This document shows, piece by piece, positions 1 to 64,000 of a stretch of 64,000 nt of DNA. The stretch comes from Candidatus Cloacimonadota bacterium (GTDB lineage: Bacteria > Cloacimonadota > Cloacimonadia > Cloacimonadales > TCS61). Below the pieces are notes generated by a model. That model was not told the DNA's origin, ran no database searches, and saw only the letters and a list, made by a program, of their open reading frames with translations. Position numbers and translations under genes: made by a program. Within the stretch, counting starts at the first letter, position 1. Every line of letters starts with the position of its first letter. The stretch covers positions 1 through 64,000 of the forward strand of contig JASUTE010000002.1 of NCBI GenBank assembly GCA_030445745.1, read 5' to 3'.

Positions 1-1
1 T

Positions 2-514
2 TATTGTGTTTATGCCAACAATGAAAGCAATGTAGATACCTATGGCTACCTTTACAATTGGTATGCGGTAGGTGATGAGAGAGGATTAGCCCCGGAAGGC
101 TGGCATGTACCTACAGATGACGAGATAAAACAGTTAGAGATGTACCTTGGTATGAGCCAGAGTGAAGCAGATGATATAGATTATAGAGGAACAAACCAGG
201 GTAGTCAACTGGCAGGCAATGCTGCCCTATGGAGTGATGGAGGTTTGGAAAATGACCCAGAATTTGGCAGCAGCGGCTTTGATTTCCTTCCTGGAGGGTA
301 TCGTAGCATCGGCAGTGGTAGTTTCGACACTCTTGGCAACTACGGCAACTTCTGGTCGGCTATAGAGTACAGTCCAGACAACGCCTGGTTACGCATGCTC
401 AATTACAATAATACACAAGTGGGCCGCAATTACGGCGGTAAGCACTTTGGGTTTTCAGTACGTTGCGTAAGGGATCTTAATGATAAAAAAGGAGTAAACA
501 ATGGCAGTAAATAA
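2..514 (+). CDS. FISUMP-domain protein, C-terminal part (5' end outside window)
   Basis: The reading frame is already open at base 2, so the start lies upstream of the window. The visible 170 residues read like a FISUMP (Fibrobacter succinogenes major paralogous) domain: YGYLYNWYAV, then GLAPEGWHVPTDDE, then a Gly/Ser/Asn-rich middle and a closing FGFSVRCVRD. These domains are common in secreted or surface proteins of Fibrobacteres, Bacteroidetes and Cloacimonadota. The biochemical role is unknown. The 3' end overlaps the next gene by 14 nt, which suggests co-transcription. The export signal, if there is one, is not visible here. Confidence 0.85.
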   Translation, partial: YCVYANNESNVDTYGYLYNWYAVGDERGLAPEGWHVPTDDEIKQLEMYLGMSQSEADDIDYRGTNQGSQLAGNAALWSDGGLENDPEFGSSGFDFLPGGYRSIGSGSFDTLGNYGNFWSAIEYSPDNAWLRMLNYNNTQVGRNYGGKHFGFSVRCVRDLNDKKGVNNGSK

Positions 515-815
515 TGATTTCCAGATCAATTTCGAGAATCTTTTGAAACAAGGCTATGCTGTTATCGATGTGCGCTATCGCGACTATGACATAACTGATG
601 CAGAATTTAAATATGTCATCATCAGGGTAGAACGCGACCGCGAAGATTTTTACAAAGATATGCTGAAAAGCTATCTGGGAAATGAAGTGGAAGCAACCGC
701 TATTTACGATGTTTGGCGCGAAATATTAGATCATAAACTCAAAATGAGCGACATGCTCAATCGTGATGTTTCTATTAAAGTAGCTGCCTTGGATTTCAAG
801 GAGAAAAACGCCTGA
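501..815 (+). CDS. Small conserved-looking protein of unknown function (104 aa)
   Basis: I do not recognise this protein. It is charged and soluble, with no membrane segment and no cysteines, and looks alternately beta and alpha (QGYAVIDVRYRDYD, then FKYVIIRVERDREDFYKDML). The ATG at 501 sits 6 nt after GGAG at 491-494. The gene overlaps the end of the FISUMP gene by 14 nt and stops 2 nt before ndk, so all three are probably on one transcript. The tight packing and good ribosome site are the main evidence that it is real. Confidence 0.75.
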   Translation: MAVNNDFQINFENLLKQGYAVIDVRYRDYDITDAEFKYVIIRVERDREDFYKDMLKSYLGNEVEATAIYDVWREILDHKLKMSDMLNRDVSIKVAALDFKEKNA

Positions 816-817
816 TT

Positions 818-1231
818 ATGGAATATGATACTCTGTTTCTTATAAAACCCAATGTTACTTCCCGCCGTAAAATCGGGGAGATATTGCAGATCGTGGAAAA
901 AAATGGGTTTAGCATCGAAATGTTGAGGATGTTCCAGATGGATATGGCCATAGCAGAGAAATTTTATGCTGAACACAAGGAGAAATCTTTCTATCATAAG
1001 CTCATCGATTTTATGACTTCAGGCAAAACTGTAGCAGCAGTGCTGCACCGCACTAATGCTGTTCCTGTATTACGCGAACTTATAGGTAACACCGATTTTC
1101 GCCAGGCTAGAGTTGGAACTATTAGATTTTTATATGCAGATTCTATTACCCGAAATGCTGTACACGCTTCCGATTCTATAGAAAGTGCCCAAAGAGAGAT
1201 TGGCATTATCTTCCCAGATTATATTAAATAA
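818..1231 (+). CDS. ndk: Nucleoside diphosphate kinase
   Basis: Transfers the gamma phosphate from NTPs to NDPs through a phosphohistidine, balancing nucleotide pools in the cytoplasm. The protein is 137 aa, the usual bacterial length. It opens with TLFLIKPN (family TLxxIKPD) and ends with the active-site stretch NAVHASDS, whose catalytic His is residue 116; family members usually read NxxHGSDS. GTIRFLYAD matches the GTIRxxF segment before it. AAGGAG lies about 14 nt upstream of the ATG, a long spacing, but no other start fits the family N-terminus. It follows the unknown 104-aa gene by 2 nt. Confidence 0.95.
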   Translation: MEYDTLFLIKPNVTSRRKIGEILQIVEKNGFSIEMLRMFQMDMAIAEKFYAEHKEKSFYHKLIDFMTSGKTVAAVLHRTNAVPVLRELIGNTDFRQARVGTIRFLYADSITRNAVHASDSIESAQREIGIIFPDYIK

Positions 1232-1295
1232 TTTTCCTTAGTTTTATAAATAGGAAAAATAATAACTTTAAAATTAAAAAATACATGGAGTTAAA

Positions 1296-2498
1296 ATGAA
1301 AATACTGGTTATCAATTGCGGTAGCTCTTCTGTTAAATATCAGCTTATTAATGTGGAGACTGAAGTTGTTTTAGCGGAAGGTGTTGCTGAAAAGATCGGA
1401 GAAAGTTTCTCGCTTTTCACCTACAAAAGTAAAAAATTTACTAAAAAGAAAGCAGAAACTAACCTGCAAAACCATGAAGAAGCTATTGAGAAGATAATTG
1501 AACACATCACAAATAAGAAAAATGGTGTTATTGCCAATATCAACGAAATCCAAGCCGTTGGACATCGTTTGGTACACGCTGGTGAGCATTATTCTGGTTC
1601 AGTGAAAATCGATGATGATGTGCTGCGAGTGATGGAAGAGTGCATTAGCCTGGCGCCTTTGCACAACCCTGCTAATATCAAAGGTGTTAAAGCTATGCAA
1701 AAGATTTTACCAGATGTAGATCAGTGCGGAGTTTTCGATACAGCTTTTCATCAAACTATGCCAGCTAAAGCCTATCTGTACGCACTTCCTATAGAACTTT
1801 ATAACAAACACAAAATAAGACGTTACGGTTTCCACGGCACCTCTCATAAATTTGTTAGCCAAAAAGCAGCTGAATATCTGCAAAAAGACCCTTCTGAACT
1901 TAAGATTATCACCTGTCATATTGGCAACGGGGCTTCCATAGCCGCAGTAAAAGCTGGGAAATCGGTAGATACCTCGATGGGGCTTACTCCCTTGGAAGGT
2001 TTGGTAATGGGAACTCGCTGCGGCGATCTGGATCCCGCTATTCCTATTCACATGCAAAAAGTTCTGGGTATGGATGTGGACGAGGTTAACACAATTTTGA
2101 ATAAAAAAAGTGGTATTTTAGGACTTTCCGCGCTAAGCAAAGATATGCGCGAAATTGAGGATAAGGTTCTGCAGGAAAAGGATCCTACCGCCACTAGAGC
2201 TTTGGAAGTTTATGTCTATCGCATAAAAAAATATATCGGTTCTTATACCGCTGCTATGAACGGGGTAGACGTTGTTGTATTCACTGGAGGTGTTGGCGAA
2301 AACATGCCAATTCTGCGCGAAATGGTCTGCAGCGATATGGACTATTTGGGAATGCAGCTAAATAAGCAAGCAAACGACCAAGTCAAGAGTGGAATTTTAG
2401 ATCTTACCGGAAAAAATTCTAAGGTAAAAATACTGAAAATTCCTACCAATGAGGAATTGATGATAGCGATGGAAACTAAGCGAATAATTGAAAAATAA
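1296..2498 (+). CDS. ackA: Acetate kinase
   Basis: Interconverts acetyl phosphate + ADP and acetate + ATP, giving substrate-level ATP in fermentation. The protein is 400 aa, full length for the family. It begins with MKILVINCGSSSVKYQL, the first ASKHA phosphate loop. It also shows RYGFHGTSH, CHIGNGASI, DTSMGLTPLEGLVMGTRCGD with the conserved Arg, and FTGGVGEN near the end. No phosphotransacetylase gene is next to it, so acetyl phosphate must be made from a locus elsewhere. GGAG precedes the ATG with normal spacing. A rho-independent terminator follows immediately. Confidence 0.97.
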   Translation: MKILVINCGSSSVKYQLINVETEVVLAEGVAEKIGESFSLFTYKSKKFTKKKAETNLQNHEEAIEKIIEHITNKKNGVIANINEIQAVGHRLVHAGEHYSGSVKIDDDVLRVMEECISLAPLHNPANIKGVKAMQKILPDVDQCGVFDTAFHQTMPAKAYLYALPIELYNKHKIRRYGFHGTSHKFVSQKAAEYLQKDPSELKIITCHIGNGASIAAVKAGKSVDTSMGLTPLEGLVMGTRCGDLDPAIPIHMQKVLGMDVDEVNTILNKKSGILGLSALSKDMREIEDKVLQEKDPTATRALEVYVYRIKKYIGSYTAAMNGVDVVVFTGGVGENMPILREMVCSDMDYLGMQLNKQANDQVKSGILDLTGKNSKVKILKIPTNEELMIAMETKRIIEK

Positions 2499-2506
2499 AT
2501 AAATCT

Positions 2507-2540
2507 GCCCTGCAGTTTTGCACTGTGGGGCTTTTCTTTT
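2507..2540 (+). terminator. Rho-independent terminator after ackA
   Basis: The arms GCCCTGCAG (2507-2515) and CTGTGGGGC (2523-2531) pair over 9 bp with two G-U wobbles around a 7-nt loop, and are followed by TTTTCTTTT. It starts 8 nt after the ackA stop codon. Confidence 0.85.
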
Positions 2541-2747
2541 GCAGTAAACTAGGCAATGGTATATTTCATTGGTTCAGACAAATCCTATTTTAACAGCAAT
2601 AATTCAATTCGCAATTTTGGGTACACTCGACGAAGCTGTTTCCAAGTAGATAATAACCAAGAAAATAATTGACCTTTCGATTTCAAACTAACCCTATGGA
2701 GCGTAGTTTTAGGAATTATTCTCGGTTCCTTTAACTGTAAAAAAACC

Positions 2748-3746
2748 TTACAGCTTCAGCTCACCTTTAATTTCAAATTTAGTTTCCATAACTAAAAGTG
2801 GAAGACCATGCTGAATAAACTGTAATTTGGCATAATCTTTTTCGGTGGTAATAATATAATCAAAATCTTTTAATTTGTTTTTCACTGAATTTAAGTTTTT
2901 GGCATAATCGAAATGGTCTGGTAGAGCCAGGTGGTAGGAAAATTCTAAACCAGCTTCTTTTGCTGTATTTTCGAAGGAAGCTGGCAAACCAATTGCAGAA
3001 AGCAGTGCTATTTTCCTATTTTTTAGTGGGGAAATTGCTATTGATGTGCCTACAGTATTGGTTATCTTGTCTAGCTTGTATTCAGCTTGCAGCTGAGGTA
3101 CCGAGAATTTATCCAGCGCTGGGATCTTTCCCTTACCGTTTACCACAAAATAGTCGGCTAATTTCGCTGTGGAAAGAAATTCGCGTAAAATTCCTGCTGG
3201 CAGTACAAAGCCATTTCCAACTTTGCCAATGCTGTTGAAAACCAAAAAATCCAGATCATGCGCCACCGCCAGATGTTGGAAAGAATCATCTAAAATTATG
3301 CAATCCAATTGGGGATATGTTGCCAGCAGCAATTTTATAGCAGCGGTTCTATTTCTGCCTACCACCACCGGAATCCCTGGTAATTTGTTTGCCAAAAGAA
3401 ACGCTTCATCACCTGCTTTAGGAGCACAAGCTAAAACTTTTTCGCAGGTAGAGATCAACTTTTCAGTGTTTTCATATTCTCCCTTATATCCGCGATGAGA
3501 AACTGCTACCTGTCGTCCCATTTCAGCAATTTTTTGGGCAAGCCAAATAGTGGTAGGAGTTTTGCCACTGCCACCGCTAACTATGTTTCCTACACTTATA
3601 ATTTGGCAAGAAGCGCGGTATATCTTGTAGTTAGGATACATTTTACGGCGCAACATAAGCATGCTACCATAAATTTGCGAAAAGGGCCATAAAAGATAGG
3701 AAAGCAGCGACCTGCGATAGAGATTTTTTGCTATTAATTTTTGCAT
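2748..3746 (-). CDS. lpxK: Tetraacyldisaccharide 4'-kinase (lipid A synthesis)
   Basis: Phosphorylates the 4' position of the tetraacyl disaccharide-1-phosphate precursor of lipid A at the inner membrane. The protein is 332 aa, normal for LpxK. A hydrophobic N-terminal helix (LLSYLLWPFSQIYGSMLML) is followed by SVGNIVSGGSGKTP, the family Walker A, then SHRGYKG, GDEAFLLA and IILDDSFQHL, the Walker B region. DYIITTEKDYAKL is the typical C-terminal motif. It lies 8 nt after cobO on the same strand. Its presence implies an LPS-type outer membrane. No other lpx gene is in the window. Confidence 0.95.
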   Translation of the reverse strand: MQKLIAKNLYRRSLLSYLLWPFSQIYGSMLMLRRKMYPNYKIYRASCQIISVGNIVSGGSGKTPTTIWLAQKIAEMGRQVAVSHRGYKGEYENTEKLISTCEKVLACAPKAGDEAFLLANKLPGIPVVVGRNRTAAIKLLLATYPQLDCIILDDSFQHLAVAHDLDFLVFNSIGKVGNGFVLPAGILREFLSTAKLADYFVVNGKGKIPALDKFSVPQLQAEYKLDKITNTVGTSIAISPLKNRKIALLSAIGLPASFENTAKEAGLEFSYHLALPDHFDYAKNLNSVKNKLKDFDYIITTEKDYAKLQFIQHGLPLLVMETKFEIKGELKL

Positions 3747-3754
3747 AGTTCTAT

Positions 3755-4261
3755 TTAAAACTCAATGCCTTTGCGGGCCTTCACGCCTTTAGAAAAATAG
3801 TGTTTTATTTCGCGCATTTCTGTAACCAGGTCAGCTTTTTCGATCGCCTCATCAGTGGCATAACGGCCAGTCATCACTACCTCTGCATCACCAGCCAGCT
3901 GCATTAACTCTAACTGCTTTGCCAAATCCAACAATCCCCAGCTTACCGCTACATTTATTTCATCTATCACTACCAGATCGTATTTTTGTGATTTTAACAC
4001 TTGCTTCGCCTTGCGGTAAGCTGCAGCAGCTTCTTCTAAATCGATCGCGGCTGGTTTATTGGGCTCGATCAGCTTATCTGTTCCAAATTGGAAAATATCC
4101 AAATTTTTCTGTTGGGAATAAAACTGAATTTCGCCATACTCGAAGTTCTTTTTCATGAACTGTATTAGGCACACCTGTTTTCCCCTGCCCAAACTCCGCG
4201 CAATTAGCCCCAAAGCGGCGGTGGTTTTACCTTTACCATTGCCAGTATAAATATGAACCAT
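3755..4261 (-). CDS. cobO: Cob(I)yrinic acid a,c-diamide adenosyltransferase
   Basis: Adds the 5'-deoxyadenosyl group from ATP to cobalt in corrinoids to form adenosylcobalamin precursors. The 168-aa protein starts MVHIYTGNGKGKTTAALGL, whose P-loop is typical of the CobA/CobO/BtuR family. It continues with DLVVIDEINVAVSWGLL (Walker B) and VVMTGRYATDEAIEKADLVTEM, and ends with the usual HYFSKGVKARKGIEF. It lies between the MFS transporter and lpxK on the same strand, with no other cobalamin gene nearby, so it may serve corrinoid salvage. The GlmL-type ATPase at 50.8 kb belongs to a family tied to B12-dependent mutases. Confidence 0.93.
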   Translation of the reverse strand: MVHIYTGNGKGKTTAALGLIARSLGRGKQVCLIQFMKKNFEYGEIQFYSQQKNLDIFQFGTDKLIEPNKPAAIDLEEAAAAYRKAKQVLKSQKYDLVVIDEINVAVSWGLLDLAKQLELMQLAGDAEVVMTGRYATDEAIEKADLVTEMREIKHYFSKGVKARKGIEF

Positions 4262-4411
4262 AAAAACCTCTTTAATTTTAGCTAAACTACTTCAGCTAAC
4301 GTAAGAATTATATTATTAACCATGTATGCAATTCTCCCAAAAACTGTGTTATTGAATTATTTGGATTCTATTTTCACAGATAAGCCTAAAAGCAAATAAT
4401 TTATTGCTATC

Positions 4412-5656
4412 TTATCCTGTTTCCTTCTTCACCATAGGAATTAATAGCAAGATAGGGATGGTTCCCACAAAATAGATACCGGCAGTTATTAGGAAACAAC
4501 GCTGGAAGTTATTATCACCTATCAAAAAACCTCCCAGCACAGCGGAAGCGTTCCAAAACAATCCCCAGGCAATGGTTTCCAATGAGTTCCACTTACCGCG
4601 GTTCTTTTTGGGTACCACATCCATTAGAATAGAGCGACTTAACGGCTGGGCAGCATTCATAAGTGACCCGCGCAATACAAAAAGCGGCACCAGAAAAATT
4701 AAGGAGGGATAAAAACCAATTACTACTAAGCACATTGTAGCCAAAATCTGAACAGAAAATATCATCTCTCCGCGCCCACGTTTAACCGAAAATTTCTGAG
4801 CAACTATTCCTGCTATGCCAGTAACAATAAAAGTAGCCCCCATTATCATCTGTACCGAAATAGGTTTTAACTCATACACGGCCCGAAAAAATACGGGGAA
4901 AAATTTAACAGTCATGCCGGCGCCCATTCCTATTATTACATTTGATGCAACCAGTAAAATTGGAATTTTCTTCGCTTGCTTGCTAACTTCTTCATCAGGT
5001 GGTTCCAACTCGAATATAGATTCACTTTCGTCTCCCATTGAACGATCGTCTTTAAAGAAAAATAGAACGATGGCAGAAAGCAGTGATATCGAGACACCAA
5101 CCAGCATTACAGTTCGCAAGATTTCCATATCCCACTGATCTCCTAACCAAAAGAAGAGTAAGATATTCAAAACAGGGCCACTAGCCATTCCAAACTGGCG
5201 CACCAAATGAATTTTGGCATAGACGCCAGAACGATTTCCCGTGGGAAGAGAATCGGCAACTATAGACTCAAAAGCGGGGCGTGTAATTCCCTGAAAAGCT
5301 CCCCATAAAAATAAGGCGATCATAATAAGATATAAATCAATTGCTAATGCCAATATCAACATAGCGATAATCCCTACGATTCCAGCTACTCGTAGCATCT
5401 TATCGCGGCGTAATTTGTCAGTGAGATAGCCAGCAGGAAAAACTATAGCGGTCATGGCAATTCCGGTAATACCGGCGGTTATTCCCAAAATTTCATTGGA
5501 AGTTAAGCCTAAAATTCCTTGTGAGTTTTCCACTAAAACTACCACATACAAACTTAAAATATTCCCCATCCAGATACCGCGACCAAAAGACTGCAGAGCG
5601 GTAAATAAAAACGAGGCCTTAATATTATGATTTAACTCTTTAAGCTTCTCCAGCAT
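4412..5656 (-). CDS. Major facilitator superfamily transporter
   Basis: A 414-aa integral membrane protein with about 12 hydrophobic segments in two halves, joined by a charged loop near residues 205-230 (rich in Asp, Glu, Ser, with EPPDEEVSKQAKK). The A-loop-like motif AGYLTDKLRRDKML between TM2 and TM3 fits the MFS signature GxLaDrxGrr. The substrate cannot be told from sequence; drug/sugar efflux-type MFS proteins are the nearest in feel. AAGGATG precedes the start codon on the minus strand. It lies 150 nt upstream of cobO on the same strand. Confidence 0.88.
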   Translation of the reverse strand: MLEKLKELNHNIKASFLFTALQSFGRGIWMGNILSLYVVVLVENSQGILGLTSNEILGITAGITGIAMTAIVFPAGYLTDKLRRDKMLRVAGIVGIIAMLILALAIDLYLIMIALFLWGAFQGITRPAFESIVADSLPTGNRSGVYAKIHLVRQFGMASGPVLNILLFFWLGDQWDMEILRTVMLVGVSISLLSAIVLFFFKDDRSMGDESESIFELEPPDEEVSKQAKKIPILLVASNVIIGMGAGMTVKFFPVFFRAVYELKPISVQMIMGATFIVTGIAGIVAQKFSVKRGRGEMIFSVQILATMCLVVIGFYPSLIFLVPLFVLRGSLMNAAQPLSRSILMDVVPKKNRGKWNSLETIAWGLFWNASAVLGGFLIGDNNFQRCFLITAGIYFVGTIPILLLIPMVKKETG

Positions 5657-5765
5657 TTTTCATCCTTTGCTTAAATAAGAACATCCAATTTAAAGAGACA
5701 TAAATTGTAAAGTTAAAAACAAATAAAAAAATTGACATTATGGTGATAGTTTGCACATTTTTAAT

Positions 5766-6779
5766 ATGAAAAAAACAAAAATAATCTGCACAATTGGTCC
5801 TGCCAGTGCTTCCTACCAAATTTTGTCACAAATGGCTGCAGCTGGCATGAATATTGCTCGCCTGAATTTCTCACATGGCAACCATCAAACCCACCTTTCC
5901 TACCTAAAGCTTATAAGAAAACTTAACCAGGAAGAAAACTACAATATCAAAATAATGCAAGATTTGGAAGGATTTCGCATTAGGATAGGAAATTTACCCA
6001 ATCCCATAACTCTTAATAAAAACGAAAAAATAGAGCTTTTCCCAGCAAAAACGCTCAGAAAACAAGAAAAGGCACTTCCGTTGGATTTCAGTAATTTCGA
6101 TAAAATTCCTACTAATTCACATATTTATATAGACGATGGCAACATTGATCTAAAAATTATAGATTCTTGCAGCAAATTCTTAATTGCACAAGTAGTGCTA
6201 CCCGGCATTGTTTATAGCAACAAAGGGGTTAATATTCCTAGCTTAAATTTGCAAAATAATAATATTATTACAGATAAAGATAAAACAGACATCGGTTTTG
6301 CTGTAAAGCACCAAGTTGATATTATCGCCCAAAGCTTTGTAAGAAATAAACAGGATATTCAAAATCTAAAAAAACTATTAGCACAAAAAAATTACTCTGC
6401 TGAAGTTGTGGCAAAAATAGAAAATCGTAGCGGTATTGATAATATTGAAGCAATTTTACCCTTGGTAGAAGGCATTATGATAGCACGCGGCGATATGGGA
6501 GTACTATTGCCTATCTATGAAGTACCTGTTAGACAAAAACAGCTCTTATTAGCTTGTCAAAACTTTGGTAAATTTAGCATAGTAGCAACACAGATGTTGG
6601 AATCGATGAAAGAAAACCTGAAACCAACCCGCGCCGAAGTTTCCGATGTTGCTAATGCTGTGTGGGATAAAGCAGATTATGTAATGCTTTCTGCTGAAAC
6701 AGCTATTGGCAAATATCCAGTTGAAACTGTGCAAATGATGCAACAGATAATAGATTATACTTATAGTTTTACTAGCTAA
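5766..6779 (+). CDS. pyk: Pyruvate kinase, short form lacking the C-terminal domain
   Basis: Converts phosphoenolpyruvate + ADP to pyruvate + ATP. I chose ATG 5766 over the in-frame TTG at 5751 because it gives the family start MKKTKIICTIGPAS; neither has a strong ribosome site. ARLNFSHG, KIEN (K217, E219), ARGDMG (D243) and ATQMLESM (T276) keep the phosphoryl-transfer and metal residues. The B domain spans about residues 72-155. The protein ends at residue 337, just after the barrel, so the roughly 120-residue allosteric C-terminal domain of normal 470-aa enzymes is missing. The DTKGPEIR motif reads DLEGFRIR, putting Arg71 at the position that governs potassium dependence. Confidence 0.88.
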   Translation: MKKTKIICTIGPASASYQILSQMAAAGMNIARLNFSHGNHQTHLSYLKLIRKLNQEENYNIKIMQDLEGFRIRIGNLPNPITLNKNEKIELFPAKTLRKQEKALPLDFSNFDKIPTNSHIYIDDGNIDLKIIDSCSKFLIAQVVLPGIVYSNKGVNIPSLNLQNNNIITDKDKTDIGFAVKHQVDIIAQSFVRNKQDIQNLKKLLAQKNYSAEVVAKIENRSGIDNIEAILPLVEGIMIARGDMGVLLPIYEVPVRQKQLLLACQNFGKFSIVATQMLESMKENLKPTRAEVSDVANAVWDKADYVMLSAETAIGKYPVETVQMMQQIIDYTYSFTS

Positions 6780-6854
6780 AAATATCAGATTTAGATTGAC
6801 ATAAGTAAAAGTAAAATAATTTTTTGGTTGAGATTTAAATGGAGTAAACTAAGC

Positions 6855-7853
6855 ATGGTAAAGAAAAAACTGGATTTTGGGCCTTATTTATATATATTAC
6901 CGGCCGCAGTCATAATATTTTTATTTCGGCTTATTCCTATCATACTTTCGTTTGTTGTAAGTTTCTTCGAATGGTCTATTACCGGAGTTGGTAAATTCAT
7001 AGGAATTGCAAATTATGTCCAGGTTTTGCATGATGCAGAATTTTGGCAATCGATGTTGAATACTTTTTACTTGGTAATATTTGTTGTCCCTATCGGCCTT
7101 ATTCTGGCTTTATTTTTTGCTAATCTTCTTAATAGTATTGAAAAACTGAAAAGTTTCTTTCGCTCAGTTTACTTTATACCTACTGTAACCTCTATGGTTG
7201 CTATTTCCATAGTTTGGAAAATTATGTTCAATCAGCAAACTGGCTTAATAAATTATTTTTTAGGGAAAATTGGAATTGAGCCCCTGGGTTGGCTGGCAGA
7301 AAGCCGCGGGGTTTTCGATTTACTGCTTGGCAGTTTTGGTATAAACTTTTCCAGCTGGATACAATCACTTTCTGAATTGGTAAATATTGGCTATAATACA
7401 CTTTATATGATTTTAGGAGGACCCTCATTAGCCCTTTTTAGCATTATAATTGTAACTATTTGGAAAAATTTAGGTTACAACACCATTATCTATTTGGCTG
7501 GCCTGCAAAACATTCCCGAAGTTTATTATGAAGCAGCTCGCATAGATGGTGCTAATAAATTTAAACAATTTTTTAAGATTACTATACCCCTTATTTCTCC
7601 CACCACTTATTATGTACTTATGATGACTACTATCACAACTTTCCAGGTTTTCTCACAAATCTATCTTATGACCGGCCCCCCGATAGGAGGTCCGCTGGGT
7701 ACAACCAAAGTAATAGTTTACTACTTATTCGATAAAGGCTTTGGTGAAAGCAATGATCTTAGTTATGCTAGTGCAATAGCGTTAGTACTTTTTGCAATTA
7801 TTCTCATTCTAACCTTGCTGCAAAGAAAATTAGAAAAGAAAGTGCATTATTAA
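6855..7853 (+). CDS. Carbohydrate-type ABC transporter permease (MalF-like)
   Basis: An integral membrane subunit of an ABC importer, 332 aa from the ATG at 6855. GGAG at 6841-6844 sits 10 nt before that ATG, so I prefer it to the in-frame TTG at 6828. About six membrane segments are visible. The EAA loop EAARIDGANKFKQFFKITIP (near residue 232) is the contact site for the ATPase subunit and is well conserved. It is followed 9 nt later by a MalG-type partner. No ATPase or solute-binding gene lies in the window, so the substrate is not predictable. Confidence 0.92.
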   Translation: MVKKKLDFGPYLYILPAAVIIFLFRLIPIILSFVVSFFEWSITGVGKFIGIANYVQVLHDAEFWQSMLNTFYLVIFVVPIGLILALFFANLLNSIEKLKSFFRSVYFIPTVTSMVAISIVWKIMFNQQTGLINYFLGKIGIEPLGWLAESRGVFDLLLGSFGINFSSWIQSLSELVNIGYNTLYMILGGPSLALFSIIIVTIWKNLGYNTIIYLAGLQNIPEVYYEAARIDGANKFKQFFKITIPLISPTTYYVLMMTTITTFQVFSQIYLMTGPPIGGPLGTTKVIVYYLFDKGFGESNDLSYASAIALVLFAIILILTLLQRKLEKKVHY

Positions 7854-7862
7854 GGAATAATT

Positions 7863-8882
7863 ATGGAACCGAAAAAAACTTTTACCTATCTGATGTTAAT
7901 AATTTGCGGACTGGTGATGGTAATTCCATTTGTTTGGATGCTTACCACAGCTGTAAAATCTCAGTTGGAAATCAATAAAGGCAATATCGGCTTTCTACCT
8001 TTGGAAACTGAAACGGTCTATGAGGACAGTAAAATAAGATATCGTGCTAAAGTTATTATGGAAGAAGCTGATAGCTGCTATGTACATCTTTTCGATGAAG
8101 AAGGAAAGATTATTAGGAAATATCAAGGAATAACTACAGCTTCAGGTAAAGTTGTAGATGAATATATGAAAGTTCCACAATCTGCTATAAAAGATATCAC
8201 AAAAATAGCTTTGCACTTTGAAAATTTCGTAACAGCTTTCAATAAAGTTCCTTTCGCCAGGTACTTTTTGAATACAATCATAGTTTCTTTTTCAGTTGTT
8301 ATCGGAGTTGTTATCACTGGTGCTTTGGCAGCTTATGCCTTTGCCCGTATGCGATTTGTTGGGCGCGAATTCATTTTCTACTTCTTTATAAGTATGATGA
8401 TGGTTCCACAACCTGTGTATTTAATTCCCTCCTACATTTTGCTAAACTATTTAGGAATGATAGATACTTATTACGCACTTATTTTCCCATGGATTACTAA
8501 TATTTTCACCATTTTCTTGCTTAGACAGCAATTTAAAACTGTACCTCAAGAATTATTCGATGCTGCTGCGATAGATGGATGCAGTCGTTTTGGTATTTTA
8601 TGGAAAATAGTTTTACCTCTATCCAAATCGGTTTTAGCTACAGCTGCTATTTTTGGTTTCATAGGAAGCTGGAACAGCTTTATGTGGCCTTTAGTTATGA
8701 CAGATTCACCTGCCTTGCGAGTATTGCAGGTAGGACTTAGCTACTTCTCGCAAGAAGCTTCTTCGCAAACAGCGCTACTTATGGCAGCTTCTACCTTTAG
8801 TATCTTACCGCTACTTATCTTATTCTTGTTTGCTCAACGTCAGATTATCTCCAGCTTTGCTTCCAGTGGTTTGAAAGGTTAA
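7863..8882 (+). CDS. Carbohydrate-type ABC transporter permease (MalG-like) with a periplasmic insertion
   Basis: Second permease of the pair, 339 aa. After TM1 (about residues 8-30) there is an extra segment at about residues 48-117. It is charged and beta-like (RYRAKVIMEEADSCYVHLF), and normal MalG-type permeases have no counterpart there; they run from the FLP segment almost directly to the ENFVTAF segment. The rest is canonical, with VPFARYFLNTIIVS, five further membrane segments and the EAA loop DAAAIDGCSRFGILWKIVLP. GGAATAATT precedes the ATG. The stop codon overlaps the convergent YqaA gene by 4 nt. The insertion should face the periplasm, where a binding protein docks. Confidence 0.9.
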   Translation: MEPKKTFTYLMLIICGLVMVIPFVWMLTTAVKSQLEINKGNIGFLPLETETVYEDSKIRYRAKVIMEEADSCYVHLFDEEGKIIRKYQGITTASGKVVDEYMKVPQSAIKDITKIALHFENFVTAFNKVPFARYFLNTIIVSFSVVIGVVITGALAAYAFARMRFVGREFIFYFFISMMMVPQPVYLIPSYILLNYLGMIDTYYALIFPWITNIFTIFLLRQQFKTVPQELFDAAAIDGCSRFGILWKIVLPLSKSVLATAAIFGFIGSWNSFMWPLVMTDSPALRVLQVGLSYFSQEASSQTALLMAASTFSILPLLILFLFAQRQIISSFASSGLKG

Positions 8883-9331
8883 TTATACAAAAAATATAAG
8901 GTTATAACCATATAGCCGATAATCCTCTGAGTGTAAACTATCAGCGAAAACACCAGAAAATTTAGTCGAAAAATACCAGCAGCGATCGTCAGAGGATCGC
9001 CAATAAAGGGTAGCCAGGAAAGTAGCAGACTCCACAGACCATATTTTTGGCTGTAATATATCGCCTTTCTCCCACTTTTCTTTTTTTGCAATTTGGGAAT
9101 AAGTGGGTTGCCTATTAGGTAGCCTATCCAATAATTCGTAGCACAGCCCAGACTGTTCCCAACCGAACAAGCAACGAAAGTTGAAAGCGGAGCTGCTCCC
9201 ATTGCGAGGGCAGCTAATAAAATAGCAGAAGAGCTGGCCGGCACTATAGTCGCACCTATAAAAGAAGAAAAAAATAAGGCTATAAAACCGTAATTTTCTA
9301 TAAACTGGAGCAACCAAGCTGGTAGCGTCAT
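8879..9331 (-). CDS. YqaA/DedA (SNARE-associated, VTT) family small membrane protein
   Basis: A 150-aa protein with four to five hydrophobic segments. SFIGATIVPASSSAILLAAL and the re-entrant-loop-like SWLPFIGDPLTIAAGIFRLN fit the YqaA branch of the DedA/VTT superfamily, whose larger members act in lipid transport across the inner membrane. VGNSLGCATNYWIGYLIG is also family-typical. It starts 4 nt after the toxin gene stop codon, so it is probably on the toxin-antitoxin transcript. Whether that link is functional is unknown. Confidence 0.85.
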   Translation of the reverse strand: MTLPAWLLQFIENYGFIALFFSSFIGATIVPASSSAILLAALAMGAAPLSTFVACSVGNSLGCATNYWIGYLIGNPLIPKLQKKKSGRKAIYYSQKYGLWSLLLSWLPFIGDPLTIAAGIFRLNFLVFSLIVYTQRIIGYMVITLYFLYN

Positions 9332-9335
9332 GTTT

Positions 9336-9695
9336 TTATCTTAAGAATCTTTTAATTCTTTCCCGATCTTCATTTTCTTTGTCGCCTTTATAATTAATTC
9401 CGCTGAATCCTATTTTATCTTGATCTGGGAAATAAGCATAAATAATTCTAATTCCACTTTTTGAATCTGTTCCTTTTAGTGTTCGACACGCAAACTTACG
9501 TGCTTTATAAATTGATGGGTATTCTATTCCTAGACCACTTATTTTAACAATTCCCCTGTTATCAATTCCAATATTATGAAACAATTTGAGTTGTATATCT
9601 TTAAAATTATCAAAGTCGGTATATAGAATACGAAATTTCTTCTTTAATTTCTTAAAATCTCTCTTGAACTCTTTGGTATGCTCACTCTGCATCAT
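9336..9695 (-). CDS. RelE/ParE-superfamily toxin
   Basis: A 119-aa basic protein. The C-terminal half carries the RelE-fold pattern: YKARKFACRTLKGTDSKSG, then IRIIYAYFPDQDKIGF, then INYKGDKENEDRERIKRFL. Known relatives bind the ribosome and cut mRNA in the A site. The N-terminal helices (KEFKRDFKKLKKKFR) resemble the RelE opening helix pair. The gene overlaps the upstream antitoxin gene by 14 nt, the usual coupling in type II modules. Active residues cannot be assigned by eye because RelE catalytic sites vary. It could be a ParE-type gyrase toxin instead. Confidence 0.78.
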   Translation of the reverse strand: MMQSEHTKEFKRDFKKLKKKFRILYTDFDNFKDIQLKLFHNIGIDNRGIVKISGLGIEYPSIYKARKFACRTLKGTDSKSGIRIIYAYFPDQDKIGFSGINYKGDKENEDRERIKRFLR

Positions 9696-10461
9696 TTCTC
9701 ACAGAATAGGGTGTTGTTCTATAGAATACTTTTTCATAATCTATGATCTTTTTATCATCTGTTGTTAGCCAGGGGACATCACCATGTGAATATTCACTAA
9801 TCTGGGATGCATTCATGTTTCCTAATCTGGCAATAACTTGTTCAATAATTTCCAATTCTCTGGCAGTTAATATGGAGAGATCTGGTTCACGTAGCGGCAA
9901 ATATTTAGTTCGTGGATATTGAAAATATTCATCTTTTATTTTCCGCAAATCCTTGCCTTCCATGTCACTGACTATTTTAGCAAATTCTTTGGGGGTTGGT
10001 CCGTAATTATTTTTCTGGTAAGTAGCTCCAATTATTTGCTCTTCATATTTTTCATAAAAATCAAAGTCGATAAAATAGAGGATCTTGTAGAGAACCGTTT
10101 CTCCAACATTTGGTTTAGAGCCTATTCTGTTAAGCAAATAAAGTAAAACTTCTTTGAACTTTTTTACATTTTTTTGTGGTACACTTATACGTATTGGGGA
10201 TTTAGACTCTTCCGGTTTTTCCTGGTTTCCCAGCATTACCGATATTTCAGTTTCAGGATTTAATAAAGCATCCACCGAGATATTGAAAAGTTGCGCGATT
10301 TTTTGCATTTCTTCAGCAGTAATTTTGCGATTGCCATTTTCCAAGTTGGTTATTAACGACCTGTTAACCCCTAATTTATTGGCTAAGTTTTCTTGGGTAA
10401 GATTATGTTTTTCTCTTAGTTCTTTTATTCTTTTGCCTACTCGCTTATTAAATGTGTCCAT
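9682..10461 (-). CDS. Antitoxin: XRE helix-turn-helix plus Panacea (DUF4065) domain
   Basis: A 259-aa fusion. Residues about 8-66 are a Cro/C1-type HTH (RIKELREKHNLTQENLANKL, then NRSLITNLENGNRKI). After a short linker, residues about 100-240 match the Panacea/DUF4065 fold: VLYKILYFIDFDFYEKY, NNYGPTPKEFAKIV, and a closing ISEYSHGDVPW. Panacea is an antitoxin domain known to pair with many unrelated toxins. The gene precedes the RelE-like toxin and overlaps it by 14 nt. GGGAGGGG is a strong ribosome site just before the ATG, and a promoter with an inverted repeat lies upstream, consistent with autoregulation by the HTH. Confidence 0.88.
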   Translation of the reverse strand: MDTFNKRVGKRIKELREKHNLTQENLANKLGVNRSLITNLENGNRKITAEEMQKIAQLFNISVDALLNPETEISVMLGNQEKPEESKSPIRISVPQKNVKKFKEVLLYLLNRIGSKPNVGETVLYKILYFIDFDFYEKYEEQIIGATYQKNNYGPTPKEFAKIVSDMEGKDLRKIKDEYFQYPRTKYLPLREPDLSILTARELEIIEQVIARLGNMNASQISEYSHGDVPWLTTDDKKIIDYEKVFYRTTPYSVRNDAE

Positions 10462-10469
10462 TTCCCCTC

Positions 10470-10506
10470 CCTAAAGGCCAATTAGGTAAGAAACTCAAAA
10501 AGTCAA
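10470..10506 (-). promoter_or_regulatory. Promoter and candidate operator of the toxin-antitoxin operon
   Basis: On the minus strand TTGACT (10506-10501) and TAATTG (10484-10479) are separated by 16 nt. An inverted repeat CCTAA-N7-TTAGG (10470-10486) covers the -10 element, where binding by the antitoxin HTH would block transcription. The placement supports autoregulation; binding itself is inferred. Confidence 0.5.
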
Positions 10507-10568
10507 GACAGATGTTCTTTTTTACAACATTTTGTTATTTTATTTTAACACAAAACTATCCACCTTGG

Positions 10569-11660
10569 TTAAACCACCACCACTTCATTTTTTATCTCAT
10601 GTTCTTGGGGAAGCAGATATTCTATCTCTAGTGAGAACTGCTGTAAGATATTTTCGAATTTTTCCAAAACTGGATATTCGGTATAAAAATGCCCAGCGTC
10701 GATAAGTGGAAGCGGACTATCTAACATTGAATGATAGGTAAAATCGGCTGAGATAAACACTTGCGCACGGTTTTGCACAGCTGCAAGTAAAGAGCTGCCA
10801 CTACCACCACACACAGCTATCTTTTTCACTTTTTTACTACCCTTTTCTCCTGCCAACCAAAGTTTAACAAACTTGCAACCCAGTTTTTCCTTCACTTCTC
10901 CAGCTAATGCTTGCAAACTTATAGGCTGGGATAAATTTCCTATTACCCCTAAGCCAAAGTTATCACTCTGCCGCTGCTGTTTATTTACTGTGTAAACCGG
11001 TGTTTCATAGGGATGTGCTTTTCTTATTGCTTCTATAACTGCATTTAGGTGAAATGATTCTACGAAAAATTCCAATTTTCTTTCCACGGTTTTATGCAGT
11101 TTCCCCACTTCACCAAAAGTCGGATTGCTGCCTGTTAGAGGTTTGAACTGTCCGCTTACATCATAATCGTTGATACAGTTTTCGTAATTGCCAATTTTAC
11201 CTGCTCCAGCTGCAAAAGCTGCTGTAGCCACGTCAGTCATCTCAGAGGGCGGCACAAAAACAGCTATCTGATACAACTCAGCGCCGGTTTCCGAAGAAAT
11301 AAACTCCAAATTTTTCAATCCCAACTTTTCCGCTAAGGCATAATTCACACCACCTTGGACCACATCCATGTTGGTGTGTGCACTAAAAACAGCTATATTG
11401 TGCTTAATAATTTTCAGATAGAGGGGATGTGTAATATTTTTTAGAGGTTGGAAAATAAGTGGATGGTGGGCAATTATCAATTCTGCCTTGGTATTTATAG
11501 CTTTTCCCACCGCATTCTCGGTAACATCCAAGCTCAAAAGTACTTTATTAACTTCTTGTTCTGCAGCACCGATCTGTAACCCAACATTATCCCAGCTCAT
11601 AGCTAATTGCGGATTAGCCACTTTATGAATTGCACTTATAATTTCCTTGACTTTTGCCAT
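10569..11660 (-). CDS. Nif3-like dinuclear metal-centre protein (DUF34 family)
   Basis: A 363-aa member of the NIF3/YbgI/YqfO family, which forms hexameric rings with a two-metal site; often annotated GTP cyclohydrolase 1 type 2, though the cellular role is unsettled. AHHPLIFQPLKNIT and AHTNMDVVQGGVNYALAEKL carry metal-binding His and Asp residues; AGHFYTEYPVLEKF supplies the C-terminal His/Glu. The length above 250 aa reflects a central PII/CutA-like insertion (about residues 130-225, ending HPYETPVYTV), as in Bacillus YqfO. It begins directly at the recX stop codon with no gap, so it is likely co-translated with recX and recA. Confidence 0.9.
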   Translation of the reverse strand: MAKVKEIISAIHKVANPQLAMSWDNVGLQIGAAEQEVNKVLLSLDVTENAVGKAINTKAELIIAHHPLIFQPLKNITHPLYLKIIKHNIAVFSAHTNMDVVQGGVNYALAEKLGLKNLEFISSETGAELYQIAVFVPPSEMTDVATAAFAAGAGKIGNYENCINDYDVSGQFKPLTGSNPTFGEVGKLHKTVERKLEFFVESFHLNAVIEAIRKAHPYETPVYTVNKQQRQSDNFGLGVIGNLSQPISLQALAGEVKEKLGCKFVKLWLAGEKGSKKVKKIAVCGGSGSSLLAAVQNRAQVFISADFTYHSMLDSPLPLIDAGHFYTEYPVLEKFENILQQFSLEIEYLLPQEHEIKNEVVVV

Positions 11661-12275
11661 TTACTCCCCCTTTTCCTGTAAAGCTGCTACCACCACGTGA
11701 TAACTGAACCCCTTGCGAACCATATAATTTATTATTTTTTCACGTTTCTTTTTTTGTTCCAAGTTGGAATAGCGCTTACTCGCTTTCTCCAAATTTCTGG
11801 TAACTATCTCGTCATTTTTCTTATTGGAATATTTTTGGGCTAACACCTGTTCTATTAATGTTTCATCCACCCCTTTTTCATACATTTTCGCGTGAATCTC
11901 GCGCCTGCTTTTGCCTTTATTAATTAAACTTTCACAAAAAAGTTCGGCAAACCGTTCTTCACTCAAGTAATTATAATTCTCTGCCTTTTTTAGTAGTTTT
12001 TGTATCAAAAAATCTCTAAACCCATATTTTGCCAAGCCGTTATACGCTTCTTGCCGGCTACGCTCGCGGTAAGCTAGTAATTTTAACAATTTTTCCCAGG
12101 CGTACTTTTCTAATTCGTGTTTCAATTCTTTTGCTGTAACCTCATCTATCTCGTATTCACCTGGTTCAAAGTAGCCAAAAAAATGGAGGATCTTGCCCGG
12201 CAATATCCCCCAAATTTCATCATCCAAATAGATCCAAAAAATTGTTTTAGTTTTTTTGGTTATCTTCAGCTTCAT
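11661..12275 (-). CDS. recX: RecA regulator RecX
   Basis: A 204-aa helical protein that binds and restrains RecA filaments. It shows the repeated three-helix RecX pattern: [20 protein letters not shown], then [18 protein letters not shown], and near the end [19 protein letters not shown]. The gene overlaps the recA 3' end by 29 nt, a common arrangement. Its ribosome site must lie inside recA, and initiation is probably coupled to recA termination. Confidence 0.9.
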
Positions 12276-13287
12276 TTTTTTCGTTATTAAATCCCAGATT
12301 TTTACGAACTTGTTTCTCTATATCCTCTTTAATCTCTTGGTTTTCTTTAAGAAATGCTTTTACCTTTTCGGAGCCCTGCCCAATTTTGTTATCTTTATAG
12401 GAAAACCAAGAACCACTCTTTTTTATAATATCGTAATTTACCGCTAAATCGATTAAGATATCTAATGCAGAAATCCCTACTCCAAACAAAATTGGAAATT
12501 CTACTTTTTTAAAAGGTGGTGCAAATTTATTTTTTACAATTTTTACCCTAGTTTTATTACCAACAATCTCTGCATCTCCTCCCACCTGCTTGATGGAACC
12601 GGTGCGTCTTACTTCCAACCTAACAGAAGAATAAAATTTAAGTGCTACTCCACCAGTAGTGGTTTCTGGATTCACATAGGAAGGAACGCCGATCTTCATT
12701 CTAGTTTGGTTTATAAATACTACGGAGGTGTTGGATTTACTAATGATTCCAGTTAATTTTCGTAGCGCTTGTGACATCAATCGTGCCTGCAAACCCACAT
12801 GTGAATCTCCCATGTCACCTTCTATTTCGGCTTTGGGAACTAATGCAGCCACAGAATCTACTACCACCAGGCTTATAGCGTTGCTTCTCACCAGTGTTTC
12901 CACGATCTCTAATGCTTGTTCACCACCATCGGGTTGAGAAAGCAAAAGTTCCTCGGTATCTACGCCAATTTTTTCGGCATAAATTGGGTCTAAAGCATGC
13001 TCGGCATCTATAAAGGCAACTTTCCCACCCTGTTTTTGGGCTTCAGCCACAATATGCAAGGCTAAAGTAGTTTTTCCAGAAGCCTCGGGGCCATAGATTT
13101 CTGTAACTCTTCCTTTAGGAATGCCGCCAATACCCAAGGCTGCATCTAAATTAATTGCACCTGTTGGAATGGTACCAACTGCGGCTTTTGGTTTATCGCC
13201 CATCCTCATAATAGTGCCTACACCAAATTTTTTCTCTAATTGTTTCATTGCTGTATTTAAAGCAGAATCTTTATTCTTTGTAGTCAT
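12247..13287 (-). CDS. recA: Recombinase RecA
   Basis: Forms filaments on single-stranded DNA, catalyses strand exchange and promotes LexA self-cleavage. The protein is 346 aa, typical length. Visible motifs are [10 protein letters not shown] (Walker A), [42 protein letters not shown] (Walker B) and NQTRMKIG. The C-terminus is acidic ([12 protein letters not shown]), as usual. It lies 2 nt downstream of thpR and overlaps recX. No LexA-type box was identified in the immediate leader. Confidence 0.98.
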
Positions 13288-13289
13288 TT

Positions 13290-13841
13290 TTACTCCTTTG
13301 GAATTTGTACTAACTTTTCATAAACCGCTCCCGTAGGTTTAAGATAACTTCGATATAAAACCAGCTCTGGAACCATAAATTTCGAAAACTTAATATCTTT
13401 TGTTAAAAGAAAATCGATAATTTTTTTTGGCAATCTTTTTTTTACCCTGCCCAGAGTTATGTGTAGTTTAAAAGGCTTTTTGTCAAGTTCGTAGCCCAGT
13501 TGTTCCAGTTTTCTTTTTATTCTTTTAGAAATTTTGAAAATCTGTTTATTTTCACATTGCAAACTTACCCAAATAAGGCGTGGGTTTCTGTTAGGAATTA
13601 TCTGCAAACGAGGTGAATGCATTTCCAATTCACCAATTTTCTGGAATTCTTGGGCAGTATAGGCAGCGATTTCTTTGATATCTTCTGGGTATGTTTTACC
13701 AATAAACTGCAGTGTAATATGCAAATTTGGGCGTGAAATCCACTTTATCTCTTGTTTGCAATAATTTTGGGCTTCTTCTATTAAGTCAGCCAGAATATCT
13801 TTAATATTTTCCGGAAGTTCTAGAGCTAGAAAAGTGCGCAT
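13290..13841 (-). CDS. thpR: RNA 2',3'-cyclic phosphodiesterase
   Basis: A two-histidine (2H) phosphoesterase of the LigT/ThpR family, 183 aa. Both signature motifs are present: HITLQFIG (about residue 46) and HITLGRVK (about residue 130). Known members open 2',3'-cyclic phosphates to 2'-phosphates on RNA ends. [13 protein letters not shown] at the start is the classic family opening. It lies 2 nt upstream of recA, a linkage seen in many bacteria, and 3 nt after the adenosine-specific kinase homologue. Confidence 0.93.
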
Positions 13842-13844
13842 TAA

Positions 13845-14327
13845 TTATCTTTTGTATCCTAGGTCCTGCAATAATTTTTTTCGGTTGGAAATGTCGGTAT
13901 CCAGTTCAATTCCTTTGGGTGGAAATCCATCGATTACACCCAAAACTCCTCGCCCTTGCGCTGTTTCCGCCAGAATTACTTCTACCGGGTTAGCAGTAGC
14001 GCAATGGATATTCACAATTTCCCTACAATTTTTAATTGCAGGTAACACATTTATAGGAAAAGCATTGCGCAAGATAACCAAAAAAGTGTGCCCAGCACCT
14101 AACCGGTGCTGATTTTCCACCGCTATCTCGATTAGCTCGCTATCGTTACCATCTTTTCTTACCAAACACGGACCCGAAGCTTCGTTGAAAGCAAAACCAA
14201 ACTTAATTCCAGGAAAACTATTGATAATTGCTTCATAAAGGTCCTCTACCGTTTTAATAAAATGCGACATCCCATAAATTAGATTACAACCTTCGGGGAT
14301 CTGGATTTTTTCAATAATTGTTTTCAT
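13845..14327 (-). CDS. Adenosine-specific kinase family protein (DUF355)
   Basis: A 160-aa protein matching the family first described in archaea as adenosine-specific kinases. Characteristic runs are [60 protein letters not shown], and the ending of the domain [16 protein letters not shown]. No classical P-loop is present. The archaeal assignment rests on structure and a few assays, so the cellular role here is uncertain. It is encoded between rpmB and thpR on the same strand, but a terminator separates it from rpmB. Confidence 0.85.
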
Positions 14328-14344
14328 AACAGACTCCTAAAAGC

Positions 14345-14375
14345 AAAAAAGACCGATCCTGAAATCGGCCTTTTT
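14345..14375 (-). terminator. Rho-independent terminator after rpmB
   Basis: Read on the minus strand, GGCCGAT and ATCGGTC pair (one G-U) around a 6-nt loop at 14351-14370 and are followed by T6. It sits 7 nt after the rpmB stop codon. The mirror T5 run on the plus strand may make it bidirectional. Confidence 0.85.
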
Positions 14376-14381
14376 ATTATT

Positions 14382-14573
14382 TTAAATAACTTTTTTTACT
14401 TTATTGGCTTTTAAACAAGAACTGCAAACCCGAACAGTTTTAACTTCACCATTTATCTCTGCTTTCATCTTATGCAGATTAGGATAAAACTTACGCTTGG
14501 TAGCGTGAGTAGAGTGACTTCTATAATTCCCGTTTAAAGCGCCTTTTCCACAAATATCGCATACTTTAGACAT
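14382..14573 (-). CDS. rpmB: 50S ribosomal protein L28
   Basis: A 63-aa ribosomal protein beginning MSKVCDICGKGALNGN, followed by the basic stretch THATKRKFYPNLHKMK and ending VCSSCLKANKVKKVI. Two CxxC pairs (CDIC and CSSC) mark it as the zinc-binding form of L28. AGGAAGG lies a short distance before the start codon. It is a single-gene unit ending in its own terminator. Confidence 0.96.
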   Translation of the reverse strand: MSKVCDICGKGALNGNYRSHSTHATKRKFYPNLHKMKAEINGEVKTVRVCSSCLKANKVKKVI

Positions 14574-14714
14574 AATGCACCTTCCTATTAGAGTTACTTT
14601 TATACAAAAAAAATTTCTATGTTATTATCTGGCAAGCATTTTCTTTAAGAAAAAAAACGCAGTATTTATGTAATTTGTTGTCTTTTACCATTAAATACTT
14701 AAATTTTTAGGGTT

Positions 14715-15227
14715 ATGATGAATAAAATTGATAAGTTGGAAAAAGTTGTTGAATCAGAAAAAAACAGGATCTATAGTTATTTGCTAAAAACAGTACGCAA
14801 CCCGGAAGACGCTGAAGATCTTACCCAGGAGGTGTTCCTGGCTTTTTATCGCAGAATGCATAACATTAAAAAACCAGCTTATCGTTCCTACCTTTTTCAA
14901 ACAGCTTATCATAAAGCTCTGAACCATATAAAAAAACAAAAGAAAAATAATGAGTATAATCGGGAAGATTTTGATTCTCTGGCAGCTCCATTAAATGAGG
15001 AAGAAAATAACTTAGAACAAAAAAATCAGCTAATTTCTGCCGCTCTGGCCAAACTTCCCTCCAGATATGCACTTTTGTTGGAATTACAATTTTACCAAAA
15101 GCTTAGTTACAAAGAAATTGCAGACACATTAAACCTCAGTGTTTCTGCGGTTGATTCACGCTTGGTACGAGCTAAAAAGAAATTAAAAAAAATTATTTCG
15201 CAGGATTTTCCAGAATTGTTGTCTTAA
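14715..15227 (+). CDS. ECF-type RNA polymerase sigma factor
   Basis: A 170-aa sigma-70 family protein of the extracytoplasmic-function type. Region 2 is seen in RNPEDAEDLTQEVFLAFYRR and SYLFQTAYHKALNHIKK; region 4 in ALLLELQFYQKLSYKEIADT followed by SVSAVDSRLVRAKKKLKK. It directs polymerase to a specific promoter set when released from its anti-sigma partner, encoded 20 nt downstream. The start is ATGATG at 14715; the second ATG (14718) is equally possible. The next two genes are periplasmic Spy-like sensors, so the signal is probably envelope or metal stress. Confidence 0.93.
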   Translation: MMNKIDKLEKVVESEKNRIYSYLLKTVRNPEDAEDLTQEVFLAFYRRMHNIKKPAYRSYLFQTAYHKALNHIKKQKKNNEYNREDFDSLAAPLNEEENNLEQKNQLISAALAKLPSRYALLLELQFYQKLSYKEIADTLNLSVSAVDSRLVRAKKKLKKIISQDFPELLS

Positions 15228-15247
15228 GTTAATGAGGTGATGAAAAA

Positions 15248-15640
15248 ATGAAGAAAAGATGTAAATGGACAAAAAAATTAAATAGATATTTAGATGGTGA
15301 ATTAAACCCAAAGCAGGCGCTCGCTACTAAAAATCACCTTAAAAAGTGCAATATTTGCAAAGAAAAAATTCAGGAGTTAAAAGCTGTAAATTCCTTTTTG
15401 GGAAAATATGAATCCAGCTCAGCTCCTTCCTACCTGCAGCAAAAGATTATTGCCAAAGCACAAGATATTAAAACCCCTCATAGAGGTGCACTTGCCAAGT
15501 TGCCGATCGCAGTTTCTGCTTTAGCAGCTTTTGTTTTAGGATTTATATTTAGTACCCAAACCTTTAGCAACCCCGAAGATACTCAAATCTATTTGGGCTC
15601 TGAAACCCTCTATTCTTATTTGGTCGGAGTGGAAGAATGA
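15248..15640 (+). CDS. Membrane-bound anti-sigma factor with zinc-binding motif
   Basis: A 130-aa protein with an N-terminal anti-sigma (ZAS) domain, whose HLKKCNIC motif gives H-x3-C-x2-C for zinc. A single membrane segment follows at about residues 84-102 (IAVSALAAFVLGFIFS), then a short C-terminal tail. This topology fits holding the upstream sigma factor at the membrane. GAGGTGA precedes the ATG. A three-codon ORF at 15241 (ATGAAAAAATGA) overlaps the start by ATGA and may couple initiation. The stop codon overlaps the next gene by 4 nt. Confidence 0.85.
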   Translation: MKKRCKWTKKLNRYLDGELNPKQALATKNHLKKCNICKEKIQELKAVNSFLGKYESSSAPSYLQQKIIAKAQDIKTPHRGALAKLPIAVSALAAFVLGFIFSTQTFSNPEDTQIYLGSETLYSYLVGVEE

Positions 15641-16053
15641 TACCTCGTACTTACAAAATTTTATTGATTATTTCTATAGTTTTCAACTTTGCTTTCATCG
15701 GAGGCTATATCTATCAAAAAGTCTATCGTCCACTAGCCCCTTCGCCTAACGAAATGCCTCCACATTTTAGAGAGCATTTTGCTGAACACAGAGCAGATAT
15801 TATGCCTTTACGGCAAGATTATATACACTGTCGCCATGAGTTTATGTTGGAATTAGCTAAACCAAACGTAACCAGGCAGCAGTTAGAAGAAAAACTAGCA
15901 GAAACCTTAGAAAAACAAAAAAGAATGGAACGCCAAGTGGGCTTTTCGCTTATAAAAATGAGAATGGACATGAGCGATCAACAGGCACAAAATTTCTTTG
16001 AAAACCAGTGCAGGCCCCACCGTAATCCACGCAAATTTAAAAACCAAAATTAG
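15637..16053 (+). CDS. Periplasmic heavy-metal-sensor-like protein (Spy/CnrX/ZraP type)
   Basis: A 138-aa protein with one N-terminal membrane anchor (ILLIISIVFNFAFIGGYIY) and a helical periplasmic domain rich in His, Arg, Met and Glu. HFREHFAEHRADIMPLRQDY, then ELAKPNVTRQQLEEKLAETL and a C-terminal SDQQAQNFFENQCRPHRNP fit the Metal_resist/CnrX-like family, which binds divalent metals or unfolded proteins. It overlaps the anti-sigma gene by ATGA, so it may deliver the signal to that protein. The specific metal or ligand is not deducible. Confidence 0.8.
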   Translation: MIPRTYKILLIISIVFNFAFIGGYIYQKVYRPLAPSPNEMPPHFREHFAEHRADIMPLRQDYIHCRHEFMLELAKPNVTRQQLEEKLAETLEKQKRMERQVGFSLIKMRMDMSDQQAQNFFENQCRPHRNPRKFKNQN

Positions 16054-16062
16054 GAGGAAAAG

Positions 16063-16551
16063 ATGAAAAAAATGTTAATAACCTTATCCCTTGTAGCCTT
16101 AGTTACAACCGCATTCGCCTGGGATGGACGGAAATCAAGGCCAGGGTGGTGGAACTGTTGTCCGCGAGAAACACCATGGAGAACCTGCTGGGAAGAACTG
16201 GAATTGACTGATTCTCAATTGGAAAAAATGGAAGAATTCCGCACTGCACAGCGCAAAGAAATGATCCAGCTTCGTACTGATATTCAACTTCTGAATATTG
16301 ATAAACGTGCAGCTTTGGAAAACAGAGACTTCAAAACAGCTAAGAAACTGGTAAGCGGCATCTACGATAAGAAAGAAACAATAGCATTAAAGAGAATTGA
16401 ACATCGCGAAAAAATGTGGAACCTGTTAACCCCTGAACAACAGGAAAAAGCAAAAGAACTGATGTCAGAAAGAAGAAAATCTTATCACAGACCAATGATG
16501 CAAAAACCTACGATGGGACAACACCACTTGTGCTGCTGCTGTTGGTGGTAA
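16063..16551 (+). CDS. Spy/CpxP-like periplasmic protein with a Cys4-Trp2 tail
   Basis: A 162-aa exported protein. It has a cleavable signal peptide (MKKMLITLSLVALVTTAFA), then a helical hairpin domain with LTDSQLEKMEEFRTAQRKEM and LLTPEQQEKAKELM, the two LTxxQ motifs of the Spy/CpxP family. AGGAGG is a very strong ribosome site. The tail after RPMMQKPTMGQHH is unusual: LCCCCWW then stop, a likely metal or thiol ligand. The last 36 nt before that tail are repeated exactly 72 nt downstream, in the same frame, beyond the stop codon. Confidence 0.88.
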   Translation: MKKMLITLSLVALVTTAFAWDGRKSRPGWWNCCPRETPWRTCWEELELTDSQLEKMEEFRTAQRKEMIQLRTDIQLLNIDKRAALENRDFKTAKKLVSGIYDKKETIALKRIEHREKMWNLLTPEQQEKAKELMSERRKSYHRPMMQKPTMGQHHLCCCCWW

Positions 16552-16599
16552 TTTATCATTCGTCCAATGATGCAAAAACCTACGATGGGACAACACCAC
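16492..16599 (+). repeat. Exact 36-nt direct repeat flanking the Cys4-Trp2 tail and stop codon
   Basis: Bases 16492-16527 and 16564-16599 are identical (CCAATGATG...ACACCAC). The 72-nt offset keeps the reading frame. After the second copy the frame reads PGMGM and stops, which looks like the original C-terminus. The 36-nt spacer carries the Cys4-Trp2 codons and TAA. TTATCA also precedes both copies, so the duplicated block is slightly larger than the exact repeat. Confidence 0.95.
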
Positions 16600-16634
16600 C
16601 CAGGAATGGGAATGTAAACTGAAAACTCCCCTTG

Positions 16635-16991
16635 TTATCCCTCGTCCTCTGGGACGGGGGATTTTATTATTTGCCTTAATTCTTCCAATTCGCTAATAAT
16701 ATTTTGTTTAACTTCTTCTCTATCTTCCACAAAATCCAACTGCATTTGCTCTTTACTTCTTTGCCTAGCAGCCAGTTTTTTTCTAGCACCTTTTATTGTG
16801 TAATTTTGCTGGTGCAGCATATATTTTATTTTCTTAAGAAGTTCAATATCTTCGGCATCATAGCGTCTGTTTCTACCAAAACTCTTCTTGGGATTCAGCT
16901 GAGGAAACTCTTTTTCCCAATAACGCAAAACATGAGCTTTAAGCCCCAATAAATTACTTACTTCGCCTATGGTATAATAATGCTTCTTCAT
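16635..16991 (-). CDS. MerR-family transcriptional regulator
   Basis: A 118-aa DNA-binding protein. The winged-helix N-terminus reads YYTIGEVSNLLGLKAHVLRY, WEKEFPQL, then RNRRYDAEDIELLKKIKYML, typical of the short MerR-like regulators found beside housekeeping genes. The C-terminal half is a coiled dimerisation helix with no cysteine cluster, so metal sensing is unlikely. It overlaps lnt by 4 nt (ATGA) and is probably translated with it. The target is unknown. Confidence 0.9.
   Translation of the reverse strand: MKKHYYTIGEVSNLLGLKAHVLRYWEKEFPQLNPKKSFGRNRRYDAEDIELLKKIKYMLHQQNYTIKGARKKLAARQRSKEQMQLDFVEDREEVKQNIISELEELRQIIKSPVPEDEG
16637..16665 (+). terminator. Terminator of the sigma/Spy operon, overlapping the merR-family 3' end
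   Basis: ATCCCTCGTCC and GGACGGGGGAT pair over 11 bp with one G-U around a 4-nt loop, followed by TTTATT. The stem is also the last codons of the convergent MerR-family gene. Confidence 0.8.
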
Positions 16992-18481
16992 GATATTCCT
17001 AAAAACTTCCTAACTACAGAAATTAGCAGAAAAACTGCTGCACCGAATACAAAAACGAGTGGAAACCAACCCAGATATTTTGTAAAGATAGTTTTACCTG
17101 CATAGGTAAGAATATTATCAGTTAGCACTGTTTTTTCGAAAAGTTCACTTTTCTGCAAGATTTCTCCAGTGGGCGAAACTACCAGCGAATAACCTGTATT
17201 AGCAGCCCTAAAGATCTGCAATCTTGTTTCCACAGCCCTAAACTTGGTCATCACAGCATGCTGATAGGTACCAGCTGAACGGTAAAACCAAGCATCATTG
17301 GTTATATTTACCAGAAAATCTGGATTATCCTGGGCTATTCGCTTAGTTAATATGGGAAAAGCAATTTCAAAACAAATTAAGGGTGAATACTTCAAATCAT
17401 CGAACTGGAAATATTTAGGGCCCTCGCCATATTCCCAATTAGCCTGCCCTAAATGTACGTTCCATAGGAAAGGAAATACATCCAAAAACGGCATACGCTC
17501 GCCGAAAGGAACCAAAATATTTTTATCATACGGCTGAGAAAATCTGCCTTGGCTATCTACCTGGCTACAAGAATTGTAGTATTTGTAATCGGAAGGATGA
17601 TCACCTTCAGCACGCCGATAATCTGGAAAGCCTAAAAAAATATTGGTTTTATGCTTTAGCGCTAAATTTTTAACGAAATTTCTATATTTATAATTATGCA
17701 ACACATACCCTGGAATAGCAGATTCTGGCCATATTACCAGATCGGGTTTTTCCTGGATTGCTAAATTTGTATATTCTGAATATAGTTCCAGAGTCTTCTG
17801 CTCATAAAAAGTTTGCCACTTTTGTTTTTGTGGAATACTTACTTGCACGATTGCTACTTTCTGAGGATGCCTTTTCAACTCTATAGTTTGCAACCGATAA
17901 ACACCGTAGCCTCCCCAAATAATAAATATTGTTAGCAACCAGATAAAACTGCTGCGATAATTACTTGCCATTCTATAGAGCAAAATATTTACAAGTAGCA
18001 CCAGTCCACTTATCAGATAAACTCCCCCTATCTCCGCTAACTGAATTAAGGGAAGATAATCGGCCAAAGAATAGGCTAAATTGAACCAGGGAAAGCTGAA
18101 TTCGCCAAAATTCTGGAGGTATTCAAAAGATATCCACACAAAAGCTACTGAAAAATATAAAAAATGGGGATGATTTTTGGAGATAAAATAAATTAACGCA
18201 AAAATTAGAAAAAAGTAGATAGAAAATAGTATAAACATACCTATCAAACCAGGCGCCGTAACCAAACTTATCCAGTGTAAACACACGGCAGTGTACACAA
18301 AACTAAAAATAACAGCAGCTTTAAAAAGTTGTTTATACGTGGAAGTTTTTTTCAACAGCGAAATTATGGGAATAAAGGCAAAAAATACCAGAAACCCCAA
18401 GCCCAGCGGCAATCGGCTTATTCCTAATAACAACCCAGCTATTAAAGGTTTATATACAAGTGGCTCTTTTAGCTTATTCAT
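16988..18481 (-). CDS. lnt: Apolipoprotein N-acyltransferase
   Basis: Adds the third acyl chain to the N-terminal diacylglyceryl-cysteine of lipoproteins in the inner membrane. The 497-aa protein has about six N-terminal membrane segments, a periplasmic nitrilase domain and a C-terminal membrane helix. Catalytic elements are visible: VIWPESAIPG (Glu), PYDKNILVPFGERMPF (Lys) and SPLICFEIAFP (Cys). ITNDAWF and AVMTKFRAVETRLQIFRAAN are also canonical. It overlaps the upstream lipoprotein gene by 8 nt. Together with lgt at 46.5 kb it shows full Gram-negative lipoprotein processing. Confidence 0.96.
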   Translation of the reverse strand: MNKLKEPLVYKPLIAGLLLGISRLPLGLGFLVFFAFIPIISLLKKTSTYKQLFKAAVIFSFVYTAVCLHWISLVTAPGLIGMFILFSIYFFLIFALIYFISKNHPHFLYFSVAFVWISFEYLQNFGEFSFPWFNLAYSLADYLPLIQLAEIGGVYLISGLVLLVNILLYRMASNYRSSFIWLLTIFIIWGGYGVYRLQTIELKRHPQKVAIVQVSIPQKQKWQTFYEQKTLELYSEYTNLAIQEKPDLVIWPESAIPGYVLHNYKYRNFVKNLALKHKTNIFLGFPDYRRAEGDHPSDYKYYNSCSQVDSQGRFSQPYDKNILVPFGERMPFLDVFPFLWNVHLGQANWEYGEGPKYFQFDDLKYSPLICFEIAFPILTKRIAQDNPDFLVNITNDAWFYRSAGTYQHAVMTKFRAVETRLQIFRAANTGYSLVVSPTGEILQKSELFEKTVLTDNILTYAGKTIFTKYLGWFPLVFVFGAAVFLLISVVRKFLGIS

Positions 18482-19277
18482 ACTCCAGCTCAGCGATAAT
18501 AACCTTGTTTTTGGCTAACAGATACACATAGTTATCTTTCCAAATAAAATGTTGCCAACCCTGAGGGTTAATGGCAAATTTTCTCTCGCCTTTTGAAGTA
18601 GTAAGATAATATTTTTCCAATTTCAAAACTTGTTGATTCTTCATCTGCACATTACCCTCGTATTCACGTTCAAATTGTCCTAAAATTGAAAATAACAAAG
18701 TTTTATCCGCCTCTCTTTCGTATACCTGCAAGCTTGTTCGTTGTAAGTTCAAACTATAAGGTTCGGAAAGCTGGAACTTGCCAAAATTGTAAAAATTTTT
18801 GAAATCGGAAGTAGAGATAATCTCATTTTTTTGTTCATCGTATATAAAGTAGGTGCCATCATTGGAAACATCGAACAAAACTGGCCTGCCAAATTCTTTT
18901 AGTTGAATCTCAGCTATTAAACTACCTTCCCAATCAAATTTTTTTATGGATTTTTCAAAACTATCCAGGATTAGCAAATTAGCATCGGGAGAGATTGTTA
19001 TATCCGAAAGTTTACTGAATTTATTCTTACCAAATCCCAACCCACCTATCATATTTTTCTCTCCGGTAGAACTGTAAATATGGACAATATTACTACCCTC
19101 TTGCATTACAAAAACCGTATTATGAACAGCTGAATAACAACAATCATGTGGCACATATGATGTGTCTATACTGCGCAGTATTCGTATATTTTTAATTTTT
19201 CTCATGGCTTGCTGATTCAAATAACTACAGCCAGTAAGTAAAACAAAAATTAATAATAAACTAATTTTTTTCAACAA
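18474..19277 (-). CDS. Lipoprotein with predicted beta-propeller (NHL-like) repeats
   Basis: A 267-aa protein with signal and lipobox LLLIFVLLTGCSYLN (Cys at residue 17). The rest shows repeating beta strands of the kind found in six-bladed propellers: NTVFVMQEGSNIVHIYS, then LLILDSFEKSIKKFDWEG, then GTYFIYDEQKNEIIS. No catalytic motif is seen. It lies between recJ (17-nt overlap) and lnt (8-nt overlap), so it is part of a dense operon. The propeller assignment is by pattern only. Confidence 0.75.
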   Translation of the reverse strand: MLKKISLLLIFVLLTGCSYLNQQAMRKIKNIRILRSIDTSYVPHDCCYSAVHNTVFVMQEGSNIVHIYSSTGEKNMIGGLGFGKNKFSKLSDITISPDANLLILDSFEKSIKKFDWEGSLIAEIQLKEFGRPVLFDVSNDGTYFIYDEQKNEIISTSDFKNFYNFGKFQLSEPYSLNLQRTSLQVYEREADKTLLFSILGQFEREYEGNVQMKNQQVLKLEKYYLTTSKGERKFAINPQGWQHFIWKDNYVYLLAKNKVIIAELEYE

Positions 19278-20985
19278 AATGGATATCCTTTAATTTTCCC
19301 TGAATAGAGGTTCTGCCTTGCCAGGTATTAAATTCAAGAGAATAGGCAATATTGATATGATGCCCCTTTTTTAGAAACGGTAAAAAATCTCCCAGATTAA
19401 ATCCTATAAGATCCAGGTTACAGCCGTCTTTGGCTACTTTCAGCTTTAAATGATTTTTGCCCACATTATAAGGGAAGCCCACTATCATTACATTTTCAGT
19501 GTAAAAGGTTGGACGCATATTACCTGGTCCGAAGGGTGCAAATTTATTCATCCATTCCAGTAAATTTTCATTAATTTCATACAGTTCCAAATGTGAATCC
19601 AACTTCAAAGGCGGAATCAGCTGTTCAGGCGTGATATGCTGTGAAATGTAGCGTTCTAACTTATTTTCGAAACTATCCAAATATTCTATCAGAATGGAAA
19701 GTCCAGCTGCATATTTATGGCCACCGAATGTTTCCAGATGATCTCCCACATACTTCAACGCTTCAAATAGATCAAAATCAGCAATGCTACGGCCAGAGCC
19801 ACTACCAATTCCATCCTTGAAAGTTATCATAATAACAGGACGGTAAAATTTTTCTACCAGTTTAGAAGCTACTATGCCGATAACGCCAGGATGCCAGTTA
19901 TCAGATGAAACTACCATGCAATGTGTCTTTTCTGGGTTTGGGTATTTCTTTTCAATGATCTCGCAAGCTTCTTGAAAAGTTTTTTGGTCTATCTGCTGAC
20001 GTAATGAATTTTCGCGTTCGATTATTTCTGCTAGCTCCTGACTGTTTTCCTCATCTGTGGCTACCATTAGTTCCACAGCTCGCATAGCACTTCCCATTCT
20101 GCCAGCAGCATTTATCCGAGGAGCTATTCCAAAAACTATGTCCCCCGAATTTAGCTCTTTATGGGAAAGACCCGCCAATTCTATTAAGGCATTTAAACCG
20201 ATGTTTTGCTTTTTAACCAATTTCCCCAAACCAACACTGGCGAAAATTCTGTTTTCTCCAGTTAAAGGTACTATATCGGCTATAGTTCCTAAGGCAACCA
20301 GATCCACATATTTCTCCACTAGTTTTTCGCTATCCTTTTCCATCAATTGGTAAACAGCTATCAGAAGCTTATAGGCTACTCCCACACCTGCCAAACTTTT
20401 ATAAGGATATTCGCTATAGGGCAATTTGGGATTGATAATCGCATAAGCATCGGGTAGTTGTTCCATCGGGTTATGGTGATCGGTTACAATAATTTGCATT
20501 CCCAATTTATTTATCTGCTCTACCTCTTCGATAGCATTGATTCCACAGTCCACGCTAATAATTAGGTTAGTGCCATTTTGTTTCAGTTGTTCTACACCGC
20601 TTAGCGAAAGGCCATAGCCGTCTATCATGCGATGAGGAATGTAGTAATCTATCATAGCTCCAATTTTTTTCAAACCTAAATACAGTAGGGCAGTTGAAGT
20701 GGTACCATCCACGTCATAATCACCGTAAATAGTGATCAATTCTCCTTTTTCTATAGCCTTTTTTATTCTGTGGGCAGCCTTTTGCATATCTCGGAAAAGA
20801 AAAGGATCGTGTACATCTTCCAAACTAGGATTAAAAAATTTATTTATCTCCGTTATTTCTGTGATTCCTTTCCGAACCAGCATTTCGGCAATCATCGGTG
20901 GGCATTTCAGCTCAGCGATAATTTTTTGCTTTTGCTGTTGTTGTTCTTCTTGTAAAGGTTCGGAAATTTTCCATCTTTTCTGCAT
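19261..20985 (-). CDS. recJ: Single-stranded-DNA-specific exonuclease RecJ
   Basis: A 5'-3' single-strand exonuclease acting in RecF-pathway recombination and repair. The 574-aa protein has the DHH phosphoesterase motifs YGDYDVDGTTSTALLYLG, VDCGINAIEEV and IVTDHHNP, then PRINAAGRMGSA. The DHHA1 motif is FGGHKYAAGLSI. A C-terminal OB-like domain follows. It starts about 30 nt after the RNase P RNA with GAGG as ribosome site and no terminator in between. Confidence 0.96.
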   Translation of the reverse strand: MQKRWKISEPLQEEQQQQKQKIIAELKCPPMIAEMLVRKGITEITEINKFFNPSLEDVHDPFLFRDMQKAAHRIKKAIEKGELITIYGDYDVDGTTSTALLYLGLKKIGAMIDYYIPHRMIDGYGLSLSGVEQLKQNGTNLIISVDCGINAIEEVEQINKLGMQIIVTDHHNPMEQLPDAYAIINPKLPYSEYPYKSLAGVGVAYKLLIAVYQLMEKDSEKLVEKYVDLVALGTIADIVPLTGENRIFASVGLGKLVKKQNIGLNALIELAGLSHKELNSGDIVFGIAPRINAAGRMGSAMRAVELMVATDEENSQELAEIIERENSLRQQIDQKTFQEACEIIEKKYPNPEKTHCMVVSSDNWHPGVIGIVASKLVEKFYRPVIMITFKDGIGSGSGRSIADFDLFEALKYVGDHLETFGGHKYAAGLSILIEYLDSFENKLERYISQHITPEQLIPPLKLDSHLELYEINENLLEWMNKFAPFGPGNMRPTFYTENVMIVGFPYNVGKNHLKLKVAKDGCNLDLIGFNLGDFLPFLKKGHHINIAYSLEFNTWQGRTSIQGKLKDIHFVEKN

Positions 20986-21004
20986 TTTTACCTCAACCTA
21001 TTTT

Positions 21005-21402
21005 GGGTTAATCAAAGAAGATATTAAGCCGAATTCTGTAAACTGCCTAACAAACAGTTCAATGTCCATTTATCTGAATCGGATATTGCTATGCTCTACA
21101 GAGCTCTTTTCCAGACCGATTTCAGCTGCCTACCCGGGAGCTACGACCGGGTCAGTCTAAAGCTCCCCTATTTGGCATTGCACCAGATAAGGCTTTCCTG
21201 GCATTTCGGTTCACACCGAAATCCGGTAGTCTCTTACACTACCTTTTCACCCTTCCCAGCTTTGTAAAAAAGCTGGCGGTTTCTTTTCTGTGGAGCTATC
21301 TCCCTGTCACCAGGACTTCCCGTTAGGAAGTATCTTACCCTGTGGTGTTCGGACTTTCCTCACTGCTGAGCAGTGCAGACATTTTATCTTCTTTGATAAC
21401 CC
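21005..21402 (-). ncRNA. rnpB: RNase P RNA component (bacterial class A)
   Basis: The minus strand carries the hallmark GAGGAAAGTCCGAACACC near 21365-21348 and AGGGTAAGATAC just after it. GTGACAGGGAGATA and GAAGGGTGAAAAGG match further conserved core segments. The ends form a long P1 helix: ATCAAAGAAGAT (21011-21022) pairs perfectly with ATCTTCTTTGAT (21386-21397), extended by GGGTTA and AACCC outside. It cleaves tRNA precursors together with RnpA, encoded at 25.2 kb. The upstream protein gene stops where the P1 helix begins, and recJ starts right after the RNA. The exact ends are estimates. Confidence 0.95.
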
Positions 21403-22118
21403 TATTTTTCTTCTATTTCTTTGCTAACTATTATCCGTCCACAACTTTCACAGCTTATAATCTTATCGCCTTTATTTATTTCAATTTGTAGTTGCGGTCT
21501 TATTTTGTAGCCACATCCACCACAAGCATTGTTTTCATTGAAAACAACAGCCTTACGTCCTTTATTTTTTATCAGTGCACCATAACGTTTTATAAGTTGC
21601 CGTGGTAGTTTTTTGGCCAGGTCATTGCGTTCACTTCGCAGCTCTTCTATCTTTTTTGTAACTTCATCGATTTTAGCTTTTAGTTTCTTTTCTTTGGTTT
21701 GTAGCTCAGCATCAGCCTCTTTTTTTTGAGCTTCTGATTTAGACAAAACTTCCCTTGCTTCTTCTTCCTGCTCCATTAGTTCCACGCGGGTATCATCGAT
21801 CTGATTATTCTTTTTATCCAAAAAATCGATCTCGCTATTCAAAGCTTTATACTCTTTATTAGTTTTGATAGTAAGAAGCTGCTGCTTATACTTATCCATC
21901 TTAGCTTTATTGTCTTGAATCTCTAACTCTTTTTTCTTCTGTAAAGAAAGATTTTCCTCTAACTCCTGTTTCACCGCATCTACCTTCTGGTTGGCATTAG
22001 ACACATTTTCTTTCAAGCTTTTAAGTTGTTTAGGGAGCTCTAATTTCCGTTTCTCTTTTTTACCAATTTTGTCATCCAATTTTTGCATTTTAACTAATAT
22101 TTTTAATTCTTCGATCAT
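21402..22118 (-). CDS. Coiled-coil protein with C-terminal C4 zinc ribbon
   Basis: A 238-aa protein of the zinc-ribbon family once called DUF164. About 175 residues of heptad-rich coiled coil are followed by NACGGCGYKIRPQLQIEINK and IISCESCGRIIV, giving two CxxC pairs. Family members are widespread and are proposed to act in RNA or translation processes, but the function is not settled. Its stop codon is directly followed by the RNase P RNA gene on the same strand, so the two may share a transcript. A terminator lies just upstream of its start, so its promoter must be very close. Confidence 0.9.
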   Translation of the reverse strand: MIEELKILVKMQKLDDKIGKKEKRKLELPKQLKSLKENVSNANQKVDAVKQELEENLSLQKKKELEIQDNKAKMDKYKQQLLTIKTNKEYKALNSEIDFLDKKNNQIDDTRVELMEQEEEAREVLSKSEAQKKEADAELQTKEKKLKAKIDEVTKKIEELRSERNDLAKKLPRQLIKRYGALIKNKGRKAVVFNENNACGGCGYKIRPQLQIEINKGDKIISCESCGRIIVSKEIEEK

Positions 22119-22140
22119 CGTTACCCCTCATCTAAAAATA

Positions 22141-22175
22141 AAAAAAGCATTTACCTTGTTTGGCAAATGCTTTTT
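22141..22175 (-). terminator. Rho-independent terminator between the FapA-like gene and the zinc-ribbon gene
   Basis: AAAAAGCATTT (22142-22152) and AAATGCTTTTT (22165-22175) form an 11-bp stem with a 12-nt loop; the A-run becomes a T-run on the minus strand. It lies about 150 nt after the FapA-like stop codon. Nothing else was recognised in the 22176-22324 gap. Confidence 0.75.
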
Positions 22176-22324
22176 GTTATCTATTTTATTTTCTACTATT
22201 TTACTAATCTTTATCGCCTTAAACCTCACTGTAACACCTTTTAATTTCATTTATTTTCATAAAATTTTTAAACCTAATTTTGTCAAATATTTCTTGAATA
22301 AGCTGGTAAATAAATTCATAATGG

Positions 22325-23590
22325 TTAAGTAAAATAATTATACAATGAGTAGCCGTCTTTATCTTTAGTAATATCTATTCTTTTATTATAAACTCGCAGT
22401 CGACAGTTATTGAATATTTTTTTGGTTGCAGAAATATGGAAGCTTTCGATTTCATCTGCCAAATATTTTTCCATTTTCAGCTTATAATAATTCTGCCATA
22501 ATATTCTCTCTTCCCGTTTCTCCAGCTGTGTGAAGCGTTTTATCATATCTTTGGAGAAGGGACTTATTGTTATATCGACTTCAGTTTTCACCTGTTTGCT
22601 ATTGCCTATCTGTGCTAATTCTACATCACCACCGCTTTCAATAAGACCTCCTATGAAGTAGGAATGATCGGAGCCACTTACTCCAGATTCTGCTATTATG
22701 TAGCTACTTTTAGCTCCATCACGTAAAAATACTTTGCCTCCACTAACAACAACCGATTCTTCAATGTAATCTGCCTGAATATCACCTTTCGCTATCACAC
22801 CAGCCCGATTGCATTTACTTATACTTCCCATAACCTCGAGACTGCCCTCTATTTCCAATTCGGAATTAATAATATTGCCTATTACTATTAAATCACCAAA
22901 AAAATTGTACTCTTGTTTTTCTATATTTTGTTCAATTTTAAATTCAGTTTTGATGTTTATTGTGCCCTCTCTGCTAATATAGGGATAGCCTGCTTTAGAA
23001 GATACTATCTCTTTGGTTTCTGCCGCGAAATAAACACCTTGACCGATATATTTTTCAGCAATGCGCTCTTCAGCCAAATCAGGCGTGATTTCGTTGCCAA
23101 ATATATCCATACTGCTGCTATTAGCACCCTTAATCTCTAACTTAGCAATCGGTTCTGCTTTCTGACATCTAGTTAGCTGTTCCATTTCTTCTAATTCATA
23201 ATAGACTGCGGGATCGTAGCAGTTTTCACGATCGAACAAATAGTTTATCTTGATTTTCGATTCCTCTCTTTCGCGATAGGCAATCAGAAAAGGCTTGTTA
23301 AATTCTTTTACCCGCTTTTCCCGCTGGTTCAACTTAGCTGCTTCTTTTACTCCGGCTACTATATTTGCTGAATTTAAAAGATCGCTTATATCATCGGCGT
23401 CTATCATATCTCCAGTTTCCTTGATAGTAAGAAAAGCTGAAAATCCGTCTTCAGCGATCTCGAGTATCAAGTTTTCTTTTCCATTTTTAAAAATTCGTTT
23501 TGCTGCCATCTGCTTTAATCTCTTTGGTTTTATTTTAAAAAAATCTTTTGTTACCATTATTAAGTCAATGTTTTTTTGTTTTATTGACAT
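22325..23590 (-). CDS. FapA/DUF342-family polymer-forming protein
   Basis: A 421-aa protein of the FapA (DUF342) type. The N-terminal half is mixed alpha/beta. The middle shows NFFGDLIVIGNIINSELEIE, GSLEVMGSISKC, GVIAKGDIQADYIE and SVVVSGGKVFL, a right-handed beta-helix ladder typical of bactofilin and FapA repeats. FapA proteins are linked to cell-surface or polymer assembly; the molecular role is uncertain. The start is ambiguous: ATG 23590 has no ribosome site and ATG 23557 is also possible. Its 5' end overlaps the purA promoter region, so the two genes are divergent with shared control DNA. Confidence 0.82.
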   Translation of the reverse strand: MSIKQKNIDLIMVTKDFFKIKPKRLKQMAAKRIFKNGKENLILEIAEDGFSAFLTIKETGDMIDADDISDLLNSANIVAGVKEAAKLNQREKRVKEFNKPFLIAYREREESKIKINYLFDRENCYDPAVYYELEEMEQLTRCQKAEPIAKLEIKGANSSSMDIFGNEITPDLAEERIAEKYIGQGVYFAAETKEIVSSKAGYPYISREGTINIKTEFKIEQNIEKQEYNFFGDLIVIGNIINSELEIEGSLEVMGSISKCNRAGVIAKGDIQADYIEESVVVSGGKVFLRDGAKSSYIIAESGVSGSDHSYFIGGLIESGGDVELAQIGNSKQVKTEVDITISPFSKDMIKRFTQLEKREERILWQNYYKLKMEKYLADEIESFHISATKKIFNNCRLRVYNKRIDITKDKDGYSLYNYFT

Positions 23591-23613
23591 TTTATGAGCT
23601 AAACTTAGAAATG
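23585..23613 (+). promoter_or_regulatory. Candidate purA promoter
   Basis: TTGACA at 23585-23590 is followed 16 nt later by TAGAAA, about 30 nt before the purA ATG, with AAGAAGGAG as ribosome site. The -35 lies on the start codon of the divergent FapA-like gene. The -10 is a weak match. Confidence 0.35.
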
Positions 23614-23641
23614 TGCTCTGATTTTAAAAGAAGGAGAAAAA

Positions 23642-24892
23642 ATGTATTCAGAAGCAGTTTTGGGATGCGTCTGGGGCGATGAGGCTAAAGCCAAAATAGT
23701 AGATGTTCGCGCTAAAGATGCCGATATTATCGTTAGATTCCAAGGCGGTAATAACGCTGGCCATACTATTGCCTTAGCAGAAAAAAAATATGTTTTTCAT
23801 TTAGTCCCTTCTGGTATTTTATATCCAAATAAAATTTGCATTCTTGCCAGTGGAGTTATAATTGATCTTTTCAGTTTGCTAAAGGAAATTAGTGAACTTC
23901 AAGCACAAGGTATAAGCTTCAACAATCGCTTTTTTATAGATGAACGCGCTGGCGTTGTGCTACCTTTGCATCAGCAAATGGATTTGGAAAATGAAGACAA
24001 TTCTGACCAAACCAGGATAGGTACTACCAAGCGCGGTATTGGCCCAGCTTATGCCGATCAGGTTGCCAGAGTTGGAATTAAATTCGGCGATCTATTCCAC
24101 CCCAAATACTTAAAAGAAAGATTGCATAACATTTATGCCTATCATAATTTAGACAACTCCAACTTAGAAAACATATTTCAGAAATTAATAGAGACAGCAA
24201 AAAAACTTGAACCTTATAAAAAAAACTGTACTTATTTTCTAAATCAAGCCTACCAAAATAATCAGAAAATTCTCTTTGAAGGAGCACAAGGCGCACTTTT
24301 AGATGTTTTTTATGGTACCTATCCTTTTGTGACCTCCTCACACGTGCTAAGTGGGGGGATTCCAGTAGGAAGCGGTCTTTCTCCTCAGAAAATAGATAAA
24401 ATTATCGGTGTTTATAAAAGCTATTTTACCAGGGTAGGTGCTGGCCCCTTCCCAACCGAATTGCACGATGAAATTGGCCAGCAAATTCGCAAGCAAGGAA
24501 ATGAATATGGTGCCACTACTGGCAGATCACGTCGCTGCGGCTGGTTCGATGCTGTGGCTGCTCGCTATACCACCATGATAAACGGAGTTGATGAAGCAGC
24601 TCTTACTTTGCTGGACGTTTTTTCGGGAATTAAAAATTTAAAAATATGCACCGGTTACAAAATAGATGGTAAATTTTGCCAGGAATTTCCTTACAGCTTA
24701 CAAGAACTGGAAAATGCGATACCTCAATACATCGATCTACCTGGCTGGGAAGAAGATATTTCCCAAATTACACGTTATGAAAAGTTGCCTAAAAATGCTA
24801 AAAATTATATAGATAAAATTGAAAAACTGCTGGGTGTTCCTATAAAAACAGTATCAGTTGGACCAGATCGTGCTCAGACTATCTACCGTTAG
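23642..24892 (+). CDS. purA: Adenylosuccinate synthetase with an altered P-loop
   Basis: Joins IMP and aspartate using GTP, the first step from IMP to AMP; purB at 47.8 kb does the second. The 416-aa protein keeps D13 in the catalytic loop, FQGGNNAGHTI (His41), GTTKRGIGPAYADQVARVG, GAGPFPTEL, GATTGRSRRCGWFD and SVGPDRAQTI. The GTP-binding loop, almost always GDEGKGK, reads GDEAKAK here (A15 and A17), and the IMP region SSHVLSGGIPVG departs from the usual SSNTTAGG. AAGGAG precedes the ATG. The overall identity is clear, but nucleotide handling could differ. Confidence 0.93.
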   Translation: MYSEAVLGCVWGDEAKAKIVDVRAKDADIIVRFQGGNNAGHTIALAEKKYVFHLVPSGILYPNKICILASGVIIDLFSLLKEISELQAQGISFNNRFFIDERAGVVLPLHQQMDLENEDNSDQTRIGTTKRGIGPAYADQVARVGIKFGDLFHPKYLKERLHNIYAYHNLDNSNLENIFQKLIETAKKLEPYKKNCTYFLNQAYQNNQKILFEGAQGALLDVFYGTYPFVTSSHVLSGGIPVGSGLSPQKIDKIIGVYKSYFTRVGAGPFPTELHDEIGQQIRKQGNEYGATTGRSRRCGWFDAVAARYTTMINGVDEAALTLLDVFSGIKNLKICTGYKIDGKFCQEFPYSLQELENAIPQYIDLPGWEEDISQITRYEKLPKNAKNYIDKIEKLLGVPIKTVSVGPDRAQTIYR

Positions 24893-24906
24893 CCAGTAAA
24901 TTAATC

Positions 24907-24969
24907 TTGACAGCCAAGAAGATATTTTAAATTTAACAAATCCCTTCTAATCTGTTAAAAAATAGAAGG
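24907..24969 (+). promoter_or_regulatory. rpmH promoter and leader hairpin
   Basis: TTGACA (24907-24912) is followed by TAAATT (24928-24933) or nearby AT-rich -10 candidates. Downstream, CCTTCTA (24943-24949) and TAGAAGG (24963-24969) can form a 7-bp hairpin in the leader about 40 nt before rpmH. Confidence 0.4.
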
Positions 24970-25010
24970 TTACAGAATAAGAAATACATGAATTAGAAAA
25001 GGAGAATTTG

Positions 25011-25148
25011 ATGAAAAGAACTTATCAACCTCACAATAGGAAAAGACGTAATAAGCACGGATTTCGTCAACGTATGTCTACTAAAGCAGGTAGAAAAGTA
25101 TTAGCTAGAAGACGTGCCAAAGGCAGAAGCCGTCTATCTGTCAGTTAA
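25011..25148 (+). CDS. rpmH: 50S ribosomal protein L34
   Basis: A 45-aa, very basic ribosomal protein: [18 protein letters not shown], then [20 protein letters not shown] and the ending RSRLSVS. This is a near-consensus L34. AAAGGAG lies 7 nt before the ATG. It heads the conserved run rpmH-rnpA-yidD-yidC-jag. In many bacteria this cluster adjoins dnaA and the replication origin, but no dnaA is in this window. Confidence 0.97.
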
Positions 25149-25151
25149 TTA

Positions 25152-25484
25152 ATGCAGATCATAAAAAAACAAAATGAATTTAAGCAAATTTATCAGAAAC
25201 ATGAGAAATTAGAAGGAAAATACTTCCTATTTTTTTATCAGAAAATACCTGAAGATCTTTTTAAAGTTGGAATAGTTGTAAACAAAAAAGTTGGAAAAGC
25301 GGTTGTGCGCAATAAAATTCGCAGAAGAATTAAAGCTTTTTTTCAGCAAAATCAACAAAAATTACCTGAGAAAATTAGACTTTTGATAATAGCCAAGTGG
25401 AATTCTGGCAAAGCTACTTGGCAGGAAATTTGTGATGACATTGCCAGAGGATTACAGAAAATAGCAGATGAAAATCTTGAATAA
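25152..25484 (+). CDS. rnpA: RNase P protein component
   Basis: A 110-aa basic protein that helps RNase P RNA bind precursor tRNA. The family signature is VNKKVGKAVVRNKIRRRIKA, preceded by FKVGIVV. The N-terminus is short and the opening KKQNEFKQIYQKHEKLEGKY replaces the usual RL..F. It starts 3 nt after the rpmH stop codon and overlaps yidD by 17 nt. Its RNA partner is encoded 4 kb away on the opposite strand. Confidence 0.95.
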   Translation: MQIIKKQNEFKQIYQKHEKLEGKYFLFFYQKIPEDLFKVGIVVNKKVGKAVVRNKIRRRIKAFFQQNQQKLPEKIRLLIIAKWNSGKATWQEICDDIARGLQKIADENLE

Positions 25485-25686
25485 AATGGTTATTGTGCTT
25501 ATAGGGTTTTATCGTAAAGCGATATCGCCCTATTTCCCAGATACCTGCAGGTTTACACCCACTTGCAGCAAATATGCTTCTCAGGCATTTCATAAATACA
25601 GTTTTTTTAAAGCTCTGAAGCTTTCGGTTTTGCGAATTTTAAAATGTCATCCCTTTCATGCGGGTGGCAACGACCCTCTTCCCTAA
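25468..25686 (+). CDS. yidD: Membrane protein insertion efficiency factor YidD
   Basis: A 72-aa protein matching YidD: GFYRKAISPYFPDTCRFTPT, then CSKYASQAF, and the ending KCHPFHAGGNDPLP. Three conserved cysteines are present. YidD assists insertion of membrane proteins by YidC, whose gene follows 21 nt later. The gene overlaps the rnpA 3' end by 17 nt. Confidence 0.95.
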   Translation: MKILNKMVIVLIGFYRKAISPYFPDTCRFTPTCSKYASQAFHKYSFFKALKLSVLRILKCHPFHAGGNDPLP

Positions 25687-25707
25687 CTATTCTTAAAGGA
25701 GAAAACC

Positions 25708-27321
25708 TTGGATAAAAGAACCTTAGTAGCCTTGCTATTGATTTTAGTAGTATTTTGGATCAGTAGTGAATACCTGTGGAACCCGGTACAGACAACCCAA
25801 CCAAGCCCAGTAAACCAAAACCCAACACCAGCCCAAAAGCAAAAACAACCAACAGAACCAGATTTTACTACCCAACAAAGTAGCAATAGAATATCCTCTC
25901 AAGCGCAAAAGCACGAAACAAAAGAGCCTGAGAAAGAAATTCCTGTTAACAACAATATTGTTTTGGAAAACGACTTTATAAAAGTGAGCTTTTCTAACAA
26001 AGGGGCGGTGCTAAACAAAGCGATTTTAAAAAATTATAAACAGAGTGATGGAGAAACCCCAGTAAATCTGATACCGCCAGGCCAAACAGCACTAAATGTG
26101 GAATTGGCAACTGTTTATAATATTAATTTAGAAGAAGAAGTATTTGAGTATGAGAAGCAACCGAATGAGGTTATTTTTTACACTACCACAGAACAAGGGC
26201 GGTTTGAAAAACGTTTTTATTTAGTAGAAAACTACCATCTGAACATGGAGTTAATGGTAGAAAGCCAGCAGGAAATCGGTTCCTATAATATTTGGATAGA
26301 CAGCGGTATCGCTGATACTGAAGAATACCTGAAAATGAAGGATAGCGATTATCGCATCGTGAGCCAAATAGATAACGATATAGAAAAATTTACTCTCCGT
26401 AAATTAGATGAAACCAGAACCGAATCTGGTAATGTAGACTGGGCAGCAGTGCGTTCTAAATATTTTGCCCTGGGAATCATTCCTGATGAACTTGTTATTG
26501 TTAATCAACTGCAGGCATATCAAACTAACGAGAGTCCTGCCTTGAGATTAACAGCCCGCATAAACCGTTATCAATTCCAACACAATTATCAGCTTTATCT
26601 GGGTCCACTGGTAAATAAATATCTAACCCCATTGGGAAATGGTTTCGAGAAAATTCAAGAGGGGCAAGGTATTCTTAAACCTATCAGCAGCGTTTTTAAA
26701 TGGTTTTTAAATACGCTGGGCTCCGTAATTCCCAATTATGGCATCAATATCATTATTTTTGCGCTTGTGCTCAAGTTCATCCTCTATCCATTGACCCATA
26801 AAAGTTTTGAATCTACTTCTAAAATGCAAAAAGTGCAACCCCGGATGCGAGAATTACAGGCTAAATACAAGAATGACCCCCAAAAAATGAATTTAGAACT
26901 AAGAAAATTGTACAAAGAAGAGGGAGTTAACCCCCTGGGGGGTTGTTTACCACTACTATTGCAAATGCCCATTTTCTTTGCCTTGTACCCGGTACTACGT
27001 TACTCTATCACTTTAAGACAGAGCGAATTTTTGTGGCTGCAAGACCTTTCGGAACCAGATAAAACACTTATTCTTCCAATTGTAATGGCTGTTTTCATGT
27101 TTGTACAACAAAAGCTAATGCAGCCTAGTAAAACGGATACCGAAAACATGGATGAAAAACAACAAGCCCAGCAACAAAGCCAAAAAATGATGATGTATGT
27201 GATGCCTGTTATCATGTTTTTCATCTTTAGAGGCCTGCCAGCCGGCTTGGTTCTGTATTGGACAGTTTTCAATATTATGTCTATATTCCAACAGTATTTT
27301 ATTAGAAAGAAATTTAACTAA
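25708..27321 (+). CDS. yidC: Membrane protein insertase YidC
   Basis: Inserts and folds inner-membrane proteins with or without Sec. The start is TTG at 25708, supported by AAAGGAG at 25696-25702 and by the family N-terminus MDKRTLVALLLILVVFW. The 537-aa protein has the Gram-negative layout: N-terminal anchor, a Pro/Gln/Thr-rich linker, a large periplasmic beta domain (to about residue 330) and the conserved five-helix core with YPLTHKSFESTSKMQKVQP, NPLGGCLPLLLQMPIFFALY and a C-terminal FRGLPAGLVLYWTVFNIMS. The C-tail is short (RKKFN). Confidence 0.97.
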   Translation: MDKRTLVALLLILVVFWISSEYLWNPVQTTQPSPVNQNPTPAQKQKQPTEPDFTTQQSSNRISSQAQKHETKEPEKEIPVNNNIVLENDFIKVSFSNKGAVLNKAILKNYKQSDGETPVNLIPPGQTALNVELATVYNINLEEEVFEYEKQPNEVIFYTTTEQGRFEKRFYLVENYHLNMELMVESQQEIGSYNIWIDSGIADTEEYLKMKDSDYRIVSQIDNDIEKFTLRKLDETRTESGNVDWAAVRSKYFALGIIPDELVIVNQLQAYQTNESPALRLTARINRYQFQHNYQLYLGPLVNKYLTPLGNGFEKIQEGQGILKPISSVFKWFLNTLGSVIPNYGINIIIFALVLKFILYPLTHKSFESTSKMQKVQPRMRELQAKYKNDPQKMNLELRKLYKEEGVNPLGGCLPLLLQMPIFFALYPVLRYSITLRQSEFLWLQDLSEPDKTLILPIVMAVFMFVQQKLMQPSKTDTENMDEKQQAQQQSQKMMMYVMPVIMFFIFRGLPAGLVLYWTVFNIMSIFQQYFIRKKFN

Positions 27322-27335
27322 ATGAGGATCTGAAA

Positions 27336-27995
27336 ATGAAAACTATTGTAAAAACTGGAAAATCTACATCAGCGATTATTGCTGAATTTATGCAAGAAAA
27401 CAATGTAAATATGGAAAACTTCAAGTTTGAAGTTCTTGATGAGGGTTCTAAAGGATTTTTGAATATTTTTGCTGGTAAACCAACTAAGATCAAATTTCTT
27501 CTCCCCGATGTAGAAGAGAAAATCAAGGAGTACACCGAAACTGTTTTAAAGCTTATGAACATCAATTATGGACAGATAGATATTCAAAAATTGGGAAAAG
27601 ATACCTACAAAATCGATATTAACAAAGTGGAAGATGCTGGTTTTCTCATAGGAAAAGAAGGTAAACTGCTAAATAGTGTGCAACACCTTTTAAACCAAAT
27701 GATAAACAAATATGAAAAACGCGCTTTGAAACTTAATTTTGATGTAGACAACTACCGCGATAGACGTAAAAATGCACTTTTAGATAAAGTGAAAAATATC
27801 GCTGATAAAGTAAAAAATCACGGAAAAAGCATCACCCTTGAACCACTACCCGCTTCCCACAGAAGACTAGTACACCAGTTTATAGAAAAAGACAAACAAG
27901 TACGCACCATGACAATTGGCGATGGACATACGAAAAGAATTGTGATTATGCCAGCCAAAAACAATAAACGTGGTTCCAAACCAAAAAGTAATTAA
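27336..27995 (+). CDS. jag: Jag/KhpB RNA-binding protein
   Basis: A 219-aa protein with the three Jag parts. The Jag-N domain is at about residues 1-50 (GSKGFLNIFAGKPTKIKFLL), a KH-II-like domain at about 75-140 (DAGFLIGKEGKLLNSVQHLL) and a C-terminal R3H domain (LEPLPASHRRLVHQFIEKD). It binds RNA and in Firmicutes affects cell elongation. It follows yidC by 14 nt, as in many genomes. The usual next gene mnmE/trmE is absent; an MBL hydrolase overlaps the 3' end by 26 nt instead. Confidence 0.94.
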   Translation: MKTIVKTGKSTSAIIAEFMQENNVNMENFKFEVLDEGSKGFLNIFAGKPTKIKFLLPDVEEKIKEYTETVLKLMNINYGQIDIQKLGKDTYKIDINKVEDAGFLIGKEGKLLNSVQHLLNQMINKYEKRALKLNFDVDNYRDRRKNALLDKVKNIADKVKNHGKSITLEPLPASHRRLVHQFIEKDKQVRTMTIGDGHTKRIVIMPAKNNKRGSKPKSN

Positions 27996-28755
27996 GATTT
28001 TCCCAATAAAATCCGGCCATTTTTGGGCAGATGCCGGTTCTGTAATGGGAATTTTGCCCAAATCTCTTTGGCAAGATAAAATCCAAACGGATTCTGAAAA
28101 CAGAGTCCGTTTGGATCTAAACCAATTACTTATTCAAACTCCAAATCTGAATATCTTGGTTGATACCGGACTGGGAGATATCGTTCCAGCTAAAATACAA
28201 CACCGCCTGCAGTTTCATATAGAGCCCCTGGAATTGCAGCTACAAAAACTTGATCTATACCCAGATAATATCGACATTGTGCTACTCACTCATCTGCATT
28301 ACGATCATGCTGCGGGAGTTTTTAAGAAAAATGGCGAACTTAAATTTAAAAATGCCCAACATTTTGTGCAAAAGAAGGAATGGCTGGCTGCAAACGACAA
28401 AACCGGAGTTGATGCTACTTCCTACAAAAATGATTTTTCTAAATTGGAAAAAACAGGCCAACTACAGCTGATAAATGGCCATTTCCAACTAACACCCAAA
28501 ATAAGACTTGAATTGGTGAAAGGTCACTCGGCTGGCTTACAAGTGGTTCGTATTGAAACAGAAAAGGGATTGACTTATTTTGCCTCCGACCTGTTTCCAC
28601 TTTTCGTACACAAAACTGCTCCGATAACAGCTGCAGCAGACATTTGCAGACAACAAGTTTACCAGGCTAAAAAACAGAAGCTAAAGGAGCTTCGCAAACA
28701 TGGCGGTCGGCTTTACTTTGGTCATCAGCCTGGAAAAAACTACTTAGATTTTTAG
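27970..28755 (+). CDS. Metallo-beta-lactamase-fold hydrolase
   Basis: A 261-aa MBL-superfamily protein. The metal motif LLTHLHYDHAAG gives HxHxDH. NILVDTGLGD precedes it, and the later ligands are in VKGHSAGLQVVRIET (His), TYFASDLFP (Asp) and YFGHQPG (His). This arrangement is closest to the lactonase/YtnP-like branch, but the substrate is unknown. Translation seems to start at GTG 27970, inside jag; there is no better start before the conserved FPIKSGHFWADAGSVMG. The long overlap suggests coupling to jag. Confidence 0.85.
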   Translation: MVPNQKVIKIFPIKSGHFWADAGSVMGILPKSLWQDKIQTDSENRVRLDLNQLLIQTPNLNILVDTGLGDIVPAKIQHRLQFHIEPLELQLQKLDLYPDNIDIVLLTHLHYDHAAGVFKKNGELKFKNAQHFVQKKEWLAANDKTGVDATSYKNDFSKLEKTGQLQLINGHFQLTPKIRLELVKGHSAGLQVVRIETEKGLTYFASDLFPLFVHKTAPITAAADICRQQVYQAKKQKLKELRKHGGRLYFGHQPGKNYLDF

Positions 28756-28757
28756 TT

Positions 28758-30290
28758 CTACTCCCAAAATTTCCTGTCTAAACTACGATATTGTACCGCC
28801 TCGCTAATGTGACTGGTAGATATATTCTTGGCACCTTCCAAATCGGCAATGGTACGAGAAACTTTTAAGATTCTATCGTAAGCACGTGCTGAAAGTCCCA
28901 TTTTCTCCATAGCCATTTTTAAAAGATTTTTGCCATCTTGATCTAACTTACAATATTTGCGAATCTGTTTGGAACTCATTTGCGAATTACTATAAATTTT
29001 CTCTTGGGAAAAGCGCTGCAGTTGAATTTGCCGAGCTGCATTCACTCTTTTACGAATATCGGCCGATTTTTCTCCGGTAGGTAAAGAACTTAGTTCGTCA
29101 TATTCCACTGCCTGTACTTCCACATGAATATCTATACGATCGAGTAAAGGACCGGAAATTTTAGCTCGATACCTTTGAATACTTGAAATTGAACAGGAAC
29201 AAGTATGTCCTTTCACTTCTGCTCCATAATAGCCGCAAGGACAAGGATTCATAGAAGCTACCAGCATAAATTTTGCTGGAAATTCCAAACTCTGAGTAGC
29301 ACGAGAAATCGTTACAACTTCATCTTCCAAAGGTTGGCGTAAAACTTCCAGAACATTCTTCTTAAATTCAGGAAGTTCATCTAGGAAAAGCACTCCGTTG
29401 TGGGCTAAAGAAACTTCTCCCGGTTTAGGATAGCTGCCGCCGCCAATCAAAGCCACATCGCTAATAGTATGGTGTGGAGAACGAAAAGGCCGTCTATTCA
29501 CAATTCCTTTCTCATTAAGACCAGCCACAGAATGAATTTTAGTTGTCTCTAATGCCTCTTCCAAAACCATTTGTGGTAAAATAGTGGGAATCCGCCTCGC
29601 TAACATAGTTTTTCCAGCTCCAGGTGGACCAATCATGAGCACGTTGTGTCCACCAGCTGCAGCTACTTCCAGAGCTCTTTTTATTTGAAACTGCCCTTTT
29701 ACATCGAACATATCTACTGTTTCTTGGTTCAAATTGGCAAAAATTTCCTCTTTGTCCACCTTCAGAGGTTCGATTTCGCTAACTCCTTCCAAGAAATTAA
29801 CTGCTTCATTAAGCGAAGTTACTGGGAAAACATCTAAGCCATCTATAACAGCTGCTTCTTCAGCATTTTCGTATGGTAGAATTATCCCATCCAATTCATC
29901 GCGCCAGGCAGCAATAGCTATTGGAAGAACTCCCCGGATAGGCCTCACATTTCCATCCAGGGAAAGTTCACCAATGAGTGCAAATTTTTCCAACTTCTCA
30001 GTTTTTATCTGATGGGAAGCATCTAGTAAGGAAATTGCTGTGGGTAAATCTAACGCTACTCCATCTTTCTTGATATCTGCTGGTGCTAAATTCACCGTGT
30101 AATTATGACTGGGAAACTTAAATCCTGAATTTTTGATTGCTGCTGAAACTCTGTCACGACTCTCTTTTACCGAACTGGAAGGTAACCCAACAATAGAAAA
30201 TTTGAATAACCCACCCTTGATATCTGCTTCCACGGTTATTTGCTGTGCATCTATACCCTGAATGGCATAGGAAATAGTTTTTCCAAACAT
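28758..30290 (-). CDS. YifB/ComM-family Mg-chelatase-like AAA+ ATPase
   Basis: A 510-aa protein of the YifB (ComM) family. The N-terminal ChlI-like Lon-protease-related fold holds [16 protein letters not shown] and PTAISLL. The AAA+ module has [15 protein letters not shown] (Walker A) and [10 protein letters not shown] (Walker B), then [12 protein letters not shown], and ends with the Mg-chelatase C-terminal helices [20 protein letters not shown]. ComM is a branch-migrating helicase in natural transformation of some Gram-negatives; ComF at 49.7 kb is another competence-type gene. It lies 11 nt downstream of the lamin-tail exoprotein gene. Confidence 0.93.
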
Positions 30291-30301
30291 AATTATCTCC
30301 T

Positions 30302-32689
30302 CTATTTTGCTATTGTTATCGTTTTGGTTTTACTATAAACTTTTTCATTTTCCAATCCTGTAGCTTCAAACAAAATAATATACAAACCTACAGAGATTAT
30401 TTTGCCCTCTTTATTGCGCCCATCCCAAACTATCTCACCTCTGGCTGCTACTAAATCTTGATCTTTAACCACTCTGATAAGGCGTCCTTTTAAATCAAAA
30501 ATACGCATTGTGACCTGGCTGATTTTTTCTGGTAAGTTATAGTAAATAATAGTTCGCTCGCCTTCTGCTGGGCAAAAGGGATTGGGTTTCACTTCTAATT
30601 TAGCTTGGGAAGTAAAAGATTGAGTAAATATGCTGTTTTGGACACCGATAGTATTGCCAAACTCGTTTACACAAGGCCCCCAATTATCTGCTGTAGCTGT
30701 CAGGGTACTGTTTACTCGCTCTGCAGAAACCCCCTTTTTACCATAGTTCCAACTATCTGTATAACTAAGGCTGTCTAATAAATTTAACTGTTGGTCGTAC
30801 AATGTTATCGTCTCACCATTATTTGCCAAGTTTGGAACACCAGTGAAAATACACAAATTGCTTCCATACTGGTTTTGCAACCAATTTACTGCTAGCGAGT
30901 CAGAAGTTACTATCATATATTCATCTGCTGCCGGTTGTACCCAAAAACTATCTTGATTGCATACTACTAACAAGCTATCCCAATCCTCGATGATATAGTT
31001 TTGCTTCAATTCTATCCATTCCGGTTCTTCGGGAAATGGGTCGAACATAATTTCGTTAACCACTATCGGTAAGGCGTTTTGATTGTAAAAGCTATAGGCT
31101 GTATCGTTTTCAGGTACTACATCCTGGACAGAATTAACCTGGTATTTAAATACATAATAGCCTTCATTAGGTAAGTTAGAATTAAAAGTAAATTGCAAAC
31201 TATCTTCTATCTCTAAATTAAACTCTTCTAAAAGTTGGAAAGCAGCTGCATTTTGCGCAAGAAAACAGTTTAGCTCGGCATTATTAATTAGATTAAGGCC
31301 AATATTTTTTAGTAAAATGCTATGTTGGAGCTGCTGGTTTTGCAATTGTATAGATGCAGAACAAATAGTTAGGTCGCTGGCAGCGGGTAACACACTGTTG
31401 GCAGCGGCCGGAGTAGCTCCCAATTCTGCTAAAGACGGTAACCACTGTATTTCTTCATCAGAGTATGGGTTCACTCTCTCCAAGCTATTTCCCTCAGTTT
31501 CACCTGAACCTTCATAGAACATGCTGTCTAAAATTGTTTGGCAATCATCTTTAATTACCAAATTTTCTTCTCCATTATTCAGAGTTGTCCAAGTATTTGC
31601 CTGAATCACTTTGGAAGAATCTAGCGAATTATAGATAGATAAGAGTTCAGCTTTATTTTCACTTACTACCGCATAATCATAAATATTTCCCCTAAACTCT
31701 ATTTCTCTCTCTGCAGCATCGATTATCCGCAAGTTATCCACATTGTATTCACAACCATCTCGCACGTATAGTTCAAGCCATTCAGGTTCATTTTCGCTTG
31801 GATCAAACATTACCTCGTTGATGATAATGGGTGAGCTTTGAAAAATTAGGGACGCGGTGGATATATTATTTTCTAAGTTGCTATCCTGTAGATAGTTAAG
31901 CTCTGCAGTGAAGTAGTAATACCCTGATTCATCAACAAAAAATACCTGCTCAAAAATATAAGACTCTCCTGCCGATATTTCAGGTAAGGTAACCTCTTCA
32001 GTACTCAACTGATTACATCTAATTTCCAGTGAAGCTTGGTAGTTATCCACAGGCTGTGTGGATAAGTTTATAACTTCTAGCTGTAATTGAAGTTGCCCCT
32101 CATTTTGTTCAATTTGTAAAACTTCAACAGCCAAATCTATAGGATAGAAATTGGCAGAGCCAGGAGTTGGATCTTCACATTCAAACAAATCTTCCTGACA
32201 ATTATCGGTATCGACTCCATTTTCTTTCCGAGCTAAGCTGTTACCGGCTTTCACATCAGGAGCAAAATTTTGACCAGGTTGGAATAAATCACTTGGTAAT
32301 TCATTACTGTTAGGTGCATCATACAGAAAGGTATCAGTATAATCTCCAGAAGATGAAAGTAAGCGTACACCATCGGTACAACTTCCGCCATTTTGCAATG
32401 ATAGGTTGGTAATAATATCAGCTTCATCAACGTTGTTTTCACCAATCAGTAAAAAAGAGTGCGCTTCCAATGTATAGCTAGGAAAAGTATAAAAATTTTC
32501 AAATTGTGAACCAGCTTTTTGCAGCTGCCAACCTTGTAATTGTAGGTTGGTATCTGCATTGTTGTATAGTTCTATCCACTCGTAGCCGGAATCTGCTCCT
32601 TCCGGATCGTACAAAATTTCATTTATCACAACTTCTGCACTTAACCAACTCACAATCACGGTCACCATAATAATTACAGTGGTTTTCAT
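30302..32689 (-). CDS. Secreted protein with three lamin-tail domains and a FlgD-like C-terminus
   Basis: A 795-aa exported protein. I prefer ATG 32689, preceded by GGGAGAG, over an in-frame TTG at 32710. After a signal peptide (ending WLSAE) come three lamin-tail domains, each opening with the same pattern: [20 protein letters not shown], then [20 protein letters not shown], then [25 protein letters not shown]-like Ig domains separate them. The C-terminus ([20 protein letters not shown], then [18 protein letters not shown]) is the FlgD-Ig/type-IX-like sorting region common in FCB-group exoproteins. Likely surface adhesion or nuclease association; the exact role is unknown. Confidence 0.9.
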
Positions 32690-32747
32690 AAAAACTCTCC
32701 CTATTTCCAAAATTGAAAAAAAGGAGTGTTTAAGGCAAGCAATTTGT

Positions 32748-34265
32748 TCAAAAAGTAAAAATATTTTCTATAATATCGGTAGGAATAACTGAAGCCGCCG
32801 CCCTTTTTTCACAAATTTTTTCAGCTGTTTTTCCCATTAGATAGGAAGCAGCCGCTGCTGCTGGCGCTATTGGTAGATTTTGACCAATGAAGGACGTTAC
32901 TATGCCAGCCAAAACATCTCCACTACCTCCCGTAGCTAAAGCATCATTTCCACTTGTGTTAAATATCAGCTTGTTGTCGTTAGCAAAAATAGAAGTACAG
33001 CTTTTTAGAAGCACGTTTACCTTATATTCCTTAACAAAATTTTGCAATGCTTGCAGAATGTCGATTAGCTCTTCCTTATTGCGCCCAATTAAACGACAGA
33101 ATTCGCCAAGGTGAGGAGTTAATAAAATATTTTTAGTTTTTGCCTTTAGTAATAACTGTGGTTTTTCTGCTAAAATATTTAATCCGTCAGCATCTATTAC
33201 AAGCGGTTTATCCCAATTTTCCAGGATAAACTTCATAATTTTCCTAGTAACAGAATTCACACCTATCCCTGGCCCAATCAAAAGAGAATCCATAGTAAAA
33301 AGTTTTTCTTTAAAATGTTCAAAATCGGTGGAATTCTCTATCTTCTCTTTCCATACTGGCATCTCGTAGGTCATCACTTCCACAAGCTGAGTCTCGAATA
33401 TTTGTTGCATACCTGCGGGATGGAATAGAGTGATGAGTCCGCCACCAGCTCTTAGAGCTGCTCTGCTTGCCATAATAGCTGCGCCAGAAAATCCCGGAGC
33501 TCCAGCTATTATTCCAACTCTTCCATAATGCCCCTTATGATAAAACTGTGAACGGTAAGGAAACTCTACATTATCTTCGGTAACCAAATTAGCCTGGGGC
33601 GGATATTGCTGGTAAAGCCTCTCTGGAATTCCAATATCTATGATCTTTAATTCGCCAGTTGCTATACGGCCTGGCAGTAAAAAATGTCCATATTTCGCTG
33701 CCGCCAAAGTTAGAGTATAGTCAGCGTTTATAGCTATATCAGCAGCTCCTGTATCAGCATCAACCCCGCTGGCAATATCTATGGCAATTTTCAAGGCTTT
33801 TAAATTATTTAAGTCTTCTATCACCTTTGCTCGCCAGCCTTTTACAACTCCCTTGAAACCTATTCCAAAAATCGCATCAATTAAATAATCGTAGCAGGCT
33901 GCTGGTAATTTCAAGTTTTGCCATTCTTCAACCGAATTCACCTCTTCTATCCTAATTTTCAGAGCTCTACATTTCTGATAATTTTCATAAGTTTCTGCAG
34001 ACATCTTAGCAGGTTTTCCCAGTAAAACAATATGTGGTAAATAGCCCCCTTCTTTAAGATAACGAGCAATAACAAATCCGTCTCCTCCATTGTTACCATT
34101 CCCACAACAAATAAGTACATTAGCTTGTGGCAATAGCAAATTCTTTCTGAGATATTCGCTACAGCCACAGCCAGCATTCTCCATTAGTGTTGCACTGGGA
34201 ATTCCAACTTTTCCCATGGTATATTTATCAAAGAAATACATCTCCTGCCGATTTAAAATATTCAT
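32748..34265 (-). CDS. nnr: Bifunctional NAD(P)H-hydrate epimerase / ADP-dependent dehydratase
   Basis: Repairs hydrated NADH and NADPH. The 505-aa protein fuses both activities. The N-terminal YjeF_N epimerase domain has CCGNGNNGGDGFVIARYL and DAIFGIGFKG. The C-terminal carbohydrate-kinase-like dehydratase has HKGHYGRVGIIAGAPGFSGA, GPGIGVNS, VIDADGLNIL, LTPHLGEFCRL and GSGDVLAGIVTSFIG. The fusion is standard in bacteria. It follows the histidine kinase by 2 nt and is the last gene of the six-gene minus-strand cluster. Confidence 0.95.
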   Translation of the reverse strand: MNILNRQEMYFFDKYTMGKVGIPSATLMENAGCGCSEYLRKNLLLPQANVLICCGNGNNGGDGFVIARYLKEGGYLPHIVLLGKPAKMSAETYENYQKCRALKIRIEEVNSVEEWQNLKLPAACYDYLIDAIFGIGFKGVVKGWRAKVIEDLNNLKALKIAIDIASGVDADTGAADIAINADYTLTLAAAKYGHFLLPGRIATGELKIIDIGIPERLYQQYPPQANLVTEDNVEFPYRSQFYHKGHYGRVGIIAGAPGFSGAAIMASRAALRAGGGLITLFHPAGMQQIFETQLVEVMTYEMPVWKEKIENSTDFEHFKEKLFTMDSLLIGPGIGVNSVTRKIMKFILENWDKPLVIDADGLNILAEKPQLLLKAKTKNILLTPHLGEFCRLIGRNKEELIDILQALQNFVKEYKVNVLLKSCTSIFANDNKLIFNTSGNDALATGGSGDVLAGIVTSFIGQNLPIAPAAAAASYLMGKTAEKICEKRAAASVIPTDIIENIFTF

Positions 34266-34267
34266 AA

Positions 34268-35509
34268 CTACATCCCCTTTATTGGCAAAATTATCTCGAA
34301 AACAGTTCCTTTTCCCACTTCACTTTTCAAAACATGAATGCGGCCTTTGTGATACTCTTCCACAATACGACGTGCCAAACTAAGCCCCAAGCCCCAACCG
34401 CGTTGTTTGCTGGTAATTCCAGGATGAAAGATTTTTTTATACATGCTACGCGGCATGCCAGCGCCTTGATCTTTAATTTGAATATAGAGATAGTGATTTT
34501 TTTGAAATGCTGATATTATTATCTGTCCACTTTTGTTCTTCATAGCATCGATGCTGTTTTTTATCAGATTTTCCAAAGTCCATTTAATTAAATCTGGATC
34601 TAATTTATACATTTTCCCCTGAATTTGGCTGTTAAAGAGTAGTTCTATTTTTTGAGAAACATGCGGAACCAGTTTTTGAAAATTATCCACAGTTTCAGAA
34701 ATTATTTTATGTAAATTTACCTCTTTATGGGAAATAGAAGAACCGACTTTCCCAAACCTGGAGGCAATAAGACGCAGTCTATCCACATCGCTGCGCATAC
34801 TATCCAGTTCGGATTTCACTCTTTGCGTTTGTGCAGGTGGCAGTTTAGCTTCTAAAATATCGATCCAAGCCAATAATGAAGAGGTAGGAGTTCCAAACTG
34901 ATGCGCTGTCTCTTTGGCTAACCCAACCCACAGATAACGCTTTTCTGCTTTGCGAATATTCATATAACCAATAAATCCTATCAAAATAAACAAGATTATA
35001 AGTGGGATTTGAAAATAGGGTATTATTCTTAAATATTTAATTGCTTTTGTTTCACCGTAGAACACATAGCCATAGATAGTGGGATCGGAAGGAGTTAGTT
35101 TGAGTGGAATAACATTATCGTGAGCTTCCATCTTTGCAATTTGTTTCATAACGTAATCTTGCTGCTCTGCATTTAATTCATCAAAATCTTTCTTTTCTAT
35201 TCCAATATTTTCCCAGGAAGCAGGTATTTTTTGGGCATCGGTAAAAACCATAGGAAATTCAATATTTGTGAGAATTTCCTCACGCACGTATTGTCCCAGG
35301 TATTGTTCTACATCCACATTGGTAGGAGCTCCAATATTTTTTGCATATAGATTGGGAATAACTTTTATATCATCTCGCACTTGTTGCAGAACCAATATAT
35401 TGAAAATAGTAAACAGCACTACCAGCAGCATACCACCTGCGAAAACATAGGTAGTTATTGCTTTAATCCCTCGGCTTTTCGGTTGCTTTGGCTTTATTCC
35501 AGATCTCAT
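34268..35509 (-). CDS. Sensor histidine kinase
   Basis: A 413-aa membrane kinase. Two membrane segments (about residues 19-40 and 165-187) bracket an extracytoplasmic region of about 120 residues without a recognisable domain. The H box is WVGLAKETAHQFGTPTSSLL, a variant seen in FCB-group kinases. The ATPase domain has LENLIKNSIDAMKN (N box), IKDQGAGMP (G1) and QRGWGLGLSLARRIVEEYH (G2). The likely partner is the receiver encoded at 37.1-37.5 kb, two genes upstream in the same cluster. The gene overlaps mazG by 47 nt. Confidence 0.92.
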   Translation of the reverse strand: MRSGIKPKQPKSRGIKAITTYVFAGGMLLVVLFTIFNILVLQQVRDDIKVIPNLYAKNIGAPTNVDVEQYLGQYVREEILTNIEFPMVFTDAQKIPASWENIGIEKKDFDELNAEQQDYVMKQIAKMEAHDNVIPLKLTPSDPTIYGYVFYGETKAIKYLRIIPYFQIPLIILFILIGFIGYMNIRKAEKRYLWVGLAKETAHQFGTPTSSLLAWIDILEAKLPPAQTQRVKSELDSMRSDVDRLRLIASRFGKVGSSISHKEVNLHKIISETVDNFQKLVPHVSQKIELLFNSQIQGKMYKLDPDLIKWTLENLIKNSIDAMKNKSGQIIISAFQKNHYLYIQIKDQGAGMPRSMYKKIFHPGITSKQRGWGLGLSLARRIVEEYHKGRIHVLKSEVGKGTVFEIILPIKGM

Positions 35510-36251
35510 CTAATTGCTCCAAATTACTTTTTTTCATATCTAAGTTATTTTCTTGATGATATTTTTCCACCTGTTTAAAACGACGTTCAAATTTACTGAT
35601 AGTTTCACGCAGGGCTGTTTCGGCGTCAAGTCCGGTTTTGCGAGCTACATTAACTGCGGAAAACAAAATATCGCCTAACTCCGATTGCATTTTAGCATTA
35701 TCTCCCATTTGTAGTTCATGTTCGAACTCGAAGATCTCTTCTTTCAATTTTGCAAACGCTGCCTTGGCTTCATTCCAGTCGAAACCTACTGCTGCTGCTT
35801 TTTCCTGCATTCTTTGAGCCACGATAAGCCCTGGCATACTCTTGGGAATTCCGTCTATCACAGAACTGCGAGTATGTTTTTTTTCCTGTAATTTTATTGC
35901 TTCCCATTTTTGCTTTACTGTTGCCGAATCTTTGGCTTCCGCATTCCCAAAAATATGTGGATGCCGCCGAATTAACTTAGCATTGATCTTGTTTAGAACT
36001 TTTGCCAGGTTAAATTCACCCTCTTCTTCAGCTATTTGGGCCTGCATCACGATGTGTAACATCAGATCGCCTAATTCTTCTTCCAAATCTACCATATCAT
36101 TATTTTCAATAGCTTCTACCACCTCGTAGAGCTCTTCCACGAAATTAGGGATCAGCGAGCTGTGGGTCTGTTTTATATCCCAAGGGCAGCCTGTTTGCGG
36201 GTTGCGCAATTTTTTTACAATCTCTACGAGTTCATCAAATTCCTTCATCAT
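35463..36251 (-). CDS. mazG: Nucleoside triphosphate pyrophosphohydrolase MazG
   Basis: Hydrolyses NTPs and dNTPs to monophosphates. The 262-aa protein has two MazG domains. The first has RNPQTGCPWDIKQTHSSL, then EELYEVVEAIENND and DLEEELGDLMLHIVMQAQIA. The second has AKLKEEIFEFEHELQ and MQSELGDILFSAVNVARKTG. The ExxE...ExxD metal motifs are intact in both. HPHIFG between them is typical. It overlaps the neighbouring genes by 17 nt upstream and 47 nt downstream, so it is firmly inside the cluster. Confidence 0.95.
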   Translation of the reverse strand: MMKEFDELVEIVKKLRNPQTGCPWDIKQTHSSLIPNFVEELYEVVEAIENNDMVDLEEELGDLMLHIVMQAQIAEEEGEFNLAKVLNKINAKLIRRHPHIFGNAEAKDSATVKQKWEAIKLQEKKHTRSSVIDGIPKSMPGLIVAQRMQEKAAAVGFDWNEAKAAFAKLKEEIFEFEHELQMGDNAKMQSELGDILFSAVNVARKTGLDAETALRETISKFERRFKQVEKYHQENNLDMKKSNLEQLDEIWNKAKATEKPRD

Positions 36252-37131
36252 CTTCTCCTAAAAATTCATCTTCTTCTGCTTCCCATTCTTTTTGCATTTT
36301 CTTCCCGCGCAAGTATTTTCGAAACCAGCCCAGTAATAAAATAAAGGGTAAAACCAGCCAAATAAGGCTGCTAAAAGCAATTAAAAGTCCATAAATGAGA
36401 TGTGTTTTGCTATATTTTTGAAATGTTTGAGAAAACCCAGCAGGGGTAAAATGAAAACTTTTAGTGAAAACATCTAAAAAATTACTCGCCGGTTTAGCAT
36501 TATTCCAAAAACTAATAAACTTCGTTTTTTCTTTGGTAGCCAAATATTTCACAGCTAAGCCAGATTTGGAATAAAACGCTTGCCATTGCCCTCTATTTTG
36601 CGGATACTGATATTGCATCTGCTTCAAAGTTAAGTTAGTTCCCCCAAAATGGTGACGCATAAAATTGAATTCTCTGTCAAAACTCATATCATCAGAAAAA
36701 TAAACCGCCATGCCTTCGTGGAACCATAGCGGAGCATTTTCGAAATAATAATGTACAAAATGATGAATATATTCGTGCAACAAAATCTGGTTCACTTTAC
36801 TAAAATTTTGTAAATTGGCAGGATTGCGCAAATAGATAGCGTTATTACTATAAAAAGCTTGACTAAATTCAATTATTTTACCCTTTGTTTGAGCATAATG
36901 TAGATAATCTTTTTCATTAGCGGCAATAATAATTCTTATGGGAAGATCGGGGTATTTTCCTATTTTTTTCTGAAATTCAAAAATATCTTTCTCGAACCGT
37001 GAAACTAAATTTATCACAAGCTGAGGTTTTGTATTTAAATAGTCGACAGTTATATTGTTGATTTTGTAAACATCGGCAAACAGAGCTGGCAGCAGTAAGA
37101 TAAACAATGCCAGCCATAATTTAGTTTTCAT
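36235..37131 (-). CDS. Membrane-anchored peptidase-MA-like zinc protease
   Basis: A 298-aa protein with a signal peptide (KLWLALFILLLPALFA), a metalloprotease-like domain and a C-terminal membrane helix (about residues 248-270) followed by a charged cytoplasmic tail. The zinc motif is LLHEYIHHFVHYY, giving HExxH, followed by PLWFHEGMAVYFSDD, whose Glu can be the third ligand. This matches the peptidase MA family pattern. The active site should face the periplasm. It overlaps the receiver gene by 11 nt and mazG by 17 nt; the substrate is unknown. Confidence 0.8.
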   Translation of the reverse strand: MKTKLWLALFILLLPALFADVYKINNITVDYLNTKPQLVINLVSRFEKDIFEFQKKIGKYPDLPIRIIIAANEKDYLHYAQTKGKIIEFSQAFYSNNAIYLRNPANLQNFSKVNQILLHEYIHHFVHYYFENAPLWFHEGMAVYFSDDMSFDREFNFMRHHFGGTNLTLKQMQYQYPQNRGQWQAFYSKSGLAVKYLATKEKTKFISFWNNAKPASNFLDVFTKSFHFTPAGFSQTFQKYSKTHLIYGLLIAFSSLIWLVLPFILLLGWFRKYLRGKKMQKEWEAEEDEFLGEDDEGI

Positions 37132-37504
37132 GCAGTCTTTTGTTTATTAATTTAATCAACTTTTCACTATCGAAGGGCTTGAAGATAACATCTTGTAGCC
37201 CCGCTTTTTTTGTATTTACCACTACATGGTTGGGGTCATAGCCAAAGCCGGTCATCATTATGATGGGAATTTTCTCGTTGTGCTCGCGAATTCTTTTAAA
37301 AAGTTCATAACCATCCATATCAGGCATGGCTATATCGGTGAGCAATAAGCCAATTCCATTATTGAAAATATATTTTAGCGCTTGGTAACCTGTAAGAGCG
37401 GTAACAACTTCAAAATCTTCGTCAGCCTCTTCCAGTTCAAGTTTCAGGTATTCCAAAACGCTAGGTTCGTCATCAACTACTAATATTTTTTTTGTAGACA
37501 TCAA
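37121..37504 (-). CDS. Single-domain response regulator (CheY-like receiver)
   Basis: A 127-aa stand-alone receiver. The phospho-acceptor Asp is in LLLTDIAMPDMDGYEL, with the acidic pair in ILVVDDEPSV, Thr/Ser in IIMMTGFG and the conserved Lys in DVIFKPFDSEKL. There is no output domain, so it must work through protein contacts. It overlaps the UvrC-like gene by 4 nt and the peptidase gene by 11 nt. The histidine kinase two genes downstream is its likely partner. Confidence 0.93.
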   Translation of the reverse strand: MMSTKKILVVDDEPSVLEYLKLELEEADEDFEVVTALTGYQALKYIFNNGIGLLLTDIAMPDMDGYELFKRIREHNEKIPIIMMTGFGYDPNHVVVNTKKAGLQDVIFKPFDSEKLIKLINKRLHEN

Positions 37505-38466
37505 CTCTCCAAATATCCCATATTTTTTAGTTCGTCTAAAGTTTCCTGCTGTTGCTTGTCAAGCTTTTCTGGCACTGTTCTTTTTAGAAAATTATAGCAC
37601 CACAGCATTTCATCCAACTGCTCTTTATTCACAGCTAAAATCTCATTTTCCCTATATTCCGGTAACACCACTGCAAATTCCAAATCAGCAGCTTTTGTCA
37701 AAATACCGTTTTCAATTTTATAGGAAGCTCCCGCCAAATTTCCCTTCCAACTTATCTTCTTAATGGAAAGCAAAAATTGCAGATGCTGGTAATATTCCCT
37801 AATAATTTTTATCTGTTTTTTCAGAAGTTCTGCCTGGGAAAATTGTAATTCCGCTAATAGCTCCTCCTGTTTTTGTTCTAGTTCTTGCAGCCAGGAAAAA
37901 TTAGGTCGTAAATAGTATTTTCTTATCAGGTCTTGAACCTTGTGCAACTCCTGAACGCAGTAACCTAAACATTTATCCTCTTTCAGGCGGTGGCAGGGAA
38001 AATCTTCTCCTTCACAGGCCGGAGCTTGCAAAAGTTCGGCAAAACTAGCGATAAGGTCTAAAATAAAAAAATTACTGCGGAAAGGTCCAATATAGAATTT
38101 ATCTTTCTGAGTATCCTCAGCAGCCTTAAAATAGGGCACTTTATAAAAATCAATAGCAAAATAGAAATAGTGCCGCCAGAAATTCAGTTTTTCATTAAAT
38201 TCTGGCCTTTGTTTATTGATCTGCTCCTTTTCAGTAGCCAATATTTGCAGAGCATTTTTACCAACATCCCAGTCGATAGTGGTGGTTTGCGAAATAAGCT
38301 GAAAAATCACATCAACTTCACTGCTAGCATTAAAAAAATTAGATAAGCTTTTGCGAATATTTCCCGAACGGCGCAAATAAAGTAGCTTATCATCTTTTTT
38401 AAAAAAAATTATTCCTATAGTGGCAGGAATTGATTCCAAATTAGCCAATAAATCCTGTTTTTTCAT
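37501..38466 (-). CDS. UvrC-like protein with a degenerate GIY-YIG nuclease domain
   Basis: A 321-aa protein I align by eye with the N-terminal third of UvrC. LESIPATIGIIFFKKDDKLL corresponds to the UvrC opening (IPxxPGVYLFKD). Glu79 and KQRPEFN match the conserved LLLE and HRPKYN region. FYIGPFRSNFFILDLIASFA matches YFGPFPSA, followed by four cysteines (151, 158, 166, 170) as in UvrC. But GIY reads GII, YVGK reads YLRR, and the catalytic Arg is Ser40, so nuclease activity is probably lost. The C-terminus is coiled coil. AGAGGAAG precedes the ATG. It heads the cluster and faces mfd. Confidence 0.7.
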   Translation of the reverse strand: MKKQDLLANLESIPATIGIIFFKKDDKLLYLRRSGNIRKSLSNFFNASSEVDVIFQLISQTTTIDWDVGKNALQILATEKEQINKQRPEFNEKLNFWRHYFYFAIDFYKVPYFKAAEDTQKDKFYIGPFRSNFFILDLIASFAELLQAPACEGEDFPCHRLKEDKCLGYCVQELHKVQDLIRKYYLRPNFSWLQELEQKQEELLAELQFSQAELLKKQIKIIREYYQHLQFLLSIKKISWKGNLAGASYKIENGILTKAADLEFAVVLPEYRENEILAVNKEQLDEMLWCYNFLKRTVPEKLDKQQQETLDELKNMGYLES

Positions 38467-38516
38467 ATCTTCCTCTTAGTAAAGAATGTTAAGATAAATA
38501 GTTTTGTTTTTTCTGC

Positions 38517-38549
38517 AAACATTATTTAATGTTTACGGGAAATTTTCCC
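38517..38549. promoter_or_regulatory. Paired palindromes between the UvrC-like gene and mfd
   Basis: AAACATTA-TT-TAATGTTT (38517-38534) is a perfect inverted repeat, and GGGAAA-T-TTTCCC (38537-38549) is another, 2 nt further on. They lie in the 150-nt divergent intergenic region, 50 nt from one start codon and about 70 from the other, a natural operator position. TTGACT at about 38566 may be the mfd -35 element. Confidence 0.5.
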
Positions 38550-38616
38550 CTCCTATTTTCCTACTTGACTTTTATATGGAATTCCAAAATTTGTTCATAA
38601 AAAGTAAAGAAAGATT

Positions 38617-41600
38617 ATGTTCTATAACCAATTAAGTCCAATTCTATCTAAATCGGGATTTGTGAACGAATTTGATAAGCAAATCCAGAATAACAAAAGT
38701 GGTGTATTGTTTCATAACTTGAACCGCTCTTTTAAATCTGTTTTAATTAGTAGAATTTATCAGCAAAAAGAGAAAAATGTACTGTTTGTAACTAGCGATG
38801 ACAAATTGGCAGAAGACTATTTGGAAGATTTAGATTTGCTAATAGGCGCAAAGAGTGTACATTTTTTACCTGACTACGAAGTACTTCCTTACGAAAAGCG
38901 CTCTCCGCATTATTCCATTCGCGCCCAAAGAATTCAAACTTTAGCGGCTGCCTGTAGCGATAATGCCGGTATTTATGTGCTCTCAATTCGCTCACTTCTT
39001 AGGAAAATAGTAGCTAAAAGTATTTTTCAGAAGAATTTAATTCAACTAGAAGTCGGCAAAGAGTATTCTCCGGAAATTTTAGTTTCCAAGCTAGTTGGAA
39101 TGGGCTATGAAAATCAGCACCAGGTTTCGCGGGTAGGTGAATTTGCCCGCCGTGGTGGAATTGTTGACATTTTTTCTCCGCATCTAAATAAACCGATTAG
39201 AATAGATTTCTTTGGTGACGAGATAGACACAATGCGAGTGTTTTCGGTAGATTCACAACGTTCTACCGGAGAAAAAATAGATAATTTGCTTATCATGCCC
39301 TCACGCGAGTTTTCTTTGCATGATATAGAAACAAGTGAAGAGTTATGGGAACGTATTCATGAAAATGGCTTCTATGATGGTATTGAGCTGGATTCCCCTT
39401 TGTTACTGCCGGAAATTTCGACTTTCTGGGATTATTTTAATAAAGAAAATACTATCGTGGTGTGGGATGAATTCCAATATGCCAAAACTACCATCACTGA
39501 AATATTCGATGAGGTAACTTCACTTTTTCAAAAAGCAAAAAAAGAATCGAAACTCTTACCAAAACCAGAGCAGCTTTTTGCCGATCAACAATATCTGAAT
39601 TCCTCTTTAGATAAATTCTGTGATTATTATTTTAGTTCGCATTATTATGAATCTAAAAAAATTAGCAAAAAGATAGAAGCTCCTGTCATTTCTCAAACCA
39701 ATATGCATAGTAATTTGGAACTTTTGGAAGAGGATCTGCAAAATAAATTACAGTCAAACTATCGTATTTTTATTCAGTCAGATAACATTAGCCAAAGTAA
39801 ACGTATGCAAGAATTACTGCCGCAATTTTCCGACAAATTAGATTTCACAATAGGCGTTTTGCAGCAGGGATTTATACTCAAAGATGCTCAATTGGCAGTT
39901 TACACCGACCACGAGATCTTTAGCCGCTATAAAAGAAGGCGGCGCCAGGCACATTTTTCGCAAAAAGAGGCTCTAGTAGATTATGAATCGCTGAAACCTG
40001 GAGATTACGTGGTTCATATCGATCATGGCATCGGAATTTACGAAGGTTTGAAAAAAATTAGAGCAGCGGGCAGCCAAATAGAATGCCTTAGCTTGAAATA
40101 TGCCGAAAAAGACAGAGTTTATATTCCTACTTACCAGCTTAATTTGGTTTCAAAATTCGTTTCGGAAGAAGGAATTGTACCCACAATTCATAAATTGGGT
40201 AGTAAGCGCTGGGAACAAACCAAAAAACGAGCCAAAAAACAGATTGAGTTAGTTGCCAAAGACCTGGTGAACCTATATGCCGAGCGCAAAATAAAAAAGG
40301 GAATTGCTATGGACCCAGACAGCCAGTGGCAGCGTGAAATGGAAGATTCCTTTATCTACGAAGATACACCCGATCAAAGACGTAGTGTGGAAGAGATAAA
40401 ACAAGATATGGAATCGGAAGTGCCAATGGAACGTTTACTTTGTGGTGATGTGGGATTTGGCAAAACGGAAGTGGCTATTAGAGCCGCTTTCAAAGCTGTG
40501 CTAAGTGGATATCAGGTAGCAGTTTTAGTTCCCACAACATTGCTGGCAGAACAGCATTTTTATGTTTTTCGGGAAAGATTAGCACAATATCCTTTAAAAA
40601 TCGCTATGTTCAGTCGTTTTCGTTCCCGAGCTAACTTAAATAAAGATCTTGCTCAGATCCAACAGGGACAAATCGATATTGCTATTGGCACTCATCGTTT
40701 ACTTTCCCAGGATGTTCAATTTAAAAACCTGGGTTTACTTATAATTGATGAGGAACACCGGTTTGGCGTAAAACACAAAAATAAGCTGCGCAAAATTAAA
40801 GCAAATGTAGACACTCTTTATATGTCAGCAACTCCTATTCCACGCACTATGAACATGGCTCTATCGAAGTTGAAAGAACTATCATTAATTCGTACTTCCC
40901 CAAAAGCACGCCTACCCATTCGCACCGTCATTATTCCCTACGATAAAGAAATCATTAAAGATGCTATAAATAGGGAAATAGACCGAGGTGGTCAGGTTTT
41001 CTTTATTCATAATCGTGTACAAACTATCAACAGCGTTACAGCTAAATTGCAAGAGATGCTGCCTAATGTTCGTTTTGGTATTGGACACGGCCAGCTTTCC
41101 GAACGTAAGTTGGAAAAAATAATGCTGGATTTTGCCGAACACAAGTTCGATGTGCTAGTAGCAACCACTATCATAGAATCCGGCATAGATATTCCCAATG
41201 TGAACACGATTTTAGTAAACAGAGCTGACAATTTTGGCTTAGCACAACTGTATCAGATTCGCGGGCGCGTGGGCAGAAGTAATCGCAGAGCTTATGCTTA
41301 CTTTATAATTCCCAATAATTTAACTGAAATTGCCCGCAAGCGACTGGAAACTCTAACTGAATATGAATCTTTGGGTAGTGGCTACCAAATAGCTATGCGA
41401 GATATGGAACTTCGTGGTGCTGGAACTCTTCTGGGAACAAAGCAAAGCGGTATTATCAACACCATCGGTTTCAACTATTATAACCGCTTATTGGAAAAGG
41501 CGGTAGAAGATATTCAACATAACCGTAAATTAAATTTGGAAACTGAAGAAGATTCCCAAACAGAAAAACAGCATATAAGCATAGAAAGCGATTACTATTT

Positions 41601-42015
41601 TCCAGAAAATTATATTAAAGATGATATACAAAGGCTGCAAATCTACAAAAGGATGTTGCAATTTACCCAAAAAGCAGAATTTGATGATCTGGCTGAGGAA
41701 CTACGCGACAGATTTGGCAAACTACCTCCGCAAGCTAAACTAACCTTGTCATATTTCCGACTTAGAGCGATCGCTAAGAAAGCTGGGTTGAAAAGAATTC
41801 AGTTGCGAGATAAAAAGTTACGATTGGAGTTTGACCAAAAAAATCTGCCTCCACGCCACCTTCTCCAATCTATGCTTTCCAAATTTGATTTCCCTGTAAG
41901 ATTCGACACTACTGGGAATTTGAAGATCTTTTTTAACTTAGCACAATTACAAAACAAAAATGAGCTGATCTATATTGAAAAAGCTATTCAAATTGTAAAT
42001 GCTTTGTTAGAATAA
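38617..42015 (+). CDS. mfd: Transcription-repair coupling factor Mfd
   Basis: Removes RNA polymerase stalled at DNA lesions and recruits UvrA. The 1132-aa protein has the UvrB-homology N-terminus (VLFVTSDDKLAEDYLEDL, then VSRVGEFARRGGIVDIFSPH), the polymerase-interacting domain (YVVHIDHGIGIYEGLKKI), then RecG-like helicase motifs: LLCGDVGFGKTEVAIRAAF, LIIDEEHRFG, MSATPIPRTMNMAL, IIESGIDIPNVNT and QLYQIRGRVGRS. A TRCF C-terminal domain ends it. No strong ribosome site precedes the ATG. It is divergent from the UvrC-like gene, itself related to excision repair. Confidence 0.97.
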   Translation: MFYNQLSPILSKSGFVNEFDKQIQNNKSGVLFHNLNRSFKSVLISRIYQQKEKNVLFVTSDDKLAEDYLEDLDLLIGAKSVHFLPDYEVLPYEKRSPHYSIRAQRIQTLAAACSDNAGIYVLSIRSLLRKIVAKSIFQKNLIQLEVGKEYSPEILVSKLVGMGYENQHQVSRVGEFARRGGIVDIFSPHLNKPIRIDFFGDEIDTMRVFSVDSQRSTGEKIDNLLIMPSREFSLHDIETSEELWERIHENGFYDGIELDSPLLLPEISTFWDYFNKENTIVVWDEFQYAKTTITEIFDEVTSLFQKAKKESKLLPKPEQLFADQQYLNSSLDKFCDYYFSSHYYESKKISKKIEAPVISQTNMHSNLELLEEDLQNKLQSNYRIFIQSDNISQSKRMQELLPQFSDKLDFTIGVLQQGFILKDAQLAVYTDHEIFSRYKRRRRQAHFSQKEALVDYESLKPGDYVVHIDHGIGIYEGLKKIRAAGSQIECLSLKYAEKDRVYIPTYQLNLVSKFVSEEGIVPTIHKLGSKRWEQTKKRAKKQIELVAKDLVNLYAERKIKKGIAMDPDSQWQREMEDSFIYEDTPDQRRSVEEIKQDMESEVPMERLLCGDVGFGKTEVAIRAAFKAVLSGYQVAVLVPTTLLAEQHFYVFRERLAQYPLKIAMFSRFRSRANLNKDLAQIQQGQIDIAIGTHRLLSQDVQFKNLGLLIIDEEHRFGVKHKNKLRKIKANVDTLYMSATPIPRTMNMALSKLKELSLIRTSPKARLPIRTVIIPYDKEIIKDAINREIDRGGQVFFIHNRVQTINSVTAKLQEMLPNVRFGIGHGQLSERKLEKIMLDFAEHKFDVLVATTIIESGIDIPNVNTILVNRADNFGLAQLYQIRGRVGRSNRRAYAYFIIPNNLTEIARKRLETLTEYESLGSGYQIAMRDMELRGAGTLLGTKQSGIINTIGFNYYNRLLEKAVEDIQHNRKLNLETEEDSQTEKQHISIESDYYFPENYIKDDIQRLQIYKRMLQFTQKAEFDDLAEELRDRFGKLPPQAKLTLSYFRLRAIAKKAGLKRIQLRDKKLRLEFDQKNLPPRHLLQSMLSKFDFPVRFDTTGNLKIFFNLAQLQNKNELIYIEKAIQIVNALLE

Positions 42016-42056
42016 TCTTATTTATTTTTGCCAATAGGTAAAAGATTTGACAAAAA

Positions 42057-42095
42057 AGCTAAACTTAGGATTTTTTTCCAAGTTAGCTATAAAAT
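42057..42095 (+). promoter_or_regulatory. Imperfect hairpin followed by TATAAAAT, upstream of the SLBB operon
   Basis: AGCTAA (42057-42062) and TTAGCT (42083-42088) pair, and the stem continues inward through CTT/AAG and GG/CC with two bulged A around an ATTTTTT loop. TATAAAAT (42088-42095) follows, and TTGACA lies just upstream at about 42047. There is no T-run after the stem, so it is not a normal terminator for mfd. It could be an operator or a promoter. Confidence 0.35.
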
Positions 42096-42107
42096 AGGAG
42101 ATGAAAT

Positions 42108-42242
42108 TTGGAAAATGAAATTTTAGTAGTTATAAATCATAAAAGTTTATACTTGGCAGGCAATAAAAATGGGACTAGATATTTCCAACACAATTTTTAT
42201 AAAGAAAAATTGCAAAACAATCTGTTTGCGGAGGAAAAATGA
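42108..42242 (+). CDS. Small protein (44 aa, TTG start) coupled to the SLBB export gene
   Basis: A 44-codon frame from TTG 42108 to TGA 42242. AGGAG at 42096-42100 is 7 nt before the TTG, ideal spacing, and the stop codon overlaps the next ATG as ATGA, the classic translational coupling. The product reads MENEILVVINHKSLYLAGN, then KNGTRYFQHNFYKEKLQNN and LFAEEK; it is soluble and unlike anything I know. A competing ATG at 42101 gives only five codons. The alternative is that this is leader RNA for the next gene. Confidence 0.5.
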   Translation: MENEILVVINHKSLYLAGNKNGTRYFQHNFYKEKLQNNLFAEEK

Positions 42243-43597
42243 AAAAATTTCTGGGATTACTATTAATTATATCGATAAGTTTTGGTTTATTTCCCCAACA
42301 GAATATCAGTTCTAACATTTTTCAAAGCTCAGAAATGTATAATATTACTGTCTCAGGGGCAGTTAGATCACCTGGTGTGTATTACATGCCACCCACTAGC
42401 CGTGTTTCACAGGTTATAAAAAGAGCCAATGCTATTCCCGATAGTTTACTGATTTTGGAAAAACAAGCTAAACAGAAGAGAAGACTGTCGCAAAACAAAT
42501 TAGATGAACCTTCCCAGCGTAATATTAAGTTAATTAGGCAAGCAGATACCACGCGAATAGATTTATTACGTTTCAAAAAATTGGGAGCTAATGAGCAAAA
42601 TCCTTACTTAAAAGATGGCGATATTGTTTGGGTACCCAAAATTGATAAAACCGTTTCAATATGGGGTCAGATAAACGAAGAAGGCAATTATGAGATGGTT
42701 CCTGGAGACAGGGTAAGCGATATAGTGAATTTAGCCTTAGGAATAACGGATAGAGCATATACAGAACAAGCTTATATAACTAGATTCGTTGATAGTAAAA
42801 ATAAGACCCAAAAAATTGTTTTTAATTTGGAAGACGCTCTATCAAATCCCCATTCTCAACTTGACCCAAAATTGAAAAAAGATGATAGAATTTTTATAAG
42901 AGAATTACCACAATATCACGAAGAATATTCGGTTCTTATCCGCGGTGAAGTGAAATTTCCTGGTCGCTATTCTATTGAAGAAAACCAAACTTCACTTTTG
43001 GAAATCTTAAAACAATCTGGTGGGCCCACCGAAGATGCAGACCTTTCAAACGCTTATCTACAAAGACGTAGAAATGAAGATACAATAGATCCAGAATTTG
43101 AAAGATTAAAAAAAGTTCCGGTTGAAGAAATGACAGAGCTTGAATATGAATATTTTAAAACAAAATCGAGGGAAATGCGGGGTAAATTTTCTATCAATTT
43201 TGAGCAACTTTGGAATTTACAGGATGAAAGCTATAATATCTTGCTAAAACAAGATGATTATATTTATATTCCAGATAAAACAGTTACTGTAAATGTTTCA
43301 GGACAGGTAAAGAACCCAGGCCTGATAACATATATACCTAAGAAAAATTATATGTATTACATAAATCAAGCAGGTGGATTTTCATGGAATGCACGCAAAA
43401 GTAAAATACGGATCATCCGTGCCAATACTGGTGAATGGTTGAAGCCAGATGATGACACTGTAGTAGAAATTGGTGATATGGTATTTATTCCAGAAAAACC
43501 GGATATTGACTACTGGGAATTATTTAAAGATGGCATGCTTGTTATTTCTCAGATAGCAACTGTTGCTTTGGTAATAACCAATATAATTCAAAATTAA
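42239..43597 (+). CDS. SLBB-repeat polysaccharide export-type protein
   Basis: A 452-aa exported protein with an N-terminal signal (FLGLLLIISISFGLFPQ) and four SLBB-like units: ITVSGAVRSPGVYYMPPTS, VSIWGQINEEGNYEMVPGD, VLIRGEVKFPGRYSIEENQ and VNVSGQVKNPGLITYIPKK. A C-terminal membrane helix closes it (VISQIATVALVITNII). SLBB proteins such as Wza move capsule or exopolysaccharide through the periplasm and outer membrane. No lipobox or Poly_export domain start is evident, so it may be an accessory form. GGAGG precedes the ATG. Sugar-nucleotide genes follow. Confidence 0.88.
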   Translation: MKKFLGLLLIISISFGLFPQQNISSNIFQSSEMYNITVSGAVRSPGVYYMPPTSRVSQVIKRANAIPDSLLILEKQAKQKRRLSQNKLDEPSQRNIKLIRQADTTRIDLLRFKKLGANEQNPYLKDGDIVWVPKIDKTVSIWGQINEEGNYEMVPGDRVSDIVNLALGITDRAYTEQAYITRFVDSKNKTQKIVFNLEDALSNPHSQLDPKLKKDDRIFIRELPQYHEEYSVLIRGEVKFPGRYSIEENQTSLLEILKQSGGPTEDADLSNAYLQRRRNEDTIDPEFERLKKVPVEEMTELEYEYFKTKSREMRGKFSINFEQLWNLQDESYNILLKQDDYIYIPDKTVTVNVSGQVKNPGLITYIPKKNYMYYINQAGGFSWNARKSKIRIIRANTGEWLKPDDDTVVEIGDMVFIPEKPDIDYWELFKDGMLVISQIATVALVITNIIQN

Positions 43598-43609
43598 TTG
43601 GGAGAAATT

Positions 43610-44569
43610 ATGAAATCTTTAATTACTGGAGGAGCCGGCTTTATCGGTTCACATCTGGCAGAAAAACTATTAAATGAAGGTCATCAGGTATCTATCATAG
43701 ATAATCTTTCAACTGGTAAATTTTCCAATATCGTGCACTTAACCTATAACGATAAATTTAGCTATAAAATAGATTCTATCTTGAATTATGAAATATTGGA
43801 AAACATGATAAAAAATAGTGACCATATTTATCATTTGGCTGCTGCGGTAGGAGTAAAATACATTATCGATAACCCTTTGCTATCCTTAAAAACTAATATT
43901 TACGGTACAGAACATGTTTTAGATTTGGCCAATAAATATAAGAAGAAAGTACTGGTTGCTTCCACCTCGGAAATTTATGGAAAAAGCGATAAAATTCCAT
44001 TTAAAGAAACTTATGACAGACTACTGGGTTCAACTTATATTTCGCGCTGGAGTTATAGTTCTGCCAAGGCTATCGATGAATTTTTGGCACTGGCATATCA
44101 CCGCGAAAAGAAATTGCCGGTGGTAATAGTACGTTGTTTCAATACGGTAGGGCCTCGTCAAACCGGTCAATACGGTATGGTAATCCCAAAATTTGTTAAA
44201 GCAGCGATGCTTAATCATCCTATTACAATATACGGAGATGGGAAACAATCACGCTGCTTCGGTTACGTGGAAGATGTGGTAAATGGTATGATAAAATTAA
44301 TGAATACCAAAAAAGCTGAAGGCGAAATATTCAATATTGGAAATGACAAACCTATCACCATTGAAGCTTTGGCCAAAAAAATCAAGGCTATGACCAAAAG
44401 TAAATCTAAAATAGAATACGTTAAATATGAGGATGCCTACGAAGAAGGTTTTGAGGATATGCGCCAACGACAGCCTGATCTGAGTAAAATTAAAAGTTAT
44501 ATCGGCTATAAACCCGCCTATGATCTAGATAAAACTTTAAAAATAATAATAAATTACTTCGAGGAATAA
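43610..44569 (+). CDS. NAD-dependent sugar-nucleotide epimerase/dehydratase (extended SDR)
   Basis: A 319-aa Rossmann enzyme from ATG 43610 (GGGAGA upstream); the in-frame TTG at 43598 is less likely. SLITGGAGFIGSHLAEKL is the NAD site. HLAAAVGVKYIIDNPLL and STSEIYGK precede the catalytic YSSAK (Tyr-xxx-Lys). CFNTVGPRQTGQYGMVIPKF and SRCFGYVEDVV are typical of UDP-glucose 4-epimerase and UDP-glucuronate decarboxylase relatives. The exact sugar is not assignable. It follows the SLBB gene by 12 nt and precedes an aminotransferase, so a modified sugar for a surface glycan is likely. Confidence 0.9.
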   Translation: MKSLITGGAGFIGSHLAEKLLNEGHQVSIIDNLSTGKFSNIVHLTYNDKFSYKIDSILNYEILENMIKNSDHIYHLAAAVGVKYIIDNPLLSLKTNIYGTEHVLDLANKYKKKVLVASTSEIYGKSDKIPFKETYDRLLGSTYISRWSYSSAKAIDEFLALAYHREKKLPVVIVRCFNTVGPRQTGQYGMVIPKFVKAAMLNHPITIYGDGKQSRCFGYVEDVVNGMIKLMNTKKAEGEIFNIGNDKPITIEALAKKIKAMTKSKSKIEYVKYEDAYEEGFEDMRQRQPDLSKIKSYIGYKPAYDLDKTLKIIINYFEE

Positions 44570-44571
44570 TT

Positions 44572-45675
44572 ATGCAAGTACCACTTTTAGATCTACATGC
44601 CCAAAATGACCCCATCTTAGATGAAATAAAAGCAGAAATGAATAAAGTGATGCAGTCGCATCAATATATTTTAGGCCCTCAGGTAGAAAAATTAGAAGAA
44701 AAAATAGCTGAATACTGCGATACTAAATATGCTGTAGGTTGTGCTTCTGGAACCGATGCTCTGGTACTTTCCTTAAAAGCTTTGGAGTTAGAACCAGGCT
44801 CGGAAGTTATCACTACAACCTTTACCTTTTTTGCTACAGCCAGCTCTATTCACAGAGTAGGACTAGTTCCCAAATTTGTAGATGTCCATCCTCGTACTTT
44901 TAATATCGATCCTAACAAAATAGAAGCAGCAATTACCGATAAAACCAAAGCAATCATCGTGGTTCATTTATTTGGTCAACCAGCTGAGATGGATAAGATA
45001 ATGAAAATTGCCCGCAAGTATGACCTGAAGGTAATTGAGGACAATGCTCAGGGCATTGGTAGCAAATTCAATGGTAAAACAGCTGGCTCTATTGGCGATG
45101 TTGGTACACTCTCCTTTTTCCCTTCCAAAAATTTGGGAGCGATGGGCGATGCCGGCATGTGCATAACCAACAACCAAGAAATCGCAGACAGACTTAGAAT
45201 GCTGCGTGTACATGGCGAAAATCCTAAATATTTCCATAGATGGGTGGGATTGAACAGCAGATTAGATACTATCCAGGCCGCTGTACTACTGGTGAAAGTT
45301 AAATATGTTGATAATTGGAGTAGAATGCGACAGGAAAATGCTGATTACTACTATGAAAACCTGGAAGAAGTACCACAAATTGCCTTACCCTACATTCATC
45401 ATAAAGCTTCTTCAATTTACAATCAGTTTACCCTAATAGCAGAAAAACGAGATGAGCTTATCAGTTTTTTAAAGAAAAATAAAATTGGTTGCGCTGTCTA
45501 TTATCCCAAACCTTTGCATTTACAAGATTGCTTTTCCTATTTGAACTATGGCAAGGGTGATTTCCCAATAGCAGAAGACTTAGCTAAAAAAGTTATTTCA
45601 ATTCCTATTTATTCTGAACTTACCAAAAAACAGCAAGATTATATAATTTCTAAGATAAAAGAATTTTATAAATGA
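44572..45675 (+). CDS. DegT/DnrJ/EryC1/StrS-family sugar aminotransferase
   Basis: A 367-aa PLP enzyme that transaminates keto-sugar nucleotides. It begins VPLLDLHAQNDPILDEIKAE, shows CASGTDALVLSLKAL (PLP phosphate site), HLFGQPAEMDKI, EDNAQGIGSKFNGK, and the PLP lysine in LSFFPSKNLGAMGDAGM. RWVGLNSRLDTIQAAVLLVK is also canonical. It lies 2 nt after the epimerase gene, consistent with a two-step amino-sugar route; an N-acetyltransferase is not in the window. The sugar product is unknown. Confidence 0.94.
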   Translation: MQVPLLDLHAQNDPILDEIKAEMNKVMQSHQYILGPQVEKLEEKIAEYCDTKYAVGCASGTDALVLSLKALELEPGSEVITTTFTFFATASSIHRVGLVPKFVDVHPRTFNIDPNKIEAAITDKTKAIIVVHLFGQPAEMDKIMKIARKYDLKVIEDNAQGIGSKFNGKTAGSIGDVGTLSFFPSKNLGAMGDAGMCITNNQEIADRLRMLRVHGENPKYFHRWVGLNSRLDTIQAAVLLVKVKYVDNWSRMRQENADYYYENLEEVPQIALPYIHHKASSIYNQFTLIAEKRDELISFLKKNKIGCAVYYPKPLHLQDCFSYLNYGKGDFPIAEDLAKKVISIPIYSELTKKQQDYIISKIKEFYK

Positions 45676-45683
45676 GGTAAGCT

Positions 45684-46466
45684 ATGAATATAATCGTTTG
45701 TATTAAACAAGTTCCAGATACAACAGAAATAAAAATAGATCCACAAACCAATACATTGATTCGAGATGGCGTGGAGAGTATTATTAATCCATTCGATCTG
45801 TACGCTATAGAAGAAGCGGTAAGATTAAAAGAAAAATATGGCGGTAAAGTAACTGCAATAAGCATGGGACCACTGCAGGTGGAAAAGGCTCTTCGTGATT
45901 CAGTTGCTATGGGAGTAGATGATATAATACTTCTATCAGACAGAAAATTTGCTGGTGCTGATACTTGGGCTACGAGCTTAACACTGGCTGCAGCTATTAA
46001 AAAAGTTGGAGACTATGATCTGTTGCTTTTTGGGCAACAAGCTATCGATGGCGACACAGCTCAAGTGGGCCCCGGCGTAGCCGCACATTTAAATATTGCC
46101 CAAACCTGCTTTGTTAGCAAAATTATCGAAGTAGGAAAAGAGTATATCTCTGTAGAAAGATTGATGGAAACTGGCTTTGATAAAATAAAAATGCATTTGC
46201 CAGCCGCTATCACAGTAGTGAAAGATATCAATATTCCTCGCTTACCCTCTTTGCGAGGTAAGCGTAATGCCAAAAAAGCACAATTACAAACCTGGACAGC
46301 AGATGATCTGGGATTGGAGGAAGACAAGATTGGTTTGAACGGTTCTCCTACCCAAGTAGTTAAAATATTCTCACCTAAGATTAGCAAAACAGGTGAAAAG
46401 TACGAGCTCCCCCCAGAAGAACTAGCTGAAATTCTTTATAAAAAATTAAAAGAACTGGGAAAATAG
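45684..46466 (+). CDS. etfB: Electron transfer flavoprotein beta subunit
   Basis: A 260-aa EtfB/FixA-type protein: IVCIKQVPDTTEIKIDPQTN, then INPFDLYAIEEAVRLKEKYG, then LLLFGQQAIDGDTAQVGPGV and the C-terminal LPSLRGKRNAKKA. EtfB binds AMP or FAD and works with EtfA to pass electrons from dehydrogenases. Here etfA is not adjacent; the next gene is lgt. GAGGTAAG precedes the ATG. It may pair with an EtfA elsewhere. Confidence 0.93.
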   Translation: MNIIVCIKQVPDTTEIKIDPQTNTLIRDGVESIINPFDLYAIEEAVRLKEKYGGKVTAISMGPLQVEKALRDSVAMGVDDIILLSDRKFAGADTWATSLTLAAAIKKVGDYDLLLFGQQAIDGDTAQVGPGVAAHLNIAQTCFVSKIIEVGKEYISVERLMETGFDKIKMHLPAAITVVKDINIPRLPSLRGKRNAKKAQLQTWTADDLGLEEDKIGLNGSPTQVVKIFSPKISKTGEKYELPPEELAEILYKKLKELGK

Positions 46467-46469
46467 CTT

Positions 46470-47255
46470 ATGCTGGAATTTCCGAAAATAAGCCCTACTA
46501 TCTTTAAACTGGGAAGTTTGGAAGTAAGATGGTATGGCTTTTTTTACATCTTAGCATTTATTATTTGCATAATTTTTTATAAAAAGTTATTACCCAAAAG
46601 AAAGGTAAAGCTCTCCCAACAAAATTACGATAATTTGCTGTTCCAACTAATGCTGGGAGTGATCTTGGGAGGTAGATTTGGCTATGTAATTTTCTACAAT
46701 CTTGGCTATTATCTGCACAATCCCTTAAAAATATTTGCAGTATGGGAAGGTGGAATGTCCTTTCACGGTGGCGCTTTAGGGGTAATAATAGCTGGTTTGC
46801 TATTCTGCAGAAAACATAAATTAAAATTTTTACAAATGGCAGACCCGATGATGCCTTTAGTTTCCATTGGTTTAGCTCTAGGCCGTTTTGGTAATTTCAT
46901 AAATGCTGAGCTGTATGGTCGTGTTACCGATGTACCCTGGGCAATGATCTTTCCAACCGATCTCCAAAAATTGCCGCGCCATCCTTCCCAGCTCTACGAA
47001 ATGTTTTTGGAAGGTATTTTACTCTTCTTTATTTCACTGATTATTTTAAATAAAACTAAGCGTTTCGGCACAGTTTTCTGGAGTTGGATTTTTTTCTACG
47101 GACTATTTAGGTTTTTTGTGGAATTTTTCCGTCAACCAGATGCCCACCTGGGATTTGTACTTGGCTTTATGAGCATGGGTCAAGTTTTAAGCTCGGTTAT
47201 GGTAATAGCCGGCATTATTGGTTTTATCTTTTTATATAGAAGAAAAAATGCGTAA
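46470..47255 (+). CDS. lgt: Prolipoprotein diacylglyceryl transferase
   Basis: Transfers diacylglycerol from phosphatidylglycerol to the lipobox cysteine, the first step of lipoprotein maturation. The 261-aa protein has about seven membrane segments. Conserved parts are VRWYGFFYILAF, GGRFGYVIFYN, WEGGMSFHGGALG, the signature GRFGNFINAELYGR and HPSQLYE. It starts 3 nt after etfB and overlaps the following lipoprotein gene by 8 nt, so enzyme and a substrate are co-translated. Confidence 0.97.
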   Translation: MLEFPKISPTIFKLGSLEVRWYGFFYILAFIICIIFYKKLLPKRKVKLSQQNYDNLLFQLMLGVILGGRFGYVIFYNLGYYLHNPLKIFAVWEGGMSFHGGALGVIIAGLLFCRKHKLKFLQMADPMMPLVSIGLALGRFGNFINAELYGRVTDVPWAMIFPTDLQKLPRHPSQLYEMFLEGILLFFISLIILNKTKRFGTVFWSWIFFYGLFRFFVEFFRQPDAHLGFVLGFMSMGQVLSSVMVIAGIIGFIFLYRRKNA

Positions 47256-47805
47256 ATTCATTCTATTAATCTCTATTTTTATTTTAGCCAGCTGTGCTCT
47301 TTTCCAACCTCATGAGTTTTCCAGAAAACAGGAGATCCTAAAATGGGATAATTTCAAGTTGGAAGGCATTATAGAAGTTAATTATAAATCATTTTCACTA
47401 AGAAAAAATATTGTAATAGAAAAGAAAACTGATTCCGGTAAACTTACTATCTTTGAAAGTGGACTTTTTGGATTATCCCCGCAGCCCCTCATTTCAGTTT
47501 CCTATAAAGATGGGAAATTGAAGAGAAAAAACTTACCACCAGAATTACTTAGCCAGCTTCCTATTTCGGAAATTGATCTGCTTTTTAATTTAAATAATCT
47601 TGTAGAAAAAGCCAACATCACCAGTAATAAAGCTGTTTTCGAAGACTATGTGATAACTTTTAAAAATAATAAATTGAGTTCATTGCAAAAAAAAGAAAAA
47701 AAAATTGATTTCAAATATAGTAGTAACAAACCTGTAGAGATAGTTTTCCTAACCGAAGACCAGGAAATTGGCAAAATCTTGATTGATAAAATTATTTTTG
47801 GATGA
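47248..47805 (+). CDS. Lipoprotein, possibly LolA/LolB-fold
   Basis: A 185-aa lipoprotein from ATG 47248. The signal reads MRKFILLISIFILASCALF, with Cys at residue 16 as lipobox. The body has strand-rich stretches (FKLEGIIEVNYKSFSLRKNI, LTIFESGLFGLSPQPLISVS) like the half-barrel of LolB or DUF4292 proteins that carry lipids or lipoproteins; this is a guess from pattern. It overlaps lgt by 8 nt and precedes purB by 5 nt. Confidence 0.75.
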   Translation: MRKFILLISIFILASCALFQPHEFSRKQEILKWDNFKLEGIIEVNYKSFSLRKNIVIEKKTDSGKLTIFESGLFGLSPQPLISVSYKDGKLKRKNLPPELLSQLPISEIDLLFNLNNLVEKANITSNKAVFEDYVITFKNNKLSSLQKKEKKIDFKYSSNKPVEIVFLTEDQEIGKILIDKIIFG

Positions 47806-47810
47806 GGTAG

Positions 47811-49106
47811 ATGATGATAGAAAGATATTCCAGAGAAGAGATGGCAAAGATTTGGAAGCTTCAAAACCGCTTTCAGAAGATGTTAGAAGTAGAATTAGCA
47901 GCCTGCAGGGCAATGTATGAGCTGGGGATAATTCCCCAACAAGATTGGAAAAACATTGAAAATAAGGCTGATTTCGATATAGATAGAATAGCTGAAATTG
48001 AAAAAACTACCAAACATGATGTGATAGCTTTTCTTACCAGTATTGCGGAATTTGTGGGTCCTTCTGCTCGCTGGATTCACTATGGTATGACCTCATCAGA
48101 TGTTTTAGATACTGCCACCTCACTCCAGTTAAAACAGGCAGGAGAACTTATATTGCGTGATTTGGGAAAATTTTCTGAAGTCCTGCGTATCAGAGCTAAA
48201 GAACATAAATATACTCTGTGCATAGGCCGTTCGCACGGAATTCATGCTGAGCCTACTACTTTTGGTTTGAAATTTGCCCTCTGGTATGAGGAAATGCAAC
48301 GCAATATAGTCCGCTTGGAAGCAGCTATAGAATCTGTTTCAGTAGGACAGATCTCCGGAGCTGTGGGCAATTATGCTCATCTTTCTCCCGAAATAGAAAA
48401 ACGCGCTTGTTCCTACCTGGATTTAACCCCTGTAAATATCTCCACTCAGGTAATTCAACGCGATAGAATTAGTGAATATTTAAGTACGCTAGCAATTATA
48501 GGCAGCACGATTGAAAAAATAGCTTTGGAGATAAGGCATCTACAACGAACTGAAGTTTTAGAAGTAGAAGAAAATTTTTCTAAGGGCCAAAAAGGCTCTT
48601 CAGCTATGCCACATAAGCGTAATCCTATTGTCAGTGAACAAATGTGTGGTTTAGCACGCATTTTACGCTCCAATGCTATGGCTGCTTTCGAAAATAACGC
48701 ATTATGGCATGAACGCGATATTAGTCATTCTTCGGTAGAGCGCATAATTCTACCAGATACTACTATCCTAGTGAACTACATGTTAAATAAGATGATATCG
48801 TTAATAGAAAATCTATTGGTTTACCCTGAAAACATGATGAAAAACTTGGAACTTACTAATGGTCTAATTTTTTCTCAGGCATTGCTACTGGAACTTGCGG
48901 GTAAAGGAGTTAGCAGAGAAGAAGCTTATAAATTAGTACAGCGTAATGCCATGGAGTGTTGGAAAAACAAAACATCGTTTAAAAAATTGGTAAGTGCTGA
49001 CGAAGATATTCGTAATCATCTATCTAGCGAAGAAATTGAGCAAGTTTTTTCCTTCGATCGCTACTTGAAGCACATAGATTATATTTTTTCTAGAATAGGA
49101 ATTTAG
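47811..49106 (+). CDS. purB: Adenylosuccinate lyase
   Basis: Cleaves SAICAR and adenylosuccinate in purine synthesis. The 431-aa protein shows the fumarase/aspartase fold motifs HYGMTSSDVLDTATSLQL, CIGRSHGIHAEPTTFGLK, VGQISGAVGNYAH and the signature GSSAMPHKRNPIVSEQ. RYSREEMAKIW is the usual opening. ATGATG at 47811 leaves two equivalent starts. GAGG precedes it at normal spacing. Its partner purA is at 23.6 kb; the two are not linked. Confidence 0.97.
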   Translation: MMIERYSREEMAKIWKLQNRFQKMLEVELAACRAMYELGIIPQQDWKNIENKADFDIDRIAEIEKTTKHDVIAFLTSIAEFVGPSARWIHYGMTSSDVLDTATSLQLKQAGELILRDLGKFSEVLRIRAKEHKYTLCIGRSHGIHAEPTTFGLKFALWYEEMQRNIVRLEAAIESVSVGQISGAVGNYAHLSPEIEKRACSYLDLTPVNISTQVIQRDRISEYLSTLAIIGSTIEKIALEIRHLQRTEVLEVEENFSKGQKGSSAMPHKRNPIVSEQMCGLARILRSNAMAAFENNALWHERDISHSSVERIILPDTTILVNYMLNKMISLIENLLVYPENMMKNLELTNGLIFSQALLLELAGKGVSREEAYKLVQRNAMECWKNKTSFKKLVSADEDIRNHLSSEEIEQVFSFDRYLKHIDYIFSRIGI

Positions 49107-49108
49107 TT

Positions 49109-49636
49109 ATGTTAGAAGACTATAATCCCTACAAATATTTACGAAAGGCTCAAACCACCAAGTTTAGGGAGCTACTTTTCCCAATATTGATTATTTTTAT
49201 TAGCTTTGCGCTCTCTTATGTGTGGGAGAGTAATTTGTTAATTATCCTTTCTTTAGTCGGCCTTTTGGGTTATATTAATATCTCCATTCGCTATCGGATT
49301 CGTCAAACAATACCAGAGGAAAGCGGTCCAAACTTAATATTAGCTCCACTGAATGCCCGAATCTCTTGGATAAAAGCTAATAAAATTATGCTGGTAAAAA
49401 AGTGGTATTACACCTGCGAATTTCGTACTCCGACCGCTTTTGAGATTAAATACAAACTTAATTGTAGCAAAAAAATCTGGTTTGAACAAAAAAACAACTT
49501 ACCAGGAAAGCTGGTAGGAATTGTGCCAATGAAAGCTACTTGTGAACTGGAAATACCTTCAGATTTTAAAGTTATGGTAAGAAAAGGAGAAAAAATAATA
49601 GCCGGAGAAACGGTCATTGCTTCCCAAAATTATTAA
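49109..49636 (+). CDS. Membrane protein with a PSD-like barrel domain, no cleavage motif
   Basis: A 175-aa protein with two close membrane helices (about residues 22-58) and a beta-rich C-terminal domain. NLILAPLNARISWIKANK and LVGIVPMKATCELEIPSD followed by MVRKGEKIIAGETVIAS resemble the beta-sandwich of phosphatidylserine decarboxylase-family enzymes (kxGxxVxAGeTvIA ending). In those enzymes a GS(S/T/R) self-cleaves to make the pyruvoyl group; here that position reads MKAT, so it cannot mature that way. It starts 2 nt after purB. Function is unknown; a non-catalytic lipid-binding relative is one possibility. Confidence 0.6.
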   Translation: MLEDYNPYKYLRKAQTTKFRELLFPILIIFISFALSYVWESNLLIILSLVGLLGYINISIRYRIRQTIPEESGPNLILAPLNARISWIKANKIMLVKKWYYTCEFRTPTAFEIKYKLNCSKKIWFEQKNNLPGKLVGIVPMKATCELEIPSDFKVMVRKGEKIIAGETVIASQNY

Positions 49637-49674
49637 GCTTTTTTACCGGAAAAGCAGCAAAATCAGGAGAAAAA

Positions 49675-50367
49675 ATGAATTTCTGGCAAGCTTTTGTTAG
49701 CTTAATATACCCCAAAATTTGCCTGAATTGCAATACTAAAATTGAAGATAGTTCCGATTTTCTATGCGTTAATTGCCAAAAGGAATTGACTTTTTTAGAT
49801 GATAACCTGTGCCCCAAATGCGGCAGTCCCCAAAATGCCCAGAATTGCAAAATTTGTGGTAATTTTCATTTCACCAAGGCGCGATCTGTATTTCCTTTTA
49901 GTAAACCGGTTCGAACCCTTATTCATTACCTGAAATATGATGAATTTACTAAAATAGCTGATCTTCTGGCACTTTATTCTTACGAATATCTGCAAAAATA
50001 CTCACCTTTTCCAACTATAGATATAATTTGCCCCGTTCCGCTGCACAAAATAAGAAAAAGAAGTCGTGGTTTCAATCAAGCAGAAAAGATTAGCAGCAGA
50101 ATCGCTTCCTATATGGGTTGGAAACATATTCCTGATCTGCTTTTAAGAAAAAAATACACTTCTACCCAAACTAAACTGAGTAAAAAGGAAAGAAGCGCTA
50201 ATGTGAGTAATGCTTTTTGCTTAAATAGTAAATACCAGATAAAAAACAGGGCAATTTTGGTGGTAGATGATGTTTTTACTACCGGTTCTACTGTGAATGC
50301 TATAAGTAAAGTTTTAGAAAAATATGAAGTTAGCGGAATCTATATCTTGACAATTGCAAGGGCTTAA
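49675..50367 (+). CDS. comF: ComF-family phosphoribosyltransferase-like protein
   Basis: A 230-aa ComF protein. The N-terminus has zinc-ribbon-type cysteines (CLNC, CVNC, CPKCG, CKICG). The C-terminal phosphoribosyltransferase fold has IICPVPLHKIRKRSRGFNQA and the PRPP loop ILVVDDVFTTGSTVNAIS. ComF acts in DNA uptake in transformable bacteria, but many non-competent species keep it, so a role in natural transformation is only suggested. GGAG precedes the ATG. Confidence 0.93.
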   Translation: MNFWQAFVSLIYPKICLNCNTKIEDSSDFLCVNCQKELTFLDDNLCPKCGSPQNAQNCKICGNFHFTKARSVFPFSKPVRTLIHYLKYDEFTKIADLLALYSYEYLQKYSPFPTIDIICPVPLHKIRKRSRGFNQAEKISSRIASYMGWKHIPDLLLRKKYTSTQTKLSKKERSANVSNAFCLNSKYQIKNRAILVVDDVFTTGSTVNAISKVLEKYEVSGIYILTIARA

Positions 50368-50414
50368 AGATTATTAACAATAAAACGTAATTTATTCTAA
50401 AGATAGAAAGTTGT

Positions 50415-50777
50415 ATGCAGATAGATATAAAACCAGAAAGAGCGATAGAGTTAATAGAGAAAATTGCTCGTTTCATTGCAGAAAGAAAGATGGCGCCAGC
50501 TGCGATAATGGCGATAGAATCGCTAAGCCCGCTTAATTTTATCGCCAGCCAGTTATTGTATTTTTTGGCTCCTTTCGCCGAGGTCATTTTTAAACCAAAA
50601 GAGTATGAAGAATTTGCTGCTCTGTTGGAAAAAGATGAGTATGTGAAATTACTCATAAAAAGAATTGATGAGTTGGATACCGAACTTCATTTGGAAGAAC
50701 GTAAGCAGAAACGAAAACTTAGAAAAAGAAGAAGAAATAAGATTAAGAAATTTATGGGAAATTTATTCAAAAGATAG
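50415..50777 (+). CDS. Small basic protein of unknown function, first gene of the GlmL module
   Basis: A 120-aa protein I do not recognise. Residues about 33-62 are hydrophobic helices (AAIMAIESLSPLNFIASQLL, then YFLAPFAEVIF), suggesting membrane contact. The middle is acidic (LIKRIDELDTELHLEE) and the tail is strongly basic (RKQKRKLRKRRRNKIKKF), like a nucleic-acid or phospholipid-binding tail. It ends 14 nt before the GlmL-like gene and its stop lies beside that gene's GGAGGAA ribosome site, so the two are surely co-translated. Confidence 0.75.
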   Translation: MQIDIKPERAIELIEKIARFIAERKMAPAAIMAIESLSPLNFIASQLLYFLAPFAEVIFKPKEYEEFAALLEKDEYVKLLIKRIDELDTELHLEERKQKRKLRKRRRNKIKKFMGNLFKR

Positions 50778-50791
50778 ATGGAGGAAAGAAT

Positions 50792-52669
50792 ATGGGCAGT
50801 TCTCGAGAATTAAAGAGAATTATCGCAACAGATTGTGGTAGTACCACAACTAAAGCGATTTTAATTGAATATGTCGACGGCGAATTCCGTCAGACTGTTC
50901 GTGGTGAAGCACCTACAACAGTGGAAAAACCACTTAATGATGTTACCCGTGGTGTTTTGAACGCTGTTACTGAATTAGAAGAGTTAGCCAGACTTAAATA
51001 CGATAACCCCAATATTAAATTTATTAAAGACAACGAAATTCTAATTATGGAAGACGGCGTTACAGGCGATACGGGAGTAGATGCTTATGTTTCCACCAGT
51101 AGCGCTGGTGGAGGTTTGCAGATGATGGTAACCGGTGTGGTCGCTAGAATGACTGGCGAGAGCGCTGAACGTGCTGCTTTAGGTGCTGGAGCTATCGTTA
51201 TGGACCTTATAGCCAGTAACGATAAGCGCGCTAACTATGAAAAAATTGAAAGAATAAGAAATCTGCGCCCAGATATGATCCTGATGGCTGGCGGAGTAGA
51301 TGGCGGTACAACCAAACACGTGGCCGAGCTGGCTGAATTAGTCTCAGCCGCCGATCCTAAACCACGTTTGGGTTCCAGCTTTAAGTTACCAGTTATTTAT
51401 GCGGGTAACACAAAAGCGCGTGAAGCTATTAAAGAAACCTTAGGAGATAAAGTTGACCTTATTATTACAGAAAACCTACGTCCTACTTTGGAAGTAGAAA
51501 ATCTGGGGCCTGCACGCGATAAAATTCATGACTTGTTCATGGAACATGTGATGGCACAAGCCCCCGGATATAATAAATTGATGTCCTGGACAAAAGGTCC
51601 GGTTGATGGTAAAATTAGCAAAATCCCAATTATGCCTACTCCCGCTGCTGTGGGAAATATAATGCAAACAATTGCCAAACAAAACGATATAGAAGTTTTA
51701 GGTGTAGATATTGGTGGAGCTACAACAGATGTATTTTCTGTTTTCACGAAAGAACATATTTTCAACCGAACCGTAAGTGCTAACCTTGGGATGAGCTACA
51801 GTATTTCCAATGTGTTAGCTACTGCTGGGTTAAAAGATATTTTGCGCTGGGTACCTTTCGAAATTAATGAATCTGGCCTACGTAATATGATAAAAAATAA
51901 GATGATACGTCCCACCACCATTCCACAACAGTTAGAAGAACTGGTTTTAGAACAAGCAATCGCAAAAGAAGCATTGAAATACGCTTTTATACAGCATAAA
52001 GAATTTGCTGTTGGCTTAAAAGGTGGTCAAAGAAAACGTGAGATCTCCGAAGCTTTCTCGCAATCTGTTTCAGGAGAAACTATCGTAGATATGATGTCGC
52101 TCGACCTCTTAGTTGGAAGTGGTGGAGTGCTCTCGCATGCACCACGCCGTAATCAGGCTGCTATGATGCTAATAGATGCTTTCTTGCCAGAAGGAATAAC
52201 CAGATTAGCGGTGGACAGTATTTTTATGATGCCTCAGCTTGGTGTTTTGGCTGAAATAAGCGAGAAAGCTGCTACTGAAGTGTTTGAAAAAGACTGTTTG
52301 ATCTATCTTGGCACTTGTGTGGCTCCTGTAGGAAAAAGCAAGCCAGACAAAGTGGCATTAACAGCTCATATCGAACTTCCTAATGGTGAAGTATTTGATG
52401 AAGAAATAAAATTTGGCGAAATGAGATTGCTTCCCTGTGGTGTAGGTGAAACTGCAAAAGCTACGTTGAAACCGGGTCGCGGTTTAGATCTGGGTGAAGG
52501 TAAACATCAGGAAGTTGAAACAGAACTACACGGTGGTGTGGTAGGAATAGTATTAGACACGCGCGGACGTCAACCCTTCGAACTACCTGCCGAAGCTTCA
52601 GAACGTGTACCGCTTCTTAAGAAGTGGATGAAAGAACTTAAATCGTATCCTGAAAAAATTTTAGAATAG
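50792..52669 (+). CDS. GlmL/MutL-family ASKHA ATPase (glutamate mutase accessory type)
   Basis: A 625-aa protein of the GlmL (MutL) family. IIATDCGSTTTKAILIE (about residues 10-26) is the first phosphate loop of the actin/Hsp70 fold and VLGVDIGGATTDVFSVF (near residue 305) the second. SAGGGLQMMVTGVVARMTGE and DMILMAGGVDGGTTKHVAEL are family-specific. GlmL is found beside B12-dependent glutamate mutase subunits GlmS and GlmE and is thought to maintain them, but neither is here. Instead it is flanked by a small basic protein and a barrel/KOW protein. This suggests a relative with another client. GGAGGAA precedes the ATG. Confidence 0.88.
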   Translation: MGSSRELKRIIATDCGSTTTKAILIEYVDGEFRQTVRGEAPTTVEKPLNDVTRGVLNAVTELEELARLKYDNPNIKFIKDNEILIMEDGVTGDTGVDAYVSTSSAGGGLQMMVTGVVARMTGESAERAALGAGAIVMDLIASNDKRANYEKIERIRNLRPDMILMAGGVDGGTTKHVAELAELVSAADPKPRLGSSFKLPVIYAGNTKAREAIKETLGDKVDLIITENLRPTLEVENLGPARDKIHDLFMEHVMAQAPGYNKLMSWTKGPVDGKISKIPIMPTPAAVGNIMQTIAKQNDIEVLGVDIGGATTDVFSVFTKEHIFNRTVSANLGMSYSISNVLATAGLKDILRWVPFEINESGLRNMIKNKMIRPTTIPQQLEELVLEQAIAKEALKYAFIQHKEFAVGLKGGQRKREISEAFSQSVSGETIVDMMSLDLLVGSGGVLSHAPRRNQAAMMLIDAFLPEGITRLAVDSIFMMPQLGVLAEISEKAATEVFEKDCLIYLGTCVAPVGKSKPDKVALTAHIELPNGEVFDEEIKFGEMRLLPCGVGETAKATLKPGRGLDLGEGKHQEVETELHGGVVGIVLDTRGRQPFELPAEASERVPLLKKWMKELKSYPEKILE

Positions 52670-52678
52670 GAGGAACAA

Positions 52679-53803
52679 ATGGCTCAAGCATATTCCCCAG
52701 GTTTAACAGTAACCGAAAGTATAGTTTTAAGGAAAGAACGTATTCTTCCTCTTAAAGGAAAAGTATTGGTAAAAAAAGGCGATAAAGTAAAAGCTGAAGA
52801 TGTTGTAGCAGAAACAAAACTCCCTGGTAAGGTAGTTCCTTTGAACCTATCCAATAAATTGGGAATTACAGCCGATATGGTTAATCAGTACATTAAGATA
52901 AAGCCGGGTCAGGAAATAAGTAAAAACGATTTGATAGCTGAAACTAAAGGTTTCCTTGGACTTTTCAAAAGTCAAGTACGCTCTCCTATCACCGGCGAAG
53001 TAGAAAATATTTCCAAAATAACCGGACAACTTTTGCTGCGTGAACCCAGAATACCAGTTAATACAAAAGCTTTTATAGATGGAATTGTAGTAGATGTAAT
53101 TGAAGAAGAGGGTGTAATCGTGGAAAATAAATCTGCCTATATCCAAGGAATTTTTGGTATAGGTGGCGAAACCATCGGAGAAATCAAGGTTCTAGTAGAT
53201 AGTCCAGAAGCTATTTTGGAAGCTTCAAAAATTGACGAAAGCTGCAAAGATAAAGTGATTGTAACTGGTGCTCTTGCAACCTTTGATGTTATCCAAAAAG
53301 CCCTTAAAGTTGGTGTAAAAGGTATTATTACTGGTGGAATAGACGATAGAGATCTGAAAAAACTTTTGGGTTATGACATCGGTGTTGCCATTACCGGACA
53401 CGAAGATATCGATATTACCATAGTTGTTACAGAAGGTTTTGGTGAAATCAAAATGGCTCAAAAAACTTACAATTTATTAAAGAATTTTGAAGGTCATAAA
53501 TCTTCTATTCATGGTAAAACTCAGATCCGAGCTGGGGTAATGCGCCCCGAAATCATTATTCCCACAGAATTCACGGTAGAAGAACTAGGCACCCAAGAAG
53601 CTAAGATGGCTAGCTTAGAAATAGGAACTACCATCCGTGTTATTCGTGAACCCAATTTTGGTCAAATAGGGAAAGTAACAGCTCTGCCTGAAAAACTTAC
53701 TCCAGTTGAAAGTGAAACTCTAGTACGTATTCTGGAAGCTGAATTAGAAGACGGTAAAAGAATTACGATTCCACGCGCAAACGTAGAAATAATAGAAGAC
53801 TAA
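52679..53803 (+). CDS. Barrel-sandwich/KOW protein partnered with the GlmL-like ATPase
   Basis: A 374-aa protein without a family name I know. Residues 24-115 hold two lipoyl-like half motifs (KKGDKVKAEDVVAETKLPGK and KPGQEISKNDLIAETKG, then VRSPITGEVENIS) but no Met-Lys-Met lysine site. Residues about 190-265 look like a Rossmann fold (DKVIVTGALATFDVIQKAL, GVKGIITGGIDDRDL). Residues about 315-371 resemble a KOW/SH3-like barrel (GTTIRVIREPNFGQIGKVTA, then RITIPRANVEIIE). AGGAGG precedes the ATG and the gap to the ATPase gene is 9 nt. A terminator follows. Confidence 0.75.
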   Translation: MAQAYSPGLTVTESIVLRKERILPLKGKVLVKKGDKVKAEDVVAETKLPGKVVPLNLSNKLGITADMVNQYIKIKPGQEISKNDLIAETKGFLGLFKSQVRSPITGEVENISKITGQLLLREPRIPVNTKAFIDGIVVDVIEEEGVIVENKSAYIQGIFGIGGETIGEIKVLVDSPEAILEASKIDESCKDKVIVTGALATFDVIQKALKVGVKGIITGGIDDRDLKKLLGYDIGVAITGHEDIDITIVVTEGFGEIKMAQKTYNLLKNFEGHKSSIHGKTQIRAGVMRPEIIIPTEFTVEELGTQEAKMASLEIGTTIRVIREPNFGQIGKVTALPEKLTPVESETLVRILEAELEDGKRITIPRANVEIIED

Positions 53804-53809
53804 TAAAAA

Positions 53810-53833
53810 AAAGGGCAGAAATTTCTGCCCTTT
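53810..53833. terminator. Bidirectional terminator: perfect 24-nt palindrome
   Basis: AAAGGGCAGAAA and TTTCTGCCCTTT are exact reverse complements with no spacer. An A-run (53804-53812) on the left gives a T-run for the minus-strand lipoprotein gene. It starts 7 nt after the last plus-strand gene. Confidence 0.85.
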
Positions 53834-53843
53834 ATAATTTTGC

Positions 53844-53869
53844 TGGTCGGCTTCAGCCGGCCATTTTTT
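53844..53869 (+). terminator. Second terminator after the GlmL module
   Basis: TGGTCGGC-TTCA-GCCGGCCA forms an 8-bp stem with one G-U and a TTCA tetraloop, followed by T6. It overlaps the last codon and stop of the minus-strand lipoprotein gene. Confidence 0.85.
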
Positions 53870-54500
53870 ATTCTTCGAAGATTTCTATCACATATTGTTC
53901 ATCTAACCCCAAAGTTGTTTCATCAGGGCTGCCAAAAAATTCTTCTGTGTAATCGTCGTACCTTACCTTAAAGGTATAATAAAAATCATTTTCGGGAGTA
54001 GCAAAGGCTAAGCGTGACCAAAATTCTGCTCCGTTTTCAATACTTTCTGTAAGAGTGCGTAATGTTGTATCATTACTGGTATAGTAAAATAATCCTATTA
54101 TATCCTTCCCAGAATTATTTATTACCTTTAAGCCTGCGTGAGTAGCAGGATCACAGTAAATTTTATAAGTTTCGTTAGCTTCAACTTCTATACTGGTGTC
54201 AGTAAAATATTCACCTGTTCCCACTCCCTGCACAGAAGCACTTTGCATCATAAAAGTTTCACCTTCCAAATGCAAGTCGTATTTTTCTTCGCCTGAGCCA
54301 AAAAACAGGAACTTATCTCCTGTATCCAAAGAGACAGTTTTGGAATTTTCACCTTCTGTGGCACCAGTTACCATATATTCATCTCCATCGATATTAAAAT
54401 AGATATTATGGGCTGTTCCATTCACAACTTTCAAGTCGCCTTCTGTTGAGCAGGCAGCTAAGAAAACTACCAGCAACAATAATGGTAATATTCGCTTCAT
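53868..54500 (-). CDS. Lipoprotein of unknown function
   Basis: A 210-aa protein with a clear lipoprotein signal: MKRILPLLLLVVFLAACS, Cys at residue 17. The rest is acidic with repeated beta patterns; LKVVNGTAHNIYFNIDGDEY and LKVINNSGKDIIGLFYYTSN look like two copies of a similar beta domain, each opening LKVxNxxxxxI. No enzymatic motif is seen. It lies 23 nt downstream of eno and may be transcribed with it. Confidence 0.8.
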   Translation of the reverse strand: MKRILPLLLLVVFLAACSTEGDLKVVNGTAHNIYFNIDGDEYMVTGATEGENSKTVSLDTGDKFLFFGSGEEKYDLHLEGETFMMQSASVQGVGTGEYFTDTSIEVEANETYKIYCDPATHAGLKVINNSGKDIIGLFYYTSNDTTLRTLTESIENGAEFWSRLAFATPENDFYYTFKVRYDDYTEEFFGSPDETTLGLDEQYVIEIFEE

Positions 54501-54523
54501 TTTGCCCTCCTTGTGGCATTTTA

Positions 54524-55819
<1,296 letters not shown>

Positions 55820-55837
55820 TCACTTAATAAAATAACA

Positions 55838-55866
55838 CAAAAAAAGACGCATAAATAAATGCGTCT
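55838..55866 (-). terminator. Rho-independent terminator after the SPFH gene
   Basis: On the minus strand AGACGCAT and ATGCGTCT pair perfectly over 8 bp around a TTATTT loop, followed by T7. It ends the def-to-SPFH operon. Confidence 0.88.
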
Positions 55867-55893
55867 AAATATAGCACGGCTGTCAAAAGTCAA
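55866..55893 (-). promoter_or_regulatory. Candidate eno promoter overlapping the upstream terminator
   Basis: On the minus strand TTGACT (55893-55888) and TATTTA (55871-55866) are 16 nt apart; a second TTGACA lies at 55886-55881. The -10 touches the first base of the terminator stem, so transcripts starting here would miss one stem arm. Confidence 0.45.
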
Positions 55894-55901
55894 ACATATT
55901 T

Positions 55902-56834
55902 TTATGTTTTAAAAATCTTCTCTATCATTTTAAGTGACCCTAACATAGAGGAAGCTTCATAGGGAACAACCACTGTTTTATCTTCTTTTTGAATAATGTT
56001 GTGGAAAGCTTTAACATATTTTAGAGCAATAAGATACTGAGCTGGATCTGTTCCAGTATTTTCTACAGAATCGGCAATGCGGGCAATAGCTTTAGCTTCT
56101 GCATCTGCTACCAGCAATCTGGCTTTGGCTTCTCCCTCAGCACGTGCTATTTGGGCATCTTTATCACCTTCTGCCACCAAAATAGCAGACCGTTTTTCGC
56201 CTTCAGCTTCCAATATTTTGGCGCGCCTATCACGTTCAGCACGCATCTGTTTTTCCATTGCTTCCCGAACTTTTTCTGGTGGATTTATATCTTGTAGTTC
56301 AACCCGATTTACCTTCACACCCCATTTATCGGTAGCTTCATCCAAAATTATTCTGAGTTTATTATTTATAGTATCGCGGGAAGTTAAAGTTTTATCTAAT
56401 TCCAATTCACCTATAACGTTACGCAAGGTAGTTTGAGTAAGTTTTTCGATAGCATCGGGCAAATTATTTATCTCGTAAGTAGCTTTTATTGGGTCTGTTA
56501 TTTGGAAATAAAGCAGAGCATTTATCTCGATAGAGACATTGTCGGAAGTAATTACATTTTGGCGGGGAAAATCGTAAACAGTTTCTCGTAAATCTATTCT
56601 GTTTTGTGATTTTATGATTACATAGCTATTACCTTTAACATCGGTTTTCAAGTAGCGCCAATTTATGCTGCGCGCTTTATCGATAACTGGCCAAATGATA
56701 TGCAATCCACTTTCCAAGGTTGTATAATAGCGCCCAAATCTTTCTATTATCATCACTTCTGCTTGTTTCACTATTACAATTCCCTTGGCAATAAAAAAAA
56801 GAACAAAAACAGCAATTATAATTGCTAATAACAT
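55902..56834 (-). CDS. SPFH/band-7 membrane protein (stomatin-like, QmcA type)
   Basis: A 310-aa protein with one N-terminal membrane helix and an SPFH domain. VIVKQAEVMIIERFGRYYTT and YDFPRQNVITSDNVSIEINA are typical. GVKVNRVELQDINPPEKVRE leads into a long Ala/Glu/Arg coiled coil with repeated EAEGEK and VAEGDKDAQIARAEGEAKAR. Stomatins form cage-like membrane microdomains and associate with FtsH-type proteases. It overlaps nfeD by a single base, the classic SPFH-NfeD pairing. Confidence 0.93.
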   Translation of the reverse strand: MLLAIIIAVFVLFFIAKGIVIVKQAEVMIIERFGRYYTTLESGLHIIWPVIDKARSINWRYLKTDVKGNSYVIIKSQNRIDLRETVYDFPRQNVITSDNVSIEINALLYFQITDPIKATYEINNLPDAIEKLTQTTLRNVIGELELDKTLTSRDTINNKLRIILDEATDKWGVKVNRVELQDINPPEKVREAMEKQMRAERDRRAKILEAEGEKRSAILVAEGDKDAQIARAEGEAKARLLVADAEAKAIARIADSVENTGTDPAQYLIALKYVKAFHNIIQKEDKTVVVPYEASSMLGSLKMIEKIFKT

Positions 56835-57277
56835 TATTCCTCCCTTGTTTCTTCTACCAATAGTGTATTTCCATCGATTGAATCAACTACAACTATACTG
56901 CCTTTCGAAATAGTTTTCCCATTTTTTGCTAAAGCCGGCCATTCTTCACCGCCCACTTTTACGTAGCCTTTATTTTCCTTTTTTATTGGAATAATTACAA
57001 TGGCTTTCTTACCTTTTAAAGCATATATATTGGTTTCATGATAATCTTTAGCTTGTAACTTGCTAGATATATTTCTCATCTTTAAAAAAAGCAAAAACGT
57101 GATAATAGCAAAAATAATGAATTGTAAAATTACTGTACTGCTCATAAAATAAGTAATTATACCTGTAATTACGGCACCAATTCCAAAACTTAGGAATAGA
57201 AAGGTTGGTGTGAAGATCTCTATTATCATACAAATAACTCCAATAGCTACCCACACCATCCACGGTTCTATATTCAT
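56834..57277 (-). CDS. NfeD-family membrane protein
   Basis: A 147-aa protein with three membrane segments (about residues 6-80) and a C-terminal OB-fold domain (KKAIVIIPIKKENKGYVKVG, then GSIVVVDSIDGNTLLVEE). This short form lacks the ClpP-like protease domain of long NfeD proteins. NfeD and stomatin-like proteins work together in membrane quality control; the gene order here fits that. Confidence 0.9.
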   Translation of the reverse strand: MNIEPWMVWVAIGVICMIIEIFTPTFLFLSFGIGAVITGIITYFMSSTVILQFIIFAIITFLLFLKMRNISSKLQAKDYHETNIYALKGKKAIVIIPIKKENKGYVKVGGEEWPALAKNGKTISKGSIVVVDSIDGNTLLVEETREE

Positions 57278-57278
57278 C

Positions 57279-58172
57279 CTATTCTTCCTTACTATGCTTT
57301 CTGTTGCTATCGTGCTTATCTTTATAAACTCTTTTTACCTTGCGGCCATAACCACTATTATAGTTATAGCTACTACTACTGCCATGGGAAGTTTTCACAC
57401 CTATTATGCGTAACATTTTCATGGTAAGGTCCATAAATAAAAATAGAATTATTAAAATAATCGAGAATATAAGTAATAAAATTACCATGTATTTAATTAA
57501 TGACCAAAAACGAGAGAGAATGGACGAAAGATTTATCTCGTTACTGCTCTGTTTAATTACTTTCAAAAACAGTAAATTTTTCTCTTTATTTTGCTTCATC
57601 AATTCTTTTTTACTCTTTAAGCTATCTATTTGAGCCTGTACTCTATTTAGCATAGAGTTATAATCTCTAACTCTTTCTGGATTCAAGCTAAACTTGCTGC
57701 TTAATTCTTTTTGAATAGTTTCTTTTAATAATTTTTTATTCTCCAGGTTTTCTTCAATATTAATCATATAGCTGTCTTGCGGAGGTGTTTCCACTTTTTC
57801 CTCTTCCAAACCTTCTATTTGGCGCAATTCTCTCATCACATCAGCATAGATTTCATCGGGAAATTCTACGATAGAAACGGAATACCCACCTTGGTCTTCT
57901 CTATTTAGGATATTCATCTCGTATTTACTAAAAATATCTGTTAAGCTTTGAGTAACTTTTTGTTTATCTGTTACTTTAAATGTCATTCTAATCTTAGTAT
58001 AGTTCATCTTTCTTTCATAGATATTTTCAAAATTCCTGAAATCGTAATTAGGATCAGAAGTAGTAAAGCTCTGGGCAAATTGTGATTTATTCAAAGCTAT
58101 TATAAAAGCAACAACAAACATGACAAACACAATAAAATACTTAATTTCTCTCTTAACCGTTATCATTAACAT
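57279..58172 (-). CDS. DUF4349-like membrane protein with coiled coil
   Basis: A 297-aa protein with an N-terminal membrane helix (YFIVFVMFVVAFIIALN), an extracytoplasmic domain of about 190 residues and a C-terminal membrane helix (MVILLLIFSIILIILFLFM), then a basic, Ser/Tyr/Gly-rich tail. The region IRMTFKVTDKQKVTQSLTDI and MLNRVQAQIDSLKSKKELMK resembles DUF4349 proteins, including the coiled coil before the second helix. Function is unknown. It overlaps recN by 20 nt and precedes nfeD by 1 nt, so it may belong to the SPFH-NfeD assembly. Confidence 0.7.
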   Translation of the reverse strand: MLMITVKREIKYFIVFVMFVVAFIIALNKSQFAQSFTTSDPNYDFRNFENIYERKMNYTKIRMTFKVTDKQKVTQSLTDIFSKYEMNILNREDQGGYSVSIVEFPDEIYADVMRELRQIEGLEEEKVETPPQDSYMINIEENLENKKLLKETIQKELSSKFSLNPERVRDYNSMLNRVQAQIDSLKSKKELMKQNKEKNLLFLKVIKQSSNEINLSSILSRFWSLIKYMVILLLIFSIILIILFLFMDLTMKMLRIIGVKTSHGSSSSYNYNSGYGRKVKRVYKDKHDSNRKHSKEE

Positions 58173-59856
58173 CTCCTTTTTTTAATATTTCTTCTGCGTA
58201 TTTTAAAGCTATTTCAGTATTAGAACCGGAAATCATCCGTGCAATTTCATCTTTACGTTCATCTTCAGCTAAAACTTTTACTGTAATCTCTGCCATTTTT
58301 GCCCTGCTCTGTTTTTGTATACTAAAATGCCTATTTGCATAACTGGCAATAGGGGCCAAATGCGTAATGCATAAAACTTGGTGGGTGGAAGCTATTTGGG
58401 ATATAAATTGTCCCAAAAGTTCCGAGGTTTGGCCACCAATTCCAGTATCTATCTCATCAAAGATGATAATTTTTGGTTCCAGGTCTTCTGACAATATTTT
58501 TTTTATTGCTAAAAGCACTCTTGAACTCTCACCACCAGAGGCAACATTTTCCAGTGGCTGTGGTGCTATTCCCTTGTTAGCAGAAAAGAAAAATTCCACT
58601 TTATCATAGCCAAATTCAGAGTAAGCAGCTAGACTATTCAACTTTTTTTCATCTTTATTAATTTTGTCAAACTGAATATTTAACCTAGCATCTGGAATAG
58701 CTAAATCTCGGATATTTTTTTCTATTAATTTTTCTAATTTTACCGCAGCTTCTTTACGTTTATTACTTAGTTGATCGGCTTGTTGTTTTAAAATCTTAAA
58801 GTCTTCTGCTATAGTAAGTTGTAAATTTTCGATCTTGTTAGTATCGCTCTTAAAATTCTCTGTTTTTTGTTTAATTTCTTGATAATATTGCAAAATTTCG
58901 GGTATATCTTTTTGGTATTTAGTTTTAAGTGAATTTATAATATCTAATCTGGTTTCCAAATTTTCTTTTTGCGAACTATCTAAATCCACCTTATTTTGTA
59001 ACTCTCTAATTTCCGCTACTGCATCATCTAAGGCGGCTAAGCTATCCTGCAAGTAGGAAGCTGCTTTTTTGGTATTTTCCTGATGATAATTCTCTAAAAT
59101 AGAGGCAAATTTACTTAAAATTTCATAGATAGAATCTTCCTTCTCATATATTTCGTTTTCCATTTCAGCACAATTTTCCAAAATTGATTCGGCATTATCC
59201 AGAATTTCCAATTCATTTTGAATCTTTTCATCTTCGCCAGATTTTAGTTCTGCTGCTTCAATTTCCTCTATTTGATATTTATATAATTGCATTTTTTCAC
59301 GATTTTCTGCTTCTTTTTTTTGTATTTTATGCAATTCAGTTATTTCATTTTCCAACTTTTTATACTGTGCCTGAAAAGAGCTTCTCTGAGTAATTAGCTT
59401 GGCATATCTATCTAAAATTTCAAGCTGAAAACTACTTTGGAAGAGCCTTTGTTGATCTCTTTGGCTATGAAAATCAATCAACACATCCCTAAATTCCTCG
59501 ATAATATCTCGTGCTACTCTACGCCCGTTTATAAAGCTTCGGCTACGCTTGTTGTTTTTTATCTCTCGTGCAAAAAATATATCATTTTCGGTAGTTTCTA
59601 TTTCGTATTTTTTCAGCAATTTTGTTAGTGCTATGTTTTTTTCGCTATTTTCAATTCCTACTTCCAAATAAGCTGGCTTTGATTTATCTAATACCATGCC
59701 AGCATGTACCTCTCCACCGAAAATCAAATCGATCGCACCTACTATAACCGATTTTCCGGCGCCAGTTTCTCCAGTTAATACTTGCAAACCAGAGGTAAAC
59801 TGAAGTTTTAGTTTTTTCACCAGTACAAAATTGGAAATTTCCAAATAATTTATCAT
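58153..59856 (-). CDS. recN: DNA repair protein RecN
   Basis: An SMC-like ATPase recruited to double-strand breaks. The 567-aa protein has LTGETGAGKSVIVGAIDLIF (Walker A, residue about 31), DFHSQRDQQRLFQSSFQL, two long coiled coils, and SGGESSRVLLAIKKIL (signature) plus KIIIFDEIDTGIGGQTSE (Walker B) and ITHLAPIASYANRHFSI. It overlaps nadK by 4 nt, the typical nadK-recN pair. Confidence 0.96.
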   Translation of the reverse strand: MINYLEISNFVLVKKLKLQFTSGLQVLTGETGAGKSVIVGAIDLIFGGEVHAGMVLDKSKPAYLEVGIENSEKNIALTKLLKKYEIETTENDIFFAREIKNNKRSRSFINGRRVARDIIEEFRDVLIDFHSQRDQQRLFQSSFQLEILDRYAKLITQRSSFQAQYKKLENEITELHKIQKKEAENREKMQLYKYQIEEIEAAELKSGEDEKIQNELEILDNAESILENCAEMENEIYEKEDSIYEILSKFASILENYHQENTKKAASYLQDSLAALDDAVAEIRELQNKVDLDSSQKENLETRLDIINSLKTKYQKDIPEILQYYQEIKQKTENFKSDTNKIENLQLTIAEDFKILKQQADQLSNKRKEAAVKLEKLIEKNIRDLAIPDARLNIQFDKINKDEKKLNSLAAYSEFGYDKVEFFFSANKGIAPQPLENVASGGESSRVLLAIKKILSEDLEPKIIIFDEIDTGIGGQTSELLGQFISQIASTHQVLCITHLAPIASYANRHFSIQKQSRAKMAEITVKVLAEDERKDEIARMISGSNTEIALKYAEEILKKGDVNDNG

Positions 59857-60707
59857 GTTCTTCCCATATGCAATTTTTTGCGTAGAATTTGGTAAAATGT
59901 TTTGTTGGAAAGTTTAACAAATTCCACCTTTTCAGCTGCAGCAGTGATAATAATTTCATCGTTATCTTGCAATTCATAACTATTTTTGCCGTCAAGTTGC
60001 AAAATAGAATTTTGATAGCCCTTTACCAACTTAAATTTTATTTTATCGGAAGCTGCAAACACCATTGGCCTCACACTTAGCACATGTGGATTTAAAGGAG
60101 CCACCACAATTGCTTCCATCACTGGCGAAACTATTGGTCCCCCTGCCGAAAGCGAATAGGCAGTTGAGCCTGTAGGTGTGGCAGCCAAAATACCATCGCA
60201 TCTGGTTTCCAATACAAAACGACGATTACTGCTGATTTTAATATCAATTAGTTTGGAAATAACACCTTTGTTTATTACAGCATCATTCAAAGCTCTACCC
60301 ACATATAAAATTTGCTTGTTTCTTTTCAATTGCACTTTTAGCAACATTCTTTTCTGAATTTTATAACGATTTCTTTTCAAATTTTCTATTGATTTTTCCA
60401 ATTCTTTAAAATTGCTTTCGGAAAGAAATCCTAATTTACCAATATTGATACCTAAAAGTGGAGCGTTATATTGCAAAGAATATTCAACAGCACTCAAAAT
60501 TGTGCCATCTCCACCAAATACCAAAATACATTCCAATTTCTCGGAATCGATCTTCGAAATATAATTAATAAAATCCGGATAAAAATTCTGTTGCTGGCAA
60601 AAACGAAAAAAATTAATAGAAGCCTGCTTGTGCAGGTTTTGTAATCGCTCAAAAATTGGCTTTTTATTTTCGTAGTGAGGATTAAAATAAACTCCAAAAT
60701 TCTTCAT
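59853..60707 (-). CDS. nadK: NAD kinase
   Basis: Phosphorylates NAD to NADP. The 284-aa protein has the GGDG motif in CILVFGGDGTILSAVEYS, then GINIGKLGFLSE, NDAVINKG, and the second NAD site TRCDGILAATPTGSTAYSLS followed by AGGPIVSP. Length is normal. It lies between rsgA (9-nt gap) and recN (4-nt overlap). Confidence 0.96.
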   Translation of the reverse strand: MKNFGVYFNPHYENKKPIFERLQNLHKQASINFFRFCQQQNFYPDFINYISKIDSEKLECILVFGGDGTILSAVEYSLQYNAPLLGINIGKLGFLSESNFKELEKSIENLKRNRYKIQKRMLLKVQLKRNKQILYVGRALNDAVINKGVISKLIDIKISSNRRFVLETRCDGILAATPTGSTAYSLSAGGPIVSPVMEAIVVAPLNPHVLSVRPMVFAASDKIKFKLVKGYQNSILQLDGKNSYELQDNDEIIITAAAEKVEFVKLSNKTFYQILRKKLHMGRT

Positions 60708-60716
60708 AAATATTCC

Positions 60717-61781
60717 TTACAGTAAAGATTGTATAATTCTAAGATACGATTCATATCTGGCAAGAGGAAATTGTTTTTTTTCTACTGCTTTTTTAACAGC
60801 ACAATCTGTTTCATGAGTATGTGTGCAATCGGGAAATTTACAATTCGAATACAATTTCGGGAAACCAGGAAATATGCGGGGAAGTTTGTCTTTATCTTCT
60901 TTTTTTAAATTAAAAGTTTTTATACCGGGTGTATCGATGAGATAACCTCCAAAATCCCAGGGTATTAATCTGCTTTTGGTAGTAGTATGAATTCCCTTAC
61001 CTGTAGAATTGCTAGTGTTAGCTACTTTTAATTGCAAATCTGGTTGCAAACAGTTCAGTAGAGAAGATTTTCCTGCTCCCGAATGCCCAGAGAATACAGA
61101 ATCTTTTCCCTGCAAAATTCGTTTTAGTTCTTCTATTCCTCTTTTCTGTATTGCCGAAGTGTAAACTACCCGAATTTTTAATTTTTTATAAAAATTCATG
61201 ATCTTATCTAATTCTGCCAGCTTGGTACACAGATCAATTTTATTTACGCACACAATCGGCTCGATGTTTTGTAAATAGGCAGCGCAAATGTATCTGTCAA
61301 TAAGCCCTGGCTTCAATTCTGGATTACGCCAGGATGTTGTTATTATTACCTGATCTACGTTTGAAGCAATCACAATTTCCTGCTGATATCCCGATTCAGT
61401 AAATCGAGAAAGAGAATTTTTTCGGGGTAGTATCTCTTCTATCCGCGGATATTCGGAAAGGTCAACATTTACCCAATCGCCTGGTGCTACTAAATTTTTG
61501 GTTTCATAATTTATCTGCTTTAATCTGCCACTTAAAAAGCATTCCAAAACTTTTTTCCCCATTTTTACACAACATTTGTAATTGGTTGTTATTTCCAAAA
61601 TTCTGCCTTTGTACAGCTTTAAATCCGATTTTTGACTGCTTTTTGCTTTGTCTGGTATCTTTTTTTCTGCTCTTTTTTCCTCTTGGATATCTTCTTCTTC
61701 AAAATAGTCTAACTCATCTATATCTATATTCTTGAAACGGATATTTCTGCGCTTGAATTTTTTCTTATCTTTTTTTTTCAT
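60717..61781 (-). CDS. rsgA: Ribosome small-subunit-dependent GTPase RsgA
   Basis: A circularly permuted GTPase acting in late 30S maturation. The 354-aa protein has an OB-fold, then CVNKIDL (G4), TSAIQKRG (G5), FSGHSGAGKSSLLNCL (G1) and LIDTPGIKTFNL (G3), and ends with the zinc motif CKFPDCTHTHETDC. The N-terminus carries about 50 extra charged residues, first basic then acidic (DELDYFEEEDIQEEKRAEKK). It overlaps the DUF116 gene by 17 nt. Confidence 0.95.
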   Translation of the reverse strand: MKKKDKKKFKRRNIRFKNIDIDELDYFEEEDIQEEKRAEKKIPDKAKSSQKSDLKLYKGRILEITTNYKCCVKMGKKVLECFLSGRLKQINYETKNLVAPGDWVNVDLSEYPRIEEILPRKNSLSRFTESGYQQEIVIASNVDQVIITTSWRNPELKPGLIDRYICAAYLQNIEPIVCVNKIDLCTKLAELDKIMNFYKKLKIRVVYTSAIQKRGIEELKRILQGKDSVFSGHSGAGKSSLLNCLQPDLQLKVANTSNSTGKGIHTTTKSRLIPWDFGGYLIDTPGIKTFNLKKEDKDKLPRIFPGFPKLYSNCKFPDCTHTHETDCAVKKAVEKKQFPLARYESYLRIIQSLL

Positions 61782-62541
61782 TTTTCAGAATATCCTGCAG
61801 AGTTTTTTCTATTTTGCTCACATCCACCTTGGTATTCACGCAGGGGCCTTCAGGACGTTGGTTCAAAACTCCAAAAACTGGAATAGGAAACACTTCTTTG
61901 ATACCTTCAACTAAGTCTCGCTGGCAGGCAACAGCTATTATAAAACTGGGTTTATTCTCTATAATTATTTTTCGGGCTAAGGTACCACCAGTGGCAATGT
62001 ACATTTTTAAATTATATTTATCGGCTAACTGACAAAGTTCTCCAATATTGCATTTACCACATCTGGCACAATTATCTACATTTACAGTTATGCGAATTCC
62101 ACAACTTGTATGTTGTAAACAGTGCGGTAGTAAAATTAACACCTTTTTGGGATCAAATTTTTTTTTCAAAGCGTTTGTAAAAGAGTTATTAACATGAACA
62201 AACGACTCTCGTATTTTATCTTTTCCTATTCCTACTAATTTACCCAAAAATACGGTAACAGGAAATATAACTCTAATGAATAAGCGTACAGCAAAATTGG
62301 AAATAATAAAATTCTTTTCCAAAAAGCAAGTAAGGTAGACCAAAACAGTTCCAAAAATAAGAATCACATAAAATATACGTAGAGCAGTAAGAGATAAATT
62401 AGCCAAGATTTCATTTATTTCGTGCAGGCGCGGCGAGATGAACCACCAAAGTAGCGTAGTGATTATCATAAGTAAAACTAAGCTAACTGTAGCTAAGGTA
62501 AGAAAAAGATTTTTGCCTTTTGTATTAATATCAAGTGCCAT
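61765..62541 (-). CDS. DUF116-family membrane protein with cysteine motif
   Basis: A 258-aa protein from ATG 62541, one base after the fmt stop codon; an in-frame GTG at 62595 would overlap fmt by 53 nt. Two N-terminal membrane segments are followed by the DUF116 domain: VLILLPHCLQHTSC, then VDNCARCGKCNIGELCQL, then ATGGTLARKIIIENKP, VAVACQRDL-like VACQRDLVEGI and the ending GVLNQRPEGPCVNTKVD. The seven or so cysteines suggest an iron-sulphur or zinc centre. Function is unknown. DUF116 genes often sit beside def and fmt in anaerobes, as here. Confidence 0.88.
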   Translation of the reverse strand: MALDINTKGKNLFLTLATVSLVLLMIITTLLWWFISPRLHEINEILANLSLTALRIFYVILIFGTVLVYLTCFLEKNFIISNFAVRLFIRVIFPVTVFLGKLVGIGKDKIRESFVHVNNSFTNALKKKFDPKKVLILLPHCLQHTSCGIRITVNVDNCARCGKCNIGELCQLADKYNLKMYIATGGTLARKIIIENKPSFIIAVACQRDLVEGIKEVFPIPVFGVLNQRPEGPCVNTKVDVSKIEKTLQDILKNEKKR

Positions 62542-62542
62542 T

Positions 62543-63481
62543 CTAGAACTTTTCACCTGGTTGAGGTTGTAGACCCAAACTGTAAGCAAAAGCACTCATT
62601 ATCTTCTTTCCAGCTGGTTGAACCCTTTTTAGAATTATATTCTTATCTGCTGTAGCAACCTCTATCCCTTGTTTTTTTATCACCTTCACAACAGTGCCAG
62701 GTTCTTGTCTGGAATTTACTTCGGTTACAGTTGTCTCGATTATTTTTATTGGTTTGTCGCGAAATTTGGTTATCGCGGCTGGTTTTTCTGCTAAGCCTCT
62801 TACTTTGTTATGTATTTCTATTGCTGTTTTATTCCAATCTATTAACAGATCGGATTTTTCTATTTTTTTGGTATAGGAAGCTTGAGATTCTACTTGCGGA
62901 ATAAGTTTATATTCATCATTTTCTATCAATTCTAATGTTTTTAAAACATCCTCTGCACCTTTTTGAGCTAATTTTTCCTGCAAAATTGTAAAACAGTCTT
63001 CTAGTTCTATCTCATATTTCCGCTGATACAATATTGGCCCAGCATCCATTTTAGTTACGATTTTAAAAATAGTATTGCCTGTTACTTTCTCTCCATTAAA
63101 TAGAGCATAATTAATTGGAGCTGCCCCACGATATTTTGGTAGTAAAGATGGATGTAGATTTATGCATCCAAATTTTGCTATTTTTCTTATTTTTTTCTTT
63201 AAAAAACCACCATAAGCAACTGTTACAATAATATCCGGGCTAAATTTTTCTATTTGGTTTAGAACTTCTGAATTATTTACATCTTCTGGTTGTAAGCTGG
63301 TAATTTGCAGATTTTCGGCAGCTATTTTCACAGGAGGAGGTTGTAATTTTCTTTTTCTACCTTTGGGTCTGTCGGGTTTAGTTATTACTAATTTGGGTTT
63401 GTATTTAGTTTGTGCAAGTTTTTGTAAAGTGGGAACAGCAAAAGCTGGTGTTCCTAAAAAAATTATATTATTTAGCTTCAT
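62543..63481 (-). CDS. fmt: Methionyl-tRNA formyltransferase
   Basis: Formylates initiator methionyl-tRNA. The 312-aa protein shows IIFLGTPAFAVPTLQKLAQ, PDIIVTVAYGGFLKKKI, the catalytic region NLHPSLLPKYRGAAPINYAL and NTIFKIVTKMDAGPIL. IDWNKTAIEIHNKVRGL begins the C-terminal tRNA-binding domain. It overlaps def by 14 nt. Confidence 0.96.
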   Translation of the reverse strand: MKLNNIIFLGTPAFAVPTLQKLAQTKYKPKLVITKPDRPKGRKRKLQPPPVKIAAENLQITSLQPEDVNNSEVLNQIEKFSPDIIVTVAYGGFLKKKIRKIAKFGCINLHPSLLPKYRGAAPINYALFNGEKVTGNTIFKIVTKMDAGPILYQRKYEIELEDCFTILQEKLAQKGAEDVLKTLELIENDEYKLIPQVESQASYTKKIEKSDLLIDWNKTAIEIHNKVRGLAEKPAAITKFRDKPIKIIETTVTEVNSRQEPGTVVKVIKKQGIEVATADKNIILKRVQPAGKKIMSAFAYSLGLQPQPGEKF

Positions 63482-63998
63482 TCGCAGCGATATTTACCCC
63501 ATTTTTATCAGTTTTTTTCTTTAATTCATTAATTTTACGTTGAATAAGCATTTTTCTGAGTTTTGGAATTTTATCAACAAATAAAATCCCCTCTAGATGG
63601 TCATTTTCGTGCTGAATAGTAATAGCAAACAATCCTTCAGCTGTATAGCGTTTACGCTCACCTTTTGGGTTAGTAGCTTCTACCACCACTTTTTCAGCTC
63701 TAGGAACCTTTTCAAAGATACCAGGCAGGCTTAAACAGCCTTCTTCCGATTCTGTTTCACCTTCCAGTTCAACAATTTTGGGATTTATAAAAACATAGGG
63801 TTCCTTGGTATGTCCTTCACGATACCAGTATGGATCTACCACAAATATACACAAAGATTTACCTACCTGAGGAGATGATAAACCAACTCCATCGGTTTCA
63901 TACATTGTATAGGTGAGATCCTGAATAAAATTCAGGACCTCATCATTAATTTCTTCAACTTTTTTAGCTTTTTGCCTAAGTATTTTATCACCTACTAT
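63468..63998 (-). CDS. def: Peptide deformylase (5' end outside window)
   Basis: Removes the formyl group from nascent proteins. The frame is open to the right edge, so the first residues are missing; VGDKILRQKAKKVEEI at the edge matches the usual deformylase opening just after its start. The three motifs are GVGLSSPQVG (usual GLAAPQVG), EGCLSLPG with the metal Cys, and HENDHLEGILFVDKI with both metal His. The product is followed by fmt with a 14-nt overlap. Confidence 0.96.
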   Translation of the reverse strand: MVGDKILRQKAKKVEEINDEVLNFIQDLTYTMYETDGVGLSSPQVGKSLCIFVVDPYWYREGHTKEPYVFINPKIVELEGETESEEGCLSLPGIFEKVPRAEKVVVEATNPKGERKRYTAEGLFAITIQHENDHLEGILFVDKIPKLRKMLIQRKINELKKKTDKNGVNIAANEAK

Positions 63999-64000
63999 CC

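Follow-up and report, generated by a model that had tools for sequence, protein, structure and literature searches.

A MutL-type ASKHA ATPase and two conserved partners as the candidate cytoplasmic half of a DUF6754 membrane system in Cloacimonadota and other phyla

The diol dehydratase-type reactivases and the HgdC-type activators belong to the ASKHA ATPases and work on a partner complex; their clients are soluble enzymes. Members of the GlmL/MutL family (PF13941) have been described as reactivation chaperones (PMC4682846), and in three annotated GlmL controls the gene order is glmS-glmL-glmE-mal. The locus described here lies in a window of 64,000 nucleotides (the whole stretch of DNA analyzed; contig JASUTE010000002.1) from a Candidatus Cloacimonadota genome (2.04 Mb, 99.3% complete) and encodes a member of this family, protein B, between a small protein, A, and a larger protein, C. 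B shares the ASKHA core and the Pfam family of GlmL (PF13941, NF040745; ~26–31% identity over ~400 residues), but belongs to a separate clade, carries a ~120-aa extension, lacks neighboring glmS and glmE, has other operon partners, and scores far under the GlmL cut-off. The PF13941 ATPase is likewise common to B and OR-4, a GlmL-related ornithine degradation protein, though no ornithine aminomutase cluster was seen near B. In contrast to the soluble clients of the diol dehydratase-type reactivases and HgdC-type activators, the genes associated with B encode membrane proteins, headed by a clear member of DUF6754 (PF20539), an uncharacterized domain. C resembles RnfC and NqrA in the half motifs and barrel-sandwich fold of its N-terminal third, but falls under the curated cut-offs, continues into a swivelling-like domain, and has no noticed Fe-S or flavin motif. 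The ATPase family is already known and the novelty is in the assembled system, which is apparently undescribed in the open-access literature searched, where nothing was found on DUF6754 or on a MutL without a mutase.

Locus layout and conservation of the three genes

The three open reading frames are present at the positions given in the earlier note, which described a tightly coupled trio with gaps of 9–14 nt, strong ribosome sites, and a terminator behind it (Table 1). The gaps are as described, and the ribosome sites are strong for B and C, each preceded by GGAGG, while only a weak site lies upstream of A. Of the two hairpins 3' of C, the first (53810–53833) is near-perfect and the second (53844–53863) has a T-run; terminator-like sites numbered five against 3.6 expected in shuffles, weak evidence alone, with good placement behind C.

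Table 1. Features of the locus and the DUF6754 operons of the source genome
Feature	Position	Strand	Description
Gene A	50415..50777	+	120-aa ORF
A-B gap	50778..50791	+	14 nt, contains GGAGG; read directly
Gene B	50792..52669	+	625-aa ORF, MutL-type ASKHA ATPase
B-C gap	52670..52678	+	9 nt, GGAGG overlapping the end of B; read directly
Gene C	52679..53803	+	374-aa ORF, putative adaptor
Two terminator-like hairpins behind C	53810..53863	+	hairpin scan and reading
Short DUF6754 membrane operon	G000:C6 32907-36179		locus L128
Long (~1000-aa) DUF6754 membrane operon	G000:C36 37242-42484		locus L129

Among 52 loci from the Cloacimonadota, A adjoins B in 45 of the 47 with sufficient reach, and C adjoins B in 43 of 43. 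A comF-like gene is usually found 5' of A in this phylum. The partners also recur beside B elsewhere, with C within 1.5 kb of B in 23/25 loci and A within 3.5 kb in 12/27 for the other phyla, and the trio was recovered in Zixibacteria, Eisenbacteria, Fermentibacteria, Calditrichota, and Planctomycetota. The last of these is represented by the phylum group of locus L093 (hereafter the Planctomycetota-titled group; the B of L093 itself clusters with Zixibacteria in the tree), where C is near B in 13 of 15 loci and A in 11 of 13. As order and strand are conserved across phyla, the trio is not a product of chance. In Zixibacteria and Calditrichota, a protein of ~260 aa with a signal and a transmembrane (TM) segment (F4) is often encoded between B and C. 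The trio is fixed within the Cloacimonadota, but the three-gene system proposed earlier does not appear self-contained, its other half probably being the DUF6754 membrane operon.

The ATPase and its two partners

B matches the MutL family over the full profile length (PF13941; 414.8 bits; curated cut-off, 27 bits) but falls below the NCBIfam cut-offs for the GlmL equivalog (NF040745; 210 of the 475 bits needed), the glmL_fam subfamily (156 vs. 204 bits), and OR-4 (NF040744; 192 vs. 600 bits), and proteins related to B are likewise short of the two GlmL cut-offs. Of the earlier label "GlmL/MutL-type", therefore, the MutL part is retained and the GlmL part is not. In a tree of MutL proteins, the B proteins (56 rows) group together (support 97/96), paralogues in which MutL is fused to a C-like domain form a second group (100/99), and GlmL or OR-4-like proteins form a third (100/100), with long branches that leave the exact depth unsure. 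The B proteins are ~600–635 aa in length, compared to 461–465 aa for well-delimited GlmL-type proteins, and the C-terminal extension of ~120 aa is absent from a 461-aa GlmL. On these sequence comparisons, B is assigned to the MutL-type ASKHA ATPases, in a clade separate from GlmL. The motifs DxGSTTTK, DIGGATTDxFS, and SGG are invariant (33 sequences; the D14–K21 loop, apart from C15, the D306–D313 loop, and G444–G445), making ATP binding by B likely.

A (120 aa) fits its earlier description as a small protein with a hydrophobic core and a basic tail. No TM helix was predicted in A by a simple hydropathy scan, nor TM segments in B or C, and no family scored over threshold for A in Pfam and NCBIfam profile searches; A is likely membrane-peripheral.

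The AlphaFold2 model of C (pLDDT 87.8; alignment of 46 sequences) comprises the halves of a barrel-sandwich (residues ~10–130), a candidate swivelling beta/beta/alpha domain (~134–296), and a KOW/SH3 barrel (~310–374). The lipoyl-like half motifs noticed earlier correspond to RnfC_N, NQRA_N, and Biotin_lipoyl half matches in Pfam, all weak and sub-threshold (Biotin_lipoyl, 15.9 bits; cut-off, 22.1). What had been taken for a Rossmann-like core is better read as the swivelling domain, based on a fold search with a second-look alignment in which this part of the model matched rifampin phosphotransferase (Z 9.2), AF_0055 (8.9), RraA (8.7), and the pyruvate kinase C-terminal domain (8.5). As these Z values are moderate, the assignment is made at the level of the fold and is likely rather than proven. 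The KOW-like C-terminus was borne out by the model, with a fold-search match to Spt5 (Z 8.8; rmsd 1.0 over 51 residues) and to NusG (Z 8.7). Profiles of solved structures gave weak matches of C to RNA polymerase beta' (residues 13–94) and RraA (160–237), with E values of 0.1–0.3. No lysine or histidine is among the invariant columns of C in the 46 sequences, so that the catalytic histidine of phosphohistidine swivelling domains has no counterpart there, which argues against a carrier role. No plasmid-borne C was found.

The DUF6754 membrane operon and its link to the trio

In Zixibacteria, Calditrichota, and Eisenbacteria, B and C adjoin a four-gene operon (F3-F10-F6-F5), and these operons are duplicated, often in tandem. 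F3 is a DUF6754 protein (PF20539, >400 bits), while F10, F6, and F5 had no Pfam family over threshold. In the Planctomycetota-titled group, the genes A-B-C-F3-F10-F6-F5 form a single operon on one strand, nearly touching, which is complete at five loci (L160, L162, L164, L165, and L177), nearly complete at three (L163, L167, and L174), and sometimes preceded by a gene for a protein with two TM segments (F7). F3 is predicted to have a signal peptide, a fibronectin type III (FN3) domain outside, a TM segment, the conserved domain inside, as basic residues follow the TM segment, and a C-terminal TM segment. An AlphaFold2 model (16 sequences; pLDDT 64.6) is confident for the FN3 ectodomain (Z 13.7), with the DUF domain itself poorly modelled. 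F10 is predicted to have six TM segments and F5 at least three strong ones, and F6 a conserved arginine pair, a TM segment, a soluble domain, and a second TM segment, an order that would probably place the soluble domain outside the cytoplasm. Searches of B, C, DUF6754, F10, F6, and F5 against profiles of solved structures were marginal, limited to DUF6754 with FN3, one weak match of F10 to an antiporter subunit, and the matches of C, and no homology was detected among the seven families (hhalign).

The two halves also occur in the same genomes. Among 199 genomes of the Planctomycetota-titled group, C is present in 48 and DUF6754 in 49, with 44 possessing both, four C only (one of which, G195, has no more than a 28-residue edge fragment of C), five DUF6754 only, and 146 neither (Fisher p ~1e-33, counting all four C-only genomes and ignoring phylogeny). 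In 31 of the 44, C and DUF6754 share a strand with C directly 5' (median distance to the domain, 494 nt), and since the genomes are related this adjacency is stronger evidence than the p value. DUF6754 was also detected in 38 of 40 relatives of the source genome, 25 of 27 B-bearing genomes from other phyla, and all 83 genomes of the Zixibacteria-like group, compared to none of 14 control genomes; within Zixibacteria and Cloacimonadota, co-occurrence is uninformative as both are near-universal. Counting against a single system, DUF6754 was not detected in two C-bearing genomes (G029 and G033, 91 and 93% complete) and is absent from two with B (G049 and G050). C occurs in 82 of the 83 Zixibacteria-like genomes, mostly in one copy, compared to two to six copies of DUF6754, a ratio that fits one ATPase-adaptor pair acting as a shared driver for several membrane assemblies.

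The Cloacimonadota have the two halves at separate loci (Table 1), so the link in this phylum rests mostly on the other phyla. A second MutL of the source genome (on G000:C27), present in most relatives, is a 968-aa protein in which MutL and a C-like domain are naturally fused; it appears to lack the KOW barrel because the match to C ends at about residue 303. In one relative (G026), the fused gene lies directly 5' of a long DUF6754 operon, an arrangement that brings the two halves together within the Cloacimonadota too. The idea that fused MutL and long DUF6754 always go together was abandoned, as five genomes (G002, G031, G032, G036, and G039) possess a long DUF6754 without a fused MutL.

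Candidate roles and alternative readings

Collectively, A, B, and C probably form the cytoplasmic part of a system of seven genes, the other half of which would be the DUF6754 membrane operon. B, as an ASKHA ATPase, would bind and hydrolyze ATP; C would dock on B, as suggested by the fusion of MutL and C in the paralogue, and relay the conformational change of B to the cytosolic domain of DUF6754; A may help to keep the soluble part at the membrane; and the envelope complex could thereby be gated, assembled, or driven. In the same tentative vein, and with somewhat less than even confidence, the whole may be a new kind of ATP-driven envelope machine, with a DUF6754-centered complex that draws its power from a MutL-type ASKHA ATPase and its barrel-sandwich/swivel/KOW adaptor, one driver serving several units, as a core system of Zixibacteria, Cloacimonadota, part of the Planctomycetota, and their neighbors. 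Work at the cell envelope is weakly favored as its task, with Tol-Pal or TolQ/ExbD genes adjoining in two lineages. Such a system would suggest that several poorly understood phyla share a conserved envelope function, and it would join PF20539 to the families of A, C, F10, F6, and F5, none of which has a Pfam match over threshold; a large clade likely auto-annotated as 'glutamate mutase L' would gain a defined setting and a client that can be tested. Some members of the Planctomycetota are culturable and manipulable.

The earlier note had found no glutamate mutase linked to the module and suggested that the ATPase loads or reactivates some other client. GlmE (PF06368), which adjoins GlmL in each of the three annotated controls, was looked for in 40 relatives and was over the cut-off in none (one sub-threshold match), and glutamate mutase was rejected as the client on this basis. 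The partners do recur beside B in other phyla, so that neither of the two outcomes named in the note as refuting its proposal was obtained. A different client is likely, and loading or reactivation is one possible mechanism. Alternatively, B could serve another AdoCbl mutase, either methylmalonyl-CoA mutase or lysine 5,6-aminomutase, as its reactivase or chaperone, and A and C would be accessory subunits, given that annotated PF13941 relatives sit between glmS and glmE and that the source genome encodes a methylmalonyl-CoA mutase and an aminomutase. That mutase, however, has its own adjoining MeaB-like GTPase, no mutase occurs near B in the loci examined, and no riboswitch was found upstream in the five sources scanned. 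Further, in a survey of three families (methylmalonyl-CoA mutase, lysine 5,6-aminomutase alpha, and GlmE), seven genomes that encode both B and C (G002, G003, G011, G012, G013, G014, and G022; 93–98% complete) had no match to PF01642, PF09043, or PF06368, yet all possess DUF6754. Both methylmalonyl-CoA mutase and lysine aminomutase are disfavored as clients by these genomes, and the reactivase role as a whole seems unlikely.

A role for the trio as a membrane-tethered transcription or translation factor, with RNA, ribosomes, or RNA polymerase as its target, is similarly unlikely. The closeness of the KOW barrel to Spt5 and NusG, the fold match to RraA, and the weak matches of C to the profiles of RNA polymerase beta' and RraA are in keeping with such a role, but KOW/SH3 barrels are promiscuous, the fused paralogue appears to do without one, and the operon partners are membrane proteins. 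The barrel-sandwich half motifs could alternatively mark C as a lipoyl- or biotin-type carrier within glycine cleavage or lipoylation, a reading that draws on a Fermentibacteria locus (L084) with glycine cleavage and lipoate ligase genes directly 5' of A and on Eisenbacteria-type loci with glycine cleavage genes nearby. This linkage is limited to those lineages, however, and with a Biotin_lipoyl score under the cut-off and no invariant lysine in C, a carrier is very improbable. Finally, the trio and DUF6754 might be old core genes that travel together without a common function, as both are near-universal in some phyla; where both are patchy (the Planctomycetota-titled group), however, they coincide and form one operon, and the halves are neighbors in other lineages as well, making mere co-inheritance a decidedly improbable account. 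A defense system was also considered, with no PADLOC match among eight proteins.

Neighboring genes of the Tol-Pal, TolQ/ExbD, glycine cleavage, lipoate ligase, and comF-like types are taken as hints only. A Tol-Pal-type operon lies 3' of C at five Zixibacteria-type loci (L096, L098, L101, L105, and L109; Pfam-checked for L098), and TolQ/ExbD-type genes lie 5' of A at L160 (Pfam-checked), with the same gene layout at L162.

ATPase–adaptor fusion and DUF6754 operons

A MutL ATPase paralogous to B and a domain like the 374-aa proposed adaptor (C) also occur as one natural protein, and this 968-aa fusion is found in the majority of relatives. The genome of the window carries two paralogous operons for DUF6754 (PF20539), part of the proposed membrane half of the system, one of which encodes a DUF6754 protein of ~1000 aa with a large N-terminal region. 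Zixibacteria-like genomes (G052, G054, and others) have up to three tandem DUF6754 operons each, along with solitary short DUF6754 genes (frames of ~290–340 aa).

Features of the window and its genome
Feature	Location	Details
MutL ATPase + C-like domain fusion	L113:8957-11863 (G000:C27)	968 aa
DUF6754 operon	L128:8908-12180	paralogous to L129
DUF6754 operon	L129:7243-12485	paralogous to L128
Bacterial RNase P RNA class A, complete	window, 21010-21394	minus strand; 260.8 bits
comF-like phosphoribosyltransferase gene	window, 49675-50367	immediately upstream of A

Genes adjoining the system

A comF-like homologue is present in 42 of the 50 Cloacimonadota loci, mostly immediately 5' of the small-protein gene (A). 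In several lineages (L165, L167, L174, L106, and L111), A is adjoined by F7, a small two-TM protein that, judged by eye, resembles bacterial PH-domain proteins. In a Fermentibacteria genome, the stretch immediately 5' of A (L084:2338-7600) encodes glycine cleavage proteins together with a lipoate ligase. Tol-Pal-type or TolQ/ExbD-type genes adjoin the system in two lineages (L098:12331-16863; L160:3109-4879). In the genome of the window, a locus apart from the A-B-C module (L125) has aminomutase genes, covering PF09043 and a B12-binding subunit, beside CoA-transferase-like genes.

An atypical Planctomycetota-titled locus

In genome G049 (locus L093), titled Planctomycetota, B groups with the Zixibacteria, which may reflect transfer or a misassigned contig. 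C is truncated at this locus and DUF6754 was not found in the genome.
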